DNA of 59,676 nt, from NCBI GenBank assembly GCA_021776115.1, contig JAJFGN010000046.1, forward strand, positions 1-59,676. Reading direction: 5' to 3'. Origin of the DNA: Kiloniellaceae bacterium (GTDB taxonomy: Bacteria; Pseudomonadota; Alphaproteobacteria; Kiloniellales; J153). Below, piece after piece: positions 1-59,676 of this stretch. Both the position numbers and the translations under genes were made by a program. Positions within the stretch are counted from its first letter, which is position 1; every line of letters starts with the position of its first letter. The notes under the pieces were generated by a model. That model searched no databases, was not told the DNA's origin, and saw only the letters and a program-made list of their open reading frames with translations.

Positions 1-5
1 GTCAT
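1..5 (-). CDS. start codon of a gene running off the left edge
   Basis: On the minus strand an ATG at 5-3 is preceded by AGGAG (16-12) at a spacing of six bases, an excellent ribosome binding site. Only the start codon and two bases of the next codon lie in the window, so the product cannot be named. It would be transcribed away from the metal module, in the same direction as the merR-type gene. Confidence 0.4.
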
Positions 6-75
6 GTCGTTCTCCTGAAAAGGTTGGGATTTGTCGGCAAAACAATCCTAACCCCAATCAGGAGCGGCATGGCCA

Positions 76-105
76 CACCGGGCCTTGTCATGACAAGGCC
101 CGGTG
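76..105. promoter_or_regulatory. 30-bp perfect palindrome
   Basis: The 15-base arm at 76-90 (CACCGGGCCTTGTCA) is followed at once by its exact reverse complement at 91-105. It lies between the end of the merR-type gene (296) and the start codon of an outward gene (5). As RNA it would form a strong hairpin with a CATG tetraloop, but no T-run follows on either strand. It is therefore either a large dyad operator for the outward gene or a factor-assisted terminator for merR. The rest of 6-295 shows no gene. Confidence 0.6.
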
Positions 106-295
106 GGGCGCTAACTGTCAGGCGAATACCGTCTCAGCACAATCAATGGCTTAGCGAGCAGGTTCAAATCACCCCCGATCCTGCATAATCACCGCCAGCT
201 ACCGGTTTGGTGCGAAATCTGGAAATCGACTCTCGAGCGGGGCTGATCGCCCCAAACCGCGGTACGCTTGTGGTCCCCGGATCATGCCGCCGGTA

Positions 296-736
296 TCACA
301 CCGGCTCGACGTGGTTCTCGTGCAGGCACTCTGCGTGGTCGGCGAGCACCTCGATGACCCGGCACTCGGCGATGCGTCCTCCCTTGCACTGCTCGATCAT
401 CCGCTCGAGCTCGACTTTCAGGGATTGCAACCGGGCGATCCGGCTCTCGACGGCCTGGAGTTGTGCGCGCGCCATCCGGTCCGCCGCTTCGCAGGGCCGG
501 TCGGGCTCGTCCGAGAGGCTCAGGAACTGCCTGATCGCGTCCAGCGGAAACCCAAGCTCCCGGCCGTGCCGGATGAAGGCCAGCCGCGCCACGTGGCTTG
601 GCCCATAACGCCTCTGGTTGCCGGCCGTGCGCAGCGGCTGGGGCATCAGGCCGATCTCCTCGTAGTAGCGGATCGTCTGCACCTTACAGGCGGTCTCGCG
701 CGCCAGGCGCCCGATCGTGAAGTCGTCGTTCATCAT
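296..736 (-). CDS. MerR-family heavy-metal-responsive regulator (ZntR/CadR/PbrR type)
   Basis: A 146-residue transcription regulator. The N-terminal winged helix reads FTIGRLARETACKVQTIRYY, the hallmark of MerR proteins. A dimerisation helix follows, then a C-terminal cysteine-rich metal-binding tail. Cysteines at about 82, 117, 125 and 137 plus a CLHENH ending match the Zn/Cd/Pb-sensing branch, in which one cysteine before the long helix and two in the C-terminal loop bind metal. Two tandem ATGs (736 and 733) are possible starts. It is divergent from the P-type ATPase and almost certainly activates it by untwisting the 19-bp-spacer promoter between them. Which metal it senses cannot be settled from sequence. 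Confidence 0.93.
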   Translation of the reverse strand: MMNDDFTIGRLARETACKVQTIRYYEEIGLMPQPLRTAGNQRRYGPSHVARLAFIRHGRELGFPLDAIRQFLSLSDEPDRPCEAADRMARAQLQAVESRIARLQSLKVELERMIEQCKGGRIAECRVIEVLADHAECLHENHVEPV

Positions 737-748
737 CGAAATTTACCC

Positions 749-779
749 TTGAACCTCTAGTCGCTGTAGCTCCTATGTT
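749..779 (+). promoter_or_regulatory. MerR-type promoter/operator of the metal ATPase
   Basis: A -35 box TTGAAC (749-754) and a -10 box TATGTT (774-779) are separated by 19 bases, the over-long spacer characteristic of MerR-activated promoters. The spacer carries the imperfect dyad CTCTAG-TCG-CTGTAG, close to the operators of ZntR/CadR/PbrR-type regulators. It faces the ATPase gene that starts at 899 and lies directly upstream of the divergent regulator. Confidence 0.85.
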
Positions 780-898
780 ACAGATAACACGGTTTTCCGG
801 CCGGTTCCAGGCAGGGTATCTCTCGATCCCCTGCTGAGGGCCAAGGGGTCGGAAGCCGGCTGTTTACGTCATGCCCTTGCGAAAAGGCTCGAGAATCC

Positions 899-3256
899 AT
901 GTCCCAGCAAGCCGCGGAACGACACGACCACGCGCACCCGCCCACCCCCGATTCCCTGGGCGGCGACGCCTGTTGCGGCGGAGGCGGCGCAGACGGGTCC
1001 GCCGGTCGCCACACCTATCGCCACGTGTTCAAGGTGCAGGGGCTGGACTGCGCGGAGGAGGTCGCGACCTTGCGGCGCGAGGTGGGCCCGCTCGTCGGCG
1101 GGGACGACCGGCTCGCCTTCGACGTCCTGAACGGCCGCATGATGGTTCTCGAAGACGCCGAGCGGGTTTCGGCCGAAGAGATCCGCGAAGCCGTGCGCAT
1201 GACCGGCATGACCGCCGTCGAGTGGCGCGAGGACGACGAAGAAAGCAAGCGGGCGAGCGAACGGCACCATCGCATGCAGGCCCGGCTCACGGCCCTCAGC
1301 GGACTCTCGGTGCTCGCCGGGCTGGCCCTGCATGTCTGGCTCGCGGGTGGCTTCGCGGAAGCCTTAAGACTCTTCGCCGGGCATGACGGGCAGGCGATGC
1401 CGCTGCCCGAGGCGGTCGCCTACGCATTGGCCATCGGCTTCGGGGCGCGCTACGTGGTCGTGAAGGCCTGGTACGCGGCCCGGGCGCTGCGTCCGGACAT
1501 GAATCTGCTGATGGTGATCGCGGTCGCCGGCGCGGTCGGCATCGGCGAGTGGTTCGAGGCCGCCGCCATCAGTTTCCTATTTGCCCTGTCGCTGCTGCTG
1601 GAAAGCTGGAGCGTGGGCCGGGCCCGGCGCGCCATCGCCCAACTCCTCGACCTCGCGCCGCCGGTCGTGCTCTTGAAGCTCGACACCGGCGAGGAGCGGG
1701 AGGTCCCGGCGGCCGAGGCGCCGGTCGGGTCCCGCTTCGTCGTCAAGCCGGGGGAGAGGATCGCCCTCGACGGCCGCGTCGCCTCGGGCACGAGCGCCGT
1801 CAACCAGGCTCCGATCACCGGGGAAAGCGTCCCCGTCTCGAAGGAGCCGGGCGCGGAGATTTTCGCCGGCACGATCAACGGCGAGGGGGCGCTCGAGGTC
1901 GAGAGCACCAAGGCCGCCGAAGACACGACGCTCGCACGCATCATTCGTCTTATCGAGGAGGCCCATAGCCGCCGCGCCAGTGCCGAGCAATGGGTCGAGA
2001 AGTTCGCCCGTATCTACACGCCCGCGGTTATCGTGCTGGCCATCGCCGTGTTCTTATTGCCGCCCCTTCTGTTCGGTGGTGTGTGGGACGACTGGTTCTA
2101 CCGCGCGCTCGTACTGCTTGTGATCGCCTGCCCCTGCGCCCTGGTGATCTCCACGCCTGTGAGCATCGTTTCGGCGCTGGCGGCCTCCGCGCGCCAGGGA
2201 GTACTCATCAAAGGCGGCACCTACATCGAGCAGCCGGCCCACCTCAAGGCGATCGCCTTCGACAAGACCGGCACGCTGACGCGCGGAGAGCCGGCCGTGG
2301 TCGGCGTGGTCCCGCTCAACGGACATACGGAGGGCGAGCTCCTGGAGCGGGCTGCCGCGCTCGAGGCGCGCAGTACGCACCCGCTGGCGCAGGCGATTCT
2401 TGATTACGCCGGGCAAATCGATGTTGACGCGAGACCCGCCGAGGGCGCTCAGGTTCTTCCCGGCAAGGGTGTCACCGGCCTATTCAGGGGCGAGGAGTTC
2501 TGGCTCGGCTCGCACCGGTACCTTCTGGAGCGCGGCCAGGAGACGCCGGAGATCAGCGAGCGGGCCGAGGCGCTCGAGCGCGAGGGCCGAACGGTCGTGG
2601 TGATCGGCAACGAGACCCACGTCTGCGGGCTGATCGCCGTGGCCGACACGGTCCGCCCGGCCGCCCGCGGCGTGATCGATGCCCTCAGGGCACGCGGGAT
2701 TGCCCACCTGATCATGCTGACCGGCGACAACCGCGCGACCGGCGAGGCGATCGCGCGCGAGGTCGGCATCGACGAGGTCCACGCCGAGCTGCTGCCCGAG
2801 GACAAGGTCGCGGCGGTTGAGAGACTCGTCGCAAAATACGGCACCGTTGCCATGGTGGGCGACGGCGTCAACGACGCCCCGGCGATGGCGCGGGCGAGCT
2901 TCGGCATCGCCATGGGCGCCATGGGCAGCGACGCGGCTATCGAGACCGCGGACATCGCGTTGATGACCGACGACCTGGCCAAGCTGCCGTGGCTCGTCGG
3001 CCATTCCAGGCGGACACTCGCCATCATCCGCGAGAACATCGTCTTCTCGCTCGGCGTCAAGGCTATCTTCGTCGTCCTGACCTTCGCCGGCTTCGCCACC
3101 CTGTGGGGCGCCATCGCGGCCGACGTCGGCGCCTCGCTCCTGGTGGTGGCCAACGCCCTCAGGCTGCTGCGTCAAGGGCCCACGGGAGAGGGGACGCGAC
3201 ACCTGGCGGAGGCTGCGGAGCGTGCCGCGGCCGAACGCGTCTTGCATGGGCATTGA
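899..3256 (+). CDS. heavy-metal-translocating P1B-type ATPase (Zn/Cd/Pb export)
   Basis: A 785-residue inner-membrane pump that exports soft divalent metals using ATP. The N-terminus has a His/Cys-rich stretch (HDHAHP, DACCGGGG), then one HMA-like domain in which the usual CxxC is replaced by GLDCAEE, a variant seen in Zn/Cd/Pb pumps. Diagnostic motifs follow in order: TGES (actuator), the transmembrane CPC at residues 411-413, DKTGTLT with phosphorylated Asp455, the STHPLA histidine-proline motif and GDGVNDAP. CPC with a ZntA/CadA-like end supports Zn/Cd/Pb over Cu. It is divergent from a MerR-type regulator, and the ATG at 899 lies 119 bp past the -10 box. The exact substrate remains open. 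Confidence 0.95.
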   Translation: MSQQAAERHDHAHPPTPDSLGGDACCGGGGADGSAGRHTYRHVFKVQGLDCAEEVATLRREVGPLVGGDDRLAFDVLNGRMMVLEDAERVSAEEIREAVRMTGMTAVEWREDDEESKRASERHHRMQARLTALSGLSVLAGLALHVWLAGGFAEALRLFAGHDGQAMPLPEAVAYALAIGFGARYVVVKAWYAARALRPDMNLLMVIAVAGAVGIGEWFEAAAISFLFALSLLLESWSVGRARRAIAQLLDLAPPVVLLKLDTGEEREVPAAEAPVGSRFVVKPGERIALDGRVASGTSAVNQAPITGESVPVSKEPGAEIFAGTINGEGALEVESTKAAEDTTLARIIRLIEEAHSRRASAEQWVEKFARIYTPAVIVLAIAVFLLPPLLFGGVWDDWFYRALVLLVIACPCALVISTPVSIVSALAASARQGVLIKGGTYIEQPAHLKAIAFDKTGTLTRGEPAVVGVVPLNGHTEGELLERAAALEARSTHPLAQAILDYAGQIDVDARPAEGAQVLPGKGVTGLFRGEEFWLGSHRYLLERGQETPEISERAEALEREGRTVVVIGNETHVCGLIAVADTVRPAARGVIDALRARGIAHLIMLTGDNRATGEAIAREVGIDEVHAELLPEDKVAAVERLVAKYGTVAMVGDGVNDAPAMARASFGIAMGAMGSDAAIETADIALMTDDLAKLPWLVGHSRRTLAIIRENIVFSLGVKAIFVVLTFAGFATLWGAIAADVGASLLVVANALRLLRQGPTGEGTRHLAEAAERAAAERVLHGH

Positions 3257-3368
3257 TTGGCAACGACGCGGGGTGGTTCGCGGCGATGGGTTTTCCGCAC
3301 AGGGTACGGTTGCCGTCACCAATCGCCGATACTGCGCGGACAGCGAAACCTGGCGGAGAAGAAACGGT

Positions 3369-3470
3369 ATGGATGACGAACGGAAAGTGCTGATGGCCTT
3401 CGGGATTATCGTCGCCCTTGCCGCGATCCTGATCGCAGCCGCCTTGGTCATGAACGCGATGGTCGGTTAG
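3369..3470 (+). CDS. 33-residue single-span membrane peptide
   Basis: A small reading frame, MDDERKVLMAF followed by a hydrophobic run of about 20 residues and a short MNAMVG end. A GGAG ribosome binding site sits about 11 bases before the ATG at 3369; the longer frame beginning at 3222 inside the ATPase gene is less likely. It lies between the ATPase and the ScsB-like gene, ten bases before the latter, so it is probably co-transcribed. The layout (charged cytoplasmic head, one TM span) resembles small accessory subunits of membrane transporters or oxidases, but no family is recognised. Confidence 0.55.
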   Translation: MDDERKVLMAFGIIVALAAILIAAALVMNAMVG

Positions 3471-3480
3471 TGGAGCGAAG

Positions 3481-5646
3481 ATGACCGGTTCGAGCGCCAT
3501 AAAGCGTTTCGTTTGCGCAGGGCTGCTGGTATTGGCCGCTGTCGGTGCCTGGTCGGGGCAGGGGTGGGCTCAGTCGGCGTCCGCCTGGGCCGAGACCGAT
3601 TACACCGCCGTCCGCTTGGTCTCGGCATCGGATACTGTGGGCTCCTCCCAGGAAATCGGCCTCGGCCTGCATTTCCGTATGAAGGACGGCTGGAAAGTGT
3701 ACTGGCGGTCGGCGGGCGACGCCGGCTACCCGCCGAGGCTGGACTGGTCCGGTTCCGACAACATCGACAGGGTGACGATCGCCTGGCCCGCGCCGGAGCG
3801 GTTTCAGATCCTCGGGTTCAATACGCTGGGCTATCGGGACGAGGTTGTCTTGCCGCTCACGGTAGGGCTGAAGCGCGACGGGGCCCGGACGGTGGCGAGG
3901 GTCGCCGTGGACTACCTGACGTGCAAGGAGATCTGCATCCCGATCCAGGAAAATCTCGAACTCACGCTGGCGGCGGGCCCGGCGTCTCCGGGCCCGGAAG
4001 CGCATCTGATTAGCCAGTTCCTCGCAAAGGTGCCGGGACCAGGTGCAGGCGTCGGGCTCACGCTGGAAAGCGCGAGGCTGTTCGGTCCGGTCGCGTCGAA
4101 CCTGGACGAGGCGGTGCTGCGCGTCTCGATCGCCTCCGCCGATCCTCTGACAAGTCCCGATGTGTTCGTCGAGGGACCGGAAGGGATCGTCTTCTCCGAA
4201 CCCTCGGTCCAAGTCGAAGGCGGCGGCCGCAAGGCGATTCTTGACGTGCCGGTCTCGGGCCTGAGGTTCGCGAAACACGACCTGACGGATTCGCTCCTCA
4301 CCCTCACTTTCGTCGCCCCTCCACTCGCGGCCGAGTTCCGCGCCACCCCCGCTGCTGGCGCCATCGACATCCCGCCCGGCATCTCCCGCGCACTCGAAGG
4401 AAATTCGGGGCAAATCTCCATCTGGCCCGTGATCGGGCTGGCCCTCTTGGGCGGCTTGATCCTCAACCTGATGCCCTGCGTGCTCCCCGTCTTGTCCATC
4501 AAGTTGCTGGGTGCCGTCGGTCACGGCGGTCGCGACGGCGGGCCGGTGCGGCTCAGTTTCCTCGCCTCCGCGGCGGGCATTCAGGCGTCGTTCCTTGTGC
4601 TGGCCGGCGCGCTGATCGGCCTGAAGGCCGCCGGCGCCACGGTCGGTTGGGGAATCCAGTTCCAGTCGCCCTGGTTCCTTGTCGCCATGACGATCCTGGT
4701 GACGCTGTTCGCCTGCAATCTCTGGGGTTTCTTTGACGCCCGCCTCCCGCGGTGGGCAATGGACACGAGCGAGAGCATGTCGGCGAAACGGACCGGCCTG
4801 ACCGGGAACTTTCTGACCGGCGCTTTCGCGACCCTATTGGCAACGCCCTGCTCGGCACCTTTCCTGGGCACGGCCGTGGGGTTCGCCCTGGCGCGGGGAC
4901 CGGCGGAGATACTCGTGATCTTCTCCGCGCTCGGCGTCGGACTTGCGGCACCCTATCTCGTGGTCGCGGCATTCCCTCGGCTCGTCACCAAGCTGCCCAG
5001 ACCCGGCCGTTGGATGATCATCCTGAGACGCGTGCTCGGCTTCGCGCTGGCCGGCACCGGGATATGGCTCCTGACCGTTCTCGCCGCCGAGATCGGGTGG
5101 GAAACCACGGCGCTGGTGGGCGGGATCACCACGGCCATCGGCGCGGTTCTCTACCTCCTGTCGCGCGGGTCGCCGAAGCCGAGAGCCGCCTTGGCAAGCG
5201 TCTCCCTTCTCGCGCTCCTGGCCTTGCTGACTCCGCAGTTGTCGATACAGGCCGCGCCGCAGGCAGGGGTTAACGGTGCGCGGGAGACGCTGGACGGCCT
5301 GTGGCGTCCGTTCGACGAGAAGACGATTCCGACCCTGGTCGCGCAAGGCAAGACCGTCTTCGTGGACGTGACCGCGGAATGGTGCATCACCTGCAAGGCG
5401 AACAAGCGGCTGGTCCTGTCCAATACATCGATCGTCGAGCGCCTGAAGGAGAAGAACGTCGTCGCCATGCAGGCGGACTGGACGCTGCCCGACGACCGAA
5501 TCGCCGCCTACCTGGCCCGTTTCGAACGCTACGGCATCCCCTTCAACGCGGTCTACGGCCCCGGTGCGCCGAGGGGCGTGACGCTTCCCGAAATACTGTC
5601 GAAAAGCGGCGTGCTGGCGGCGCTTGACGAGGCGCAGACAAGATAG
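3481..5646 (+). CDS. ScsB/DsbD-type protein-disulfide reductase
   Basis: A 721-residue inner-membrane electron carrier that passes reducing power from cytoplasmic thioredoxin to periplasmic thiols. An N-terminal signal peptide leads into a long periplasmic domain with CKEIC (Cys148, Cys152), typical of ScsB rather than classical DsbD. Next comes the DsbD-like membrane domain with Cys333 in LMPCVLPVLS and Cys457 in TPCSAPFLG, then a C-terminal thioredoxin-like domain with WCITCK (Cys635, Cys638). All three cysteine pairs of the relay are present. In the family ScsB acts with copper-tolerance thiol proteins, which fits the DUF411, SCO and PCuAC genes downstream. ScsB and DsbD are hard to separate by eye, so no symbol is given. 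Confidence 0.9.
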   Translation: MTGSSAIKRFVCAGLLVLAAVGAWSGQGWAQSASAWAETDYTAVRLVSASDTVGSSQEIGLGLHFRMKDGWKVYWRSAGDAGYPPRLDWSGSDNIDRVTIAWPAPERFQILGFNTLGYRDEVVLPLTVGLKRDGARTVARVAVDYLTCKEICIPIQENLELTLAAGPASPGPEAHLISQFLAKVPGPGAGVGLTLESARLFGPVASNLDEAVLRVSIASADPLTSPDVFVEGPEGIVFSEPSVQVEGGGRKAILDVPVSGLRFAKHDLTDSLLTLTFVAPPLAAEFRATPAAGAIDIPPGISRALEGNSGQISIWPVIGLALLGGLILNLMPCVLPVLSIKLLGAVGHGGRDGGPVRLSFLASAAGIQASFLVLAGALIGLKAAGATVGWGIQFQSPWFLVAMTILVTLFACNLWGFFDARLPRWAMDTSESMSAKRTGLTGNFLTGAFATLLATPCSAPFLGTAVGFALARGPAEILVIFSALGVGLAAPYLVVAAFPRLVTKLPRPGRWMIILRRVLGFALAGTGIWLLTVLAAEIGWETTALVGGITTAIGAVLYLLSRGSPKPRAALASVSLLALLALLTPQLSIQAAPQAGVNGARETLDGLWRPFDEKTIPTLVAQGKTVFVDVTAEWCITCKANKRLVLSNTSIVERLKEKNVVAMQADWTLPDDRIAAYLARFERYGIPFNAVYGPGAPRGVTLPEILSKSGVLAALDEAQTR

Positions 5647-5784
5647 GAGCTGAATTGCGGGTTCGGATGCTTTTTTGCAGCAAACCAAGATCAAAGCCAC
5701 ATCGATCGACTGGGCGTACACAGCCATGTCCGTTCAGTGGCGAACAACGTATGAACCCATTGACTACTGAGGCGGAGGAATGAA

Positions 5785-6261
5785 ATGACGAAGCAAAAGT
5801 TTCACCGGAAAACGCGGAGCGTCAGGCCGCTCTTGCTGTCCGTCGCCCTTGCCGCCGGCATCGTCGGGACCACGCTTTCCGCGCCGGCCCTTGCAGCGGA
5901 CATCACCGTCTACAAGTCGCCCTCGTGCGGCTGTTGCTCCAAGTGGGCCGATCATCTGCAAGCCAAAGGTCACACCGTTACGACCAAGAACATGGAAAAC
6001 CTCGACGCGATCAAGAAGCTGGCCGGGGTTCCCGAAGGTTTGCAGTCCTGCCACACGGCGATGGTGGAGGGCTACGTCCTCGAGGGCCATGTGCCGGCCA
6101 AGGACATCGAGCGGCTGCTCGCCCAGCGCCCAAACGCGAAAGGACTTGCCGTTCCAGGCATGCCCGTCGGATCGCCTGGCATGGAGGGCGGTGCACCGGA
6201 TAGGTATGACGTGATGCTGTTTGACACGGATGGTTCGGTAAATGTCTACGGGCGGTATTGA
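5785..6261 (+). CDS. DUF411 metal-binding periplasmic protein
   Basis: A 158-residue secreted protein: a long n-region, a hydrophobic core and an AQA-like cleavage site near PALAADI, then the DUF411 domain starting ITVYKSPSCGCCSKWADHL. CGCC and a second Cys/His site (SCHTAMVEGY) are the conserved metal-ligand region. The family is linked to copper and other metal resistance and has a thioredoxin-like fold, though no reaction is established. A perfect GGAGGAA lies four bases before the ATG. The last 20 bases overlap a possible early start of the next gene, so it heads a tight copper-chaperone operon. Confidence 0.9.
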   Translation: MTKQKFHRKTRSVRPLLLSVALAAGIVGTTLSAPALAADITVYKSPSCGCCSKWADHLQAKGHTVTTKNMENLDAIKKLAGVPEGLQSCHTAMVEGYVLEGHVPAKDIERLLAQRPNAKGLAVPGMPVGSPGMEGGAPDRYDVMLFDTDGSVNVYGRY

Positions 6262-6307
6262 CGCTAACGGTCAGGTCGACCGCGACGGCCCGCCGGAGAG
6301 CGAACCG

Positions 6308-6949
6308 ATGAGGCGGAGCCTCTCGAGGCTGCGAACCGTCCGCCACATCCTCTGGGGCGTCATTCTTCTCGCCGGGGTCGGTCTTGGCGGGTTTGAGCTG
6401 TGGCACCGAACCCGACCTGATCCGAATCCGACGGCGCAGGAAATGGCGAGCTCAATCGTCGCTAACTTCACGCTCTCAACGCACACCGGCGCGACCGCAA
6501 GTGACGCGACCTATCGTGGCCGATGGCTGCTGGTCTTTTTCGGCTTCACCCACTGCCCAGACGTCTGTCCGACCGGGCTTGCAACGATTGCGCAGGTTAT
6601 GGATGAGCTCGGGCCCGAAGGAGAAGCGGTCCAGCCGCTTTTTATTTCGATTGATCCTGAGCGCGATACGCCGGAGGCGATGGCGGAGTTCGTATCCGCG
6701 TTTCACCCTCGAATCGTGGGGCTCACAGGCGCGACCGAAGCGGTCGCCGCCGCCGCGAAAAACTTCCGCGTCTACTACGAGCGCGTGGAGGATGCGTCCT
6801 CTCCGAACGGCTATACGATGGAGCACACGACATCCATCTATCTTATCGATCCGGAAGGCCGTTTCGTGAAGCCCTATTCCTATAGCGCAACCAGCGAAGA
6901 TATTGCGGATAGTCTTCGGCGGAAACTGAAAGGCAAAGGACAGATATGA
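6308..6949 (+). CDS. SCO1/SenC-family copper chaperone (first copy)
   Basis: A thioredoxin-fold protein that delivers copper or reducing equivalents to the CuA site of cytochrome c oxidase. One N-terminal TM anchor (HILWGVILLAGVGLGGF) is followed by the periplasmic domain with the copper motif FTHCPDVCPT, FISIDPERDTPE and the distal histidine in YTMEHTTSIYL. The start at 6308 is preferred because GGAGAG lies about nine bases upstream; an in-frame ATG at 6242 would add 22 residues and overlap the DUF411 gene. The stop overlaps the next start (ATGA). A second SCO gene occurs two genes on. Confidence 0.93.
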   Translation: MRRSLSRLRTVRHILWGVILLAGVGLGGFELWHRTRPDPNPTAQEMASSIVANFTLSTHTGATASDATYRGRWLLVFFGFTHCPDVCPTGLATIAQVMDELGPEGEAVQPLFISIDPERDTPEAMAEFVSAFHPRIVGLTGATEAVAAAAKNFRVYYERVEDASSPNGYTMEHTTSIYLIDPEGRFVKPYSYSATSEDIADSLRRKLKGKGQI

Positions 6950-7410
6950 AATATTCGAGCATTTTCAGCATGGTGGTCACGATCTTCATTTTGACTGGCC
7001 CGAGTTTGGCCCAGGAACAGGCGCGGCTCGGTGACCTGGTGATCGAACGACCCTGGGCGCGGGCCTCGATTGGGACGAGCCGCCCGGCCGCCGCCTACCT
7101 CACAATCCGCAACGAGGGCGAGGAGAGCGATACTCTGCTCGCGGTGCGTACGCCCCTGTCTGGCAAGGCCGAGGTTCATGCCATGACGAACGACAGCGGC
7201 GTCATGCGCATGGGGCCGGCCGGTCCGGTTGAGATCCCGGCCGGCGGCGAGGTTTCGCTGGCACCCGGCGGACTGCACATCATGATGATGAAACTTCAAG
7301 CGCCGCTGGTGAAAGGCAAAAGCATTGAGGTCACGCTCAAGTTCGAGCGCGCGGGTGAGATCACGATCACCGCGCCGATCTACGGGCCTGGCGCGACGCG
7401 ACCCGAATGA
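6946..7410 (+). CDS. PCuAC-type periplasmic copper chaperone (DUF461)
   Basis: A 154-residue secreted protein with signal peptide MKYSSIFSMVVTIFILTGPS. The fold carries the conserved Cu(I) site, a His/Met cluster seen here as EVHAMTNDSGVMRM and, further on, GGLHIMMMKL. PCuAC proteins load Cu(I) into the CuA centre of oxidase subunit II, working with SCO proteins. Here the gene sits between two SCO genes and overlaps both by four bases (ATGA at each junction), direct evidence for translational coupling. Confidence 0.93.
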   Translation: MKYSSIFSMVVTIFILTGPSLAQEQARLGDLVIERPWARASIGTSRPAAAYLTIRNEGEESDTLLAVRTPLSGKAEVHAMTNDSGVMRMGPAGPVEIPAGGEVSLAPGGLHIMMMKLQAPLVKGKSIEVTLKFERAGEITITAPIYGPGATRPE

Positions 7411-8042
7411 CGCCCTTGCCGCGCATGTTTCGTAGAGCTGGTTTATTTGCGCTTGCCGCCGTCCTTAGCCTAACAGCGGCGATTGGACTCGGTTGGTGGC
7501 AAGTCGATGGGCCGGGCGCAGAGCGAGCGGCAGGCAAGGCCGCGGCGATACCATCGCCGATCGGGGACATGTCCTTCAGCATGGTCGATCATGAGGGCGC
7601 GCCGGTGGGACCGGAGGACCTGCTCGGCCGTTCCAGCATGGTGTTCTTCGGATTCACCTTCTGCCCGGATGTCTGTCCGACGACACTGGCTGACATCTCG
7701 GGATGGCTCGACGATTTGGGGTCCGATGCCGAACGCCTGAACGTCGTCTTCATCTCGGTCGATCCCGAGCGCGATACGCCGGAGGCGATGGCTGAGTACG
7801 TAGCCGCTTTCCATCCGCAAATCCGCGGGTGGACCGGTTCGCCGGAAGACTTGGCTCAAGCAGCCGACGCGTTCCGGGTGACATACAAGAAGGTGTCGCT
7901 CGATGACGACGGCTACACGATGGATCATACGGCCTCGGTAATCCTGTTCGATGCAACCGGAAAGTTCCGGAGCACGATTGACTATCACGAGCCGCGCGAA
8001 ATCGCCGTACCGAAGATCAGGCTTGCTCTTGGTGAACGCTAG
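7407..8042 (+). CDS. SCO1/SenC-family copper chaperone (second copy)
   Basis: A 211-residue SCO protein: an N-terminal membrane anchor (AGLFALAAVLSLTAAIGLGW), then copper motif FTFCPDVCPT, FISVDPERDTPE and the distal histidine in YTMDHTASVILF. It is related to the SCO two genes upstream but clearly divergent, so the pair may have split roles (metallation versus thiol reduction of CuA) rather than being a recent duplication. The start codon overlaps the PCuAC stop. Confidence 0.93.
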   Translation: MTPLPRMFRRAGLFALAAVLSLTAAIGLGWWQVDGPGAERAAGKAAAIPSPIGDMSFSMVDHEGAPVGPEDLLGRSSMVFFGFTFCPDVCPTTLADISGWLDDLGSDAERLNVVFISVDPERDTPEAMAEYVAAFHPQIRGWTGSPEDLAQAADAFRVTYKKVSLDDDGYTMDHTASVILFDATGKFRSTIDYHEPREIAVPKIRLALGER

Positions 8043-8178
8043 GCGATGGGCTCTAAAGCTGCCGGTCTGCGTGACTTTGGCCGCCAAGCCTGTGCGGCGG
8101 CTTAACGCCGAAACGGATTACTATGAACAGAGAACACGACTGGGCTGTAACGCCGACTGCAGGACAGTCAACCGGATA

Positions 8179-9309
8179 GTGAGAAAGAATCTTGTGTTTA
8201 CCCTTGGCGCCCCTGCGATCGTCGTGCCGATAGCATCAGGAGTCGCCGCCTTCATTGCCTTGACCATGGCAAAGGTGACGGCGGCTTCTGCGCACGGCGT
8301 TTTGAATGATGGCGTCGATCCCTGGACGGCCTGGAATCTGACGCCGGATATCACGCTCGGGACGCTTCTTATCGCAAGTCTCTACACGGGCGGTCTCTGG
8401 CGCCTCAGGCACAAGACGGACCGCATGCGTGTCTGGCGTCACGTGTCCTTCTTCGCCGGGCTCGCCGCGATATTCCTGGCGCTCCAGTCGCCCATTGACC
8501 CCATTGCGGAGCGGGTGTTCCTGATCCACCAGGTTCAGCACCTGCTGCTCCGCATGATCGGGCCGATTCTGCTGTTCCTCGCCGCGCCTCAAGGGGTGCT
8601 CGTCGCCGGCATGCCGGAAACGGTGCAACGCCGCCTTCTCATCCCCGTGATCACGAGCCGACTTGTCAGAGGCCTCTTCGCTGTCGTCTCATACCCGGCG
8701 GTCGCTACGGCCCTGTTCATCGGCGCGCTCTATTTTTGGCAGATTCCAAGGTACCACGACCTCGCGATCCTCAACGACAATGTCCATTACCTTATGCACG
8801 CATCGATCCTGTTCACCGGTCTCGTCTTTTTTTGGCGCGTCTTCGACACCCGCCCGGCACCTCTGGGCACCCGTTACGGCGTGCGCCTGATGATGCTGTG
8901 GGTCATGATCCTGTCGAACATCGTGATCGGCTCCTACCTCGCGTTCAAACAGCCCGTTCTCTATTCCGCCTACGCGGAGCTCGGCCGTCTATGGGGCCTT
9001 TCCGCCCTTGGGGACGAGCTCTTGGGCGGCGCATTCATCTGGATTCCAAGCAGCATGATGGGCGTCGTGGCGGTCTTGATCGTGGTTCACATGCTGGGGC
9101 GCCACGAAACCAAGGAAGAACAGCGCCGTAGCGCGGTGCTGCGCCGGCGGGGATACGGGCACAACGAACCGCCAATGACGGCAACCGAGTTGATCCAGGG
9201 CGCGGCCGGAAAGAACCGGATCATGGCGCTCGGATTTGCCGTTTTTGTGACCGCTGTCTTTGCTGCGGCGATCGGTATAGGCGTCGTTAACCAGATGATG
9301 GGATCCTGA
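8179..9309 (+). CDS. CtaG-type (caa3_CtaG) cytochrome c oxidase assembly membrane protein
   Basis: A multi-span membrane protein with family marks of the caa3-type CtaG group: QSPIDPIAERVFLIHQVQHL, a conserved HxxxH-like helix, YFWQIPRYHDLAI, and HYLMHASILFTGLVFFW. Members help insert copper into cytochrome oxidase. The frame is open from an ATG at 7951, but that would overlap the SCO gene by 92 bases with a non-hydrophobic extension. GTG at 8179, or the next in-frame GTG at 8194 after GAGAAAGAA, is more plausible; the start is uncertain. A final TM lies near the C-terminus. It completes a SCO-PCuAC-SCO-CtaG copper-delivery set. Confidence 0.85.
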   Translation: MRKNLVFTLGAPAIVVPIASGVAAFIALTMAKVTAASAHGVLNDGVDPWTAWNLTPDITLGTLLIASLYTGGLWRLRHKTDRMRVWRHVSFFAGLAAIFLALQSPIDPIAERVFLIHQVQHLLLRMIGPILLFLAAPQGVLVAGMPETVQRRLLIPVITSRLVRGLFAVVSYPAVATALFIGALYFWQIPRYHDLAILNDNVHYLMHASILFTGLVFFWRVFDTRPAPLGTRYGVRLMMLWVMILSNIVIGSYLAFKQPVLYSAYAELGRLWGLSALGDELLGGAFIWIPSSMMGVVAVLIVVHMLGRHETKEEQRRSAVLRRRGYGHNEPPMTATELIQGAAGKNRIMALGFAVFVTAVFAAAIGIGVVNQMMGS

Positions 9310-9396
9310 AGATAACCCGATGTTTACCCTGCGAGGGCCGATCCACCCGCGCCATGACGATTCGACGAGGAAGAGAACGATGGGAACCGAAAACAA

Positions 9397-10773
9397 ATGA
9401 GGAGGAAGTTACTTATGCTCGGTGGCACAGGGCTTGCGATTTTTGTCGCCGCGGCGGTCGGGATGATGAACTATGGCGCGCTCTATGACGGTCCTTCGAT
9501 AGGTGTGCCGGAAGTTGAGGGTGCCGTCGCACTCGCGGCCATTTCACCCGCCACGCCTCCGATGCCCCAGGGCACGAATCTGGAGTCTAACGCTCGTGAG
9601 GAGCCTGTACCGCGGGAAAGGGCCGTCACCCTCGAAGAGGGCGATACGCTTATTGAGGTGCTTCTGCGGGCCGGACTGTCTCAGCGGGAAGCGTACGCGG
9701 CGAGCGAATCCCTGCAAAAGGCCTACGATCCCAGGGACTTGAGGGCAGGCCAGGCGCTCAGCCTTTTCATAGGCGAGCATGACGACACCGAGGACGGGCC
9801 CTCTCTAAAGCGACTCGAACTCGTTCCGGAAACCGATCGTTTGGTTTCGGTCGAGCATCTGACGGGGGAGGCTTTCGCGACGCGCACGTCGACTATTCCC
9901 CACACACGTAAGCTCATGTCGAGAGCGGGCACGATACGATCGAGCCTGTACGAAGCGGCCCGGGCCACCGAGGTCCCGACCGCGGTTCTGACGCAGACCT
10001 ATGGAACATTGAGCTACGGGCTTGACTTCCAGCGTGATATCCGGGACGGCGACACGTTCCAGCTCGCTTTCGAGGTTTTTGAGGACGGCATGGGGCAAGG
10101 CCGCCATCCGGGCGATCTTGTCTATGCAGCCATCGGTTCTTCCGAGCGGGATCTCCGCATTTTGCGTTACACCACGGCCGACGGATACACCGGCTTCTTC
10201 GATGACAAGGGGGCGAGCATCGAGACCAGCCTGATGAAGACGCCGGTCGATGGTGGGCGGCTCTCCTCGCTGTTCGGGAGGCGCGACCACCCTGTTCTTG
10301 GCTATACCCGCATGCATCGGGGCCTCGACTATACCGCGCCGCGCGGTACGCCGGTGCTCGCCGCCGGCGATGGCGCGGTCGTCCGCCGAGGTCGCAACGG
10401 CAGCTTCGGGAAGTACGTCGAGATCAAACACGGTTCGACCTACGCCACGGCCTATGCCCATCTCAGCCGCTATGGCGAGGGACTCCGGCCTGGCGCGCGG
10501 GTCCGGCAAGGCGATGTGATCGGTTTTGTCGGGGCGACGGGCCTCGCCACGGGTCCGAACCTTCACTACGAAGTCCTGCGGAAGGGCCAACAAGTCGACC
10601 CGATGAAGTTGGAATTACCTCCCCGACGAATCCTTCGAGGCGAGGAGTTGGCGCGCTTCGAGCAGGCGAAGGCGAAGCTTCGGGCAGTCCTGGCGGACGC
10701 TTCATCCGGTGAACGGAAACCTTGGACAGCGATAACCCAACCGGCCGCAGCCGCGAGCACTGGAAGTTACTAA
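9397..10773 (+). CDS. M23-family (MepM-like) peptidoglycan endopeptidase homologue
   Basis: A 458-residue envelope protein: an N-terminal TM anchor, a LysM-like/OapA region (VTLEEGDTLIEVLLRAGL), a central domain, then a C-terminal M23 domain. Zinc-site residues are His307 and Asp311 in MHRGLD, and His390 in NLHYE; His355 in YAHLS is the expected catalytic residue. Oddly, the usual HLH(Y/F)E reads NLHYE: the first His of the HxH motif is Asn388. The fold is intact, so it may be weakly active or act as a hydrolase activator. It sits with lspA inside a metal module, a pairing that recurs in heavy-metal islands. Confidence 0.88.
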   Translation: MRRKLLMLGGTGLAIFVAAAVGMMNYGALYDGPSIGVPEVEGAVALAAISPATPPMPQGTNLESNAREEPVPRERAVTLEEGDTLIEVLLRAGLSQREAYAASESLQKAYDPRDLRAGQALSLFIGEHDDTEDGPSLKRLELVPETDRLVSVEHLTGEAFATRTSTIPHTRKLMSRAGTIRSSLYEAARATEVPTAVLTQTYGTLSYGLDFQRDIRDGDTFQLAFEVFEDGMGQGRHPGDLVYAAIGSSERDLRILRYTTADGYTGFFDDKGASIETSLMKTPVDGGRLSSLFGRRDHPVLGYTRMHRGLDYTAPRGTPVLAAGDGAVVRRGRNGSFGKYVEIKHGSTYATAYAHLSRYGEGLRPGARVRQGDVIGFVGATGLATGPNLHYEVLRKGQQVDPMKLELPPRRILRGEELARFEQAKAKLRAVLADASSGERKPWTAITQPAAAASTGSY

Positions 10774-10780
10774 AGCCGGG

Positions 10781-10963
10781 GTGAGCCAAGGAAAGTGCCT
10801 ATGGAACAAGACGATCGAGAAGCGCGTGCCCACCACGCGGACCGGGTCGAACCGCGCAGCAATGATCGGTTTGGCGATAGCTGTAATCCTTGCGGCCCCA
10901 TTTCCTGGGCGCGACGACAGTGAATGTTTTCCTTTGAAGGGCCCGAGAGAGGCTGAGCTATGA
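10781..10963 (+). CDS. possible small protein before lspA
   Basis: A 60-codon frame from a GTG with one short hydrophobic segment (AAMIGLAIAVILAAPF) that ends in the lspA start codon (four-base overlap). No family is recognised and the ribosome binding site is poor. Coupled translation into lspA is possible, but this may equally be untranslated leader. Confidence 0.2.
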   Translation: MSQGKCLWNKTIEKRVPTTRTGSNRAAMIGLAIAVILAAPFPGRDDSECFPLKGPREAEL

Positions 10964-11463
10964 CGTTTCTTGCCGCGCGATCTTCCAGGCCTCGGCTTTT
11001 CGGGCTTGCGCTCTTCGCCAGCTTTCTCGTCGCCGGCCTCGATCAGGCTTCCAAGTGGTTCATGGCCGACGTCGTGATGGACCCGCCGCGCGTCATTCCT
11101 GTCACGCCGTTCTTCAACCTCGTGTTGGGGTTCAATCCCGGCGTCAGCTTCGGGTTTCTGGGCAACCTCGGATCCTCGGGTCCAGTGGCTTTGTCAGTGT
11201 TGACGCTTGCCATCGTCGCGTTTCTCGTAATCTGGCTTTGGAGAACGCAGGATATTTGGGAGGCATCGGCGCTTACCGCCATTATTGGCGGCGCCGTCGG
11301 AAACCTCCTCGACCGGCTGCGTGACGGGGCCGTCACCGATTTTCTCGATTTCTATGTTGGTCAGTATCACTGGCCGGCGTTCAACCTCGCGGATTCGGCA
11401 ATCATTCTCGGCGTCGGATTGATCTTGATCCGTTCATTCCTGAGCTCCAAAGAAGCAAAGTGA
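10960..11463 (+). CDS. lspA: lipoprotein signal peptidase (signal peptidase II)
   Basis: A 167-residue four-span inner-membrane aspartic peptidase that removes the signal peptide from diacylglyceryl-prolipoproteins. Family boxes are all present: DQASKWF, FNPGVSFGFL, IIGGAVGNLLDRLRDG and VTDFLDFY, and FNLADSAI, with the two catalytic aspartates in NLLDR and NLAD. A copy placed at the end of a metal module is probably an accessory paralogue, as lspA genes are common in Pb/Cd/Zn resistance operons; a housekeeping copy may exist elsewhere. It is the last intact gene of the metal block. Confidence 0.95.
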   Translation: MTFLAARSSRPRLFGLALFASFLVAGLDQASKWFMADVVMDPPRVIPVTPFFNLVLGFNPGVSFGFLGNLGSSGPVALSVLTLAIVAFLVIWLWRTQDIWEASALTAIIGGAVGNLLDRLRDGAVTDFLDFYVGQYHWPAFNLADSAIILGVGLILIRSFLSSKEAK

Positions 11464-11559
11464 TTCTAGGCAATGCTGAGGAACACTCCTTTCCCACAGA
11501 CGTTAATGTTACCTTCAACCGCACTTCGGTTCTCATCTCAGAGATCCTGGGATCGTGTT

Positions 11560-11679
11560 CTACAAGCGTAATGAATTAATCGGCGACCATTCAGTCAGCC
11601 TCTTGCGCTCATAGCAGCGGATAGTCTCCACATTAACGTTCGCCGCTTTCGCCGCTCTACTAATGGTCAACCGGGTCAT
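11560..11679 (-). pseudogene. truncated mercury-type merR (N-terminal fragment)
   Basis: From an ATG at 11679 the minus strand reads MTRLTISRAAKAANVNVETI then RCYERKRL, the DNA-binding helix-turn-helix of mercuric MerR (family form: AKAAGVNVETIRYYERRGL). The similarity stops after about 30 residues and the frame ends at codon 40; the dimerisation helix and the mercury-binding cysteines are gone. It is a broken remnant, not a functional regulator. A mer-like operator lies just upstream, showing that a mercury module once stood here. Confidence 0.75.
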
Positions 11680-11705
11680 ATCTTGCCTCCGAGCCCATCT
11701 TGCGA

Positions 11706-11723
11706 TCCGTATTGAGGTACGGA
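11706..11723. promoter_or_regulatory. mer-like operator dyad
   Basis: TCCGTA (11706-11711) and TACGGA (11718-11723) form a perfect inverted repeat with a six-base spacer, matching the classic mer operator core (TCCGTAC...GTACGGA). It lies 27 bp upstream of the merR fragment's start, the position expected for a divergent mer promoter. No mercury genes follow on the plus strand, so this appears to be a relic. Confidence 0.65.
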
Positions 11724-12182
11724 GAAAAGGTCGACATAGGTTGTGCCGGGGTCTGGCTGGCGCTGACAGGTGGGACCCGACGATTTCGAGAGTGGGGTCG
11801 CAAATCGTACGGTTCGTACTGCGCAGCAGAACCGAGCAAGAATCTGATCGGCAGGTTCCGGCGGTCGCGGGCCCCAATGGGAATGTAGCATATTCTCCTT
11901 GTCTGATGCTGGACCATCATGCAGCTGCCTGGAAAAGGCCCTGCTGATATCGTCGGTTGCGAGCCCCCGCAACCAAATTTAAAGACTCGTCCAGAGGGCC
12001 GTCTGCGCATACTGATGAAATCAGCCACTTTGCCTTCGCATTTCAAAGTCGTTGTGCCGCCCTCTGAATGGTTTGCGCGCATCAAAGCTGTTCATTCGCG
12101 TTCGACGACAATTTTGTTGCCTTGCGCGTTGCCTTGTAAATGCAAAAAGGCTAGGCCATATAACCTAACCCTCTGAAAAGAA
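11724..12182. other. gene-poor junction between metal module and tRNA-Phe
   Basis: About 460 bases with several overlapping frames on both strands but none with a recognisable family, good codon bias or ribosome binding site. Composition is more AT-rich and irregular than in neighbouring genes. It looks like decayed sequence at an island boundary. Confidence 0.5.
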
Positions 12183-12258
12183 TGGTGCCCAGGGGCGGAA
12201 TCGAACCACCGACACCGTGATTTTCAGTCACGTGCTCTACCAACTGAGCTACCTGGGC
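12183..12258 (-). tRNA. tRNA-Phe (anticodon GAA)
   Basis: On the minus strand a 76-base cloverleaf starts GCCCAGGTAGCTCAG and ends CCTGGGC-A-CCA. The acceptor stem GCCCAGG/CCTGGGC pairs fully. The D arm is GCTC/GAGC, the anticodon stem CGTGA/TCACG around loop CTGAAAA (anticodon GAA), the T arm GGTGG/CCGCC with loop TTCGATT, and the CCA is encoded. Its 3' end faces the metal module, the usual orientation for an integration target. Confidence 0.97.
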
Positions 12259-12356
12259 ACGGGCACCGGATGAGGACCTCGCGAGGACCTCGGGACGCCG
12301 AGCGCTTATAGGGAAACTCCGGGGCACTGTCCAGCCCCGGGGCAATCCCGGCACGT

Positions 12357-13340
12357 TCAGAGCGGCAGGTCCAGCACGACCCGCTTTGGGGCGCCGTCCC
12401 TCAGAATTTCGAGCTTCAGTTGGGCGCCGGGCCGGGCGAGCGCCAGGGCGCCGGTCACGTCGCTGGCCCGCTTCACCGGCCGCTCCGCGACCCTGGAAAC
12501 AATGTCGCCGACACGCAGCCCGGCACCGGCGGCGGCGCTCTTCGGGCTGACGTGGGTTACGCGCGCGCCGACTAGGCGGTTGCGCTCGTCCGCGTCCAGA
12601 TCCGCGACGCGCAGGCCGCTCTCGACCCATCTGACTTGTCCGTGCGCGGCCAGGTCTTCGGCGACCCGGCGCACCAGTGCGATCGAGGCCGCGAAGTTGA
12701 TCCCGATGTCGGCGTCGGACTCCTTGGTGAAGATGGCGGAGAGGATGCCCACCAGCCGGCCCTCGGCGTCGACCAGGGCGCCGCCGGAGACGCCGGGGTT
12801 GGCGCTGGCGTCGGTCTGCACGAAGTCCTCGATCGCGTTGAAGCCGGTGCCCGTGCGGTGCAGGGCCGAAACCACGCCGCAGGTCACCGAAAGCCCGAGC
12901 CCGAACTGGTTGCCGACGGCGCAGACCGGCGCCCCCAGGGCCGGCTCTGGCGCGTCGGGCAAAAGCGGCAAATCGACAGCGGCTTTGAGGAGAGCCAGAT
13001 CGCTCGCGCGGTCGATGCCCGCTAACTCGGCCGCGATGTGGCGGCCGTCGGGCAGGCGCAGAGTGATCGCGGTCGCACGCGCGACCACGTGCAGGGCGGT
13101 GACGAGATAGCCGCCCGGCAGGATCGCAACCGCGGTTCCCTCCGGCGCGCTGCCGGGCGGTACTTGCGGTTGCCCGCCTTGCGCATGGCCCGGCCAAAGC
13201 GGCAGGACGCTGACCACGGAGTCGAGGACATCTGCGCGAAACGCCAGGGCGGCACGATAACCGAAGCCGATTAATCCGAGTGCCAGGACCGCCGTCGCCA
13301 ACAAACGGCAGCAGGACCGTACCCGGCCGCCGCTAGGCAT
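12357..13340 (-). CDS. HtrA/DegP-like trypsin-type serine protease with one PDZ domain
   Basis: A 327-residue exported or membrane-anchored protease. An N-terminal hydrophobic segment is followed by the S1C protease domain: His84 in VTALHVV, Asp114 in ASDLALLK and Ser185 in [10 protein letters not shown] complete the catalytic triad. The family motif is usually NPGNSGG; Asn to Val is a minor change. One PDZ domain ([16 protein letters not shown]) ends the protein. It likely degrades or monitors misfolded envelope proteins. Its start overlaps the yacG stop by eight bases, so it may be the last gene of the infA-maf-rng-yacG run. Confidence 0.9.
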
Positions 13341-13533
13341 CGTCCTCGTTTCCTTGCCCGTTGGCCTCGGTCTCCGGGTCCGGCGTCTCCTCCGTCGGCA
13401 CGCGGTAGGTGCCCTTCAACCAGCGGCCCAGGTCGATATCGGCACAGCGCCGCGAACAGAAGGGGCGGGTTTCGTGCACACTGGGCTTGGCGCAGATGGG
13501 GCAGCGCGGCCCCTGAATTGGCGTTTGGTCCAT
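13333..13533 (-). CDS. yacG: YacG-type zinc-finger DNA gyrase inhibitor
   Basis: A 66-residue cytoplasmic protein with the four-cysteine zinc site CPIC (Cys11, Cys14) and FCSRRC (Cys26, Cys30), followed by the family signature [11 protein letters not shown] and an acidic disordered tail. YacG binds the GyrB C-terminal domain and blocks DNA binding in Escherichia coli. It lies six bases after the RNase E/G gene, in the usual alphaproteobacterial order. Confidence 0.95.
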
Positions 13534-13538
13534 GGCGG

Positions 13539-14729
13539 CTAATCTAGCACGATCTGGAAGCTGTCTTGAGCGGCATCGATTTCGATGTCCAGCACCCGGC
13601 CGAGGCCGGCTTCCAGAATCGCGCGTGCGGCGGCGCAGGGACCCGATAGAGCCGCCGCGACTGGCGGCGCGGCGCGTAGGCCAAGGCGGCGGACCGGCCG
13701 GCCGGTGGCGGCCGCGCGGACCTGACGTAAAGCATCGAAACCTAGCGTCTCGGCGTTTCTGACCCGCCCGCTCCCGCCAAAGCCGCAGGGCTCGGTCAAG
13801 ATCTCGTGCAGGGGCGGCCGCGCGCGGCGGCGCGTCATCTCGACCAGGCCCGAGGGCCGCATGGCTTGGATACGCACCGGGTTCGGGTCGGCGCGAAACC
13901 CTTGCTTTAAGACGTCGGTGACCTTTTGCCGCGCCTTGGGATCGTTAAGGGTGAGGAAATCTATGACGATCAGGCCGGAAAGGTTGCGCAGGCGCGCCTG
14001 TTCGGGGATCGCGGCGGCGGCCTCAAGGTTGACGGCCAAGGCTTGGCCTCCGGCCCCGCCGGCGCCGTGTCCGGCCGCGTTCACGTCGATCGCGGTCAGC
14101 GTGCGTACCGGCTCGACGAGCAAATTGCCGCCAGACGGCAGCGCGGCCTGCGGCCGCAGCAGGGCTTCGATAGCCGCCTCCAGGTCCAGACGCTCGAACA
14201 AGGCCTGGGGCGTGAGGTCGAGCCGCAGCCGCGCCAGAAGCTCCGGCCGCCCGGCAAAGACGGTCTTGGCGCGTGCGTGCCAAGTCTCGTCGTCGATAAC
14301 GATTTCATCGGGGATATCGCCGCTGTCGCGCAACGCGGCCAAGGGATCGGCCGCATCGCGCAGCAAGGCCGGGGGCTCAACGCTTGCCGCAGTTTGGGCC
14401 AGGTCTGGCGGCAGGTCCGTACGCAGAGCGGTGAGGCGTGCACCTTTGTCTTCAAGCGGTTCCCGCTTGACTCGGACGACTAGGCTATCCCCGGCGCTCA
14501 TGCCCCTGGGGCCTTCGGCACGGGGCAGGAACCCGGGACGCGCTTGTCCGATATCGACAAAGGCCGCATCGAGAGATGTATCCAGGCTGGCCACCCGTCC
14601 GAGGTAGAGATTGTCGGCGCAGGCCGGTTTATCGTCACGCTGAATCGCGAGGCCGCGCAGACGGCCGTTATCGAGCCAAGCGGCTCGTACTTCGCCGGGC
14701 ATCGCGCTAATCGCCACTATCCGTGTCAC
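13539..14729 (-). CDS. rng: ribonuclease E/G family protein (short form)
   Basis: A single-strand endoribonuclease of about 396 residues. The frame is open further upstream, but the GTG at 14729 overlaps the maf stop as GTGA and begins the true family N-terminus ([20 protein letters not shown]). An S1-like region follows ([28 protein letters not shown]), then the catalytic DNase I-like core with [18 protein letters not shown]. It is shorter than classical RNase G, as is usual for the copy linked to maf in alphaproteobacteria, and lacks an obvious Zn-link CPxC. It probably processes rRNA or mRNA. Confidence 0.88.
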
Positions 14730-15355
14730 GGCGTTTGGTCCGGCGGCACGTATCCCAGGCCCTCGAGCAGCGCCGCGACTTCTGCTATCGGTAAGCCGAC
14801 CACGTTGGGGTAGGAGCCCCGGATCCATTGGACGAGCGCCCCGGCCCGGCCTTGAATTGCATAACCTCCGGCCTTGCCACGCCATTCCCCGCACCCGAGA
14901 TAGGCGTCGGTTTCGGCCCGGCTAAGGCGCTTAAAGGCGACGACCGTCGTGACCAGGCGTTCGGCCCGGCGTCCGTCCGGGGCGATGACGACGACTCCCC
15001 CCAGAACCCGGTGGCGCCGCCCCGACAATAGAGTCAGGCAGCGCCGGGCACTTTCCACGTCCTCGGCCTTGGGCAGAATTCGACGGCCGACGGCGACTAC
15101 GGTATCGGCGGCCAAGATAAAGGCGCTCGCATGACGCGGCGCGACCGCATCGGCCTTTGCCGCCGCCACGCGCCGGGTGTAGGCGGCGGGCAGCTCTCGT
15201 GGGCGCGGGGACTCATCGATCTCGGCTGGGTCGACCGCCGCCGGCTCGATCCCGATCTGGCGCAGAAGCTCTAGCCGCCGGGGCGAGGCGGATGCTAGCA
15301 CCAAGGGGACCGGGCTGCGTGACAGGCCTGAATCTGAGGCGGCCACCGATGGCAT
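14726..15355 (-). CDS. maf: Maf-family nucleoside triphosphate pyrophosphatase
   Basis: A 209-residue house-cleaning enzyme that hydrolyses non-canonical or unwanted NTPs to NMP and pyrophosphate. The N-terminal LVLASASPRRLELLRQIG is the family signature, followed by ESPRPRELPAAY, ILAADTVV (catalytic Asp) and YAIQGRAGALVQWIRGSYPN. It sits seven bases after infA and overlaps the RNase gene, consistent with co-transcription of infA-maf-rng-yacG. Confidence 0.95.
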   Translation of the reverse strand: MPSVAASDSGLSRSPVPLVLASASPRRLELLRQIGIEPAAVDPAEIDESPRPRELPAAYTRRVAAAKADAVAPRHASAFILAADTVVAVGRRILPKAEDVESARRCLTLLSGRRHRVLGGVVVIAPDGRRAERLVTTVVAFKRLSRAETDAYLGCGEWRGKAGGYAIQGRAGALVQWIRGSYPNVVGLPIAEVAALLEGLGYVPPDQTP

Positions 15356-15362
15356 TCCGGTC

Positions 15363-15581
15363 TTACTTGAAGCGGAAGGTAATACGGCCTTTGGTCAAGT
15401 CGTAGGGCGTCATCTCGACATTGACGCGATCGCCGGCCAGCACGCGAATTCGATGCTTACGCATTTTGCCTGCCGTGTGGGCCAGAACTTCGTGCTCGTT
15501 ATCCAGCTTCACGCGAAACATCGCGTTCGGCAGCAGTTCCATAACCGTGCCTTGAAACTCCAATAGGTCTTCTTTCGCCAT
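15363..15581 (-). CDS. infA: translation initiation factor IF-1
   Basis: A 72-residue OB-fold protein that binds the 30S A site. The sequence starts [20 protein letters not shown] and has [29 protein letters not shown] and [13 protein letters not shown], nearly invariant in the family. First gene of the minus-strand block running to 12357. Confidence 0.98.
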
Positions 15582-16283
15582 TCACTCCTCAAGGTTCGTT
15601 CGCTTCGAACCGCTAACCGTGCCGGCGCCGCCGGCGAGTCTTCATTGTAATAGCTGCTCCCCGCCCTCCGGGGCTCGGGGAAGCGCCGGATCATAGCCAA
15701 ATCGTCCTGCGCCCACAAAGTCTAAACCAGGCGCTAGCACGATGGATCGCCTAACGCCGAAAAGTGTCACGATTCGTTACATTTCATACCCCTATCCAAA
15801 ATCGATAAAGCTTGGCAAATAAATGCTAAGTCATTGATAAATTGAGATTCTTCTTACAAACCGGCACGCACACGTATGTCAGAAACCTTAACAATCTAGG
15901 ATGCAAATCTATATCGGAGAGATGCTAAGTCCCTAAAAATTAAGGAAAAAAATAGTTGGCCCAAGAATTGCTTAATTTTTCGGCAAGGCGCTCGCATCGC
16001 TAAGAATGGGTGCCACAGGAAATATCACGGGGTTGAACAAGCAGTCGCGGGGCGGATCTCCCGAAGCGGCATGGGCTTCATGGGAGTTGCGCGGGCCGCC
16101 GCATAGGCGGGCCGCGGGGCTAAAGTTTTGATAGGAACTCTGGATCGCTTCTACAGTGCTCACACGGACGGTCACACTCCCCGCGTGACCAGACATATGA
16201 GCACGGGTAACTGAGGCGATCCCTTTTTATTCAATGGCCGGGGCGCCAGGCGAGGTCCCGGCCATCGCCAGCGACCCTGGGTG
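15582..16283. other. 702-bp intergenic region with AT-rich patch and strong hairpins
   Basis: No convincing gene. From about 15765 to 15990 the sequence is markedly AT-rich against a GC-rich background. Right after it lie two strong stems: CTCCCGAAGC (16058-16067) with GCTTC-AT-GGGAG (16075-16086), and GCGGGCCGCC (16091-16100) with GGCGGGCCGC (16106-16115), the latter with one mismatch. The infA promoter must lie in its left part. A structured non-coding RNA between about 16000 and 16200 is possible but matches no family I know. Confidence 0.4.
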
Positions 16284-16787
16284 TTATTCGGGCAAGATTA
16301 CGCTAGGTCCCAGCCGCGCGATCAAATCGCGGGCGGAGTAGACCTGAAGGCCGGCCGGGGCCGGCCCATCCAAATAGGTTCGTATGGTCGCGAAGGCCCT
16401 GTAGCTATCCAAGGCATAATAATACGGCGCCTCGTACGCGTAATATGGATAGGTGTGCAATCGCCGGCCGCGGTGCCCGAAGCGATATGGGTAAGGGCCA
16501 AAGGGGCGGTAATCGCGCGTGCGCTCGATTTCCTTCTCGAGGACAATGAATTGCTCGTGATTGCCAAACAGCATGACCTCGGCCGCGCGGTAGAGTAGGT
16601 AGTTTTCCACGGTTTCGCGCGGTGTGTCCGGATTGCCGGCGAACAGCACTCTCCAGGTTTGACTGTCAATCTGCGTTTGAGCATAGCCGAATGCGCCGTC
16701 GCGCGGCATGTAGGGTGTTGGCCGCGCGGCACACGCGGAAAGCAGGAGCGCCGCCAGCAAGCCGACAATAATCGTGCGTCCCTTCAT
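16284..16787 (-). CDS. CC0125/CC1285-family lipoprotein
   Basis: A 167-residue outer- or inner-membrane lipoprotein. The signal peptide ends in lipobox LLSACAA. The mature part contains the family pattern YAQTQIDSQTWRVLFAGNPD followed by TPRETVENYLLYRAAEVML, found in a widespread alphaproteobacterial family named after Caulobacter proteins. A Tyr/Pro/Arg-rich segment (YRPFGPYPYRFGHRG) follows. Function unknown; a periplasmic or surface location is all that can be inferred. Isolated from its neighbours on both sides. Confidence 0.85.
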   Translation of the reverse strand: MKGRTIIVGLLAALLLSACAARPTPYMPRDGAFGYAQTQIDSQTWRVLFAGNPDTPRETVENYLLYRAAEVMLFGNHEQFIVLEKEIERTRDYRPFGPYPYRFGHRGRRLHTYPYYAYEAPYYYALDSYRAFATIRTYLDGPAPAGLQVYSARDLIARLGPSVILPE

Positions 16788-16965
16788 GCTTGTGAGATAA
16801 GCACAGCGGCGGCTCCAGGCAAGCGTTCCTGCGGGGCAAGTGCAACCAGACGCGAAATACCGGTCAAATGATTCAATATCAACGGATCATGCTCTAGTGG
16901 CAAACTCACCGCCTTTCGGCTACCTTGAATACGCGTAAGGTCGCTATAGGGGAGGCGGTGTTTCC

Positions 16966-17811
16966 ATGACCATGAAAACCATCCTTGTGCCGTTGGAAGA
17001 CAGCGGCGCGGCCACCGCGATGCTTCGCACGGCGTGGCTGGTGGCGCAGAGATTCGCCGGCACGATTGAGGCGCTTTACGTGCGCCGCTCCCTGCCCGGG
17101 GTCGTCGTTGCCGATATCGGCGGATATGCGGCGGCGACGCCCGACCTCATGCAAAGTTTCGAGCAGGAAGATCAGCAGCGCGCCAGCCAGGTTCATGCGG
17201 TGTTTGACGCCTTCGTGCGCGAGTGCGGCGTGGCGGAGGGCGGAGCTACGGACGCAGTTTGGACGGAGGTCGGCGAACCGGGCGATCAAGCCGTGGGCAT
17301 GTACGCACGCGTGTTCGACATGACGGTTGTCGGCCGGCCGGTCGCGGGCCAAAGCGTCCCGGCCATGAGTACCTTGGAATCCGTTCTCTTCGAGAGCGGC
17401 CGGCCGATTCTGATCGCACCGCCCACGCCGCCGGCAAGCTTGGGCGATACGATCGTTATCCACTGGAACGGTAGCACCGAAACGGCGCGTGCCGTAGCCT
17501 TTGCCCAACCCTTCTTGATGCAGGCAAAAAGGGTCGTTGTTGTTTCCGTGGAAGGGGTGATGGTGCCTGGTCCGAACGCGGGGGCGATGGCGAAATACCT
17601 CAAGCACAACGGGATCTCTGCTCAGTTGCGTGAGTTACCCGCGGATAGCGGTGGCGGCGGGGCCGCGGTACTGGCCGAAGCGAAATCTCTCGGCGCGGAC
17701 CTCCTGGTAAAAGGCGCCTATACGCACAGCCGCTTGCGGCAAATGATTTTCGGCGGCGCGACCTCCCACATCCTGGCTACGGCTGAAATTCCAGTCCTGA
17801 TGGCTCACTAA
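16966..17811 (+). CDS. universal stress protein (UspA family)
   Basis: A 281-residue cytoplasmic protein, twice the size of one Usp domain, so probably two tandem domains. The N-terminus MKTILVPLEDSGAATAMLRT is a Usp strand-loop-helix. The C-terminal half ends with the ATP-binding pattern GAYTHSRLRQMIFGGATSHI (G-x-x-x-x-S...G-G-x-T) and the final strand EIPVLMAH. Such proteins are induced by starvation or respiratory stress. Single gene. Confidence 0.92.
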   Translation: MTMKTILVPLEDSGAATAMLRTAWLVAQRFAGTIEALYVRRSLPGVVVADIGGYAAATPDLMQSFEQEDQQRASQVHAVFDAFVRECGVAEGGATDAVWTEVGEPGDQAVGMYARVFDMTVVGRPVAGQSVPAMSTLESVLFESGRPILIAPPTPPASLGDTIVIHWNGSTETARAVAFAQPFLMQAKRVVVVSVEGVMVPGPNAGAMAKYLKHNGISAQLRELPADSGGGGAAVLAEAKSLGADLLVKGAYTHSRLRQMIFGGATSHILATAEIPVLMAH

Positions 17812-17886
17812 GGCGATTGCGCACCCGCACCTTGCCGTTAGTTTCTTGTTAAGGAACTCGGTTACCGCCCGGCAAGGTTAATCGCC
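17812..17886 (+). terminator. nested stem-loop after the Usp gene
   Basis: Two nested inverted repeats follow the stop codon: GGCGATT (17812-17818) with AATCGCC (17880-17886), and inside it CCTTGCC (17830-17836) with GGCAAGG (17871-17877). The RNA would fold into one long stem. No strong T-run follows, so it may be a factor-dependent terminator or a structured leader for the operon starting at 18041. Confidence 0.4.
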
Positions 17887-18040
17887 TGTTTACCTAGACC
17901 CTCCATAGTTGACTGTCGCCCTCACACGGTATCTTTCCGGTGGAGTTGGGTATCGTGAAGAGTGGGCTTGAGAGACACAAGAATCGTCTGAGCTTGCAGT
18001 CATGGCTCCGCGGTTCTCGCAACACAGGAGCGGATAGCCG

Positions 18041-18817
18041 ATGGCGATTCCAGTTGTGGCTTCGGAAATGGAGCAAGCTTCACGCAATCCGGCGGTCACG
18101 CGCGACAGATCCGGCCCGGCCGCTGAAGCGGACCCAAGCGATTCCCAACGTCTTGCCTGGCTCGCGAACAGATCGGCGGGAGGACAAGCCGCCCAGTTTC
18201 ACTATGTGCTGGTCCTGCGATTCGCCTTAATCAACGTCGTCGGCTTCGCGCTACTTGGCGCCGCCTACGTTCAAGGATTGGTCGAGCTCGTGTTTGTCTC
18301 CGACCAAACCTATTTGAGCGTTGTCATCTCGCTCGTATTTCTGGGCGGTTTGGCTATCTGTGGCGCCAAGGTATGGAACACGAGCCGCGAGCTAAATCAG
18401 ATCAAATCCTTTGATCCGCTTGTGCGATCCAAAGCCTCGGCTTATCTGGCCAAGATCCGCGGCCACAACGGCGATAGCCGGGGTATCCTCGCGGCCGCCC
18501 TGCGTCTGAAGTTGACGCAGCGTATCGCGATCGTGCGCAACGTTGCGGCCAGTCTCGTGCTGTTGGGCCTGATTGGAACCGTGGTCGGTTTCATTATCGC
18601 GTTATCCGGTGTCAAGCCGGATCAGGCTGCCGATGTTAAGGCGATCACGCCAATGGTATCGACTCTTATCGCGGGGATGTCGACGGCGCTATACACCACC
18701 TTGGTCGGCTCGGTCCTTAATGTGTGGCTCATGGCCAACTACCAACTCCTGGTTGGCGGCACTGTCAAACTCATCTCAGGGCTTTTGGAGTTCGGGGAGG
18801 AAAATGCACCCGCTTGA
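18041..18817 (+). CDS. MotA/TolQ/ExbB-like proton-channel protein
   Basis: A 258-residue inner-membrane protein and the first gene of a three-gene overlapping module. A hydrophilic head of about 55 residues precedes three or four TM spans. The two signature helices of ion-driven motor stators are visible: LGLIGTVVGFIIAL (residues 175-188), the counterpart of TolQ/ExbB LGLLGTVWGI, and GMSTALYTTLVGSV (212-225), the counterpart of the pore-lining TM3 with its conserved threonine/small residues. A GGAG site precedes the ATG. The partner with an ExbD-like aspartate is encoded next. It is not MotA (no PomA/MotA cytoplasmic charge pattern seen) and there are no TonB/Tol genes nearby. Confidence 0.85.
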   Translation: MAIPVVASEMEQASRNPAVTRDRSGPAAEADPSDSQRLAWLANRSAGGQAAQFHYVLVLRFALINVVGFALLGAAYVQGLVELVFVSDQTYLSVVISLVFLGGLAICGAKVWNTSRELNQIKSFDPLVRSKASAYLAKIRGHNGDSRGILAAALRLKLTQRIAIVRNVAASLVLLGLIGTVVGFIIALSGVKPDQAADVKAITPMVSTLIAGMSTALYTTLVGSVLNVWLMANYQLLVGGTVKLISGLLEFGEENAPA

Positions 18818-19409
18818 CGATCTAGACGACGACGGCACCAACACGGTTTTCAGGGACGTCATATTCCTGGCCTTGGCCGGTTTTGTGGCCATGGTTCTGT
18901 TGCTGCTGCCGCACCTGAACCCGCCGGCGACCGCACATGAAGGAATGCCCGCGCCGGGCAACGTGATCGTCGAGCTCAGTTGGTCGGAGAAAGTTGACGC
19001 CGATGTCGACCTTTGGGTTCAAGCGCCGGGCGATGTACCGGTCGGCTATTCCAACAAGGGCGGTGTGCTGTTCAATCTTCTGCGCGACGATCTGGGTGGG
19101 CAGTCCGATGTGACCAACGTCAACTACGAAGTTTCATACAGCCGGGGAATCGAGGCCGGTGAGTATGTTGTCAATGTTCACCTGTACCGCGATATGTCCA
19201 ACCAACTGCCGCTTCCCGTAGCGGTTTCAGTTAGCGTCAAGACATCGCCCCAGGTTGCGGCCAAGCGAATCCTCAACACCAAGCTTCTCATGAGCCATCA
19301 GGGTCAGGAAACCACTGCGTTCCGCTTTGAGCTCCAGGCCGACGGCAAATTGGTCTCGGGAAGCGTTCACGATCTTCCCAAGCCTTTGCGCTCGCGGAAG
19401 AAGTCCTGA
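18804..19409 (+). CDS. one-TM ExbD/MotB-position partner with DUF2135-like periplasmic domain
   Basis: A 201-residue protein whose ATG (18804) follows a perfect GGGGAGG and overlaps the channel gene by 14 bases. The single TM span reads FRDVIFLALAGFVAMVLLLL, with Asp18 at the same place as the proton-carrying aspartate of ExbD/TolR (FIDVMLVLL). The periplasmic part is not an ExbD domain: VELSWSEKVDADVDLWVQAP, VGYSNKGGVLFN and EAGEYVVNVHLYRD resemble the DUF2135/YfaP beta-sandwich fold. This pairing of motor plug and carbohydrate-binding-like sandwich is unusual. The assignment to the motor family is inference from the TM motif and gene position. Confidence 0.75.
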   Translation: MHPLDDLDDDGTNTVFRDVIFLALAGFVAMVLLLLPHLNPPATAHEGMPAPGNVIVELSWSEKVDADVDLWVQAPGDVPVGYSNKGGVLFNLLRDDLGGQSDVTNVNYEVSYSRGIEAGEYVVNVHLYRDMSNQLPLPVAVSVSVKTSPQVAAKRILNTKLLMSHQGQETTAFRFELQADGKLVSGSVHDLPKPLRSRKKS

Positions 19410-19930
19410 TGAATGAGCTTCTGGTACTCTTCGGCGTTTTGGGCGGTCTCGCTGCGCTCTTGACCACGGTGGCGTTGTGGGCGCCGCGGCGAATTTGGAT
19501 CAAGCTCAGTGCGCTAGGTGTCACGGTGGTTTTCTTGCCGGCCGGATATTTTGGATTGTCGGAAATGCTGAGCCGGCCAAAACCGGTTGGACTGGAACTT
19601 GCGCGCACGGATTTGGCCGAGGCGACGGTCCTGGGCGCGCGCATGGAAGAAGACAAGGCGATCTACCTATGGCTTGGGATCCCTGGAGTAGAGGAGCCTC
19701 GTGCCTATGCCTTGCCTTGGAATGAGCAACTCGCCCGCCAATTACAAGGTGCGGAGAGAGAATCCCAGGATACGGGAACGCCGGTCCAGATGCGCAAACC
19801 GTTTGAAGATTCTTTGGACGATCGCGAGAAGGTTTTTTATGCCGCACCGCCGCCACCACCAGCGGAAAAAGCGCAGCCAAGCGAAAATCCACTGAACTTT
19901 CAGGGTACGCAAGGGGCACCCAGAAACTAA
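19409..19930 (+). CDS. third membrane subunit of the motor-like module (unknown family)
   Basis: A 173-residue protein whose ATG shares one base with the preceding stop (TGATG). Two N-terminal TM spans (ELLVLFGVLGGLAALLTTVA and IWIKLSALGVTVVFLPAGYF) lead to a periplasmic or cytoplasmic domain with AIYLWLGIPGVEEPRAYALP and a proline-rich, probably extended tail (APPPPPAEK). No known family is recognised. Strict coupling to the two preceding genes suggests a subunit of the same complex; the tail could span periplasm or bind a partner. Confidence 0.7.
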   Translation: MNELLVLFGVLGGLAALLTTVALWAPRRIWIKLSALGVTVVFLPAGYFGLSEMLSRPKPVGLELARTDLAEATVLGARMEEDKAIYLWLGIPGVEEPRAYALPWNEQLARQLQGAERESQDTGTPVQMRKPFEDSLDDREKVFYAAPPPPPAEKAQPSENPLNFQGTQGAPRN

Positions 19931-20029
19931 CCTAGGGTCCCGGCCGCGGACTTTACCTGGCATGGCAGCCGTGGCAAGAAGCCGGGCTATGCAACTCACC
20001 AGAATGCCCTATCAGGCGTCGGTCCGGCC

Positions 20030-21589
20030 GTGAAAGCGCGGGGCGCGGTCGCCGCCGGGCACCCGGCCACCGCCGCCGCGGCGCAGGAGATCCTGGCCGA
20101 CGGCGGCAACGCGTTCGACGCGGCCCTGGCGGCCGTTTGTGCTGCTTGCGCGGTGGAACCGGTCCTATGCTCGCTGGGTGGGGGCGGGTTCTTGCTCGCG
20201 CGCCGCGCGGAAGGAGCCGCGGCCCTATACGACTTCTTCGTAGACACACCCCGGACTCGCCGCCCGCTAGGTGACATAGATTTCTACCCCATCGAGGCTG
20301 ATTTCGGCACCGCGACTCAGGAATTCCATATTGGCCAGGGCGCGATCGCGACGCCGGGCTTGGTCAAGGGCTTGTTTCGAGTGCACAGCGATCTGGGCAG
20401 CCTGCCTATGACCCGTCTGATCGAGCCGGCTGTTCGGCTCGCGCGGGGGGGCGTTACCTTGCGCGGTATCGACGCCTATCTGTTCCAAGTGGTGGGGTCG
20501 ATCCTGACCGCGCAGCCTGAGTCTCGGACCCACTATTGCAACGCGGATGGCCGTTTGCTCGTTGAGGGCGAGGTATTGTCGCTTCCGGACCTCGCGGATA
20601 CCCTGGAGGCCTTGGCGCGAGAGGGCGATGCCTTGTTCTACGAGGGCGAGATCGCGCAACGCTTGCTTGAAGACTGTGTCACCAAGGGCGGTCACCTGAC
20701 CGCAGAGGATCTGAGCGCTTACCGTGTCGCGTTACGCGTGCCTCTGGAACGTTCCTATCGCGATACCCGTGTGTTTCTCAATCCGCCGCCCTCGTCGGGT
20801 GGAATTCTGATCGCGTTCGCGCTGGCCTTATTGGCCGCGCCGGATTCAGCCGGCGATAAGCAAGGCGAGGCCGAGCGGCTCGCGCGCTTGGCGGATGTCA
20901 TGGCGCTGACGAACCGGGCACGAGTTGAAGGCGGCCTGGAAGAAGCGCTTGCCGATTCGTCTCGAGATGCGGCGGCGGACCTGTTGGATCCGGCGTTGCT
21001 GACGCGGTATGCCAGCGAGATCAAGGATCGGCCCGCTGCGATGCGCGGCACGACCCACATCTCCGTGGTCGACGCCGAGGGCAACGTCGCGGCGCTCAGC
21101 GTGTCCAACGGCGAGGGATGCGGCCATGTCGTGCCTGGCACCGGGATCATGATGAACAACATGCTGGGCGAGGCGGACCTGAATCCCTCTGGATTTCATG
21201 CCTGGCGCGAGGGGCAGCGCATGACATCCATGATGTGCCCCAGCATTGCAGAGGGCGCCAGGGGCTCTGTCATAGCTCTGGGATCCGGCGGATCGAACAG
21301 GATACGAACGGCGATTCTTCAGGTTCTGGTTAATCTCTTAGATAGAAACCTGCCCTTGGCCGAGGCTATTGCGGCGCCGCGTCTGCACGTTGAAGCCGGC
21401 ACGGCCAGCCTGGAGGAGGGTTATAGCGCGGAGGCCTTGGCGGTCCTTGAGGGGCGTGGCGGGGAAATCGCGGTGTGGCCGCGCCACAATCTATTTTTCG
21501 GGGGCGTTCACGCGGCGATCCGAAATGCGGATGGCGGATTTGACGCCGTCGGCGACTCGCGACGCGGCGGCAGCAGATGCATTGTCTAG
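20030..21589 (+). CDS. ggt: gamma-glutamyltransferase
   Basis: A 519-residue Ntn-hydrolase that cleaves the gamma-glutamyl bond of glutathione and related compounds. The N-terminal large-subunit pattern AAGHPATAAAAQEILADGGN and FDAALAA is typical. The self-cleavage site and nucleophile are Thr341 in RGTTHISVVD, opening the small subunit, with GTGIMMNNML and the GSGGSNRI oxyanion region later. No signal peptide is evident from the GTG start at 20030; an upstream in-frame start was not found, so the protein may be cytoplasmic or the start may be mis-set. A hairpin terminator follows. Confidence 0.93.
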   Translation: MKARGAVAAGHPATAAAAQEILADGGNAFDAALAAVCAACAVEPVLCSLGGGGFLLARRAEGAAALYDFFVDTPRTRRPLGDIDFYPIEADFGTATQEFHIGQGAIATPGLVKGLFRVHSDLGSLPMTRLIEPAVRLARGGVTLRGIDAYLFQVVGSILTAQPESRTHYCNADGRLLVEGEVLSLPDLADTLEALAREGDALFYEGEIAQRLLEDCVTKGGHLTAEDLSAYRVALRVPLERSYRDTRVFLNPPPSSGGILIAFALALLAAPDSAGDKQGEAERLARLADVMALTNRARVEGGLEEALADSSRDAAADLLDPALLTRYASEIKDRPAAMRGTTHISVVDAEGNVAALSVSNGEGCGHVVPGTGIMMNNMLGEADLNPSGFHAWREGQRMTSMMCPSIAEGARGSVIALGSGGSNRIRTAILQVLVNLLDRNLPLAEAIAAPRLHVEAGTASLEEGYSAEALAVLEGRGGEIAVWPRHNLFFGGVHAAIRNADGGFDAVGDSRRGGSRCIV

Positions 21590-21612
21590 TATGGTGGGAT
21601 AGGCAAACAAAC

Positions 21613-21645
21613 CGCGCCAGTCCGGAGGAGGAACCGGACGGCGCG
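21613..21645. terminator. shared terminator hairpin between ggt and gcrA
   Basis: CGCGCC-A-GTCCGG and CCGGAC-GGCGCG form a near-perfect GC-rich stem around GAGGAGGAA. It lies between two convergent stops (21589 and 21719). On the minus strand GGTTTGTTTG follows, a weak T-rich tail, so it most likely ends the gcrA transcript and may serve both genes. Confidence 0.6.
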
Positions 21646-21718
21646 ATCTATCCCCCCGAAAGCGCACTAAACGGCAGGCTCGATAGAGGACGCGGTAGAG
21701 GCCGCTAGCGCGGGATCT

Positions 21719-22162
21719 TTACGCGGCGCGATCTTCGCCGCGTGCGGGGCGCGTGATATAGGCGCGGGCGCAATGATCCGCGCAATAGGGCTTGCCTTCG
21801 ATCGCTCGCGCGTCGCAAAAATGGAATTCGGATTGCCGGGGATCGCCAATTGGCCAAAGGCATTTGGCGCCCCGATGGTCTTTGCTGACCGCGGGCCGTG
21901 GCTCGGGCGTCGGCTCGATAATCGGCGCCGCGACGGCGGGAATCGACTGGTCGACTGGCTTGGTCAGGATCGGAAGGCGGCGGCGCGACGGTGCCCGGCG
22001 TTCCTGACGGATTGGCGAGGGCCGCGAAGCGAGGCGCATGCGGTGGGCCTTGCCGACGACGGCGTTTTTTGAGACCCCAAGAATGCGTCCGATTGCCGAC
22101 GCGCTTTGTCCAGATTCCCACAGCCGCGCCAGTTCGGTGATTCGCTCGTCAGTCCAAGTCAT
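21719..22162 (-). CDS. gcrA: GcrA cell-cycle regulator
   Basis: A 147-residue alphaproteobacterial transcription factor. The N-terminal helix-turn-helix begins MTWTDERITELARLWESGQS followed by ASAIGRILGVSKNAVVGKAH, the family signature. A proline-rich linker leads to the C-terminal sigma70-interacting domain with CLWPIGDP and FCDARAIEGKPYCADHCARA. In Caulobacter GcrA binds sigma70 and responds to GANTC methylation by CcrM. The start at 22162 is chosen over 22225 because the family begins with this methionine. Strong taxonomic marker. Confidence 0.95.
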   Translation of the reverse strand: MTWTDERITELARLWESGQSASAIGRILGVSKNAVVGKAHRMRLASRPSPIRQERRAPSRRRLPILTKPVDQSIPAVAAPIIEPTPEPRPAVSKDHRGAKCLWPIGDPRQSEFHFCDARAIEGKPYCADHCARAYITRPARGEDRAA

Positions 22163-22405
22163 GTGTTTGCCCCCAAATACAGCACTAGATATAGGTGTAT
22201 ACCATATATGTTGCGGGGATTGCAACTATGCCGTCTATATGCTGTGGGTATTTGTCACGCGGTTCTTGGAGCCTAAATGAAGCCTAAAGAGAGGCCATCC
22301 TGCTGTGTCCGGTATCCTGGCCGGCACTCGGGACTCGACGCGACTGTGAGGTTGCGATAGGACATCGTCGCTACATCCGGTACGCAGCCCTATAGGCTCA
22401 GCATA

Positions 22406-22948
22406 TTGAAACACTTAGTAACCCGTGGCGTGATCCTGGGTATCGTGGCGATGACGATCATCGTCACCGCCTCGAACGTCGCCGTGCAGTACCCGATCAA
22501 CGATTGGCTGACCTGGGGCGCTCTGACGTATCCGATTTCATTCCTGGTCACCGACCTGACTAACCGCGCTTTGGGCGCCAAGGCCGCGCGCCAGGTCGTC
22601 TACGCCGGTTTCGCTGTGGCAGTGGTCTTGTCGGTTGCGGCTGCCGGTCCGCGCATCGCGGCCGCCTCAGGCCTTGCCTTCCTTCTGGCGCAACTCTTGG
22701 ACATCGCGATCTTCGATCGCCTGCGTCGCGCGGTCTGGTGGCACGCGCCCTTCGTCTCCTCGATTCTCGCCTCGGCCCTCGATACGGCCCTGTTCTTCGC
22801 GCTGGCTTTCGCGGGGTCCGGCTTACCCTGGACCACATGGGCCTTGGGCGACTACGGCGCCAAACTGGCCATGGCCATGGCCATGCTGGTTCCGTTCCGG
22901 GCTCTGATGAACTGGATACGCCCGGACACCCTCGACCTGAGGGTCTGA
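22406..22948 (+). CDS. queuosine precursor transporter (YhhQ/DUF165 family)
   Basis: A 180-residue membrane protein with about six spans. Family marks are ASNVAVQYPI, TYPISFLVTDLTNRALG near the first third, and SSILASALDTALFFALAF later. YhhQ imports preQ0/preQ1 for queuosine tRNA modification. The longest frame begins with TTG at 22406, with no strong ribosome binding site; a downstream GTG or ATG start is possible. The end is only 19 bases from a convergent cytochrome gene. Confidence 0.9.
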   Translation: MKHLVTRGVILGIVAMTIIVTASNVAVQYPINDWLTWGALTYPISFLVTDLTNRALGAKAARQVVYAGFAVAVVLSVAAAGPRIAAASGLAFLLAQLLDIAIFDRLRRAVWWHAPFVSSILASALDTALFFALAFAGSGLPWTTWALGDYGAKLAMAMAMLVPFRALMNWIRPDTLDLRV

Positions 22949-22967
22949 TCACGCGCGGCGCGGGCGC

Positions 22968-23294
22968 TTATTTTCGTTGAAGACTTCGCAGGTACGCGAC
23001 GATCCAGTCGACTTCGTCGCGGCTCAAGTGCAGGTCCGGCATCGGCGGATGGGGATCCGCTAGCCAGGCCCGGATGCTGTCTTCAGTAAAGTTCGGGCCG
23101 TTGGCGATCGACTCGAAAGGAGGCGCCGCATCGCTGCCCGATTGCCCTGGAGCGACGATATGGCAACTCGAGCACCATTGTTTTGCTAGGCGGTAGCCGT
23201 CTTGCGGATCGGCGGCACGTGCGGCACCGGCCACCGCGAAAAAACAGATCGCCACGGCAATGGCGGCCATGGCCGGTTCAGCAGGTTTCCGCAT
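22968..23294 (-). CDS. class I c-type cytochrome
   Basis: A 108-residue periplasmic electron carrier: signal peptide AMAAIAVAICFFAVAGAARA, heme motif CSSCH (Cys41, Cys44, His45) and likely distal ligand Met85 in PPMPDLHLS. The C-terminal helix VDWIVAYLRSLQ is standard. GAGGTG precedes the ATG at 23294; a second start at 23270 would still leave a signal peptide. No oxidase or dehydrogenase partner is next to it. Confidence 0.92.
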   Translation of the reverse strand: MRKPAEPAMAAIAVAICFFAVAGAARAADPQDGYRLAKQWCSSCHIVAPGQSGSDAAPPFESIANGPNFTEDSIRAWLADPHPPMPDLHLSRDEVDWIVAYLRSLQRK

Positions 23295-23403
23295 TCGGCA
23301 CCTCGCGATCCAGGTCGTGCAAAATCTGCCGTGTCAGCTCTTCTTGCTCACCGCCGGACAGGTTCCGCGAGTGCAGGATCGGTTGCTCCGGATCGAACCG
23401 CAT
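23278..23403 (-). CDS. possible 41-residue small protein overlapping cytochrome start
   Basis: A minus-strand frame from ATG at 23403 reads MRFDPEQPILHSRNLSGGEQ and ends with TGA inside the first codons of the cytochrome gene (17-base overlap). It is acidic and predicted helical, with no known family. The overlap would allow translational coupling, but the ribosome binding site is weak. Confidence 0.3.
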   Translation of the reverse strand: MRFDPEQPILHSRNLSGGEQEELTRQILHDLDREVPNAETC

Positions 23404-23556
23404 TGATTTGGGTCAAGGTCGATCCGGGCCCCAAGTATTTTCCTGCTCTTGCCGGGTGGCGAATTGCTCTTCGATCTGCGATCCTAGAGTCGATACGGAG
23501 CATGCACGTTGCGCATTTTGGGTGAACCGTATCGACGCCTAAACTGGAGACCGATC

Positions 23557-24048
23557 ATGCGAATCGTCATCGAGCAATCCGAGTTTCGCCGCCTTTCCGC
23601 CGGCACGAAACGAGAAATCATTGAGACTCTGGCTGGGAGCGGTTTCCTGACCCCGCCAGCACCCGAAAAGAAGCGCGAGAACCTGCTCTGGAAGGAGCCG
23701 TTCAACCTCACGCCGGATCTCGCGACGCGGCTCATGCACGGCTTACCCGAACACCATCGCGTGCGCCTGGAACTCTTCGCTAAGAAGGGCGGGCGCGTGA
23801 CCCAGAAAGAGCTGTTGGCCGCGACCGAGGACGCCGACATGAGGGTCCTATCGCATTTTCAGGCGGTGCTCAGCCGGCGCCTGCGCCGCATGATCCACGA
23901 CCCGGAAAAGCGGCTTCACCTGATTGGCTGGGACTTCAAGGCGACCAAGTGGAACAAGGACCACTCGGCGATTGAGGACGGCATCTACTACGTGACGGAC
24001 GCGACGACGGCCGCCTTGCGCGATAATTTTGGGCTGAAGAGCCGGTAA
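23557..24048 (+). CDS. conserved hypothetical protein
   Basis: A 163-residue soluble protein starting MRIVIEQSEFRRLSAGTKRE after a GGAGA site; the frame is open 16 codons further upstream but without a ribosome binding site. The mid-part LPEHHRVRLELFAKKGGRVT and QKELLAATEDADMRVLSHFQ looks like a winged-helix or DNA-binding helix pair with a basic segment (SRRLRRMIHD). No family is recognised. No TM or signal peptide. Monocistronic and convergent with mlaC. Confidence 0.7.
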   Translation: MRIVIEQSEFRRLSAGTKREIIETLAGSGFLTPPAPEKKRENLLWKEPFNLTPDLATRLMHGLPEHHRVRLELFAKKGGRVTQKELLAATEDADMRVLSHFQAVLSRRLRRMIHDPEKRLHLIGWDFKATKWNKDHSAIEDGIYYVTDATTAALRDNFGLKSR

Positions 24049-24061
24049 AAAACCCGGCCGG

Positions 24062-24838
24062 TTATTTTCCAGCGACGAAGATGTCCAGCCGGCTGGCGTT
24101 CGGCGATGTCAGGATGCTGCCCAACAGGGACGCATGAGACGGCCGGCCGTTCTGCAGGTCGGTTGTCTTGGCCTGAGCCTCCAGTTTGTCGCGCAACATC
24201 TTCAGCAGGCCTTCAAGCCCGACCCGGTTGACGACCGAGGCAAATTCCCGGCGCTGTGTCAGGGCCAAACTGACCCCGTCGACCGTGACGTCGATAATCT
24301 TGTATTGGCCGTCAACGGCGCGCACACGCCAAACCGGCGCCGCTTGGCCGTCGGCTCCGCTGACGTTGGTCTCAACCAGGATATCGTCCTCGCCGACCGG
24401 GTTACTGGCGACGACGCTGAGCGTATCGGCCTGAAAGGAGGCCAGATGGCGCGCGTAGCTGTTCAGGAGATACTCGGTGAAGAGGTCCATGAATTCTGTG
24501 CGCTGGTCCACGCTGGCGCGGTTCCAATACTTACCCAGGACAAACTGGCTGGTCAGCTCCAGGTCGAAACCCTGCCTCACCAGCTTGCGCAAGAGGGCGC
24601 GACGCTGAGCGGGTTTCTGCGCCTTCTTCGATGCCAGGACGTTGGCCGTCTGCTGGCCCAGGTCCTGAACCATGCGTGCTGCAGCTTGCGGCGGATCCGC
24701 GGAGGCCGGGTAGACTTCTAGCCGTGGGTCGGCGGCCATGGCACCAGTGGCCGTAAAGCTGGCGCCTAGGCCAAGCCCGCAGGCGACGGCGACGGCCATC
24801 AATCTTTTTCTACTTGGCCTAGAAGCCCAGTCCCGCAT
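24062..24838 (-). CDS. MlaC-type phospholipid-binding periplasmic protein
   Basis: A periplasmic shuttle of the Mla lipid-asymmetry pathway. After a signal peptide (LMAVAVACGLGLGASFTATG then AMA) comes the Ttg2D/MlaC domain: RALLRKLVRQGFDLELTSQF, VLGKYWNRASVDQRTEFMDL and FTEYLLNSYARHLASF, then the beta-rich lipid pocket with VWRVRAVDGQYKIIDVTVDG. The start at 24838 is favoured over 24886 because the added 16 residues precede the signal peptide. Lacks the mlaD/E/F genes beside it, so it is an orphan in this window. Confidence 0.88.
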   Translation of the reverse strand: MRDWASRPSRKRLMAVAVACGLGLGASFTATGAMAADPRLEVYPASADPPQAAARMVQDLGQQTANVLASKKAQKPAQRRALLRKLVRQGFDLELTSQFVLGKYWNRASVDQRTEFMDLFTEYLLNSYARHLASFQADTLSVVASNPVGEDDILVETNVSGADGQAAPVWRVRAVDGQYKIIDVTVDGVSLALTQRREFASVVNRVGLEGLLKMLRDKLEAQAKTTDLQNGRPSHASLLGSILTSPNASRLDIFVAGK

Positions 24839-25257
24839 CACACTTTTTCTCCGCACATTCGTCCGACTTTTATTAGTACGGCGCAAATGGGGCCAACGTT
24901 CCCGCTTTGCCTGTCTTGCCGGTTGCTGTCATATGACCACACAAAAGTTAACGGACCATTTCAGGATGCTAGGCTTTCTGCGGGTTTGAGGCCGCTCCAA
25001 TTTTAACAAAAATTGTCTCGTAGTTAATTTCGGCCCGATTTTATTGTCGGTGCCGAAGGCCAAGCCCTTGGCTTTGCGAGTGGTTTTTGGCGGTTAGGAA
25101 ATTATTGGTTAATCCGCCATAGCCGCACCATGGGGGCACGGCTACCGGTCTTTGGCGCGTGTCCTTTCTGTGACAAGCGCCCAGCGGGATGATCGGCGCT
25201 CCTTGGAATTAGTCCGGCGGGCGCATCTTGGCACGGCGCCTGCATAAAATTGTAGCG
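24839..25257. other. intergenic region, no gene seen
   Basis: About 420 bases between divergent mlaC and the transglycosylase gene. Parts (24960-25110) are T/A-rich, consistent with promoters for both sides. No conserved frame or RNA family was recognised. Confidence 0.5.
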
Positions 25258-25881
25258 ATGCAGATACGCACAACATCTTCGATCGTGTGGATACTCACTG
25301 TTGCCCTAGCATGGTTGGCAGGGCCGCCGCCGGCCAGTGCCGGCGGCACGCTGTCTCCATGGGGCCTTTGCGCCAAGTATGCGGCGTTGGCCGAGCGGAA
25401 CCACCGCTTGCCGGGGGGCTTGCTGCGCGCTATCGCGAAGGTGGAGACCGGTCGTTTCCGGGATTTACCGGGAGGGGCCGGAGGGGAAGTTCTTGCCTGG
25501 CCTTGGACCGTGATGGCCGAGGGGCGGGGGCGATATCTGCCCAATAAGGGGGCGGCTATTGCCGAGGTTGAAGCCCTACAGGCGCGCGGTGTCCGCAACA
25601 TCGATGTTGGCTGTATGCAGATCAACCTGCGATACCACCCGGATGCCTTCGACAACCTGGAGGCTGCTTTCGACCCGGCCACGAATGTCGAGGCCGCCGC
25701 CCGCCTTTTGGTCACCCTGAAGGATAGCTGGGGTTCCTGGACCCGTGCGGTCGGGAACTACCACTCGAATACCCCGACCCTGAGCGGCCCTTACCGGGTC
25801 AAGGTTTACCGCACCCTCTTCAACGATCGCCGGCGCGCCGCGCAAGCGGAGAGGCGGGATCGCAAACCTCCGCGGACTTAA
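25258..25881 (+). CDS. lytic transglycosylase (SLT-domain protein)
   Basis: A 207-residue secreted peptidoglycan-cleaving enzyme. ATG at 25258 begins a clear signal peptide (SSIVWILTVALAWLAG... ASAGG); a TTG start ten codons earlier is less likely. The SLT fold shows LPGGLLRAIAKVETGRF with the catalytic glutamate (KVETG), DVGCMQINLRYHPDAF (GxMQIN motif) and AVGNYHSNTP. The stop codon TAA is the first three bases of a 37-bp palindrome. Confidence 0.9.
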   Translation: MQIRTTSSIVWILTVALAWLAGPPPASAGGTLSPWGLCAKYAALAERNHRLPGGLLRAIAKVETGRFRDLPGGAGGEVLAWPWTVMAEGRGRYLPNKGAAIAEVEALQARGVRNIDVGCMQINLRYHPDAFDNLEAAFDPATNVEAAARLLVTLKDSWGSWTRAVGNYHSNTPTLSGPYRVKVYRTLFNDRRRAAQAERRDRKPPRT

Positions 25882-25915
25882 TACCAAAGGTCATTATCAA
25901 TGACCTTTGGTATTA
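25879..25915. repeat. 37-bp perfect palindrome providing two stop codons
   Basis: A 17-base arm (25879-25895, TAATACCAAAGGTCATT), a three-base loop ATC and the exact complement (25899-25915). The outermost TAA on each strand is the stop codon of the two convergent genes on either side. It may act as a bidirectional hairpin terminator, though there is no T-run, or be a mobile palindromic element whose insertion fixed both gene ends. Confidence 0.9.
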
Positions 25916-26308
25916 GGCTTGGGGCAGGGATTCTAGAACGCTCAACCAGGTCTGGGCCGATTTGCAAAAGTATTGCGACTTCGGCACCAACTGATCGCGT
26001 TGCCGGATCGATCCGACCCGGATCCCAAGGTTTCTGGGGTGGCCGCCAACCGACGAGGCGTAAATCGGCGCGCCGCACTCGGGGCAGAATGTCTGCTCGC
26101 GTTCGTTCCCGCTGTCAGCGATCTTGACATAAACCTTGGGCTTGCCCGAGGTCAGCTTGAAGTGCTCTTCCGGGGCAAACACGACGGATCGGAACGGGGC
26201 GCCGGAAAGCGTCTGACAATCCGTGCAGTGGCAGACAATAACCTTCTCCGGATTGACTTCGGCCTCGTACTTGATAAACCCGCAGTGGCATCCGCCGTCG
26301 ATTTTCAT
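25913..26308 (-). CDS. GFA/CENP-V-type zinc-binding protein
   Basis: A 131-residue cytoplasmic protein beginning MKIDGGCHCGFIKYEAEV, with CHC (Cys7, Cys9), CHCTDCQTLSGAPFRS and FCPECGAPIY, the two zinc sites of the glutathione-dependent formaldehyde-activating-enzyme fold. Family members bind glutathione adducts or are of unknown use; a role with formaldehyde is not shown here, though demethylating enzymes lie further along. The frame continues upstream to 26464, but that would overlap the ankyrin gene. The stop TAA lies within the palindrome. Confidence 0.88.
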   Translation of the reverse strand: MKIDGGCHCGFIKYEAEVNPEKVIVCHCTDCQTLSGAPFRSVVFAPEEHFKLTSGKPKVYVKIADSGNEREQTFCPECGAPIYASSVGGHPRNLGIRVGSIRQRDQLVPKSQYFCKSAQTWLSVLESLPQA

Positions 26309-26321
26309 GGCCAGATTTCCT

Positions 26322-26708
26322 TCATTGGCTCCGGGCATGCAGCAAGCTGAGGATCTCGTCGCTGTTGCTCGGCCACTTGGCCCAGTCGTAGGCTGAGACG
26401 CCCCACTTGTTCTGATGGACCGGGGTGCTACCGGCGTCCAGCAAGCGCGCGGCGACCTCCACATGGCCGCGCGCGGCGGCGGTCATGAGAGCGGTATTTC
26501 CGGCATCGCTGGTCTGGTCCGCTTCGGCGCCGTGTTCCAGCAGGAGATCGACCGTCTCCTTCTTGCCCAAGGCGGCGGCGCGCATCAACGCGGTCACACC
26601 CCAAGGGTCGCGCGCCCTGGCATCGGCGCCCGCGGCCAGGGCCGCTTGAAGCCCGGCCATGTCGCCCCGCGCGATCAGGTCCAGGATATCGCTATGTGCT
26701 TGGTTCAT
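26322..26708 (-). CDS. ankyrin-repeat protein
   Basis: A 128-residue soluble protein made of about three ankyrin repeats: DPWGVTALMRAAALGKKETV with DLLLEHGAEAD, AGNTALMTAAARGHVEVAAR with LLDAGS, and a last degenerate WGVSAYDWAKWP repeat. Role unknown; ankyrin folds mediate protein contacts. It ends 13 bases before the GFA gene and probably shares its transcript. Confidence 0.9.
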   Translation of the reverse strand: MNQAHSDILDLIARGDMAGLQAALAAGADARARDPWGVTALMRAAALGKKETVDLLLEHGAEADQTSDAGNTALMTAAARGHVEVAARLLDAGSTPVHQNKWGVSAYDWAKWPSNSDEILSLLHARSQ

Positions 26709-26739
26709 GCCCTCATTGAGCGTTACTCACCGCGCGCCG

Positions 26740-27600
26740 TCAAGCCAAGTCGGCCCGTCCGCGCATGGCGAGCTTGCCGTTCGGATTGGCGACCCACAGA
26801 TCGGCGACTTGCTTGTCCCCGTTCAGTTTTCCGGCCACGCAGAAGGGCGCGGTATCGAAGATCGGGCTCAACGCGCGGAACTGGAAGCGAGCGATTCGCG
26901 CCTGTGGCATCGCGGTGCGAATAAGCTCGACCATCAAGGTGGCGAGAAGCGGTCCATGCACGATCAACCCCGGGTATCCCTCTACCCCGGTGGTATAGGG
27001 GTGGTCGTAGTGAATGCGATGGCCGTTGAAGGTGAGCGCCGAGTACCGGAATAACAGGATCGGGTCGGGACGCACCTCGCGGGTCCAGGTCGCCTCCGGC
27101 GGCGCGTCCTCGTCAGGGTCCGGTTTACTTTCCGGCCCGGCGGCTTCGCGATAGACGATGTCGTGTTCGTCGGTAATACACAGCGTGCCTTGCGCGCTTA
27201 GCTCGTGGCGCAGGGTCACAAAAGCGAGCTGCCCGCTGCGCCCTTCTTTGAAACGGATGTCGGAGATGCGCGAGCGGCGTGTAGCTCGTGCGCCCAGAGG
27301 CAGGTCCCGGTGAAAGGCGAGTCTGCTGCCGGCCCACATGCGCCGGGGCAACTCGATCGGCGGCAGGAACCCGCCGCGCGCCGCATGGCCGTCGGGACCC
27401 AGTGCCGCCCCCGGCGTGGCCGACCAGAAATACAGCCAATGCCACAGCGGCGGCAGGGCGTCGCCTGCTTCCAGCGTTGCCCTTGGATCGTCCAGGGTCA
27501 CCTGCATGGCACGGGCGCGGTTCAGGTCGAGGGTGTCGCCGCGCGTCTGTTCGCGCCCGATCCAGTCTTGCCACGCGTCCGCGTCGCCGCATGCGGTCAT
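26740..27600 (-). CDS. MaoC-like acyl-CoA hydratase with FAS1-like N-terminal domain
   Basis: A 286-residue double hot-dog enzyme of the HTD2 / mesaconyl-C4-CoA or itaconyl-CoA hydratase type. The N-terminal half has PPLWHWLYFW, GGFLPPIELPRRMWAGSRL; the C-terminal hot-dog has FRYSALTFNGHRIHYDHPYT, the catalytic Asp/His hydratase motif. The start overlaps the CoA-transferase stop (ATGA), making it the last gene of a three-gene operon. The likely reaction is reversible water addition to an unsaturated dicarboxyl- or branched acyl-CoA; the substrate is not determined. Confidence 0.88.
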   Translation of the reverse strand: MTACGDADAWQDWIGREQTRGDTLDLNRARAMQVTLDDPRATLEAGDALPPLWHWLYFWSATPGAALGPDGHAARGGFLPPIELPRRMWAGSRLAFHRDLPLGARATRRSRISDIRFKEGRSGQLAFVTLRHELSAQGTLCITDEHDIVYREAAGPESKPDPDEDAPPEATWTREVRPDPILLFRYSALTFNGHRIHYDHPYTTGVEGYPGLIVHGPLLATLMVELIRTAMPQARIARFQFRALSPIFDTAPFCVAGKLNGDKQVADLWVANPNGKLAMRGRADLA

Positions 27601-28739
27601 GACGCGAACTCCCGCCGGATCGCGGCGCCGTGCCGGTCGAGGTCCGGGACCGGGCCAAAGTCTTCAGCTTCCTCGGTGACGCGCGCGGGGGGCGCGATCA
27701 CCTCGACCTTGCCGCCCGGGGTTTCCACTGTCGTTCGGCGCAACTGCGGGTGCGCGGCCAGGTCCGCGACCGAGTTCACCGCGCCAAAAGCAATCTCCGC
27801 CGCCCTTAGGCGATCGATCAAGAGCTCGCGGGTCAGGGGCGCCAGAACCGCCGCAATCTCCGCGTCCAGAGCCGGGCGGTTGGCCACGCGCGCCGGGTTA
27901 TCCGCGAAGCGCGGATCGCGAGTCATTTCGGGGCGCTGAAACACCTCGGCGCAAAGCCGGACCCATTCGCGATCGTTTTGGATCGCGATCACAACCTCGC
28001 CCCCATCTTTAGTCATTTCCCCGCCGCCGGCCGCGTAGACCCCGTAGGGTGCGATGGAGGGGTGGTTGAGGCCGACCCGCTCGGGCGCGCCGTCGCCATA
28101 AACCTGGTGCAGATAGGGCACGTTCATCCAGTCGGCCAGGGCGTCGAACAGCGATACGGCGACGCTACGGCCACGCCCATCCCTTCCGCGCGCGATCAGG
28201 GCCTCCAGCACCGCCATGTAGGCGTACATGCCGGCCCCGATGTCGCAGACCGAGACCCCGACCCGGCCCGGTCCCTCCGGCCGGCCTGTCACCGCCGCCA
28301 AGCCGGTTTCCGCCTGCACCAGCAGGTCGTAAGCCTTCATCTTGGCATAGGGTCCGTCCTCGCCGTAGCCGCTGATGTCGACCGTGATGAGGCTTGGATG
28401 CTGGGCGCGCAAATCGGCGCTATCGAAACCTGCACGCGCCGTGGCGCCGGGCGCGAGGTTCTGGATGAAGATATCCGCGCGGGCGATCATGCTCGCCAGC
28501 AGGGCCTTGTCGTCCGCATTCTTGATGTCGAGCGCGATCGATTCCTTGCCCCGGTTCAGCCAGACGAAGTACGCGCTCTGGCCCTTCGCCACACGGTCGT
28601 ACCCGCGCGCGAAATCGCCCTCCGGCCGCTCCACCTTAATAACCCGCGCCCCCGCATCGGCCAGCCGGGCCGAGCAATAGGGGGCGGCCACCGCCTGTTC
28701 CAGCGAGACGACGAGGAGGCCTTCGAGCGATGTCCCCAT
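27597..28739 (-). CDS. CaiB/BaiF family (class III) CoA-transferase
   Basis: About 380 residues, start ATG at 28739 sharing one base with the preceding stop (TGATG). The N-terminus LEGLLVVSLEQAVAAPYCSA and RLADAGARVIKVERPEGD is the family signature, with the catalytic aspartate expected in the downstream RPEGPGRVGVSVCDIGAGMY region (VCDIGAG). It moves CoA between a donor acyl-CoA and a free acid. With the flanking dehydrogenase and hydratase it should activate and degrade a small organic acid, for example a methyl-branched or dicarboxylic acid. Confidence 0.9.
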   Translation of the reverse strand: MGTSLEGLLVVSLEQAVAAPYCSARLADAGARVIKVERPEGDFARGYDRVAKGQSAYFVWLNRGKESIALDIKNADDKALLASMIARADIFIQNLAPGATARAGFDSADLRAQHPSLITVDISGYGEDGPYAKMKAYDLLVQAETGLAAVTGRPEGPGRVGVSVCDIGAGMYAYMAVLEALIARGRDGRGRSVAVSLFDALADWMNVPYLHQVYGDGAPERVGLNHPSIAPYGVYAAGGGEMTKDGGEVVIAIQNDREWVRLCAEVFQRPEMTRDPRFADNPARVANRPALDAEIAAVLAPLTRELLIDRLRAAEIAFGAVNSVADLAAHPQLRRTTVETPGGKVEVIAPPARVTEEAEDFGPVPDLDRHGAAIRREFAS

Positions 28740-29911
28740 CAATAAGACCTTGGCAGGCCCAGCACATGCTCGGCGATATAGGCCAGGATCAGGTTGGTCG
28801 AAATCGGCGCGACCTGATACAGCCGCGCCTCGCGGTATTTGCGCTCGACGTCGTATTCCTCGGCGAAGCCGTAGCCGCCGTGGGTTTGCAGGCAGGTTTC
28901 CGCCGCCACCCAAGACGCTTCGGACGCCAACATCTTGGCCATGTTGGCCTCGGCGCCGCAGGGACGTCCGGCCTCGAACAGCGCCGCCGCCTGGCGCACC
29001 ATGAGGGTCGCGGCCTGGGCCTGGGCGTAAGCGCGCGCAATGGGAAACTGAACCCCCTGGTTCTGGCCGATGGCGCGGCCGAAGACACGGCGCTCGCAGG
29101 CGTAGGAGCGCGCCTTGTCAATGAACCAACGCGCGTCGCCCAGGCACTCGGCCGCGATCAGGATGCGCTCGGCATTCATGCCGTCCAGGACGTAGCGGAA
29201 GCCCCGGCCTTCCTCGCCGATCAGGTTCCCGGCCGGGACCCGCAGGTCGTTGATGAAGACCTCGGTGGTGGCGTGGTTGAGCATGGTGCGGATCGGCCGG
29301 ATGACCACCGGTGGTTTTTCCCCTTGGGTCGCCTCGCGCAAATCCACGACCAAGACCGAGAGGCCCTCGCCCTTGCGCTTCACCTCGTCTTTCGCCGTGG
29401 TGCGCACGAGCAACAGCATGAGGTCGGAATGCTCGGCCCGGCTGGTCCAAACCTTCTGGCCGTTTACAATGTAATGCTCGCCCGTGCGCCGCGCCGCCGT
29501 GGTCAGACTCAGGGTGTCGGTGCCGCTGGAAGGCTCGCTCACGCCGAAGGCTTGAAGGCGCAGGTGTCCGGCGGCGATCTCCGGCAGCCATCTCTTCTTT
29601 TGGGCCTCGCTGCCGTGACGCAGGATCGTGCCCATGGTGTACATCTGGGCATGGCAGGCGCCGCCGTTGCCGCCGCTGGCGTGAATTTCCTCCAGGATCG
29701 CGGCGGCGGCGGAGAGCGGCAGGCCGCTGCCGCCGTAATCCTCGGGGATCAGGGCCGCCAGATAGCCGGCCTCGGTGAGCGCCTCGACGAAAGCCGTGGG
29801 ATAAGCGCGCTTCCGATCCAGCGCGCGCCAATAGGCGCCGGGATAGCCCGCGCACAAGGCCCGCACGCCTTGGCGTATGTCCGGAAAGTCCTGCTCGCCA
29901 AGATCGGCCAT
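28739..29911 (-). CDS. acyl-CoA dehydrogenase
   Basis: A 390-residue FAD enzyme that introduces the alpha-beta double bond of an acyl-CoA. Family motifs are IPEDYGGSGLPLSAAAAILE, FGVSEPSSGTDTLSLTT (FAD/substrate loop), YIVNGQKVWTSRAEHSD, ERRVFGRAIGQNQGVQFPIA and QTHGGYGFAEEYDVERKYRE near the end. The catalytic base is not assigned by eye. First gene of the minus-strand operon with the CoA-transferase and the hydratase. Confidence 0.93.
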   Translation of the reverse strand: MADLGEQDFPDIRQGVRALCAGYPGAYWRALDRKRAYPTAFVEALTEAGYLAALIPEDYGGSGLPLSAAAAILEEIHASGGNGGACHAQMYTMGTILRHGSEAQKKRWLPEIAAGHLRLQAFGVSEPSSGTDTLSLTTAARRTGEHYIVNGQKVWTSRAEHSDLMLLLVRTTAKDEVKRKGEGLSVLVVDLREATQGEKPPVVIRPIRTMLNHATTEVFINDLRVPAGNLIGEEGRGFRYVLDGMNAERILIAAECLGDARWFIDKARSYACERRVFGRAIGQNQGVQFPIARAYAQAQAATLMVRQAAALFEAGRPCGAEANMAKMLASEASWVAAETCLQTHGGYGFAEEYDVERKYREARLYQVAPISTNLILAYIAEHVLGLPRSY

Positions 29912-29992
29912 GGCGTCGAGCCTAACCGATTGTCACCGCCCTGCAAGAGCGGGCAGACTGGTCCGGCTAAATCATGCCAAGCCAAGAGATTC

Positions 29993-30029
29993 CACCGCAA
30001 AGACGCGAAGACGCAAAGATGCCTCGAAG
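29993..30029 (+). repeat. left inverted repeat flanking the GxxExxY gene
   Basis: A purine-rich repeat, CACCGCAAAGACGCGAAG then ACGCAAAGATGCCTCGAAG, ten bases before the gene start. Its reverse complement, with several mismatches, is found just after the gene (30443-30478). The (C)AAAGACGCGAAG unit is internally repeated. Confidence 0.75.
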
Positions 30030-30038
30030 GGTCCCAGC

Positions 30039-30425
30039 ATGAAACGGTTATCAGACGAGACCGAACGGTTAGCCACGAGTATTGTCGATTCGGCGTTCAA
30101 GGTGCACTCGACGCTTGGTCCATGATTACTCGAATCGGTCTATCAAGCTTGTATGGTCCGAGAGCTTGAGTGTCGGCATATCTCAGTTCAACAGCAGGTC
30201 GCTGTGCCGATTACATATGAGGGCATGCGACTGGATGCTGGACTGCGATTGGACCTCTTGGTCCAAGATCGGATCATTCTGGAATTCAAGGCGGTGGAAA
30301 GGATGCTCCCAGTCTATGATGCTCAGCTTCTTACGTATCTGAGATTGGCGAATAAGGAGCTTGGGTTCTTGATCAATTTCAACGTTCCCCTGATAAAGGA
30401 TGGAATTAGACGCCTGATCTTGTGA
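30039..30425 (+). pseudogene. GxxExxY protein (PD-(D/E)XK-like), inactivated by in-frame TGA
   Basis: The frame MKRLSDETERLATSIVDSAF then KVHSTLGP is interrupted by TGA (30123-30125, codon 29) and continues in the same frame as LLESVYQACMVRELE. The family is named for the motif G-x-x-E-x-x-Y, here [stop]-L-L-E-S-V-Y: the stop replaces the signature glycine (GGA to TGA is one change). The remainder is intact, with GMRLDAGLRLDLLVQDRIIL then EFKAVE, the D...E-x-K nuclease-like core, and ends at the usual length. Suppression, UGA readthrough or a sequencing error are alternatives to a pseudogene. Bounded by inverted repeats. Confidence 0.85.
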
Positions 30426-30442
30426 ATTGCTTTTATCGGCTT

Positions 30443-30478
30443 CTTCGCGTTCCTTAGGGTCTTAGCGTCTTTGTGGTG
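30443..30478 (-). repeat. right inverted repeat flanking the GxxExxY gene
   Basis: Read on the minus strand it is CACCACAAAGACGCTAAGAC followed by CCTAAGGAACGCGAAG, aligning with the left copy at 29993-30029 over most of its length. The pair encloses a single gene and gives the 486-bp unit the look of a small mobile element. No clear target-site duplication is visible outside the repeats. Confidence 0.75.
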
Positions 30479-30502
30479 AGAAAGAATTTGTCGAGTTCAA
30501 CC

Positions 30503-31195
30503 ATGCCCGTTCCGCCGCGCCGTAAGCACCGGGAGATGATCGAGGAGACCCTGACCCTTAAGGGCGCGCGGGTGGTCGATATCGGCTGCGGCGATGGCGG
30601 CTTGGTGCGTCTGATGACGCGGCTGGGCGCGCGGGTCACCGGCATAGAGCCTTCGCCGGGTCAGATCGAACGGGCCCGGGCGGCGGAGCCGGCGGGCGGC
30701 GAGGCGTATTTGCAGGCCGGCGCGGAAGACCTGCCCCTGGCCGACGCCTCGCTCGACATTGCGGTCTTCTTCAACTCGCTGCATCACGTGCCGATTGAGC
30801 TGCAAGCGAAGGCCTTGGCGGAGGCCGCGCGGGTCCTGAAACCGGATGGTCTTTTGTATATCTCGGAGCCGGTCGCCGAGGGCGCTAATTTCCGGGCTGG
30901 CCGCTTGATCGACGACGAAACCGTGGTGCGCGCCAAGGCCTACGATGCCCTGCAGTCGGCGGCCCAGGGTCCCTTGTTCAAGGCAGAGCAAGAGACAACT
31001 TATCTGGCGCCGGTCAAGTACGACAGCTACGCGCAGTTCCGCGACCATGTGATCGCGGTCGATGAACGCCGCCGGTCGAAGGTCGAGTCCCAGGAACAGG
31101 AATTACGCGCGGCGTTCCTGGAAAATGCCGAGGAACGCGACGGCGCCTTCCACTTCGACCAACCCTGCCGGCTCAACTTACTGCGCCGGTGCTGA
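30503..31195 (+). CDS. class I SAM-dependent methyltransferase
   Basis: About 230 residues. The Rossmann-like SAM site is VVDIGCGDGGLVRLMTRLGA (motif I), with IEPSPGQIERA, AEDLPLADASLDIAVFFNSL (motif IV) and RVLKPDGLLYISEP (post-motif). The GTG at 30473 lies inside the flanking repeat, so the ATG at 30503 is the more probable start. The substrate cannot be told; the UbiE/Methyltransf_11 type acts on many small molecules. The next gene begins nine bases downstream. Confidence 0.9.
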   Translation: MPVPPRRKHREMIEETLTLKGARVVDIGCGDGGLVRLMTRLGARVTGIEPSPGQIERARAAEPAGGEAYLQAGAEDLPLADASLDIAVFFNSLHHVPIELQAKALAEAARVLKPDGLLYISEPVAEGANFRAGRLIDDETVVRAKAYDALQSAAQGPLFKAEQETTYLAPVKYDSYAQFRDHVIAVDERRRSKVESQEQELRAAFLENAEERDGAFHFDQPCRLNLLRRC

Positions 31196-31204
31196 GAGCT
31201 AACC

Positions 31205-31555
31205 GTGCCGATTACCTATACATCGAAATATCATTGCCCCGAGGACCCGGGCGGCATTATCGGCGAGATCCTCAACATGGGCGCGGATTTTACCGACCCG
31301 GCGCAGGACGCTCTGCTCGGCTGGACCCTGCGCCTGGGCGACGATATCGACCCGGCGGCGGCCGCGCGCGGTTTGTTGGAGAAATACGGCTTGCAGGATG
31401 GCCCAACGCCCGAGGGCGCTTGCGGCGAGTTGGTGCGCCTGCTGCGCGAGACCGTCAGCTACTCGCAAAAGCGGCTCGACACGCATATGTGCCGGCCGGA
31501 CTCCGCGCACCGCCCGCGCCGCCGGGGCGGACGTAAGGCGCGCCATTTCGGATAA
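31205..31555 (+). CDS. conserved hypothetical protein
   Basis: A 116-residue soluble acidic protein with a basic tail, from GTG at 31205, starting MPITYTSKYHCPEDPGGIIG and containing NMGADFTDPAQDALLGWTLR. The end is Arg/Gly-rich (PRRRGGRKARHFG), suggesting nucleic-acid binding. No family recognised. It follows the methyltransferase by nine bases and is convergent with dgcA. Confidence 0.6.
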   Translation: MPITYTSKYHCPEDPGGIIGEILNMGADFTDPAQDALLGWTLRLGDDIDPAAAARGLLEKYGLQDGPTPEGACGELVRLLRETVSYSQKRLDTHMCRPDSAHRPRRRGGRKARHFG

Positions 31556-31573
31556 GAGAATGCCGATCGGCGT

Positions 31574-32590
31574 TTACCCCCAGAGGGCGGCGCTGAACGG
31601 TTGGATTGTGCTTCCGGTGAATTCCAGACCGTCCTCCCGGTCGCGTTCGAGCAGCAGCGGTCCATCCAGGTCGACGACCGCCGCGCCTTGCGCGACCAGA
31701 GTGGCGGGCGCCATGGATAGGGAGGTCGCGATCATGCAGCCGACCATGATCTTGTAACCCTGCGCTTGGGCGCTTTCTTTGAGCCTGAGCGCTTCGCTCA
31801 GCCCGCCGGTCTTGTCCAGCTTGATATTGACCGCGTCGTAGCAGCCCGCAATTTGGGCCAGAGACGCGGTGTCGTGGCAGGATTCATCGGCGCAAACCGG
31901 GACCGGCCGCTGCATGGTCGACAAGGCCGCGTCCTGACCGGCGGGCAGGGGTTGCTCGATCAGATCCACGCCCAGCACGGCCAGGCGCGGCGCCAGCTCG
32001 ACGTAGTCCGCAGTGGTCCAAGCCTCGTTCGCATCGACGATCAACCGTGTTTCAGGGGCGTTCGCGCGTACCGCCTCGACCCGCGCCAAATCGTCGCGAC
32101 CGGCGAGCTTCAACTTCAGAAGCGGCCGGTGCGCGTTTTCCGATGCCGAGCGGCCCATGGCCTCCGGGCTATCGAGCGACAGGGTGTAGGCGGTGATCAG
32201 GGGCTCCGGCGGCGACAAGCCGGCAAGCTGCCATACCCGGTGCCCCGATTGCTTGGCCTCCAGGTCCCAAAAGGCGCAGTCCAGGGCGTTACGCGCGGCG
32301 CCGGGCGGCAAAGCGTGTTGCAGGCCGAGTCGATCCAATCCTTTGGCCAGTTGCGGCGCCATCGCTTCGATGGCCGCGATGACGTCTTCCACGGTTTCGC
32401 CGTAGCGGGCATAGGGCACGCATTCCCCCCGGCCCACGATCTCGTTGTTCGCGTCACTGGGGGCCGAAAGCTCGGCAACGACGACCACCGTCTCGTTCGA
32501 GCTGCCGCGCGAGATGGCGAAGGTGCCGCGGATCGGCCAAGCTTCGCGGCGAACCCTTAGCCGCAAATGCGGGCTTCCCCCAGAGGGCAT
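31574..32590 (-). CDS. dgcA: N-acetyl-D-glutamate racemase DgcA (enolase superfamily)
   Basis: A 338-residue enolase-fold enzyme. Family features: GRGECVPYARYGETVEDVIA, capping domain, KLKLAGRD (acid/base Lys in KxK), LIVDANEAW and DLIEQPLP (metal-binding Asp/Glu), CADES, and VNIKLDKTGGLSEAL (second acid/base Lys). The D-x-x dipeptide epimerase-like group next to DUF1611 is DgcA, which converts N-acetyl-D-Glu to N-acetyl-L-Glu. Four bases after dgcN on the same strand. Confidence 0.88.
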   Translation of the reverse strand: MPSGGSPHLRLRVRREAWPIRGTFAISRGSSNETVVVVAELSAPSDANNEIVGRGECVPYARYGETVEDVIAAIEAMAPQLAKGLDRLGLQHALPPGAARNALDCAFWDLEAKQSGHRVWQLAGLSPPEPLITAYTLSLDSPEAMGRSASENAHRPLLKLKLAGRDDLARVEAVRANAPETRLIVDANEAWTTADYVELAPRLAVLGVDLIEQPLPAGQDAALSTMQRPVPVCADESCHDTASLAQIAGCYDAVNIKLDKTGGLSEALRLKESAQAQGYKIMVGCMIATSLSMAPATLVAQGAAVVDLDGPLLLERDREDGLEFTGSTIQPFSAALWG

Positions 32591-32594
32591 GATT

Positions 32595-33593
32595 TTAATC
32601 CAGTCTGTCTAGAATCGGGGCGACACCGTCCTTGAAGGCATCCACGGCGGGCAAATTCAGGTGCCGCTCAATATGGCGCAGCAGAGGCTCGGCTTCGTCC
32701 GCCGCCATGTGCGAGGTGTTGACGGACACCCCGACGAAGCGCGCGGCCGGATTGGTGAGCCGGGCCGCCGCCAGGTTCGCCTCGATGCACACCGTCAGCT
32801 CAGGTACGGGATACTCCGGCAATCCGCGCATATGGCGCCGGGTCGGCTCGTGGCAAAGGACCAGGGCGTCGGCTTGCGCGCCGTGCAGCAGGCCCAGGCT
32901 GACCCCGGCAAAAGACGCATGAAACAGCGAGCCTTGCCCCTCGATCAGATCCCAATGATCCGGCTCGTTCGCGGGCGAAAGCCACTCAATCGCGCCGGAG
33001 ATGAAGTCGGCCACGACCGCGTCGACGGAAATCCCCGACCCGGCGATCAAGATTCCGGTCTGCCCTGTGGCGCGCAGCTCCGCCTTCATACCGCGTGCAC
33101 GCATTTCCCGCTCTAGGGCCAGGCTCGTGTACATCTTGCCCACCGAGCAGTCGGTGCCCACGGTCAAAAGCCGCTTGCCGCTGCGCTTGCGGCCGTTGCC
33201 GACCTCGAAGCTTCGGTTGGGATGGCGTACGTCGAAGAGGCGGCGGTTATGCTGGGCCGCGATCGCGGCCAGGCTCGGCACGTCGGCCAAGCGGTTATGC
33301 AGCCCGGCGGCCAGATCGAAACCCAGGATAAGGGCGCTCTCAAGTAAGCCCATCCAGGCCTCGGAAATCACGCCGCCCCGGTTCGCGACGCCCACCACCA
33401 GGGTCTTGGCCCCGGCAGCGGCCGCGTCTTCGAGGGTCATGTCGGTCAGGCCCAGATCGGCCTTGCAGCCCTCGAGGCGCAATTGCCCGACGCACCACTC
33501 CGGCCGCCAATGCGCGATGCCCTGAGCCGTCTTGGCCGCCAGCGGATCCCCGGCGTCGCCGAGAAACAGCAGGTAAGGGTGCTGGATCGCCAT
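32595..33593 (-). CDS. dgcN: DgcN (DUF1611), D-glutamate N-acetyltransferase
   Basis: A 332-residue DUF1611 protein with a P-loop-like site, TVGTDCSVGKMYTSLALE, and the Rossmann-type AAAAGAKTLVVGVANRGGVI. Other conserved parts are DLIEGQGSLFHASFAGVSLG and CHEPTRRHMRGLPEYPVP. In the described marine D-glutamate route DgcN acetylates D-Glu and DgcA racemises the product. The pair here is a two-gene operon (dgcN first). Its usual LysR-type regulator DgcR is not in the window. Confidence 0.87.
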   Translation of the reverse strand: MAIQHPYLLFLGDAGDPLAAKTAQGIAHWRPEWCVGQLRLEGCKADLGLTDMTLEDAAAAGAKTLVVGVANRGGVISEAWMGLLESALILGFDLAAGLHNRLADVPSLAAIAAQHNRRLFDVRHPNRSFEVGNGRKRSGKRLLTVGTDCSVGKMYTSLALEREMRARGMKAELRATGQTGILIAGSGISVDAVVADFISGAIEWLSPANEPDHWDLIEGQGSLFHASFAGVSLGLLHGAQADALVLCHEPTRRHMRGLPEYPVPELTVCIEANLAAARLTNPAARFVGVSVNTSHMAADEAEPLLRHIERHLNLPAVDAFKDGVAPILDRLD

Positions 33594-33712
33594 GTATTTC
33601 CCAATGCTCCCCTGGTTTTGATTTAACCCTTAGTATAGCCCGAAAAAGGCGGTTTCCGCACGCTAAAAGGACTGAGTATCAGGGTGTTCCAGACAGGGAT
33701 TGACACCGAGAA

Positions 33713-34942
33713 TCAGAGGGTTGCCAGGTCCGGCAGCCGATCCTTGTCGATATGCCGGTCAACCGCGGGCAGGGGGTACTTGAGGCCGGTGGCGCAGTTG
33801 AACAACACCGCCGTCTCATCCGATTTCACGCGGCCGTCCGCGAGGGCGGCCTTGTAGGCGGCATAGGTCGCGGCCCCCTCCGGGCACAGCAGCAGACCTT
33901 CCTTCGAGGCGACTTCACGCAGCGCCGCCAGGATCGCCTCGTCGGGAACCGCGATGGCGAAACCCTTGGAGGCGCGCACCGCGCGCAAGATCAGAAAGTC
34001 GCCAACCGCGATCGGCACCCGGATGCCGGCCGCCACGGTATGGGCGTTCTCCCAAAGCGGCGCATGTTCCTCCCCGGCCTCGTAGGCCTTGACGATGGGG
34101 GCGCACCCGGTCGCCTGCACGGCCACCATGCGCGGCCGCTTGGACCCGATCCAGCCGATCGCCTCCAACTCGTCGAACGCCTTCCACATGCCGATCAGGC
34201 CGGTGCCGCCGCCAGTCGGATAGAAGATCACGTCCGGCAACTCCCAGCCGAACTGCTCGGCCAGTTCCAGGCCCATGGTCTTCTTGCCCTCGATCCGGTA
34301 GGGCTCCTTCAAGGTCGAGACATCGAACCAGCCCGGCGATTCCTTGCCCGCGCCGACGATCTTGCCGCAGTCGTTGATCAGGCCGTTGACCTTGTATACC
34401 GCCGCGCCCTGAAGCTCGATCTCGGAGACGTTGATTTCCGGCGTGTCATCGGGACAGAAGATGGTCGTGCGCAGGCCCGCCTGGCTGGCATAGGCCGCCA
34501 TGGCCGCGCCGGCGTTGCCGTTCGTCGGCATGGCCAAATGCGCCAGGCCCAGCTCTTTCGCCATCGCGACCGCGAGGGCCAGGCCGCGCGCCTTGAACGA
34601 GCCGGTCGGTAAGCGCCCCTCGTCCTTCACGATCACCTGGCCGTCGCTCAGATGCGCGAGGGGGATCAGCGGGGTCACGACCTCGCCGAGGCTGACCACA
34701 TGCGCCGCCTCGCGCACGGGCAGGAATTCCCGGTAGCGCCAGAAGCCGGTTGTCCGGGTGGCCAGCACCTCCTTCGACACCGCCTTGGCGAGGGCCTCCA
34801 GATCGTAGCGCACCAGAAGCGGCTTTCCGGCTTCGGAAAGTCCCTGCACCCGGCCGGCCTCGTAGCGCTGACCGGTCATGGAGCATTCCAAATGGGTGAC
34901 GAAGTTGGGAAGCTCCTGGGTCAGGACAGGATCGAGTTTCAT
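33713..34942 (-). CDS. threonine synthase-type PLP enzyme
   Basis: A 409-residue pyridoxal-phosphate enzyme of fold type II. An N-terminal region with LECSMTGQRY is followed by the PLP-Lys site KDEGRLPTGSFKARGLALAV (SFKxRG), the phosphate loop PTGGGTGLIGMW and TNGNAGAAMAAYAS. The whole matches threonine synthase, O-phospho-L-homoserine to threonine. It lies 120 bp after dgcN but is probably a separate transcript, and could act on another beta-substituted amino acid. Confidence 0.88.
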   Translation of the reverse strand: MKLDPVLTQELPNFVTHLECSMTGQRYEAGRVQGLSEAGKPLLVRYDLEALAKAVSKEVLATRTTGFWRYREFLPVREAAHVVSLGEVVTPLIPLAHLSDGQVIVKDEGRLPTGSFKARGLALAVAMAKELGLAHLAMPTNGNAGAAMAAYASQAGLRTTIFCPDDTPEINVSEIELQGAAVYKVNGLINDCGKIVGAGKESPGWFDVSTLKEPYRIEGKKTMGLELAEQFGWELPDVIFYPTGGGTGLIGMWKAFDELEAIGWIGSKRPRMVAVQATGCAPIVKAYEAGEEHAPLWENAHTVAAGIRVPIAVGDFLILRAVRASKGFAIAVPDEAILAALREVASKEGLLLCPEGAATYAAYKAALADGRVKSDETAVLFNCATGLKYPLPAVDRHIDKDRLPDLATL

Positions 34943-35309
34943 GACAGCCTCGCTGTTTGGATCTCAAGCGGATTTCGACCCAGGACCCGGGGGAACGGGG
35001 AAAGCGGCCGCCGGAGAAAATTGAAGGTCCCACCTTACATAAATGATAGCCGTTCATCCGCAAGCGCAAAGCTTCGGCGAACATCCGCTTTGTTCCGTCT
35101 TACCGTTGATTGCTATATTCCTTTCCTCAGGGTGTCATTGCCGGACTTGATCCACGGGTCGTGGCCCGAGGACAGGCCCGGCAATCCATCGAAGCCGGAG
35201 ACTCGCTCGCCGATGGGCCTTCGGGTCAAGCCCGAGGGTGACAATGGAAGTGTAGGTGGACTTCGGCAAATCACTGAAACCGAGCAATTCATTTTAAGTC
35301 GGACACTCA
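34943..35309. other. intergenic region with a palindromic repeat
   Basis: 367 bases between divergent threonine synthase and glycerate kinase. No gene. Its right half is the dispersed-type repeat listed separately; the left half should hold the promoters. Confidence 0.55.
35132..35246. repeat. imperfect palindromic intergenic repeat
   Basis: The left end TGTCATTGCCGGACTTGATC is roughly mirrored by the right end (revcomp starting TTGTCACCCTCGGGCTTGAC), with inner GCCCGAGGA / GGGCCTTCGGG segments. The TGTCATTGCCGG...CGGCAATCCATCG type of element is common between genes of alphaproteobacteria. Only this copy is in the window. Confidence 0.65.
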
Positions 35310-36599
35310 ATGACACTTGAACCCAAGGTGTTTCTGAAAACCCTTTTCGAGGCGGCGGTCGCGGCGGCCGACCCGGCGCGCTGCGTGCCGCCGAACCTGC
35401 CGGACCCGCCCAAGGGGCGGACCCTCGTGGTGGGGGCCGGAAAGGCGGCGGCGGCGATGGCCAAGGCGGTGGAGGACCACTGGACGGGGCCCCTGGAAGG
35501 TCTGGTCGTGACCCGCTATGGCCATACCGCGCCGTGCCGGCGGATCGAGGTTGTCGAGGCGTCCCACCCGGTTCCCGACAGCGCGGGGCGCGAAGCCTCG
35601 TCTCGGATTTTGAAGATGGTCGGCGGGCTTACCGCCGACGATTTGGTCTTGTGCCTTATCTCGGGCGGTGGCTCCGCCTTGATGGCCGCGCCGGCGGCCG
35701 GGCTAACGCTCGAGGACAAGCGGCGCGTGACATCGCTGCTTTTGCGTTCGGGCGCGACGATCGGCGAGATCAACTGCGTCCGCAAACACCTCTCCGCCAT
35801 CAAGGGCGGCCGCCTGGCCGCCGCCTGCGCGCCCGCGCGGGTCGCGACCCTGGCGATATCGGATGTGCCGGGCGACGATCTTTCGGCGATCGCCTCGGGA
35901 CCCACGGTGCCCGACCCGACGAGCTTCGGCGATGCCCTGGCGGTTTTGGAGTCCTATGGCATCGATCAACCGCTTGAGGTTGTCAGGCACTTACAAGCGG
36001 GCCGGGAGGAGACGCCAAAGCCTGGTGATCCACGTTTCGCCCGCATAGAGACGAAGCTGATCGCGACCCCGCAACAATCGCTCGAAGCGGCGGCGCGGGT
36101 CGCGCGCGAGGCCGGTATCGCCCCGGTTATTCTTGGCGACAGCATCGAAGGTGAAGCGCGCGAGGTCGCGCTCATGCACGCGGGCATCGCGCGCCAGGTC
36201 GCCCGTCACGGGCAGCCCGCGTCCGCGCCCGCCGTGTTGCTCTCGGGCGGCGAGACGACGGTCACGGTGCGTGGTGAGGGCCGTGGTGGGCGCAACCTGG
36301 AATTTCTGTTGGCTCTCGCCGTGGCCCTGGACGGTGCGGCCGGTATCCACGCCTTGGCTTGCGACACCGACGGCATCGATGGCACCGAAGACAATGCCGG
36401 CGCGATACTCGGTCCCGGCAGCCTGGCCCGCGCCCGGGGTTTAGGTCTCGATGCGCGCGCCCGTCTGGCCGACAACGACGGTTACAGCTTTTTCTCCAGG
36501 CTCGACGATCTGATTGTCACCGGCCCCACCCGCACGAACGTCAACGACTTCCGGGCCATTCTGATCGAGGGCGATACTGCGGGCATCTCGAAGAGTTAG
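35310..36599 (+). CDS. glycerate 2-kinase (GckA/MOFRL family)
   Basis: A 429-residue kinase that phosphorylates D-glycerate at C2. The N-terminal DUF4147 domain shows LVVGAGKAAAAMAKAVE, ASHPVPDSAGREAS, LCLISGGGSALMAAPA and LRSGATIGEINCVRKHLSAI; the C-terminal MOFRL domain has LLSGGETTVTV, RGGRNLEFLLALA and ACDTDGIDGTEDNAGAILGP. The stop overlaps the convergent HupE-like stop by four bases (TTAG). Confidence 0.93.
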   Translation: MTLEPKVFLKTLFEAAVAAADPARCVPPNLPDPPKGRTLVVGAGKAAAAMAKAVEDHWTGPLEGLVVTRYGHTAPCRRIEVVEASHPVPDSAGREASSRILKMVGGLTADDLVLCLISGGGSALMAAPAAGLTLEDKRRVTSLLLRSGATIGEINCVRKHLSAIKGGRLAAACAPARVATLAISDVPGDDLSAIASGPTVPDPTSFGDALAVLESYGIDQPLEVVRHLQAGREETPKPGDPRFARIETKLIATPQQSLEAAARVAREAGIAPVILGDSIEGEAREVALMHAGIARQVARHGQPASAPAVLLSGGETTVTVRGEGRGGRNLEFLLALAVALDGAAGIHALACDTDGIDGTEDNAGAILGPGSLARARGLGLDARARLADNDGYSFFSRLDDLIVTGPTRTNVNDFRAILIEGDTAGISKS

Positions 36600-37729
36600 G
36601 AAACCGGCCAGCTGAGGCTGAAGGCCCGCTCGACAAACCAAACGGAGGCGACGGCGGCGATGGCAAAGGATCCAAAGCGAAGCGCGACCGGCAGGTAGAA
36701 AGGCGTGCGCGCGGCCCAGAGCGCGAGCGGCAGGAACACCGCGACGATGGCAAGTTGTCCGAGTTCAACGCCCGCGTTGAAGCTGAATAAGGACAGCAAC
36801 AAACCCTTGGCCGGTAGACCGAGATCGCTAAGCGCTCCCGCGAAGCCAACGCCGTGAACCAACCCAAAACCGAAGGCGACCAGCCAAATCCCACGTGTGA
36901 CCAGAGGGAAGATGTTGTTGAGCGCGGCGAGCACGATTGAGGCGGCGATCGCGGGCTCGATCAGGCGCGCCGGTAAGTCCAGCCAACCGGCGCTGGCGAG
37001 GCCCAAGGTGATGGAGTGGGCGACGGTGAAGGCGGTGACCACCTTCACCACTTCGGAAAGGGCGCCGCGCGGTTTCTGGGGCTGCCATCCACCGCCGTCA
37101 GCCCGGCGCAAAACCGCGGGCAGTAGCAGCGAGATCAGAAACAAGACATGGTCGAAGCCGATCCAGATGTGCCAGACACCTTCCTGCGCGTAGACAGCGG
37201 CCTGCCTCCAGGCGCTGTCATCGCCATCTTGCGTGCTCCAACTTGGGCGCGATGGGCTGAGAATGCTGGCCGAGGTCGCGCCGTTCCAATCGACTTGAAG
37301 CAACCCGCGATGTTGCGCGTCGAGATCGAAGAAGAGGGAGTAGCGCAGTTCCAAGTCCTCGAAGGCTCCCATGCAGTCGGCGGTGAACTGCATCACGCTG
37401 TAGGTGCCGTCGCTTCGTTCTTCCACCAGGTGATTTGTCGCCTTTGCCGGGCATGCCCTTTCGTCGGCGCGCAGCACCAGACGCGCCAAGGCATAGGCCG
37501 CGACGACGTCGTGCCGCGCGCGCAGTTCGCCCCAAGTGATTGCGCCGTCGCCGTCGCCGTCCAAGCCGATGGCATAGTCCAGATCGCGGAGCGCGATGTC
37601 CCAGCGGCCTTGGATCGCGCCGTTTTCAATGCTCAGGCTCAATGTGCTGTCGCTCGGCTTGTGGGCCTCGGCAGTTACCGGGCTGAGGATTAGGAGCGCG
37701 AAAAATACCGCGCGTATCATTTGGGACAT
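36596..37729 (-). CDS. HupE/UreJ-type membrane protein with EF-hand loop
   Basis: A 377-residue protein: signal peptide, a 170-residue periplasmic domain, then six or seven TM spans. The membrane part has HIWIGFDHVLFLISLLLPAV, AHSITLGLAS, VHGVGFAGALSD and FNAGVELGQ, typical of HupE/UreJ_2 proteins linked to nickel/cobalt transport. The periplasmic domain contains a textbook calcium loop, DGDGDGAITWGE (residues 57-68). Last gene of a block with TPR and DUF4331 genes. Metal transport is a family guess. Confidence 0.87.
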   Translation of the reverse strand: MSQMIRAVFFALLILSPVTAEAHKPSDSTLSLSIENGAIQGRWDIALRDLDYAIGLDGDGDGAITWGELRARHDVVAAYALARLVLRADERACPAKATNHLVEERSDGTYSVMQFTADCMGAFEDLELRYSLFFDLDAQHRGLLQVDWNGATSASILSPSRPSWSTQDGDDSAWRQAAVYAQEGVWHIWIGFDHVLFLISLLLPAVLRRADGGGWQPQKPRGALSEVVKVVTAFTVAHSITLGLASAGWLDLPARLIEPAIAASIVLAALNNIFPLVTRGIWLVAFGFGLVHGVGFAGALSDLGLPAKGLLLSLFSFNAGVELGQLAIVAVFLPLALWAARTPFYLPVALRFGSFAIAAVASVWFVERAFSLSWPVS

Positions 37730-37733
37730 TTTC

Positions 37734-38933
37734 CTACCCCTTATCCAGCTGTCGTATCAGAGCACGAATCGACACGTCTTCGAGCCCTGTTTCCGTAACC
37801 CACTTCAGGACCGGCCCAGCGCGCTCCGGCGCTCCGGCGGCGAGTGCGGCTTGTAGAACCAGGGCCGTGTCTTGCGGTTCCTTCTGAACCGCCCAATTCG
37901 CTTCCGCCAAGCGCAGGGCGGACTCGGGTTGCCTGAGGACTTCGAGATGGAACCGCGCTTCCTCGCGCTGGTGCAGGGTGCTGCCGCGCCGATTGCTTGC
38001 GTCAAAACGCGCCTCGAGCATGGCGCGGTATTCGTTGGCTGTGTCGCGGCCTAAACGGTCTTCGGCGATGGCGAGGCGCAACAGCAAGGCATCGATACGG
38101 GTCTCGCCGTCGAGCAACGCTCGCGCTTCCTCCACGCGGTCTTGCTCCAGCAGGAGGTCGGCATAGGCGCCGAGCAAATAGACATCGCGCCGCCCGAGGT
38201 CGAGCGCCGCGCGGAAACGCCGTTCGGCTTCTTCGTTGTCCCCGATACGCGCCGCGATCTCCCCCAGGTTTGTCAAAGCCCAAAGCCGCAAGCGGTCATC
38301 GTTCGCTTCCGCCGCGATGCTTTGCTTCAGGCGATCTTGGCCCTGAGCGGCCTGACCGGTCAGGCTCATGACGCGGCCGACACAGGTCGCCGTGATTAGG
38401 GGATGAAGATTCTTGGGCAAGCGGCGGCAGCTTTGCAGCGCCTCGCCGTTGCGGCCCTTTACCTGAAGGACGAAGGCCCGGGTGAGTAGGGCTTGCGCAT
38501 GATCCGGTTGCGCTTTCAAGACGCGGGCCAGATCTTCCAGCGCGGTATCGAAATCATGCCGGCTTTGGTGCAGTCCCGCGCGCAAGACCAGAACCTCGAC
38601 CGGTGGCTCATCAAGATCCCACCAGGGTCTTAGCGCCGCCTCGGCATAGCCGTAGTAGCGCGGGTCGGCCTCGGCGCGGCCCAAGTCCATGTAGCGGCGG
38701 GCGAGGGAGAGGGCTAAGCGTAGGTTCTCGCGATCTTTGTTGAGTTGCGCGCGCAATTTTTGGAGCGTGCGCAACGCTTCCTTTCCGGGTGTTGGAAGTT
38801 TTTCCAGAACCACGTCGTCGTGGAAGGGGATATAGGGTTCGGCACCAACTTTGCCGCCAACGAAGCCCGCGCAAAACACAAAGGCCACGCAGAGGGTGCG
38901 GGTGGTGCTAGGTCTTCTTACTTGGCGCTGCAT
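37734..38933 (-). CDS. secreted TPR-repeat protein
   Basis: A 399-residue protein: signal peptide (TLCVAFVFCAGFVGGKVGA), then several tetratricopeptide repeats, such as LEDLARVLKAQPDHAQALLT, ALTNLGEIAARIGDNEEAER and AYADLLLEQDRVEEARALLD. It should act as a periplasmic protein scaffold. Four bases separate it from the HupE-like gene, so the two are co-translated. A terminator lies between it and DUF4331. Confidence 0.88.
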   Translation of the reverse strand: MQRQVRRPSTTRTLCVAFVFCAGFVGGKVGAEPYIPFHDDVVLEKLPTPGKEALRTLQKLRAQLNKDRENLRLALSLARRYMDLGRAEADPRYYGYAEAALRPWWDLDEPPVEVLVLRAGLHQSRHDFDTALEDLARVLKAQPDHAQALLTRAFVLQVKGRNGEALQSCRRLPKNLHPLITATCVGRVMSLTGQAAQGQDRLKQSIAAEANDDRLRLWALTNLGEIAARIGDNEEAERRFRAALDLGRRDVYLLGAYADLLLEQDRVEEARALLDGETRIDALLLRLAIAEDRLGRDTANEYRAMLEARFDASNRRGSTLHQREEARFHLEVLRQPESALRLAEANWAVQKEPQDTALVLQAALAAGAPERAGPVLKWVTETGLEDVSIRALIRQLDKG

Positions 38934-38983
38934 GTGTTCGATCCTCTCCTTCCATCGGCAACAAGGTTGTTGCCGCGGAACTC

Positions 38984-39019
38984 AAAAAAGGTGGGGCGGG
39001 CCCGCGATGAGCCCGCCCC
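38984..39019 (-). terminator. rho-independent terminator after the DUF4331 gene
   Basis: On the minus strand GGGGCGGG and CCCGCCCC pair around an 11-base loop, followed by ACC and six Ts. It sits 17 bases after the DUF4331 stop, before the TPR gene. It would attenuate the TPR-HupE part relative to DUF4331. Confidence 0.85.
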
Positions 39020-39035
39020 TCATTAACTCCGGGAC

Positions 39036-40643
39036 TTAGAGGTCGTCTCCGGTCTTGGCTGGGTCGCCGTGATGGCCGTGGTTGCGGCCGTTCAGCGGTG
39101 TTGCGGCATAGGGGAAGACATCGTTGTAGGTAATGTCGTTAGCCGACACACCGTCGAAGTCCGCCTGAATAGTGTCGTCGGCCGGCGTGACCGGCTGACC
39201 CCGGACTAGGGGCGGAGCGCCCAGAGCCAGGAGAGCAATGTCGTCGACATCGTCGCCGAAGCGCCGGCCATTCGGCCAGCCGCCGGGGATGAAACCGCCG
39301 TTGCCGAAGGGATCCTGAAATTCACTCTTCAGGACGTCGCCGCCGAAGACACCGAGCCGATTGAAGCCGTCCTGGCCCGCCAGGCGCGCCGGCCCGGTGG
39401 TCAGATCGACCTTGATCAGGTCCGGGATGTAGATGCCGACGATCAGCGAGTTGCCATTGACGTCGGTCAGCGGCGTGGTGCCGCCTAGCGCGGCGGTCAG
39501 CTCGGGGTTCGCGGCGAAGTCGAGGAAGAGCTCTTCGTCGCGAGTCGGCTTCACGCGGTTGTAGAGGTCCTTGCGGGCGATCGAAATCAAGGCCTCGTTG
39601 AACAACGGGTTGCCCTGGCGAGCGACTTGAATGTAGCGGCCCGAAGTACGCTCGAAAGCCATGCCGCGGGAGTCGTCGCCATTATCTTCATCGGCATCGT
39701 CATTGTAGTCATCATCGCCATCGTACCCAGCAAATTTCTTAGCCGGCTTCTTCTCCAGCTTGGTCTTCTGCTGGCGCGAGGTCGTGGCATAAACGCCGGC
39801 AATCTTCTCTTCACCCAGTTCACTCATGGGGACGTTTAGAACGATCGTGTGAACGTTAAAGCCGCCCTGACTGTCGAAGGATTTGGCGGGGCTCGGGTTG
39901 AACTCGTCGGCGCCGCCGAAGGCGAAGTCCAGATCGAAGATCGACTGGATGTCGGCGTAGAAACCGTCATCGCGCTGACCGGCGAAAACTTGGTATCCGC
40001 CGGGAAGATTGGCGATTGCGTTACGGGTGTAGAAGTCGAGGTTGTCGATGCTGTTCACGCCTTCCTTGGCCGGCATGTCGCCGTCGTTGCCCTGGTTGTA
40101 CAGCGGCGTCACGAAGCCCTGGTTGTTCGGCGGTACCTGCACGCCGGTGCCGAGGACGGTCCTCTCGCCGGTGCGGTGATCGACCTTGGTGATGGTGTAG
40201 GTCTGTCGCAGGTTCTGGAACGGTGAGAAGCCTTCCCCGTCGAGATCGGTGCCGATCACGCCCGTGTAAGCTTGCAGGATCGTATTGCGGTTCTGGAACC
40301 GGGTTTCGAAATCGAACTGATAGCTGATGGACTTGCGGCCTTCCGCGATGTCCTCACCGAGGGCTACGTGAATCTCGTAGCGCACGCGGTCGTCGAAGCG
40401 GTAGTTGTTGGGGCCGATGCCGGGTTCCTCAAAGGGATAAACGGCCAAGGCTGTGCTGAGGTACTGGGTTTGAGATCCCTCATCCTGACTGACGAAAGCA
40501 TACACGTCGGTCGTGTTGGCTGCATCGTCCAGGGTGATCAGGGGCGCATCCATGTGGCTGGACGCGTATAGCGGCGCAAGAGGCGTGGCTGCCAACAAGG
40601 CGGCTCCTCCCAGGACGCGAAGGACAGATTTATTGAGGCGCAT
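39036..40643 (-). CDS. DUF4331 secreted protein
   Basis: A 535-residue exported protein. The signal peptide (VLRVLGGAALLAATPLAPLY) ends before SSHMDAPLITLDDAANTTDV, the family signature. A beta-rich domain follows (VRYEIHVALGED, NVHTIVLNVPMSELGEEKIA). Residues 307-324 are an acidic loop, YDGDDDYNDDADEDNGDD, a likely calcium- or metal-binding insert. Function of the family is unknown, but it recurs beside TPR and HupE-like genes and ECF sigma factors. Followed by a strong terminator, so probably the most highly expressed gene of the block. Confidence 0.92.
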   Translation of the reverse strand: MRLNKSVLRVLGGAALLAATPLAPLYASSHMDAPLITLDDAANTTDVYAFVSQDEGSQTQYLSTALAVYPFEEPGIGPNNYRFDDRVRYEIHVALGEDIAEGRKSISYQFDFETRFQNRNTILQAYTGVIGTDLDGEGFSPFQNLRQTYTITKVDHRTGERTVLGTGVQVPPNNQGFVTPLYNQGNDGDMPAKEGVNSIDNLDFYTRNAIANLPGGYQVFAGQRDDGFYADIQSIFDLDFAFGGADEFNPSPAKSFDSQGGFNVHTIVLNVPMSELGEEKIAGVYATTSRQQKTKLEKKPAKKFAGYDGDDDYNDDADEDNGDDSRGMAFERTSGRYIQVARQGNPLFNEALISIARKDLYNRVKPTRDEELFLDFAANPELTAALGGTTPLTDVNGNSLIVGIYIPDLIKVDLTTGPARLAGQDGFNRLGVFGGDVLKSEFQDPFGNGGFIPGGWPNGRRFGDDVDDIALLALGAPPLVRGQPVTPADDTIQADFDGVSANDITYNDVFPYAATPLNGRNHGHHGDPAKTGDDL

Positions 40644-41017
40644 CGTTAACTACTCCGTTCGTTGCACTCGAGCGACCGGCGGATCCGGTCGTCATCGGAT
40701 GATTGAGCCGTCCCGGCAACGAAGGTCATGATGGCCTTTAGGTCTGTGTGAAGACCCAATCGTCAAGCCGCACGATGCCCTGTTGTATCCGGTAACCAAC
40801 TCGTTGAGCGGCAGTGCCGCTATCCGACATACCCCGCCTTACGTCGGGCGCAGGGAGCTTGGATGCAGTCGTGGAGGATCTTTTTGAGAAAATCGCGAAG
40901 TCGTGGCGCAGGCGCCGATACCGATGATCGGTGCCCGAGGCCAGCGTGCTTCGCTCGCTAAAAAGAGAGAAGGAAATCGAAGATGGAAAGCCGCGCGACG
41001 GGCGGCGTCCAGTTAGC
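40644..41017. other. 374-bp region upstream of DUF4331
   Basis: No gene on either strand. It should carry the DUF4331 promoter, perhaps for the ECF sigma encoded upstream. Several -35/-10-like pairs exist but none recurs convincingly before the other genes of the block. Confidence 0.4.
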
Positions 41018-41566
41018 TTACGATCCGAGGATCTCGCCGCTGATGTACATTAGAGCGCCGCCCTGGCTGAAAATCATTGGGTGCGAAGTGCCGGCGGGAA
41101 TCGCGAGGTAATCACCCTGTTCATAGTGCTCCTCGCCGATCGTCGCGTCTCCGGCAATCATATAGCATTCTTCGGTTTTGGTGTGTTGATGCGGCAGTAA
41201 TTCGGCGCCCGGCGCCATGCGCAAAAGATACGATTCCGTCCCCAATTTCCGGTCGATCAAGAGCTGTTTTTTCTCGACGCCCGGCAGGATCTCCACCCAG
41301 ACACCCTCGTTCGCGCGGATCGACACCTTGATGTCGCTCCAGGGCGTGACATCGATGGCCGCTTCAATCCGACTCCATACCTCGTCCGGCGGCTCGATCG
41401 GTGTAGCGCCCTGCTCTAGGGGCGCAAGCCGCTGTTCCCACTGAGCCACCAGATCTTGCAGCCCGGGGTCTTGCAACATCTCCGCGACAAATCGCTGGCG
41501 GGCGTCGGGGGCGAGCGTTCCCAGAACGTATTCGCCTGCGCGACGCTGCATATCGGCGGCGGTCAT
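41018..41566 (-). CDS. cupin-containing anti-sigma factor
   Basis: A 182-residue cytoplasmic regulator. ATG at 41566 overlaps the sigma gene stop (ATGA); the frame is open further but that part has no homology. Residues 5-71 (RRAGEYVLGTLAPDARQRFV ... PPDEVWSRIEAAID) look like the RskA-type anti-sigma helix bundle, not the zinc-cysteine domain of ChrR. The C-terminal half is a cupin with ligands His126, His128, Glu132 and His162 (LLPHQHTKTEECYMI, IPAGTSHPM). No TM span. It probably releases the sigma when the cupin's metal or ligand changes. Confidence 0.88.
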   Translation of the reverse strand: MTAADMQRRAGEYVLGTLAPDARQRFVAEMLQDPGLQDLVAQWEQRLAPLEQGATPIEPPDEVWSRIEAAIDVTPWSDIKVSIRANEGVWVEILPGVEKKQLLIDRKLGTESYLLRMAPGAELLPHQHTKTEECYMIAGDATIGEEHYEQGDYLAIPAGTSHPMIFSQGGALMYISGEILGS

Positions 41567-42129
41567 TGGTCGAGGCACTCCTTGATTTGCAAAAGGCCGC
41601 GCCGAACCCAGCTCTTCGTGGTGCCGAGCGGTGACTTCATTTGATCCGCCAGCTCTTCGTGGGTCAATCCATAAAAGTACGCCAAGCGAATCGCCTTCTG
41701 CGGCTCTGCCTTTAAGCGTCCCAGGCATTGTTCCAGCGCCGCGGCCGCCGCGCTGGCAAAGGATGCGCCGCCAGTCGCCGGGTCCGGCAAGACTTCGGCC
41801 AAGTCGTCTAGATTTGCGGATTCGTTGGGCTGCCGCGCTTTGGCACGCAGCTTATCGATCGCCTTGCGCCGGACAATGGTGATCATCCAGGCCATGGGTT
41901 GCCCGCGCGCCGGATCGAACTGCGCCGCCTTACTCCATATCGTGACAAAGGCGTCTTGAAGGATATCCTCGGCCAGGTCGCGCTGGCGCACGGTGCGTAG
42001 CGCGATCGCGAACATCATCGGGGCCGATAGCTTATACAAGCGCGTGAACGCCGAGCGATCCCCCTGGGCGGAGGCGATCAGCAGTTCGTTAAGAGTATCT
42101 AGTTCGGCAACGCCGACTGCGGTCGCCAT
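41563..42129 (-). CDS. ECF-type sigma-70 factor
   Basis: A 188-residue alternative sigma factor. Region 2: ARLYKLSAPMMFAIALRTVR-like (FTRLYKLSAPMMFAIALRTV), DLAEDILQDAFVTIWSKAAQ and FDPARGQPMAWMITIVRRKA; region 4: LEQCLGRLKAEPQKAIRLAY followed by GLTHEELADQMKSPLGTTKS, SWVRRGLLQIKECL. The start at 42129 fits the family; the longer frame is out. Co-translated with its cupin anti-sigma. Likely regulon: the neighbouring ferritin-like, cytochrome and DUF4331 genes. Confidence 0.93.
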   Translation of the reverse strand: MATAVGVAELDTLNELLIASAQGDRSAFTRLYKLSAPMMFAIALRTVRQRDLAEDILQDAFVTIWSKAAQFDPARGQPMAWMITIVRRKAIDKLRAKARQPNESANLDDLAEVLPDPATGGASFASAAAAALEQCLGRLKAEPQKAIRLAYFYGLTHEELADQMKSPLGTTKSWVRRGLLQIKECLDQ

Positions 42130-42290
42130 CGTCCGATTATTCTCCCTGGCCGCGCGGCCAGAACTATACAACGACGGCCGAACGGACGTCATGTAAAGAT
42201 TTCGGGATCGCGCGCTAGACAGGCGGCGGTTCTCTTGGCGCGGGAGAGGCGCGGAAACGGGAAGCCCAGGCTTGATCTTCGTCAAATGGC

Positions 42291-42704
42291 CTATCCTTGG
42301 CTCTCTTGCTTGAGGTAGGAGATGATATCGCTGCGATCTTGAGGTTTCTTAACCCGAAAATTCATGCGCTGGCCCTCGATGAGGCCCTCTGGATCTTGCA
42401 GCCACAAATCGAGGGTATCGTCGTTCCAGACGACCGAAGAATTTCTCAACGCGCGGGAATAGGCGTACCCCGCCACGTCACCGGCCTCTCGGCCAATGAC
42501 GCCGCGATGCATCGGGCCGACGCGGTTGGAATCGAGGGAGTGGCACCCCATACACCGACTTTGGTATAGACGCTGTCCCCGCGCAGGGTCACCTTGCACG
42601 ACGGGCGTCGCGGCACGCTGCTCGCTCGCGGGTGCGCTGACCGAGAGTAGGCCCAGCACCGTTATGTGAATCGCGAATTCGCAAAAGAAACGGAACAATC
42701 TCAT
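42291..42704 (-). CDS. class I c-type cytochrome (c2-like)
   Basis: A 137-residue periplasmic electron carrier: signal peptide, QGDPARGQRLYQSRCMGCHS (heme Cys51, Cys54, His55), the conserved NRVGPMHRGVIGREAG stretch and the distal Met114 in EGQRMNFRVKK. The C-terminal helix is DRSDIISYLKQ. It lies between the ferritin-like and sigma genes on the same strand. Confidence 0.93.
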   Translation of the reverse strand: MRLFRFFCEFAIHITVLGLLSVSAPASEQRAATPVVQGDPARGQRLYQSRCMGCHSLDSNRVGPMHRGVIGREAGDVAGYAYSRALRNSSVVWNDDTLDLWLQDPEGLIEGQRMNFRVKKPQDRSDIISYLKQESQG

Positions 42705-42723
42705 CCTACGACTCCAAGTCGCA

Positions 42724-42766
42724 CCGGCCCGGGTCCAGGGGAGGGGGATCTGGATACCCGGGCCGG
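42724..42766 (-). other. intercistronic hairpin between ferritin-like and cytochrome genes
   Basis: CCGGCCCGGGT (42724-42734) and ACCCGGGCCGG (42756-42766) make a perfect 11-bp stem with a 21-base loop. There is no T-run. Such a stem may stabilise the upstream ferritin-like mRNA. Confidence 0.6.
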
Positions 42767-42797
42767 GCAGGGGGAGACCTATGCTTCCCCGTACGAG

Positions 42798-43409
42798 TTA
42801 GGCGCCGAAGCTGAGCGCCATCTGCGGAACCGGTTGCCCCAGGGCGTTGGCCAGTACCGTCCAATGCATGGTCTCGTCGGCGGCTAACCGGCCCGAGACC
42901 TGCGCTAGATCGGGATCGCCGAAGGCGGGGATCACACCCAGATAGGCGTTGGCCGCACCTTGCTCGAGGCGGGCGGCAAGCATCAGCACATCGGTTTGGT
43001 TCTTCAGGCGATCGGCCTGCAAGTCCTTCGCGTAGTCCCCGATCATCTTGGGCTCAACCGGCGCACCGCCAAGCTTGCGAATGGTCGCCACGATCGCGTC
43101 GCGATGCTCTTTATGGTGGCTCTGGAACAGGACAGCGACCGGTAAGACACCTTTCTGAAGCAGGCCGCTTTCGGCGCCAAGCTGATAGGCGTTGATCGCC
43201 TCGTGCTCGAGGCCCAGGGCGACGTTGAGGATGCCGGCGTCGGCGGCCGGATCGGCGGCCGTGGTGCGGGCCGCGGTCTTGGCCATGCTCTCGCAACCGA
43301 CCAGCAGGGCGACGGCGGAGGCGGACAAGACGGACTTGCCGAGGCCGGTCACGAAGAACCGGCGCGAGGGCTCAATAAGGGTGTTCGGGGTATCGACGAT
43401 ATCGGACAT
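42798..43409 (-). CDS. Tat-exported ferritin-like lipoprotein
   Basis: A protein of about 203 residues (start ATG 43409; 43436 is also in frame). The N-terminus has a twin-arginine signal (SRRFFVTGLG) and a cysteine at LLVGCES that could be lipidated. The mature part is a four-helix ferritin-like domain with LGLEHEAINAYQLGAE, FQSHHKEHRDAI, ARLEQGAANAYLG and AADETMHWTVLANAL supplying the Glu/His di-iron ligands. It probably scavenges peroxide or metal in the periplasm. First gene of the ECF-linked block. Confidence 0.88.
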   Translation of the reverse strand: MSDIVDTPNTLIEPSRRFFVTGLGKSVLSASAVALLVGCESMAKTAARTTAADPAADAGILNVALGLEHEAINAYQLGAESGLLQKGVLPVAVLFQSHHKEHRDAIVATIRKLGGAPVEPKMIGDYAKDLQADRLKNQTDVLMLAARLEQGAANAYLGVIPAFGDPDLAQVSGRLAADETMHWTVLANALGQPVPQMALSFGA

Positions 43410-43604
43410 GGAATGGCTCTCCAATGAAGTGGTCATGGAGGCACGAAGAGGCCTCCCAAGGCGTCCCGGCCGCGTCCCATGACGCCGCGCCGCAATAACA
43501 CCGGCTTACATGGACCCCTACGCCACCCAGGCGGCGTTGGATGCAAGATATGAAGATTTTTTCTTAGGGCCGAGTTGGAGACCTCGGCGACGGGCCATTA
43601 AAAG

Positions 43605-44537
43605 CTATCCCTGCCGCACCGCGCGTAGGTGCCCGGTGAAGTCTGGGGTCGCCATGAGGGTCTTGCAGCGGGCGAAGCGGCCGGTCGCGTAGGCCCAGAA
43701 ATCTTCGGCCGGATTGTCGTTGGCGTGCTGAATTAAACCCCAGAGGGTCCACAGCAAATCGCACATGGCCTTATAGATGACCATGCGGCCCCACTCGGCG
43801 TCGCCCGCGCCGCCGGGGAAATAGGCGTTCATCATGGCCTCGTCGTGGGCGGCCTCGAAACCGGCCTCGACCGAGAGGTCGCCCAGATCCCACATGGGAT
43901 CGTTCATGCCGGAATATTCCCAATCGACGATCCACATGCGCGCTCCGGTATCGAGGAAATTCTCGCATAGCGGATCGCAGTGACAGGGCGCCAGGATACC
44001 GGGCCGCGCGGCCAGGGCCTCGCGCACGGCCTCGGCTTCCGCCAGAACCTCGTGATAGCCGGGCGGGAAATCGACGGTCTTGGACGATAGGATCTTCAGG
44101 TAGTCGTCGATCATGGCGAAGAGTTCGAATCGGAATTCGAAATTGCGCCCGCTGGTGTGCAGCCGCTGGAAAGCCTTGGCGGCGCGCGCCGGCGCGCCCG
44201 GCTTGGCGCGGAACGTCTCCGGCGCCATGGTTTCTGCCCCCTCCAGAAAGCGGGTGACCATGACACCGCTGGCCGCGTCGGCATAAAGGACTTCGGCACT
44301 GACACCCGCCTCGGCGGCGACACGCGCGTTGTGCGCTTCGACCTCGCGGTCGATGTATTCTTCCGTGCCCTGGCCCGGCAGGCGAAGGCACAAACGCTCG
44401 CCGCCGTGCTCGACGCGGAACACCAGGTTGGTCAAACCGCCAAGCCGCGCCACCGACACGTTTGCAGGGTCCATGTTCTTGAACGGCGGTAGCAACGCGA
44501 TCGTCTCTCTCGCGCGTGCGATATCGTCGTTGCTCAT
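43605..44537 (-). CDS. choline-kinase/APH-like phosphotransferase (first copy)
   Basis: A 310-residue kinase-fold protein: VSVARLGGLTNLVFRVEHGG (nucleotide loop), the Brenner motif CHCDPLCENFLDTGARM (catalytic Asp and Asn) and IVDWEYSGMNDPMWDLGDLS (metal-binding DW(E)). The family phosphorylates choline, ethanolamine or small alcohols. It is the last gene of the seven-gene operon from 54484 and is only distantly like the copy at 49464, so each may have its own substrate. Confidence 0.9.
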   Translation of the reverse strand: MSNDDIARARETIALLPPFKNMDPANVSVARLGGLTNLVFRVEHGGERLCLRLPGQGTEEYIDREVEAHNARVAAEAGVSAEVLYADAASGVMVTRFLEGAETMAPETFRAKPGAPARAAKAFQRLHTSGRNFEFRFELFAMIDDYLKILSSKTVDFPPGYHEVLAEAEAVREALAARPGILAPCHCDPLCENFLDTGARMWIVDWEYSGMNDPMWDLGDLSVEAGFEAAHDEAMMNAYFPGGAGDAEWGRMVIYKAMCDLLWTLWGLIQHANDNPAEDFWAYATGRFARCKTLMATPDFTGHLRAVRQG

Positions 44538-44555
44538 GCTTGCCTCCCCGATCGG

Positions 44556-46979
44556 TTACGCCTTCAGGCGCGCGTTGTCTGGGTCGTAGTGACAACGTGG
44601 ACCGCGCACCGCTGTATAGGTCGTGCCGAAGGCTTCGATCTCGAAGCTCGGCTCCTTGGCCAAGTCGCGCGGTAGATAACCGAAGGCGATCGACTTGCTC
44701 AAGACGTGACCGAAGCCCGCGCTCGTCGTCTGCCCGACCACCGTGCCGTCTTTGAGTATCGCCTCGCCGCCATGAAACGGGGCGAAGCCTTCGACCGTGA
44801 AAGAACATAATTTCCGTTCGACGCCTTTGTCCTTGATCGCCGCCAAGGCCTCGCGGCCCAGAAAGTCGCCCTTGTCGAGGGCGGCGCAAAAACCGAGGCC
44901 CGCTTCATAGGGCGAGTCGTCGGGACCTATGTCGGCGGACCAGTAGAGATAACCTTTCTCCAGGCGGCACGATTCGATGGCGCGGTAACCCGCATTCGCG
45001 ATGCCGAAGTCCTGACCGGCTTGCATCAGGGTCTCGTATACATGCGCGGCGTACTCGACCGGAATATGCAGCTCCCAGCCCAACTCCCCGACATAGCCGA
45101 CGCGGGCCGCGCGAACCGCCGCATAGCCAATCCCGATCTCGGCGACCGAGAGGAACGGCAGCGCCGCGTTCGATACATCCTCGTCGGTGACCGCTTGCAG
45201 CACCTCGCGCGCGTGCGGACCGCAGATGTTTATGACCGCGCGCTCGGCCGTCGCATCGCGCATCTGGACCGAGCCGTCGTCGGGCATGTGGGTGCGGATC
45301 CAGTGACCGTCGCGCACCCCGAAGCCTGAGCCCGTGACGATATAGAAGCGATCTTCGGCCAGCTTCATGATCGTCAGGTCCGCTTCGATCCCACCCTTAG
45401 CGTTGCAAAGCTGCGTATAGACGCAGCGTCCCGGCGGGCTCGAAAGATTATTCGCGGCCAGACCCTGGAGGAATCTGGCCGCGCCCGGCCCCTGGATTTC
45501 GAACTTGGCGAAGGAGCTTTGATCGATCAGGGCCACGCGCTCGCGAATCGCGTGCGCCTCCGCGCCGACCGTGTCGAACCAGCCGGGCTTGTCCTCGAAG
45601 CTGGGCCGCTCGATATCTTCTCGGCCGTGCCAGGTAAAGCAATTGGGCCGCTCCCAGCCGAACTTGGCGCCGTAAACCGCGCCATGCGCCTTAAGGCGCT
45701 GGTAAAGTGGGCTGCGCCGCAGGCCGCGCCCGGCGCGGCTTTCCTCGCCCGGCCAGTGGATCTTGTAATAGTTGCCGTAGGCTTCGATCGCGCGGGCCTC
45801 CAAATAGCGCGCGTTGGCGTGCGGCGCGCCGAAGCGGCGCACGTCGAAGGGCCAAAGGTCCATGCCCGGATCGCCGTGCAGGATCCAGTTGGCCATGGTG
45901 TGCCCGGCCCCGCCCGAGGCCGCGATACCCGCGGTGAAGCCGCAGGCGACATAGAAATTATCCAACTCCGGCGCCAGGCCCATGATCGGTTCGCCGTCGG
46001 CGGAAACCGGGATCGGACCGTTGATGACGCTCTGTATGCCGGTGTCGTTGAGGACCGGCAGGCGTTCGGCGCAGGGCAGGGCGAAAAGCTCCAAGCGGTC
46101 CATGTTGGCGTCGAGGAGTTCGCGCCCGAACTCGAACGGCGGCCGGCCGCGCCAGCATCCCTTGGTGCCGTCTTCCCAACCGCCGATCGCGAAGGCGCCG
46201 ACGTCCGGCTTCAGATAAAAGTTCTTGTCCGGGTCGCGCAGGGTCGGCAAGTCGGGCTCGAAGTCGAGCGTCTTCTCGGTCACGAAATACTGATGCTCGA
46301 CGACTCCGGCGGCCAAGGCCACGCCCGCCATCTCGCCGATCCGCTTGGCCCAGAGGCCCGCGCAGTTGACCAGGATATCGCAACCGATGGTGCCGCCCTC
46401 GGTCACGACCCCGACGGCGCGCCGCCCCTCGCGCACGATGTCGCGCACGCAAACGCCTTCTTCGATCCGGGCGCCCTTTGCCCGTGCGCCCTTGGCGAAA
46501 GCTTGGGTCAGCGCATAGGGATCGACATAGCCGTCCGAGGGGATAAAGGCGGCCCCGACCACGCCATCCAATTCGATATACGGAAATCGCCGCTTGGCTT
46601 CCGCCGGGCTGAGACTATGGCATTCGAAACCGAAGCCGCGCGCTTGGGTCATGGCGCGGCGGATTTCGCTCCAACGCGCCGGCGACGAAGCCAGGCGCAG
46701 GGAGCCGACCTTGCGCCAGTCGATGGCCTGGCCGGTTTCGGATTCGAGACGGTCGAAGACCGCGACCGAATCCTGCATCAAGCGGGTCAGGTTGCGCTTG
46801 CCGCGAAGTTGCCCCACCAGCCCGGCGGCGTGCCAGGTGCAGCCGTTGGTGATCTGCGCCTTTTCAAGCAGCAGAACCTCCGCTTCCCCGGCGCGCGCCA
46901 GGTGATAGGCGAGGGAGCAGCCAAGGACGCCGCCGCCGATGATGACGACCCTGGCGTGGCGATCGGCCTTGAAGGACAT
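44556..46979 (-). CDS. FAD-dependent dehydrogenase with GcvT domains (first copy)
   Basis: An 807-residue protein of the dimethylglycine/sarcosine dehydrogenase family. The N-terminal FAD domain has RVVIIGGGVLGCSLAYHLAR and His50 in TNGCTWHAAGLVG, the site where family members bind FAD covalently. The C-terminal half is a tetrahydrofolate-binding GcvT-like domain (FGVRDGHWI, SCRLEKGYLYWSADIGPDDS, EAGLGF). It should oxidise an N-methyl group and pass formaldehyde units to folate. Follows the second copy by 35 bases. Confidence 0.92.
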   Translation of the reverse strand: MSFKADRHARVVIIGGGVLGCSLAYHLARAGEAEVLLLEKAQITNGCTWHAAGLVGQLRGKRNLTRLMQDSVAVFDRLESETGQAIDWRKVGSLRLASSPARWSEIRRAMTQARGFGFECHSLSPAEAKRRFPYIELDGVVGAAFIPSDGYVDPYALTQAFAKGARAKGARIEEGVCVRDIVREGRRAVGVVTEGGTIGCDILVNCAGLWAKRIGEMAGVALAAGVVEHQYFVTEKTLDFEPDLPTLRDPDKNFYLKPDVGAFAIGGWEDGTKGCWRGRPPFEFGRELLDANMDRLELFALPCAERLPVLNDTGIQSVINGPIPVSADGEPIMGLAPELDNFYVACGFTAGIAASGGAGHTMANWILHGDPGMDLWPFDVRRFGAPHANARYLEARAIEAYGNYYKIHWPGEESRAGRGLRRSPLYQRLKAHGAVYGAKFGWERPNCFTWHGREDIERPSFEDKPGWFDTVGAEAHAIRERVALIDQSSFAKFEIQGPGAARFLQGLAANNLSSPPGRCVYTQLCNAKGGIEADLTIMKLAEDRFYIVTGSGFGVRDGHWIRTHMPDDGSVQMRDATAERAVINICGPHAREVLQAVTDEDVSNAALPFLSVAEIGIGYAAVRAARVGYVGELGWELHIPVEYAAHVYETLMQAGQDFGIANAGYRAIESCRLEKGYLYWSADIGPDDSPYEAGLGFCAALDKGDFLGREALAAIKDKGVERKLCSFTVEGFAPFHGGEAILKDGTVVGQTTSAGFGHVLSKSIAFGYLPRDLAKEPSFEIEAFGTTYTAVRGPRCHYDPDNARLKA

Positions 46980-47014
46980 GGCGGGGAACCTTCTGTTGCC
47001 TTAGACGGAGGCGG

Positions 47015-49459
47015 TTAGGATTTGATCCTTTTCATTTCCGGGTCGTAGAGCGGGCCCAAGTGCAGGCGGGCCGGCACCTTTTCGCTGGCCACGACAAGCT
47101 CGTAATTTCCGGCGCGCAGATAATCCTTGGTGACGCCTTGCGCCTTGCGGACATAACCGTAACCGATGGGCTTTCCAACCGTATGCCCGAAGCCCGCGCT
47201 GGTCAGGTAACCGGCCGGCTCGCCGTCGCGCAGGATGGTCTCGCGGCCGACCAGCACAATCTCCGGGTCATCCAGGGTGAAGCAGGCGAGCTTCTTGCGC
47301 GGCTGCGTATTGGCCGCCTTTTCAGCCGCCGCCCGGCCTAGGAAGGGAGTGTCCGATTTTAGCTTCACCGCCCAGCCCAGCCCGGCCTCGACCGGCGAGT
47401 CGTTCGGGGTGATATCGGCGCCCCAGGCCCGGTAACCTTTCTCAAGGCGCAGGGATTCGATGGCGCGGTACCCGGCGGGCGCGATGCCGAAGGGGGCGCC
47501 CGCGGCCATCACCGCGTCGAAAGCTGGGCCCAGCGCCGCGATCGGCATGTGCATCTCCCAACCCAATTCCCCGACGTAGGTGAGGCGCAGAGCCCGCACC
47601 CTATGTCCGGCCAGGCCGATTTCGCGCATATGGGCGAAGGGGAAAGCTTCATGGGAGACATCGGCCTCGGTGATCTTCTCCAGCACGTCGCGCGCGCGCG
47701 GGCCGAACAGGGATAACGTGCCGAAGTCTTGCGTCACGTCGATAAGCTCGGCGCGCAGACCGGCGCCGATGTGGTCCCGGATCCAAGCGGCGTCGTGAGT
47801 CCGGAACCCGGTGCCGGTCACGATGTAATAGCGATCCGGCGCCAGGCGCACGACGGTCAGGTCGCACTCGATGCCGCCGCGGGTGTTGAGCATCTGGGTG
47901 TAAACGACGCGCCCGACGGGGACCGCCACGTTGTTGGCGCAGATCCACGACAGCGCGGCCTCGGCATCCAGGCCCTGCAGCTCGAACTTCGCGAAGGAAG
48001 ATTGGTCGAAGAGCGCGACCCGCTCGCGGCAGGCCCGGTGTTCCTCCGCGACATGGGCAAACCAGTTCTGCCGGCCCATGGAATAAACGTCGAGCGGCTC
48101 CACACCCTCGGGCGCGAACCAGTTGGGCCGCTCCCAACCCAGTTTCGATCCAAAGCAGGCGCGCCATGTCTTCAGCCGGTCGTAGAGCGGCGAGACGATA
48201 AGCGGCCGGCCGCTTTCATATTCCTCGTGCGGAAAGGCGACCGTGTAGTGCTTGCCATAGGCTTCGAGCGTGCGTTCGCGAACCCAAGACCTATCCCGGT
48301 GCATCTCGGCGAAGCGGCGAATGTCCACGCCCCACAGGTCGAGCGGTTGCTCGCCGTGGACGATCCATTCCGCCAGCGACCATCCGGCGCCGCCGCCCGC
48401 GGCGATGCCGAAGGCGTTGAAGCCGCAGCCGACGAAGAGATTTCTGACCTCCGGCGCTTCGCCCATAATGTAGTTGCCGTCGGGGGTGAAGCCTTCCGGT
48501 CCGTTCAGAAGTTGCTTGACCCCGGCGGTCTCGAGCGCCGGAACCCGCGCCAGGGCTTGCTCCATCAAGGGCTCGAAATGATTCCAATCGGAATCGAGCA
48601 ACTGGAACGAAAAGTCCTTGGGTATTTCTTCCGGCGCCCAGGGGATCGGGTTCTGTTCGTAGCCGCCCATGACCAGGCCGCCGACCTCTTCCTTGAGGTA
48701 GATCAGGCGGTCGGGATCGCGCAGGGTCGGCATGTCGGGCGTCACGCCCGCGACCGTTTCCGTGATCATGTACTGGTGTTGCACGGCCTGTAGCGGCACG
48801 CTCACGCCGGCCAAGGCCCCGACCTGGGGCGACCACATGCCGCAACAGATAACCGCCTTCTCGCAGGCGATATCGCCTTGCGAGGTGCGCACGCCGGCGA
48901 TGCGGCCGTCCTCGATAACGAAGCCGGTGACCGCGACCTCCTCGTGAACGCGGGCGCCGTGCATACGCGCGCCTTTGGCCAGGGACTGCGTGATATCGGA
49001 GGGCGAGGCCTGGCCGTCGCTGGGCAGGAACGCCGCGCCGACCAGATCCTTGGTTTCCATCAAGGGCCACAGCTTTTTCGCCTCGCCCGGCGAGAGCAGG
49101 TGCATCTCGAGGCCGAAGCTGCGGGCCGTGGTTGCCTGACGTTTGATCTCGGTCCAGCGCTCCTCGTTGCAAGCCAGGCGCAGTCCGCCGTTCTGTTTCC
49201 AGCCGGTCGCGAGGCCGGTTTCCTCTTCCAGTTTGGTGTAGAGATCGACGGAGTATTTCAAGACCTGGGTAATACTGGCCGAGGTGCGCAGTTGCCCGAC
49301 CAGCCCGGCGGCGTGCCAGGTCGCTCCGTTGGTCAGGCGGCCGCTCTCCAGCAGGACGACATCGGCCTTGTGATCGCGCGCCAGATGATAGGCGGTCGAG
49401 CATCCGACGATGCCGCCCCCGATGACGACGATTTGCGCGCGGTCCGGAAGCTTTGCCAT
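47015..49459 (-). CDS. FAD-dependent dehydrogenase with GcvT domains (second copy)
   Basis: An 814-residue paralogue of the next downstream protein: IVVIGGGIVGCSTAYHLARD, His49 in TNGATWHAAGLVG, and a GcvT-like C-terminal half with SLRLEKGYRAWGADITPNDS. The two are similar in length and plan but clearly divergent, so consecutive demethylation steps (for example dimethylated then monomethylated amine) fit better than recent duplication. The start is four bases after the second kinase gene stop. Confidence 0.92.
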   Translation of the reverse strand: MAKLPDRAQIVVIGGGIVGCSTAYHLARDHKADVVLLESGRLTNGATWHAAGLVGQLRTSASITQVLKYSVDLYTKLEEETGLATGWKQNGGLRLACNEERWTEIKRQATTARSFGLEMHLLSPGEAKKLWPLMETKDLVGAAFLPSDGQASPSDITQSLAKGARMHGARVHEEVAVTGFVIEDGRIAGVRTSQGDIACEKAVICCGMWSPQVGALAGVSVPLQAVQHQYMITETVAGVTPDMPTLRDPDRLIYLKEEVGGLVMGGYEQNPIPWAPEEIPKDFSFQLLDSDWNHFEPLMEQALARVPALETAGVKQLLNGPEGFTPDGNYIMGEAPEVRNLFVGCGFNAFGIAAGGGAGWSLAEWIVHGEQPLDLWGVDIRRFAEMHRDRSWVRERTLEAYGKHYTVAFPHEEYESGRPLIVSPLYDRLKTWRACFGSKLGWERPNWFAPEGVEPLDVYSMGRQNWFAHVAEEHRACRERVALFDQSSFAKFELQGLDAEAALSWICANNVAVPVGRVVYTQMLNTRGGIECDLTVVRLAPDRYYIVTGTGFRTHDAAWIRDHIGAGLRAELIDVTQDFGTLSLFGPRARDVLEKITEADVSHEAFPFAHMREIGLAGHRVRALRLTYVGELGWEMHMPIAALGPAFDAVMAAGAPFGIAPAGYRAIESLRLEKGYRAWGADITPNDSPVEAGLGWAVKLKSDTPFLGRAAAEKAANTQPRKKLACFTLDDPEIVLVGRETILRDGEPAGYLTSAGFGHTVGKPIGYGYVRKAQGVTKDYLRAGNYELVVASEKVPARLHLGPLYDPEMKRIKS

Positions 49460-49463
49460 GCGA

Positions 49464-50357
49464 TCAGCGATCCTTGGTGTTGGCCGCGAGCGCGCGCTCG
49501 AAGCGTTCGAGGTTCATGGCGGTGTACCCGGCATAGTCGAAGTCGAGGGTGGAATGAATCTCCGAAACCATGCTCCACATGGTCTCGCGCAGAAGAGAGG
49601 CGCACTTCATCGCGCCATAGCGCCGCCACAGCTCGGCCCCGGGCGCGCGGCCGAAGTAGGTAGTGAGCAGCCATTCTTCCTGTATGGGCGCCAGCTCATT
49701 GTTGGTCGCCAAGTTGGCAAGGTCGAAGAGCGGCGAATTGAAACCGGCGTAATCCCAATCGATCAGCCACATGCGATCCCCATCGTCGATAAAGTTGCCC
49801 GCCAAAAGATCGTTGTGACCGAAGACGATCTCGACCGGCCCCACGGTTGCTTCCAATTCCTTGGCCGTGTCCATCAAGCCGGCGATACGCGGCAGGTGGC
49901 GGCTATCGCCTTCGCGCAGGGTGTGGGCATAGTCGCGAAGGACATGAAAGACCCAGAACATCAGAACCGGACCGCGCACGTGCTTGGGCATCTCGGTGTG
50001 GCAGCGCCGGATCAGCGGAAGTATTTTCTCCAATGCCACAGCTTCGCGCACGTCCGCCTCGGACAAGGTCTTGCCCTCGACAAAACGTAAGACCAGGATG
50101 CCGGCCTCGGTGTGGACAACCTCGGGCGACAGGCCCGCCGCGTGGGCGGCCTGGGAGGCGGCGCGCTCGTTGAAACGCATGACTTGGTGCTGCGGGATAT
50201 CGTTGCCCACGCGCACGACGAACTTCTCGGCCTCGTCGGCAACCGTGAAGTTCTGATTGGTAATGCCGCCGCCCAAGGGCTCGGGCGCGACCGGACCGCG
50301 CCAGATGGACAAGGCCGCTACTTTCTGCATGGCGTCGCTCAAGGGGTTACCTTTCAT
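49464..50357 (-). CDS. choline-kinase-like phosphotransferase (second copy)
   Basis: A 297-residue kinase-fold protein with EPLGGGITNQNFTVADEAEK (N-lobe), VFGHNDLLAGNFIDDGDRMW (catalytic Asp/Asn) and IDWDYAGFNSPLFDLANLAT. Choline or ethanolamine kinase is the closest known use. ATGA overlap with the permease gene and a four-base gap to the dehydrogenase place it firmly in the operon. The products of both kinases may serve as the effector for the DeoR regulator. Confidence 0.9.
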   Translation of the reverse strand: MKGNPLSDAMQKVAALSIWRGPVAPEPLGGGITNQNFTVADEAEKFVVRVGNDIPQHQVMRFNERAASQAAHAAGLSPEVVHTEAGILVLRFVEGKTLSEADVREAVALEKILPLIRRCHTEMPKHVRGPVLMFWVFHVLRDYAHTLREGDSRHLPRIAGLMDTAKELEATVGPVEIVFGHNDLLAGNFIDDGDRMWLIDWDYAGFNSPLFDLANLATNNELAPIQEEWLLTTYFGRAPGAELWRRYGAMKCASLLRETMWSMVSEIHSTLDFDYAGYTAMNLERFERALAANTKDR

Positions 50358-52378
50358 TCCAATCCCAAACGCGTCTTGGCGCGCTTGGCCCCGGCGGTGA
50401 TCAAACGGTCCGCGATGATCGCGATGAAGGCGACGCTAAGCCCGGCCGTGATGCCGCGCCCGGTGTCGGCCTTGGTCAGCGCGATGTAAACCTCCTGACC
50501 GAGATCGCGGGTGCCGACCAGGGCGGTGATCACCAGCATGGACAGGGCCAGCATGATGGTCTGATTGATGCCGAGCATGATTTCCGGCAGCGCGAGTTTG
50601 AGTTTGATCTTGGTCAGGATCTGAATCCGGGTGCAGCCGGAGACGATCCCCGCCTCGACCAATTGCGGATCGACCTGCCGAATGCCGTGCGCGGTATAGC
50701 GAATGGCCGGGGCCAGGGCATAGGCGACAACCGCGATCATGGCGGCGAAATCGCCGACCCTGAACAGCATGACGACCGGCATCAGATAAACGAAAGACGG
50801 CAAGGTCTGCAGAGTGTCGATGACGACCTTGACGCCGCTCCACAAACGCTCGCGTTCCGCCGCGACGATGCCAATGGGGATGCCGATCAGGCAGGCGAAG
50901 ATCACCGAGATACCGCAGAGGTAGACCGTGATCATAGACTTGGCCCACAGGCCGACTGCCACGTTGAACAGGCTGAGCGCCGCGCACAGCAACGCCAGGC
51001 GCCAACCGCCCAAAGCCCAGCCCGCGACCGCCAGCAAACCCACCACCGCGATCCAAGGCAGGCCAAGCAAGAAGCGCTTGAAGGGGATCAGGACGTTTAG
51101 CAGGATCGCGGTTTTTACTGCTTCCAGTTCGTCGAAGAAGTTGATGTTGATCCAGGTGACCAGGTTCTCCCAAACGCTACCGGTCGTGACCGCCCAGGCC
51201 TCGGGATAGCTTTGCACCCACCCGGCGAACAGACCCAACAAGCCCGTTACCATGACGATGGCGAGGCAAGCGCTGGTGTAGCTGTAGCGGCGCCAGAGCG
51301 GCCGCCGCGCTTCGGCCTCACTATGTTCCGGCGGAATTTTGTTCGCCAAAGCTTGCGAGAGGCGATCGAGCGCGATCGCCAGGACCACGATCGCCACGCC
51401 GGACTCGATGCCGGCGCCGATGTCGAGCCGGCGCAGCGAGGCCAAGACCTCGAAGCCGAGACCGCCGGCGCCGATCATCGAGGCGATGATGACCATGTTC
51501 AGTGACAGCATGATGACCTGATTGACGCCGACCATGAGGCCGGGCATGGCGGTGGGCACCAACACCTTCCAAGTCATCTGGCGCTGGCTGCACCCGACCA
51601 TGTTGCCCAAATCGACCGTGTCGTCCGGCACGCCGCGCAGCGCCAGGATGGTAATGCGGACCATGGGCGGCATCGCGTAGATGATGGTGGCGACGATGGC
51701 CGACACCGGACCGAAGCCGAACAGAAACAGGATCGGCACCAGATACGCGAAGACCGGCACCGTCTGCATCAAATCCAGTACCGGGCGGATAACCCGCTCA
51801 ACCGTTCGCCAGCGATAGCCCGCCAAGCCGACAAAGAGGCCGCCGGCGACGCCGAACGGCACCGCGATCAGAATCGAGGCCAGGGTAATCATGGCGCTTT
51901 GCCACTGCCCGAAGATGGCGAGATACAGGAAACAACCGCCGGCCAGCGCGGCGAGCGCCCAGTCCTTGGTGTAGCGGCCAAGCGCCACCACCGTGGCGAC
52001 GATTGCGATCCAGGACAAAGGCGGGAGAATCTGTACCGCGTCCGAGCCTTGGCCCCTGAGCAGGCCGTGGGATAACAAGCCGAGCGCCAGTCTATAGGGC
52101 CGCTCTATCAACCATGAGATACCGCGTGTCAGTTCGGTGAAAGTGAACAGGCCGAAAGTCGCGTCTTCGACCAGCCAGGCCATCAAGTCCGAGATCCAGA
52201 ACTTGAGCGGTATGATTAAGTCGCGCGGGTATTTCATGGCCCAGGGCGCGACATCGCTGCCTATTGCCCAGAGCAGAATCGCAAGCGCCAGGGCCGCCAC
52301 CCACACCAGCGCCATGGGTCGTCGCCATAGCGGCGTTGGGGGGGCTGCGAGGTCTGGATGGGCGGCGGTATGACTCAC
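50354..52378 (-). CDS. betaine/proline-type ABC permease, two domains in one chain
   Basis: A 674-residue inner-membrane permease that contains two ProW-like domains in one polypeptide; usual ProW is about half this length. Each half has the EAA-type loop: GCSQRQMTWKVLVPTAMPGL with IIASMIGAGGLG, and GCTRIQILTKIKLKLALPEI with LVITALVGTRDLG. About 12 TM spans. Four bases after the ATPase gene. The fused dimer is complete, so no second permease is needed. Confidence 0.92.
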   Translation of the reverse strand: MSHTAAHPDLAAPPTPLWRRPMALVWVAALALAILLWAIGSDVAPWAMKYPRDLIIPLKFWISDLMAWLVEDATFGLFTFTELTRGISWLIERPYRLALGLLSHGLLRGQGSDAVQILPPLSWIAIVATVVALGRYTKDWALAALAGGCFLYLAIFGQWQSAMITLASILIAVPFGVAGGLFVGLAGYRWRTVERVIRPVLDLMQTVPVFAYLVPILFLFGFGPVSAIVATIIYAMPPMVRITILALRGVPDDTVDLGNMVGCSQRQMTWKVLVPTAMPGLMVGVNQVIMLSLNMVIIASMIGAGGLGFEVLASLRRLDIGAGIESGVAIVVLAIALDRLSQALANKIPPEHSEAEARRPLWRRYSYTSACLAIVMVTGLLGLFAGWVQSYPEAWAVTTGSVWENLVTWININFFDELEAVKTAILLNVLIPFKRFLLGLPWIAVVGLLAVAGWALGGWRLALLCAALSLFNVAVGLWAKSMITVYLCGISVIFACLIGIPIGIVAAERERLWSGVKVVIDTLQTLPSFVYLMPVVMLFRVGDFAAMIAVVAYALAPAIRYTAHGIRQVDPQLVEAGIVSGCTRIQILTKIKLKLALPEIMLGINQTIMLALSMLVITALVGTRDLGQEVYIALTKADTGRGITAGLSVAFIAIIADRLITAGAKRAKTRLGLE

Positions 52379-52382
52379 GGCG

Positions 52383-53417
52383 TTACCCGTCCATCAATAT
52401 GTCGACTACATCGTCGCGGACCAATTCGCCGATCACCTCGCCGGTTCCGTTTACCACCGCGAAGGGCTGCCCGGCCGCGCGCAACAATGGCGCGACCTGC
52501 GCGATCTTTTGATCCGCCGTCAATTCGCCCGCGTAGTCGCCGCGCGCGCCGGCATTGCCCAGCGGCCGCATGATGCTGCCGACCGACAGGGCCTTGGCGC
52601 GCGAAACGTCGCGCGTGAACTCCGCGACATAGGGCGTCGCGGGACGCATCACCAAGTCTTCCGGCGCGCCGATCTGATCGACCGCCCCATCCTTCATGAT
52701 CGCGATGCGGTCGGCCAGGCGGATCGCCTCGTCGAAGTCGTGGGTGATAAAGACAATGGTCTTCTTCAGCATTTGCTGAAGGCGCAGGAACTCGTCCTGC
52801 ATTTCGCGGCGGATCAGCGGGTCGAGCGCGGAGAAGGGTTCGTCCAGGAACCAAAGTTCCGGTTCCACCGCCAGCGACCGGGCAATACCGACACGCTGTT
52901 GTTGGCCGCCGGAAAGCTCGCGCGGGTAGTAGCCTTCGCGTCCGCCCAGACCAACCAGGTCGATCACGTCGCGCGCGCGCGCCTCGCGGTCCTGCCGCGA
53001 CGCGCCCTGCACTTCGAGCGGAAAGGCGACGTTACCTAGAACGGTCAGATGCGGCAGCAAGGCGAAGTGCTGAAACACCATGCCCATACGATGGCGGCGA
53101 ATCTCAATCATTTCTTTCGCGCTCGCCTTGAGCAGATCCTGTCCGTCGAAAAGGATCTCTCCCGCCGTCGGACCGATCAGGCGCGACATGCAGCGTACGA
53201 GCGTCGATTTGCCCGAGCCCGACAAACCCATGATGACGAAAATTTCGCCCTCGCGGACCTCCAGGCTGACATCGCGCACCGCGCCGATCAGGCCGGCTTC
53301 GGCGATCTTGGTGGGCGCGGAGGCGGCGTCCGGGTTGGCGCGCAAGAACGCCTCGGCGCCGTTGCCGAACAGCTTCCAGACCGACCTACAGATAAGTTTA
53401 GAGCGGGTCTCGGTCAT
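52383..53417 (-). CDS. glycine betaine/proline-type ABC ATPase with CBS domain
   Basis: A 344-residue ProV/OpuAA-like ATPase. Walker A is MGLSGSGKSTLVRC, the signature motif YPRELSGGQQQRVGIARSLA, Walker B LWFLDEPFSALD. The C-terminal CBS-like region (SVGSIMRPLG, VAPLLRAAGQPFAVVNGTGE) senses ionic strength in osmotic homologues. Four bases before the permease gene. Confidence 0.94.
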   Translation of the reverse strand: MTETRSKLICRSVWKLFGNGAEAFLRANPDAASAPTKIAEAGLIGAVRDVSLEVREGEIFVIMGLSGSGKSTLVRCMSRLIGPTAGEILFDGQDLLKASAKEMIEIRRHRMGMVFQHFALLPHLTVLGNVAFPLEVQGASRQDREARARDVIDLVGLGGREGYYPRELSGGQQQRVGIARSLAVEPELWFLDEPFSALDPLIRREMQDEFLRLQQMLKKTIVFITHDFDEAIRLADRIAIMKDGAVDQIGAPEDLVMRPATPYVAEFTRDVSRAKALSVGSIMRPLGNAGARGDYAGELTADQKIAQVAPLLRAAGQPFAVVNGTGEVIGELVRDDVVDILMDG

Positions 53418-53478
53418 TGCGACCCTATGAACTAGCCAGCGATACCGGCGTCAGGTATGACGATTAGGTGGCGAGGAG

Positions 53479-53499
53479 GGGCGGGTACCAGACCCGCCC
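53479..53499 (-). other. hairpin between substrate-binding protein and ATPase genes
   Basis: GGGCGGGT and ACCCGCCC pair perfectly around five bases, 22 bp after the binding-protein stop and before the ATPase gene. Such stems protect the upstream message and raise binding protein over transporter. No T-run. Confidence 0.7.
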
Positions 53500-53521
53500 G
53501 CCCTTCAGATAACCGAAACGA

Positions 53522-54484
53522 TCACGGCAGCCACTTTTTCCAGCGGCCTTCGTTATTGGCGATCCAATCGGCGACCACGCCGTCCAGATCTTTTCCGTCC
53601 AGGTCAACGGCCGAGACCATGGCGCCCATCTCGTCGTTGTTGAGATTGGAATTCTTGATGGTCTTATACGCGCCCGGCCACTTGTCCTTCACGCCGGCCC
53701 AGGAGACCTTCCAAATCGGCCCGCGCGGCTTACCGCAGTCGTACTTCGCGCTCTTGTTCATGCCCCAAGACGCGTCGTTGTAGCATTCGGAAGTGTACTT
53801 GGGGAAATCGACCCATTCGCCCTTGTACTTCACCGGCGCCCAGTGCGGCGCATAGACCCACAGCAGGACCGGCGCCTTGCGCTGATAAGCGGACTCAAGT
53901 TCGGCGAAGAGCGCGGCATCGGTGCCGGCGTGCACGACCTCGAAATCGATGCCGAGCGCCTCGACCCGTTCGTCGTCGAATCCGCCCCAGGTAACCGGCC
54001 CGCCGAGATAGCGGCCCTTTGGCGCGGTTTCGGGGACCGAAAACGCCTCGGAGCACTTGGCAAGCGCCTTCCAGTCCGGCAGGCCTGGGCACTTGTCTTT
54101 CATGTAAGCGGGGTACCACCACTCCTCGATGGCTTGCAGCCCGGTCTCGCCAAGGTTCTCGACCTTGCCGGTGGCAGTGGCCTCGTCCATGGCGTCGCGG
54201 CCGGTGGTTTCCCAAATCTCCATCGCGACGTGCAGGTCGCCGGTCTTCAGTCCGGCGAATTGGGCTAGGTAGTCGGCCTGGACATACTCAATATTATAGC
54301 CGGCCTTTTTCAGGACCTCGCCCATGATCTTGGTGGTGATGAACTGGCCGGTCCAGTCGTGCAAGGTCAGCTTGATCGGGTCTTTCGACTCGACTTCCGC
54401 TTGGGCCTGTGGCGCCAACGCGCCGGCCGCGATCAGCGCCGCTGCGCCCGCCAAGAGTCCGAATAGTCGGCCCCGGTAAGACAT
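53522..54484 (-). CDS. periplasmic substrate-binding protein for betaine-like compounds
   Basis: A 320-residue OpuAC/ProX-type binding protein: signal peptide (LFGLLAGAAALIAAGALAPQ), then LTLHDWTGQFITTKIMGEVL, VAMEIWETTG, GGPVTWGGFDDERVEALG and VLLWVYAPHWAPVKYKGEWV. Many Trp residues fit an aromatic cage for a quaternary ammonium head group. First gene of the seven-gene operon, divergent from DeoR. Choline, betaine, carnitine and DMSP are all possible ligands. Confidence 0.9.
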   Translation of the reverse strand: MSYRGRLFGLLAGAAALIAAGALAPQAQAEVESKDPIKLTLHDWTGQFITTKIMGEVLKKAGYNIEYVQADYLAQFAGLKTGDLHVAMEIWETTGRDAMDEATATGKVENLGETGLQAIEEWWYPAYMKDKCPGLPDWKALAKCSEAFSVPETAPKGRYLGGPVTWGGFDDERVEALGIDFEVVHAGTDAALFAELESAYQRKAPVLLWVYAPHWAPVKYKGEWVDFPKYTSECYNDASWGMNKSAKYDCGKPRGPIWKVSWAGVKDKWPGAYKTIKNSNLNNDEMGAMVSAVDLDGKDLDGVVADWIANNEGRWKKWLP

Positions 54485-54736
54485 GGAATTCCTCCTCTGT
54501 TATGCGCGCTCCCGTCTTAGCCGGAATTACGCGTGTTTCGCCGGTCCGGTGCGCAGCACGGGACCGGCGGTCGATTTGGCCCGGCAAGTGTTGCGCTTCA
54601 GGCAAGGCCTGTCAACGTGCCCGGGCTGTTGAATGTGGGAATTTACTGATGATTTGAGGCAGCGCTTGTCCATAAGCTGGTATTTTGCCACTCTATAACG
54701 GTCAAAAACCACAAAAAGCCGCGAAGCGGATCGGTC
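54485..54736. promoter_or_regulatory. divergent control region between the uptake operon and deoR
   Basis: 252 bases containing the promoters of both divergent units. A 13-base dyad, CAGGC-AAG-GCCTG (54599-54611), is a possible operator but is short. No other elements recognised. Confidence 0.4.
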
Positions 54737-55498
54737 ATGCGTCATTCAAAACGGCATTCGGAGATCTTGAGGATCGTGCGCGAGGAGGGGACCTGCACCA
54801 TCGCAGGTCTCGCCGCGCGGCTGGATGTTTCCTTGGAGACCATCCGCCGCGACGTGAAGCCGCTCAACCAACTGGGCGAGCTGCTCAAGATGCATGGCGC
54901 GGTGACGCTGCCCTACCAGGTCGGCGAGGCGCCGTTCGAGCGGCGCATGCGCGAGAACGCGGAGGCCAAGCGCGCGATCGCGGTGCAGGCCGCGCGCCGG
55001 ATCGAAGACGGCGATTCGGTCATGCTCGATACCGGTACGACCACGAGTTTGCTCGGCCGCGAACTCTTGAAGAAGCACGGCCTGACGGTCGTGACCAATT
55101 CCTCCGACATCGCCCGCACGCTCGCGACGGTCAACGGCAACACGGTCTACATGGCAGGCGGCGAGTTGCATGGCGACAACGGCGCGGCCTTCGGCCGCTC
55201 GGCCATCGAGTTCATCTCGCACTTTAAGGTCCGCCATGCCTTTATCTCGATCGGCGCGATCGACGCCGCGACCGGGCCCATGGATTACAGCCTGGAGGAG
55301 GCGGAGTTCGCCCGCACCGTGCTGACGCGCGGCGAGACCGGGATCATCGTGACCGACCACTCCAAGTTCGGCCGCGCGGCCCTGGTCAAGGTCTGCGACT
55401 TCTCGGCGGTCGACGTGCTGATCGCGGACCGCACGCCGCCGGGCGATTTGGGCGAGGCCCTGGAACGCGGCGGGGTCGAGCTGGTGCTCGCGGACTAG
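54737..55498 (+). CDS. DeoR/GlpR-family transcriptional regulator
   Basis: A 253-residue repressor-type protein. The N-terminal winged helix has RHSEILRIVREEGTCTIAGL and AARLDVSLETIRRDVKPLNQ (DeoR signature). The effector domain has DSVMLDTGTTTSLLGRELLK and LTVVTNSSDIARTL, the phosphosugar-binding type fold of DeoR proteins. It is divergent from the uptake operon, its most likely target. DeoR effectors are usually phosphorylated small molecules, which gives the two kinases a possible regulatory meaning. Confidence 0.92.
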   Translation: MRHSKRHSEILRIVREEGTCTIAGLAARLDVSLETIRRDVKPLNQLGELLKMHGAVTLPYQVGEAPFERRMRENAEAKRAIAVQAARRIEDGDSVMLDTGTTTSLLGRELLKKHGLTVVTNSSDIARTLATVNGNTVYMAGGELHGDNGAAFGRSAIEFISHFKVRHAFISIGAIDAATGPMDYSLEEAEFARTVLTRGETGIIVTDHSKFGRAALVKVCDFSAVDVLIADRTPPGDLGEALERGGVELVLAD

Positions 55499-55602
55499 CT
55501 GCACCCTCATCCTTTTTCTTGCAAATTTTCGTCGGATAGCGGCGAATCGCGCTGGGAGCCGCAAGGCACAATCGCCTTGCCGCAAGCAGAAGGATCGTGT
55601 GC

Positions 55603-56682
55603 GTGAAAGCAGCCGTATGCCGGGCGTTCGGAGAGCCGCTGACCATCGAGGATATCGTGCTGGCCGCGCCGCGCGCGGGCGAGGTGACGGTCAAGCTGTC
55701 GGCTTGCGCGATCTGCCATAGCGACATCTCCTTCATGCGCGGCGAGTGGGGCGGGACCCTGCCCGCCGTTTACGGGCACGAGGCCGCCGGCGTGGTCGAG
55801 GAGGCCGGACCCGGTGTATCGAACGTCCAGCCCGGCGATCATGTCGTGGTCACCTTGATCCGCTCCTGCGGCGCCTGCAGGCACTGCGCGCGCGGAGTCG
55901 AGGTTCAATGCGAGACGCGGTTTCCCCTCGACGAGACCGGGCCCTTGACGGGGAACGATGGCGCGCCGCTGCATCAGGCCATGCGCACCGGGGCCTTTGC
56001 CGAATACGTGACCGTTCACGCTTCGCAGATCGTGACGATTCCCAAGGCGGTGCCGCTGGACAGCGCGTCGCTTCTGGCCTGCGGGGTGATCACCGGTTTC
56101 GGCGCGGTGGCCAACACCGCGAAGCTGCGCAAGGGATCGAGCGCGGTCGTGATCGGGGCCGGCGGCGTCGGGCTCAACAGCATCCAGGCCGCCGCATACC
56201 GCGAGGCGGCGCCGGTCATCGTCGTCGATATCTCGGACGCCAAGCTGGAGGCGGCCAAGGCCTTCGGCGCGACCCACGGCATCAACCCTCTCAAGGAGGA
56301 TGCGCGCGACCGGGTCTTCGCGCTGACCGAGGGGCGGGGCGCCGATTACGTTTTCGTCACCGTGGGCGCCAAGGCCGCGCTCGACCAAGCGCCGGAGCTT
56401 CTGGGCCGGGGCGGGGCGGCGGTCATCGTCGGCATGCCGCCGAGCGGGGTTTCCAGCGCCTACGATCCCGGCGTCTTCGCCGCCGACAGCAAGAGCATCC
56501 TGGGCAGCAAGATGGGCGCGGCCCGCATCGAGACCGATATCCCGGAGCTGGTCGGGCTCTATCGAGCGGGCAAGCTAAAGCTGGACGAGCTGATCACCGG
56601 GCGTTACCCGCTGGAGCAGATCAACGAGGCGGTCGCCGCCGTCGAACGCGGCGAGGCGCTGCGCAACGTCATCGTGTTTTGA
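55603..56682 (+). CDS. zinc-dependent alcohol dehydrogenase (MDR family)
   Basis: About 359 residues. AICHSDISFM and YGHEAAGVVEEAG (catalytic zinc Cys, His, Glu), the four-cysteine structural zinc site CGACRHCARGVEVQCE, and NAD site VVIGAGGVGLNSIQAA. The best start is GTG at 55603, eight bases after AGAAGGA; GTG at 55597 is too close. Related to S-(hydroxymethyl)glutathione and long-chain alcohol dehydrogenases. It follows deoR on the same strand by about 100 bases and could oxidise a product of the demethylation operon. Confidence 0.92.
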   Translation: MKAAVCRAFGEPLTIEDIVLAAPRAGEVTVKLSACAICHSDISFMRGEWGGTLPAVYGHEAAGVVEEAGPGVSNVQPGDHVVVTLIRSCGACRHCARGVEVQCETRFPLDETGPLTGNDGAPLHQAMRTGAFAEYVTVHASQIVTIPKAVPLDSASLLACGVITGFGAVANTAKLRKGSSAVVIGAGGVGLNSIQAAAYREAAPVIVVDISDAKLEAAKAFGATHGINPLKEDARDRVFALTEGRGADYVFVTVGAKAALDQAPELLGRGGAAVIVGMPPSGVSSAYDPGVFAADSKSILGSKMGAARIETDIPELVGLYRAGKLKLDELITGRYPLEQINEAVAAVERGEALRNVIVF

Positions 56683-56688
56683 ACCGGT

Positions 56689-57993
56689 TCATGAAAGCTT
56701 CATGACGTATACGGGCGAATCGATGTGACGAACGAGTATGGCTAAATCCGTGGACCGATATGTTGCCACACGGAATCGTCCAAAAGTATGGTGCCGGTTG
56801 ACTTGATGACGGGAACGCGCCGCGGCATCCGCCACGGGATCTAACGTGTTGCTCGGCTCTAGGATGTTGCGCCAAGACCAAGCGCGCGATGTCAAGTGGG
56901 ACCAGGTGGAGCCCTCGGGCGCTTCGATGGAAAAAACATTCGGACTATCGATCGCGGAGGCGGTGATGAAGGCGTCTAAATTAGGCGCATAAGCAATGGC
57001 GGAATAGGGCTTAATCGAAGGTTTAGGACCCCGCGACAAGAGTCGCACACTGGCTTTCTCGGGATCGGTAGGGTCGATGGCGTGCAGGGCATCGAGGTCA
57101 TGGACCAGAACCGCAATGATGTCCCGGGTTGGGTCTATCGTCATCGCGTTGTGGTCAGCCTTACCTGGCATCTTGTTTGGGAAGAGCATGCCCCACGAGC
57201 CGAAGGTCCCGTCACCGTTGTCGCCGTCCGGACAAAAACCGATGAAGGCATTGCCGTCGGTGCCTGAATTGCCCCACAAGATACGACGGGCGGCATCCCA
57301 CGTCGTCCATCCGCCCGAATTCAGAACCGCCGATGGATGTCTCGGTCCGCGCCGCCAGCTCAAGGTGTCCAAGTTGAACATATGCGGAACCGGCGCCGGG
57401 GTCACATTGGGTCCAAGCTCCAGCTGACCCTTGAGCAGCAGATAGTCGTTTCCCACCGGATCGTACTGGACGTATTCATAGGTGTGCGGAGGCAAAGGCG
57501 ACCCGTCGGGATACGAGGTATTCGGGTAGATGGCTTCCTGACCGTATGCACTGGGCTCGCCAGATACATAACCGTCGGAAATTCGGTTCCACTCACGGGT
57601 GCCTAGATCGAACGCATGCACATCCGACCCGAAATAATCGTTGTGCCCGCCGCCGAACACGATCATCGACCCGCTGTTCCCATAATGGCCGGCGAATACC
57701 GCGCCGTTCCAAGCCTCGGTTATCGAACTGAAACCACAGCGTCCGCTCCACGGCGCCATCGCGTATCCGCCAGCCAATCGCCGCAGTTTCATTTCCCAAC
57801 CCCGCGCGGGATTCAGGCGCTCATCCATGGCCGGATCGCCATCCTGGAGGGTGCGGGTTCCCTTGGCCGTAACAGGTAGTCCCAGATCGGGATGGTCACC
57901 GGAGATCCGATACCAGCGACCGATCGGCAAGCTAGCCAGCCAATGCGGCGCCGACGGTTCACGCCTAGCACCGGTGGCCGCCGACGTTGTCAT
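56689..57993 (-). CDS. beta-propeller (Kelch-like) protein of unknown function
   Basis: A 434-residue protein without signal peptide or TM span. Repeated blades have the W/G-rich strand pattern, for example GSMIVFGGGHNDYFGSDVHA followed by FDLGTREW, HMFNLDTLSWRRGPRHPSAV and WDAARRILWGNSGTDG. This fits a six- or seven-bladed propeller; N-terminal ISGDHPDLGLPV. Conserved catalytic residues are not apparent. The stop lies six bases from the convergent alcohol dehydrogenase stop. Confidence 0.75.
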   Translation of the reverse strand: MTTSAATGARREPSAPHWLASLPIGRWYRISGDHPDLGLPVTAKGTRTLQDGDPAMDERLNPARGWEMKLRRLAGGYAMAPWSGRCGFSSITEAWNGAVFAGHYGNSGSMIVFGGGHNDYFGSDVHAFDLGTREWNRISDGYVSGEPSAYGQEAIYPNTSYPDGSPLPPHTYEYVQYDPVGNDYLLLKGQLELGPNVTPAPVPHMFNLDTLSWRRGPRHPSAVLNSGGWTTWDAARRILWGNSGTDGNAFIGFCPDGDNGDGTFGSWGMLFPNKMPGKADHNAMTIDPTRDIIAVLVHDLDALHAIDPTDPEKASVRLLSRGPKPSIKPYSAIAYAPNLDAFITASAIDSPNVFSIEAPEGSTWSHLTSRAWSWRNILEPSNTLDPVADAAARSRHQVNRHHTFGRFRVATYRSTDLAILVRHIDSPVYVMKLS

Positions 57994-58194
57994 GATTTCT
58001 TACCCCGATCACTGGAACTTGGCCCGATTTCGGAAGTCGCGATAAACCGAGATTTCTCGGATAACGCCTTGAGTTGGCCGAAAACGGTGGCACATTTGGC
58101 GGTCGAAGTCGATTGGGGTTTCGGTTGGCATGCCGCGCGATCCTCTCCCGCCATGAGAGGGCGGGGCGCGGTTTAGAAGTTTGGAGCACATCGC

Positions 58195-59151
58195 ATGAAG
58201 ATCGGTTTTATCGGCCTGGGCAATGTCGGCGGTAAGCTGGCGGGGAGCCTTTTGCGCAACGGCTTCGATCTGACTCTGCGCGACCTCGACCGCGCGGCGG
58301 CGCAAGCCTTTCTGGACCGGGGCGCGCACTGGGCCGAGACGCCCAAGGCCCTGGCGCAAGACGCCGATCTCATTATCACCTGCCTGCCGTCGCCCGCGAT
58401 CAGCGCCGCCGTCATGGAGGACGCGGACGGCGTGCTCGCCGGTTTGGCGCCGGGCAAGCTCTGGCTCGAGATGAGCACCACCGACGAGGCCGAGGTGAAA
58501 CGCCTGGGTGCGTTGGTGGAGGCCAAGGGCGCGACGGCCCTGGACGCGCCGGTCTCGGGCGGCTGTCACCGGGCGGCGACCGGCAACATCGCGATCTTCG
58601 CCGGCGGCACCCGAGAAGGTTTCGAGACCGCCTTGCCCGCGCTCACGGTCATGGGGCGGCGGATTTTGCACACCGGGCCGCTGGGCTCCGCCTCGGTCCT
58701 GAAGGTGGTGACCAACTACCTGGCCTCGGTCCACCTGGCGGCGCTGGGCGAGGCGTTGACGGTATCCAAGCAGGCGGGCATGGACCTGGCCACCGCGTTC
58801 GAGGCGATCCGGGTTTCCTCCGGCAACTCCTTCGTGCACGAGACCGAAAGCCAGGTAATCCTGAACGGCAGTTACAACATCAACTTCACCATGGATCTGG
58901 TGTTGAAGGACATGGGCCTGTTCGAGGCCGTGGCGGAACGCGCAAACGTGCCGCTCGAAATCTCGCCCCTGGTTTCGGGCATCTTCAAGGACGGGCAGGA
59001 ACGCTTCGGCGCCCGCGCCTGGTCGTCCATGATCGTCAAGCGCCTGGAAGACGCCTGCGGCACGACCTTGCGCGCACCCGGCTTCCCGGCCGAGATGACC
59101 GACCTGGAGCCGGAGGCGCGCGGCGCCGAAGTCATGGTGCGGCGCAGCTAA
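58195..59151 (+). CDS. 3-hydroxyisobutyrate-dehydrogenase-family oxidoreductase
   Basis: A 318-residue beta-hydroxyacid dehydrogenase. The N-terminal NAD(P) site is IGFIGLGNVGGKLAGSLLRN, the substrate motif DAPVSGGCHRAATGNIAIFA, and the catalytic Lys is in LKVVTNYLASVHLAALGEAL. The family includes 3-hydroxyisobutyrate, tartronate semialdehyde and 6-phosphogluconate-like dehydrogenases; the substrate is not settled. Tartronate semialdehyde would tie with the glycerate kinase upstream, but the two are far apart. A clear terminator follows. Confidence 0.9.
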   Translation: MKIGFIGLGNVGGKLAGSLLRNGFDLTLRDLDRAAAQAFLDRGAHWAETPKALAQDADLIITCLPSPAISAAVMEDADGVLAGLAPGKLWLEMSTTDEAEVKRLGALVEAKGATALDAPVSGGCHRAATGNIAIFAGGTREGFETALPALTVMGRRILHTGPLGSASVLKVVTNYLASVHLAALGEALTVSKQAGMDLATAFEAIRVSSGNSFVHETESQVILNGSYNINFTMDLVLKDMGLFEAVAERANVPLEISPLVSGIFKDGQERFGARAWSSMIVKRLEDACGTTLRAPGFPAEMTDLEPEARGAEVMVRRS

Positions 59152-59165
59152 ACCTGCCCGGCGAA

Positions 59166-59203
59166 TTCCCTGTTATTCCCTGAGAACAGGGAAATATTTT
59201 TTT
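59166..59203 (+). terminator. rho-independent terminator
   Basis: TTCCCTGTT (59166-59174) and AACAGGGAA (59185-59193) form a perfect 9-bp stem with a 10-base loop, followed by ATATTTTTTT. It lies 14 bases after the oxidoreductase stop. Confidence 0.88.
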
Positions 59204-59370
59204 GGATTCTCCGGGAATTTCCACCGGATGGATCGAGGATCGGTTGCAGGGGCTACCGGAGAGTCTCACGGGGCTTCGCTCCAAAGGGTGTCATCGCCTC
59301 GGATGCGAGCCTAACGCCCGCCCGGCCCCGCGCAACACAAAGGCTGTGGAAGACGGGCGCCGGCGCGTTC

Positions 59371-59544
59371 CCTCTCCCGCCGGGAGAGGGCTAGGGTGAG
59401 GGGGGTTTGGTTCTTCCTCGTTTGGATTAGGCACGGCGCCGACGAAACGAAAAGCCCTCACCCTCCCGCTGCGCGGGTCCCTCCCTCTCCCTCGGGGAGA
59501 GGGCTATAGTGTTCCTTCTCCCGCCGGGAGAGGGCTAGGGTGAG
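59371..59544. repeat. cluster of short palindromic repeats
   Basis: CTCTCCCGCCGGGAGAGGGC at 59372 recurs at 59516; the 30-base units 59371-59400 and 59515-59544 differ at one base and share the tail TAGGGTGAG. Between them (59455-59510) lies a related inverted unit, CCCTCACCCTCCCGCTGCGC then GGGAGAGGGCTATAGTG. A partial copy is at about 58143-58162. No gene is present in 59204-59559. Confidence 0.8.
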
Positions 59545-59559
59545 CATCTGTGTTTCGTG

Positions 59560-59676
59560 TCAAGAGCGAAGACTGACCCACAATCGGTCTTCTTTGAGCA
59601 GTGTGTTGGCGAGGACGACGAGCTTTCGCATGACGGCGGTGAGGGCGACCTTGGCTTTTTTGCCGCTGTCACGCAG
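59560..59676 (-). mobile_element. IS110-type transposase, C-terminal end, cut by window edge
   Basis: On the minus strand the frame open at the right edge reads LRDSGKKAKVALTAVMRKLV then VLANTLLKEDRLWVSLRS and stops at 59560. The AVMRKL(L/V)VxLN-like stretch is the conserved C-terminal end of IS110-family transposases. The N-terminal DEDD catalytic part lies outside the window. It shows that an insertion sequence bounds the palindrome-rich segment. Confidence 0.8.

Follow-up and report, generated by a model that had tools for sequence, protein, structure and literature searches.

The window analyzed here, i.e., the whole 59,676-nucleotide stretch of contig JAJFGN010000046.1 from a Kiloniellaceae bacterium, carries three overlapping genes for membrane proteins (P1, P2, and P3; Table 1). 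Our check of open reading frames and sequence bore out the three frames of the original prediction, together with their coordinates, the 14-base P1/P2 overlap, and the TGATG that joins P2 to P3. The motifs LGLIGTVVGFI and GMSTALYTTLVGS in P1 and FRDVIFLALAG in P2 were likewise found as quoted. The P1/P2 overlap may couple translation of the two genes. Relative to the nearest relative, a Kiloniellaceae metagenome-assembled genome (L164) whose P2 is 93% identical to that of the window, dN/dS values were 0.22 for P1, 0.07 for P2, and 0.13 for P3; thus, all three genes encode constrained proteins.

Table 1. Features of the window and gene designations of the trio in four phages
Feature	Position	Strand	Description
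P1	18041..18817	+	ATG 18041 to TGA 18817; 258 aa; MotA/TolQ/ExbB-family membrane protein
P2	18804..19409	+	ATG 18804; 201 aa; one membrane helix with Asp18, predicted TerD-like beta-sandwich
P3	19409..19930	+	ATG 19409; 173 aa; two membrane helices, predicted small folded domain, proline-rich tail
P1 end/P2 start overlap, 14 bases	18804..18817	+	Same overlap in 58 of 79 named bacterial loci, with start codons picked by script
P2 Asp18 codon, proposed ion carrier	18855..18857	+	Position counted from P2 start
Trio of phage 16-3			p038, p040, p042
Trio of phage RHph_I1_9			EVC04_146-148
Trio of phage RL2RES			gp110-112
Trio of phage RHph_N3_19			EVB99_065-067

The flanks of the trio are ordinary, with a universal stress protein upstream and a gamma-glutamyltransferase downstream. 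A Pfam scan (E <= 0.001) of ten chosen neighboring frames (12360-25881) agreed with the claim that no TonB, TolA, OmpA, or zorC/zorD partner lies nearby, and it identified neither ZorC/ZorD/ZorE-type effector genes nor flagellar families among the frames scanned. The neighborhood includes an MlaC-family protein (24065-24886, minus strand) and, about 5 kb from the trio, a protease with Trypsin_2 and PDZ domains (12360-13340, minus strand). Trypsin_2 is common beside the phage trio described below and recurs in at most 10 of 80 bacterial loci; therefore, this neighbor is probably a coincidence. Elsewhere, the genome holds four PF01618 matches besides P1. A TolQ-type gene is followed by TolR-like and TolA-like frames and a MotA-type gene by a MotB-like frame, the companion frames being read by eye. 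The contig of the TolQ-type gene also encodes a 396-aa MotA/ExbB-type protein, followed by another membrane-protein frame (L005 1132-2319, contig C49).

Sequence families and predicted folds of the three proteins

P1 belongs to the stator A-subunit family, as originally predicted. It matches PF01618 (MotA_ExbB) at 3.9e-9 (36.8 bits; cut-off, 22.9), and so do 55 of the 64 rows of its alignment at E <= 0.01; these rows comprise the window, 11 of 62 bacterial sequences, and 52 of 54 viral ones. The P1 profile matched solved chains of ZorA (8vvn, the best match, 9e-9; 8qyd, 3.1e-8), MotA (3.7e-8), and, more weakly, PomA (1e-4) and TolQ (3.2e-4), and it barely reached ExbB (0.094). Chain 8vvn is a ZorA according to PMC11890865. 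PADLOC ZorA models matched P1 weakly (1.7e-6). Thr or Ser occupies position 220 in 63 of the 64 aligned rows. At position 180, 50 rows have Thr, 13 have Asn, and 1 has Met, with Asn counted in 13 of the 52 viral rows. We take positions 180 and 220 to correspond to ExbB positions that presumably face the Asp of the partner subunit. P1 stops 38 residues past Thr220 and therefore lacks a long cytoplasmic tail. Its sequence makes P1 a candidate pentameric A subunit.

The single membrane helix of P2 carries Asp18, which is conserved in 98 of the 99 sequences of the P2 alignment (the window, 40 of 43 nonredundant bacterial rows, and 58 of 59 viral ones, L122 being short and omitted). Trp60, Asp67, Asp69, Asp95, and Glu109 show no substitution in any of the 99. 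An AF2 single-chain model from this alignment (mean pLDDT, 89.3) places a helix at 10-38 ahead of eight strands. The prediction of one Asp-bearing helix followed by neither ExbD nor OmpA stood: no ExbD/TolR domain (Pfam or NCBIfam) and no OmpA-like peptidoglycan-binding domain (Pfam) matched at E <= 10. More generally, searches of Pfam, NCBIfam, and PADLOC left P2 of the window without any match at E <= 10, and PHROGs offered rows at chance level only. The companion claim of a DUF2135-like head fared less well. At E <= 0.1, PF09906 matched 16 of the 99 sequences (best, 0.0034), the window P2 not among them. TerD-titled rows headed the structural comparison of the model (3ibz, Z 10.6, rmsd 3.7, 136 aligned; 2qz7, 9.1; 2kxt, 8.0), interspersed with 2qng (9.2; function unknown), 9a6r (8.7), and 7jtk (8.1) and followed by a row at 6.2, on a scale where models without a clear match typically peak at Z 7 to 8 and where a common fold shows no function. 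Foldseek returned nothing from the PDB at E <= 0.001, and BFVD gave two unnamed rows within that threshold and a tellurium-resistance-like row at 0.0039; by sequence, the TerD family matched a single one of the 99 rows (E 0.081). The DUF2135 lead was thus near the mark yet weak, and TerD appears to be the better label for the modeled fold of the head. Two subtilisin-like proteases returned by the P2 profile from PDB sequences (0.027-0.032) were judged weak and set aside. When the P2 helix was compared with a TolR-like frame by hhalign, both Asp residues aligned (23 columns, 35% identity), at an E of 0.0063 for this single comparison yet a probability of only 6%. P2 is a candidate dimeric B subunit.

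P3 had been described as a novel two-helix protein with a proline-rich tail. This held, to which a small folded domain is now to be added. Its AF2 single-chain model (mean pLDDT, 90.7) has helices at 2-24 and 29-53, three strands, a helix, and two short strands. None of four libraries yielded a credible match for P3 of the window (nothing at E <= 10 in Pfam, NCBIfam, and PADLOC; chance-level rows in PHROGs), Foldseek found nothing in the PDB at E <= 0.001, and a profile search of PDB sequences gave one row at E 1. The OB-type chains recovered with the small domain (Z up to 6.7) lie within the chance range. P3 is weakly conserved, with zero invariant columns in an 83-row alignment (the window and 82 of 127 nonredundant rows). 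In 82 of the 83 rows, the segment linking its two helices carries a net positive charge, and its N terminus is almost devoid of K or R, a charge pattern that probably places the small domain and the proline-rich tail in the periplasm. We regard P3 as a candidate third subunit.

Distribution in bacteria and phages

P2 relatives were detected by a single-sequence search in 22 of 61 genomes of the order. A profile search of the phylum recovered them in 24 of 398 genomes; 8 of these matches were weak and lay in frames of 272-1150 aa, and none of the four such loci examined (L160-L163) had an adjoining P1 or P3. Named genomes yielded 286 candidate stretches, of which 263 encode a P2 relative. The best 80 of these 263 loci include Kiloniellaceae, Tistrella, Azospirillum, Skermanella, Denitrobaculum, and Pelagibius, as well as the gammaproteobacterial Granulosicoccaceae and Chromatiales. 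Within this set, the order P1-P2-P3 is kept in 79 loci, the exception starting at a contig end, and both junctions span at most 60 bases in 77. The triplet is therefore conserved far outside this genome, contrary to the refuting condition set in the original prediction, a triplet confined to it. Its range is also wider than the alphaproteobacteria of the survey called for at the outset, since the trio occurs in gammaproteobacteria and phages as well. No conserved fourth gene emerged from the 80 bacterial loci. A generic cluster of ABC-type ATPases (Walker-type motif in 39 of 43 members) occurs in 28 of them, scattered and on both strands, and the next clusters reach 10 loci; other clusters common to more than 10 of the 80 lie mostly within the three genes, either as those genes themselves or as antisense or shadow frames.

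Retention is high in two families with small genomes. P2 was found in 15 of 18 genomes of a family of 0.9-1.4 Mb (6/6 of those at least 90% complete) and in 29 of 32 genomes of a family of 0.9-2.0 Mb (5/5 of those at least 90% complete), in each case with one match per genome, and all 30 loci examined from the two families carry P1, P2, and P3. A third family had P2 in 9 of 61 genomes. That the trio might replace Tol was considered and dropped: the Kiloniellaceae genome has its own Tol-type cluster (by eye), and 20 of the 32 genomes in the 0.9-2.0 Mb family have a PF01618 match of at least 116 bits. The other small-genome family (G108) has, unlike this one, no PF01618 match at 116 bits or more, and most of its genomes show three matches, i.e., an adjacent pair (about 106 and 80 bits) and P1. 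Seven Azospirillum plasmid records each have two P2-matching places, and P2 relatives also sit on contigs labeled Parcubacteria and Gemmatimonadaceae (L217 and L227), which are possibly misbinned.

In tblastn searches, P1 of the window alone reached no phage, and phage A subunits were reached only via P2, which matched 27 phage records, all from Rhizobium or Sinorhizobium, with the GenBank and RefSeq versions of a phage taken as two. The trio is present in 9/9 Rhizobium/Sinorhizobium phage records examined, where the genes are annotated as hypothetical or, in phage 16-3, by number only; phages L059-L062 were part of the alignments behind the trio HMMs and match by construction. PHROGs returned chance-level rows for nine phage proteins of the P1, P2, and P3 types (best, 0.021). 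In IMG/VR, a P2 relative is encoded in 262 of 272 stretches, and among the best 80 of these 262 loci, all three genes lie near each other in 70 and in the same order in 68; this set contains phage 16-3 itself (L115, with the length and coordinates of L059), and some of its contigs may be bacterial, e.g., L064, which groups with bacterial rows on the P2 tree. Departures from the common order include a P3-type match upstream of P2 in two viral loci (L088 and L091) and the order P1-P3-P2 in locus L038.

The P2 tree points to a history crossing the phage-bacterium boundary. Phage and bacterial labels need 7 changes against 27.7 when shuffled, at least 3 being forced by well-supported branches, in a tree of 83 chosen rows built by a quick method in which misplaced IMG/VR contigs would add changes. 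We take these changes as a likely trace of old exchange between phages and hosts. Spearman correlations of pairwise distances among viral loci were 0.62 for P1-P2 (n=54), 0.64 for P2-P3 (n=56), and 0.48 for P1-P3 (n=53), a measure that cannot tell joint function from common ancestry. Distances of a downstream phosphoesterase-like gene did not track those of P2 (0.03, n=14). The correlation with P2 was about as high for an upstream phage protease (0.59, n=15) as for P1, and therefore co-inheritance does not single out the trio in phages.

A putative ion-driven envelope machine

Known 5:2 motors offer the closest parallel to the trio. A B gene directly behind the A gene is a feature of other stators according to PMC12505986, and the trio shares this arrangement, as well as one helix with a conserved Asp and polar Thr/Ser residues in the A subunit. 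PF01618 and the PDB profile matches relate P1 to MotAB and PomAB, from which the trio differs in that P2 has no OmpA match and the scanned neighbors hold no flagellar family. The head of P2 resembles TerD in predicted fold, and weak DUF2135 matches occur in some P2 rows, whereas its fusion to an Asp helix beside a MotA/ExbB-type gene sets it apart from both. TerD is normally cytoplasmic. Judged by outer domains and defining partners, the trio is not ExbBD, TolQR, MotAB, or Zorya. We consider it probable, with moderate confidence, that the trio is a three-subunit envelope machine and a branch of the 5:2 ion-driven motors common to bacteria and tailed phages. Several observations weigh against this reading. 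A search with P2 as single sequence left the majority of the genomes sampled from the class unmatched (59/385 match), and gene context points to no single function. Neither P2 nor P3 had a Foldseek match in the PDB at E <= 0.001, the hhalign probability of the P2-TolR helix alignment is low, and conservation of P3 is poor.

In such a machine, P1 would form a pentameric ring in the inner membrane, with two P2 helices sitting within it. Ions would pass between Asp18 of P2 and the polar residues Thr180 and Thr220 of P1, so that ring and axle turn against each other. The periplasmic TerD-like head with its invariant acidic residues might serve as anchor or output, possibly via bound calcium. P3 would be anchored in the membrane as the third subunit, its two termini facing outward, and would use its small domain and proline-rich tail either to link the motor to the outer membrane or the cell wall or to gate it. 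In bacteria, the trio may be kept to maintain the envelope, and the copies borne by tailed phages may act on the envelope of the host as it is infected. Some P1 copies of phages are very short (113-148 aa in six isolates), and this, together with the Asn found at position 180 in part of the viral rows, means that the copies need not all conduct ions alike.

Phage gene context brings to mind a lysis or envelope-weakening accessory, retained by some bacteria, that would act on the outer membrane or wall shortly before lysis. Of 58 nonredundant viral loci, 46 have 5 kb of sequence upstream of the trio and 44 have 5 kb downstream. A lysozyme- or GH19-type cluster occurs in 15 of these upstream stretches and in 1 of the downstream ones. 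Within 2.5 kb upstream, 22 of the 46 loci have a trypsin-like protease or a small protein with a signal-like start, holin-like and signal-like labels on single frames being assigned by eye unless a Pfam match is cited. Representatives matched Phage_lysozyme (1.5e-39) and Trypsin_2 (8.7e-20) above the Pfam cut-off and GH19 (0.00042) and Rz1-like proteins (0.00031) below it. However, two Pootjesviridae records have the trio among replication genes (gyrase, late sigma, sliding clamp, and SbcCD-type genes) rather than lysis genes, which weakens the idea of a role in lysis only. Holin action would collapse the energy source of the motor, and it would be odd for a lysis gene to persist in almost every genome of two bacterial families with small genomes; we thus hold this explanation to be unlikely. 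The kinship of P1 with ZorA, its best PDB match, and carriage by temperate and large phages, as exclusion genes may be, would suit an antiphage or superinfection-exclusion device analogous to Zorya that senses envelope disturbance and blocks incoming phages. ZorAB combines a B subunit bearing a conserved Asp with a 5:2 assembly, as described in PMC11890865. The trio departs from Zorya in the missing ZorA-like cytoplasmic tail of P1, the missing OmpA match of P2, a membrane protein as third gene, and its occurrence in phages themselves. Neither a ZorC/D/E-type effector among the ten scanned frames of the window nor a conserved fourth gene in bacterial loci accompanies it, and its core-like retention in small genomes is unlike that of defense islands, all of which makes an exclusion role unlikely.

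An ion-gated sensor or channel would dispense with rotation, the P1 ring acting as a pore regulated by P3 and by a ligand of the P2 head, perhaps calcium. The TerD-like fold fits, as the title of TerD entry 2kxt names calcium-binding properties, and so does the invariance of Asp67, Asp69, Asp95, and Glu109. Nonetheless, we give a channel little chance, because the Asp helix and the Thr positions match the torque-generating sites of relatives, none of which, to our knowledge, acts as a plain channel. Still less probable is a divergent ExbBD or TolQR system with P3 in place of TonB or TolA. TolQ-TolR-TolA and ExbB-ExbD-TonB share with the trio a three-gene logic, an Asp helix (in TolR) with which that of P2 can be aligned Asp to Asp, and a proline-rich tail in the third protein, which in P3 is probably periplasmic. 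In those systems, however, the third protein has a single helix, whereas P3 has two and a folded domain and matches neither TonB nor TolA (Pfam, NCBIfam); the head of P2 is a predicted TerD-like sandwich with no ExbD/TolR match, and the genome has a separate Tol-type cluster (by eye).

Returning to the three-subunit motor, its broadest form is one that we advance tentatively and would not yet rate an even bet: tailed phages may encode a complete ion-driven rotary motor, with a TerD-like head and a two-helix third subunit, that was exchanged with bacteria in deep time, became core to some small-genome lineages, and works the host envelope from inside. No account of the trio, or of a stator carried by phages, came up in the open-access literature, which lacks most subscription papers and preprints; this is not proof of novelty. 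If the proposal is true, a branch whose output domain and third subunit are both new would be added to the 5:2 motors, and phages would be able to tap the membrane energy of the host through a machine of their own. A virus-borne ion-driven motor would then be open to study in the classic laboratory phage 16-3, and the shortest phage P1 copies would help define the minimal A subunit. Among other isolates, phage TM3_3_14B has a gene annotated as a Seg-like homing endonuclease between P1 and P2 (L062 5243-6001), and phage NV1.1.1 has a similar frame, annotated as hypothetical, between the same two genes (L061 5270-6007).
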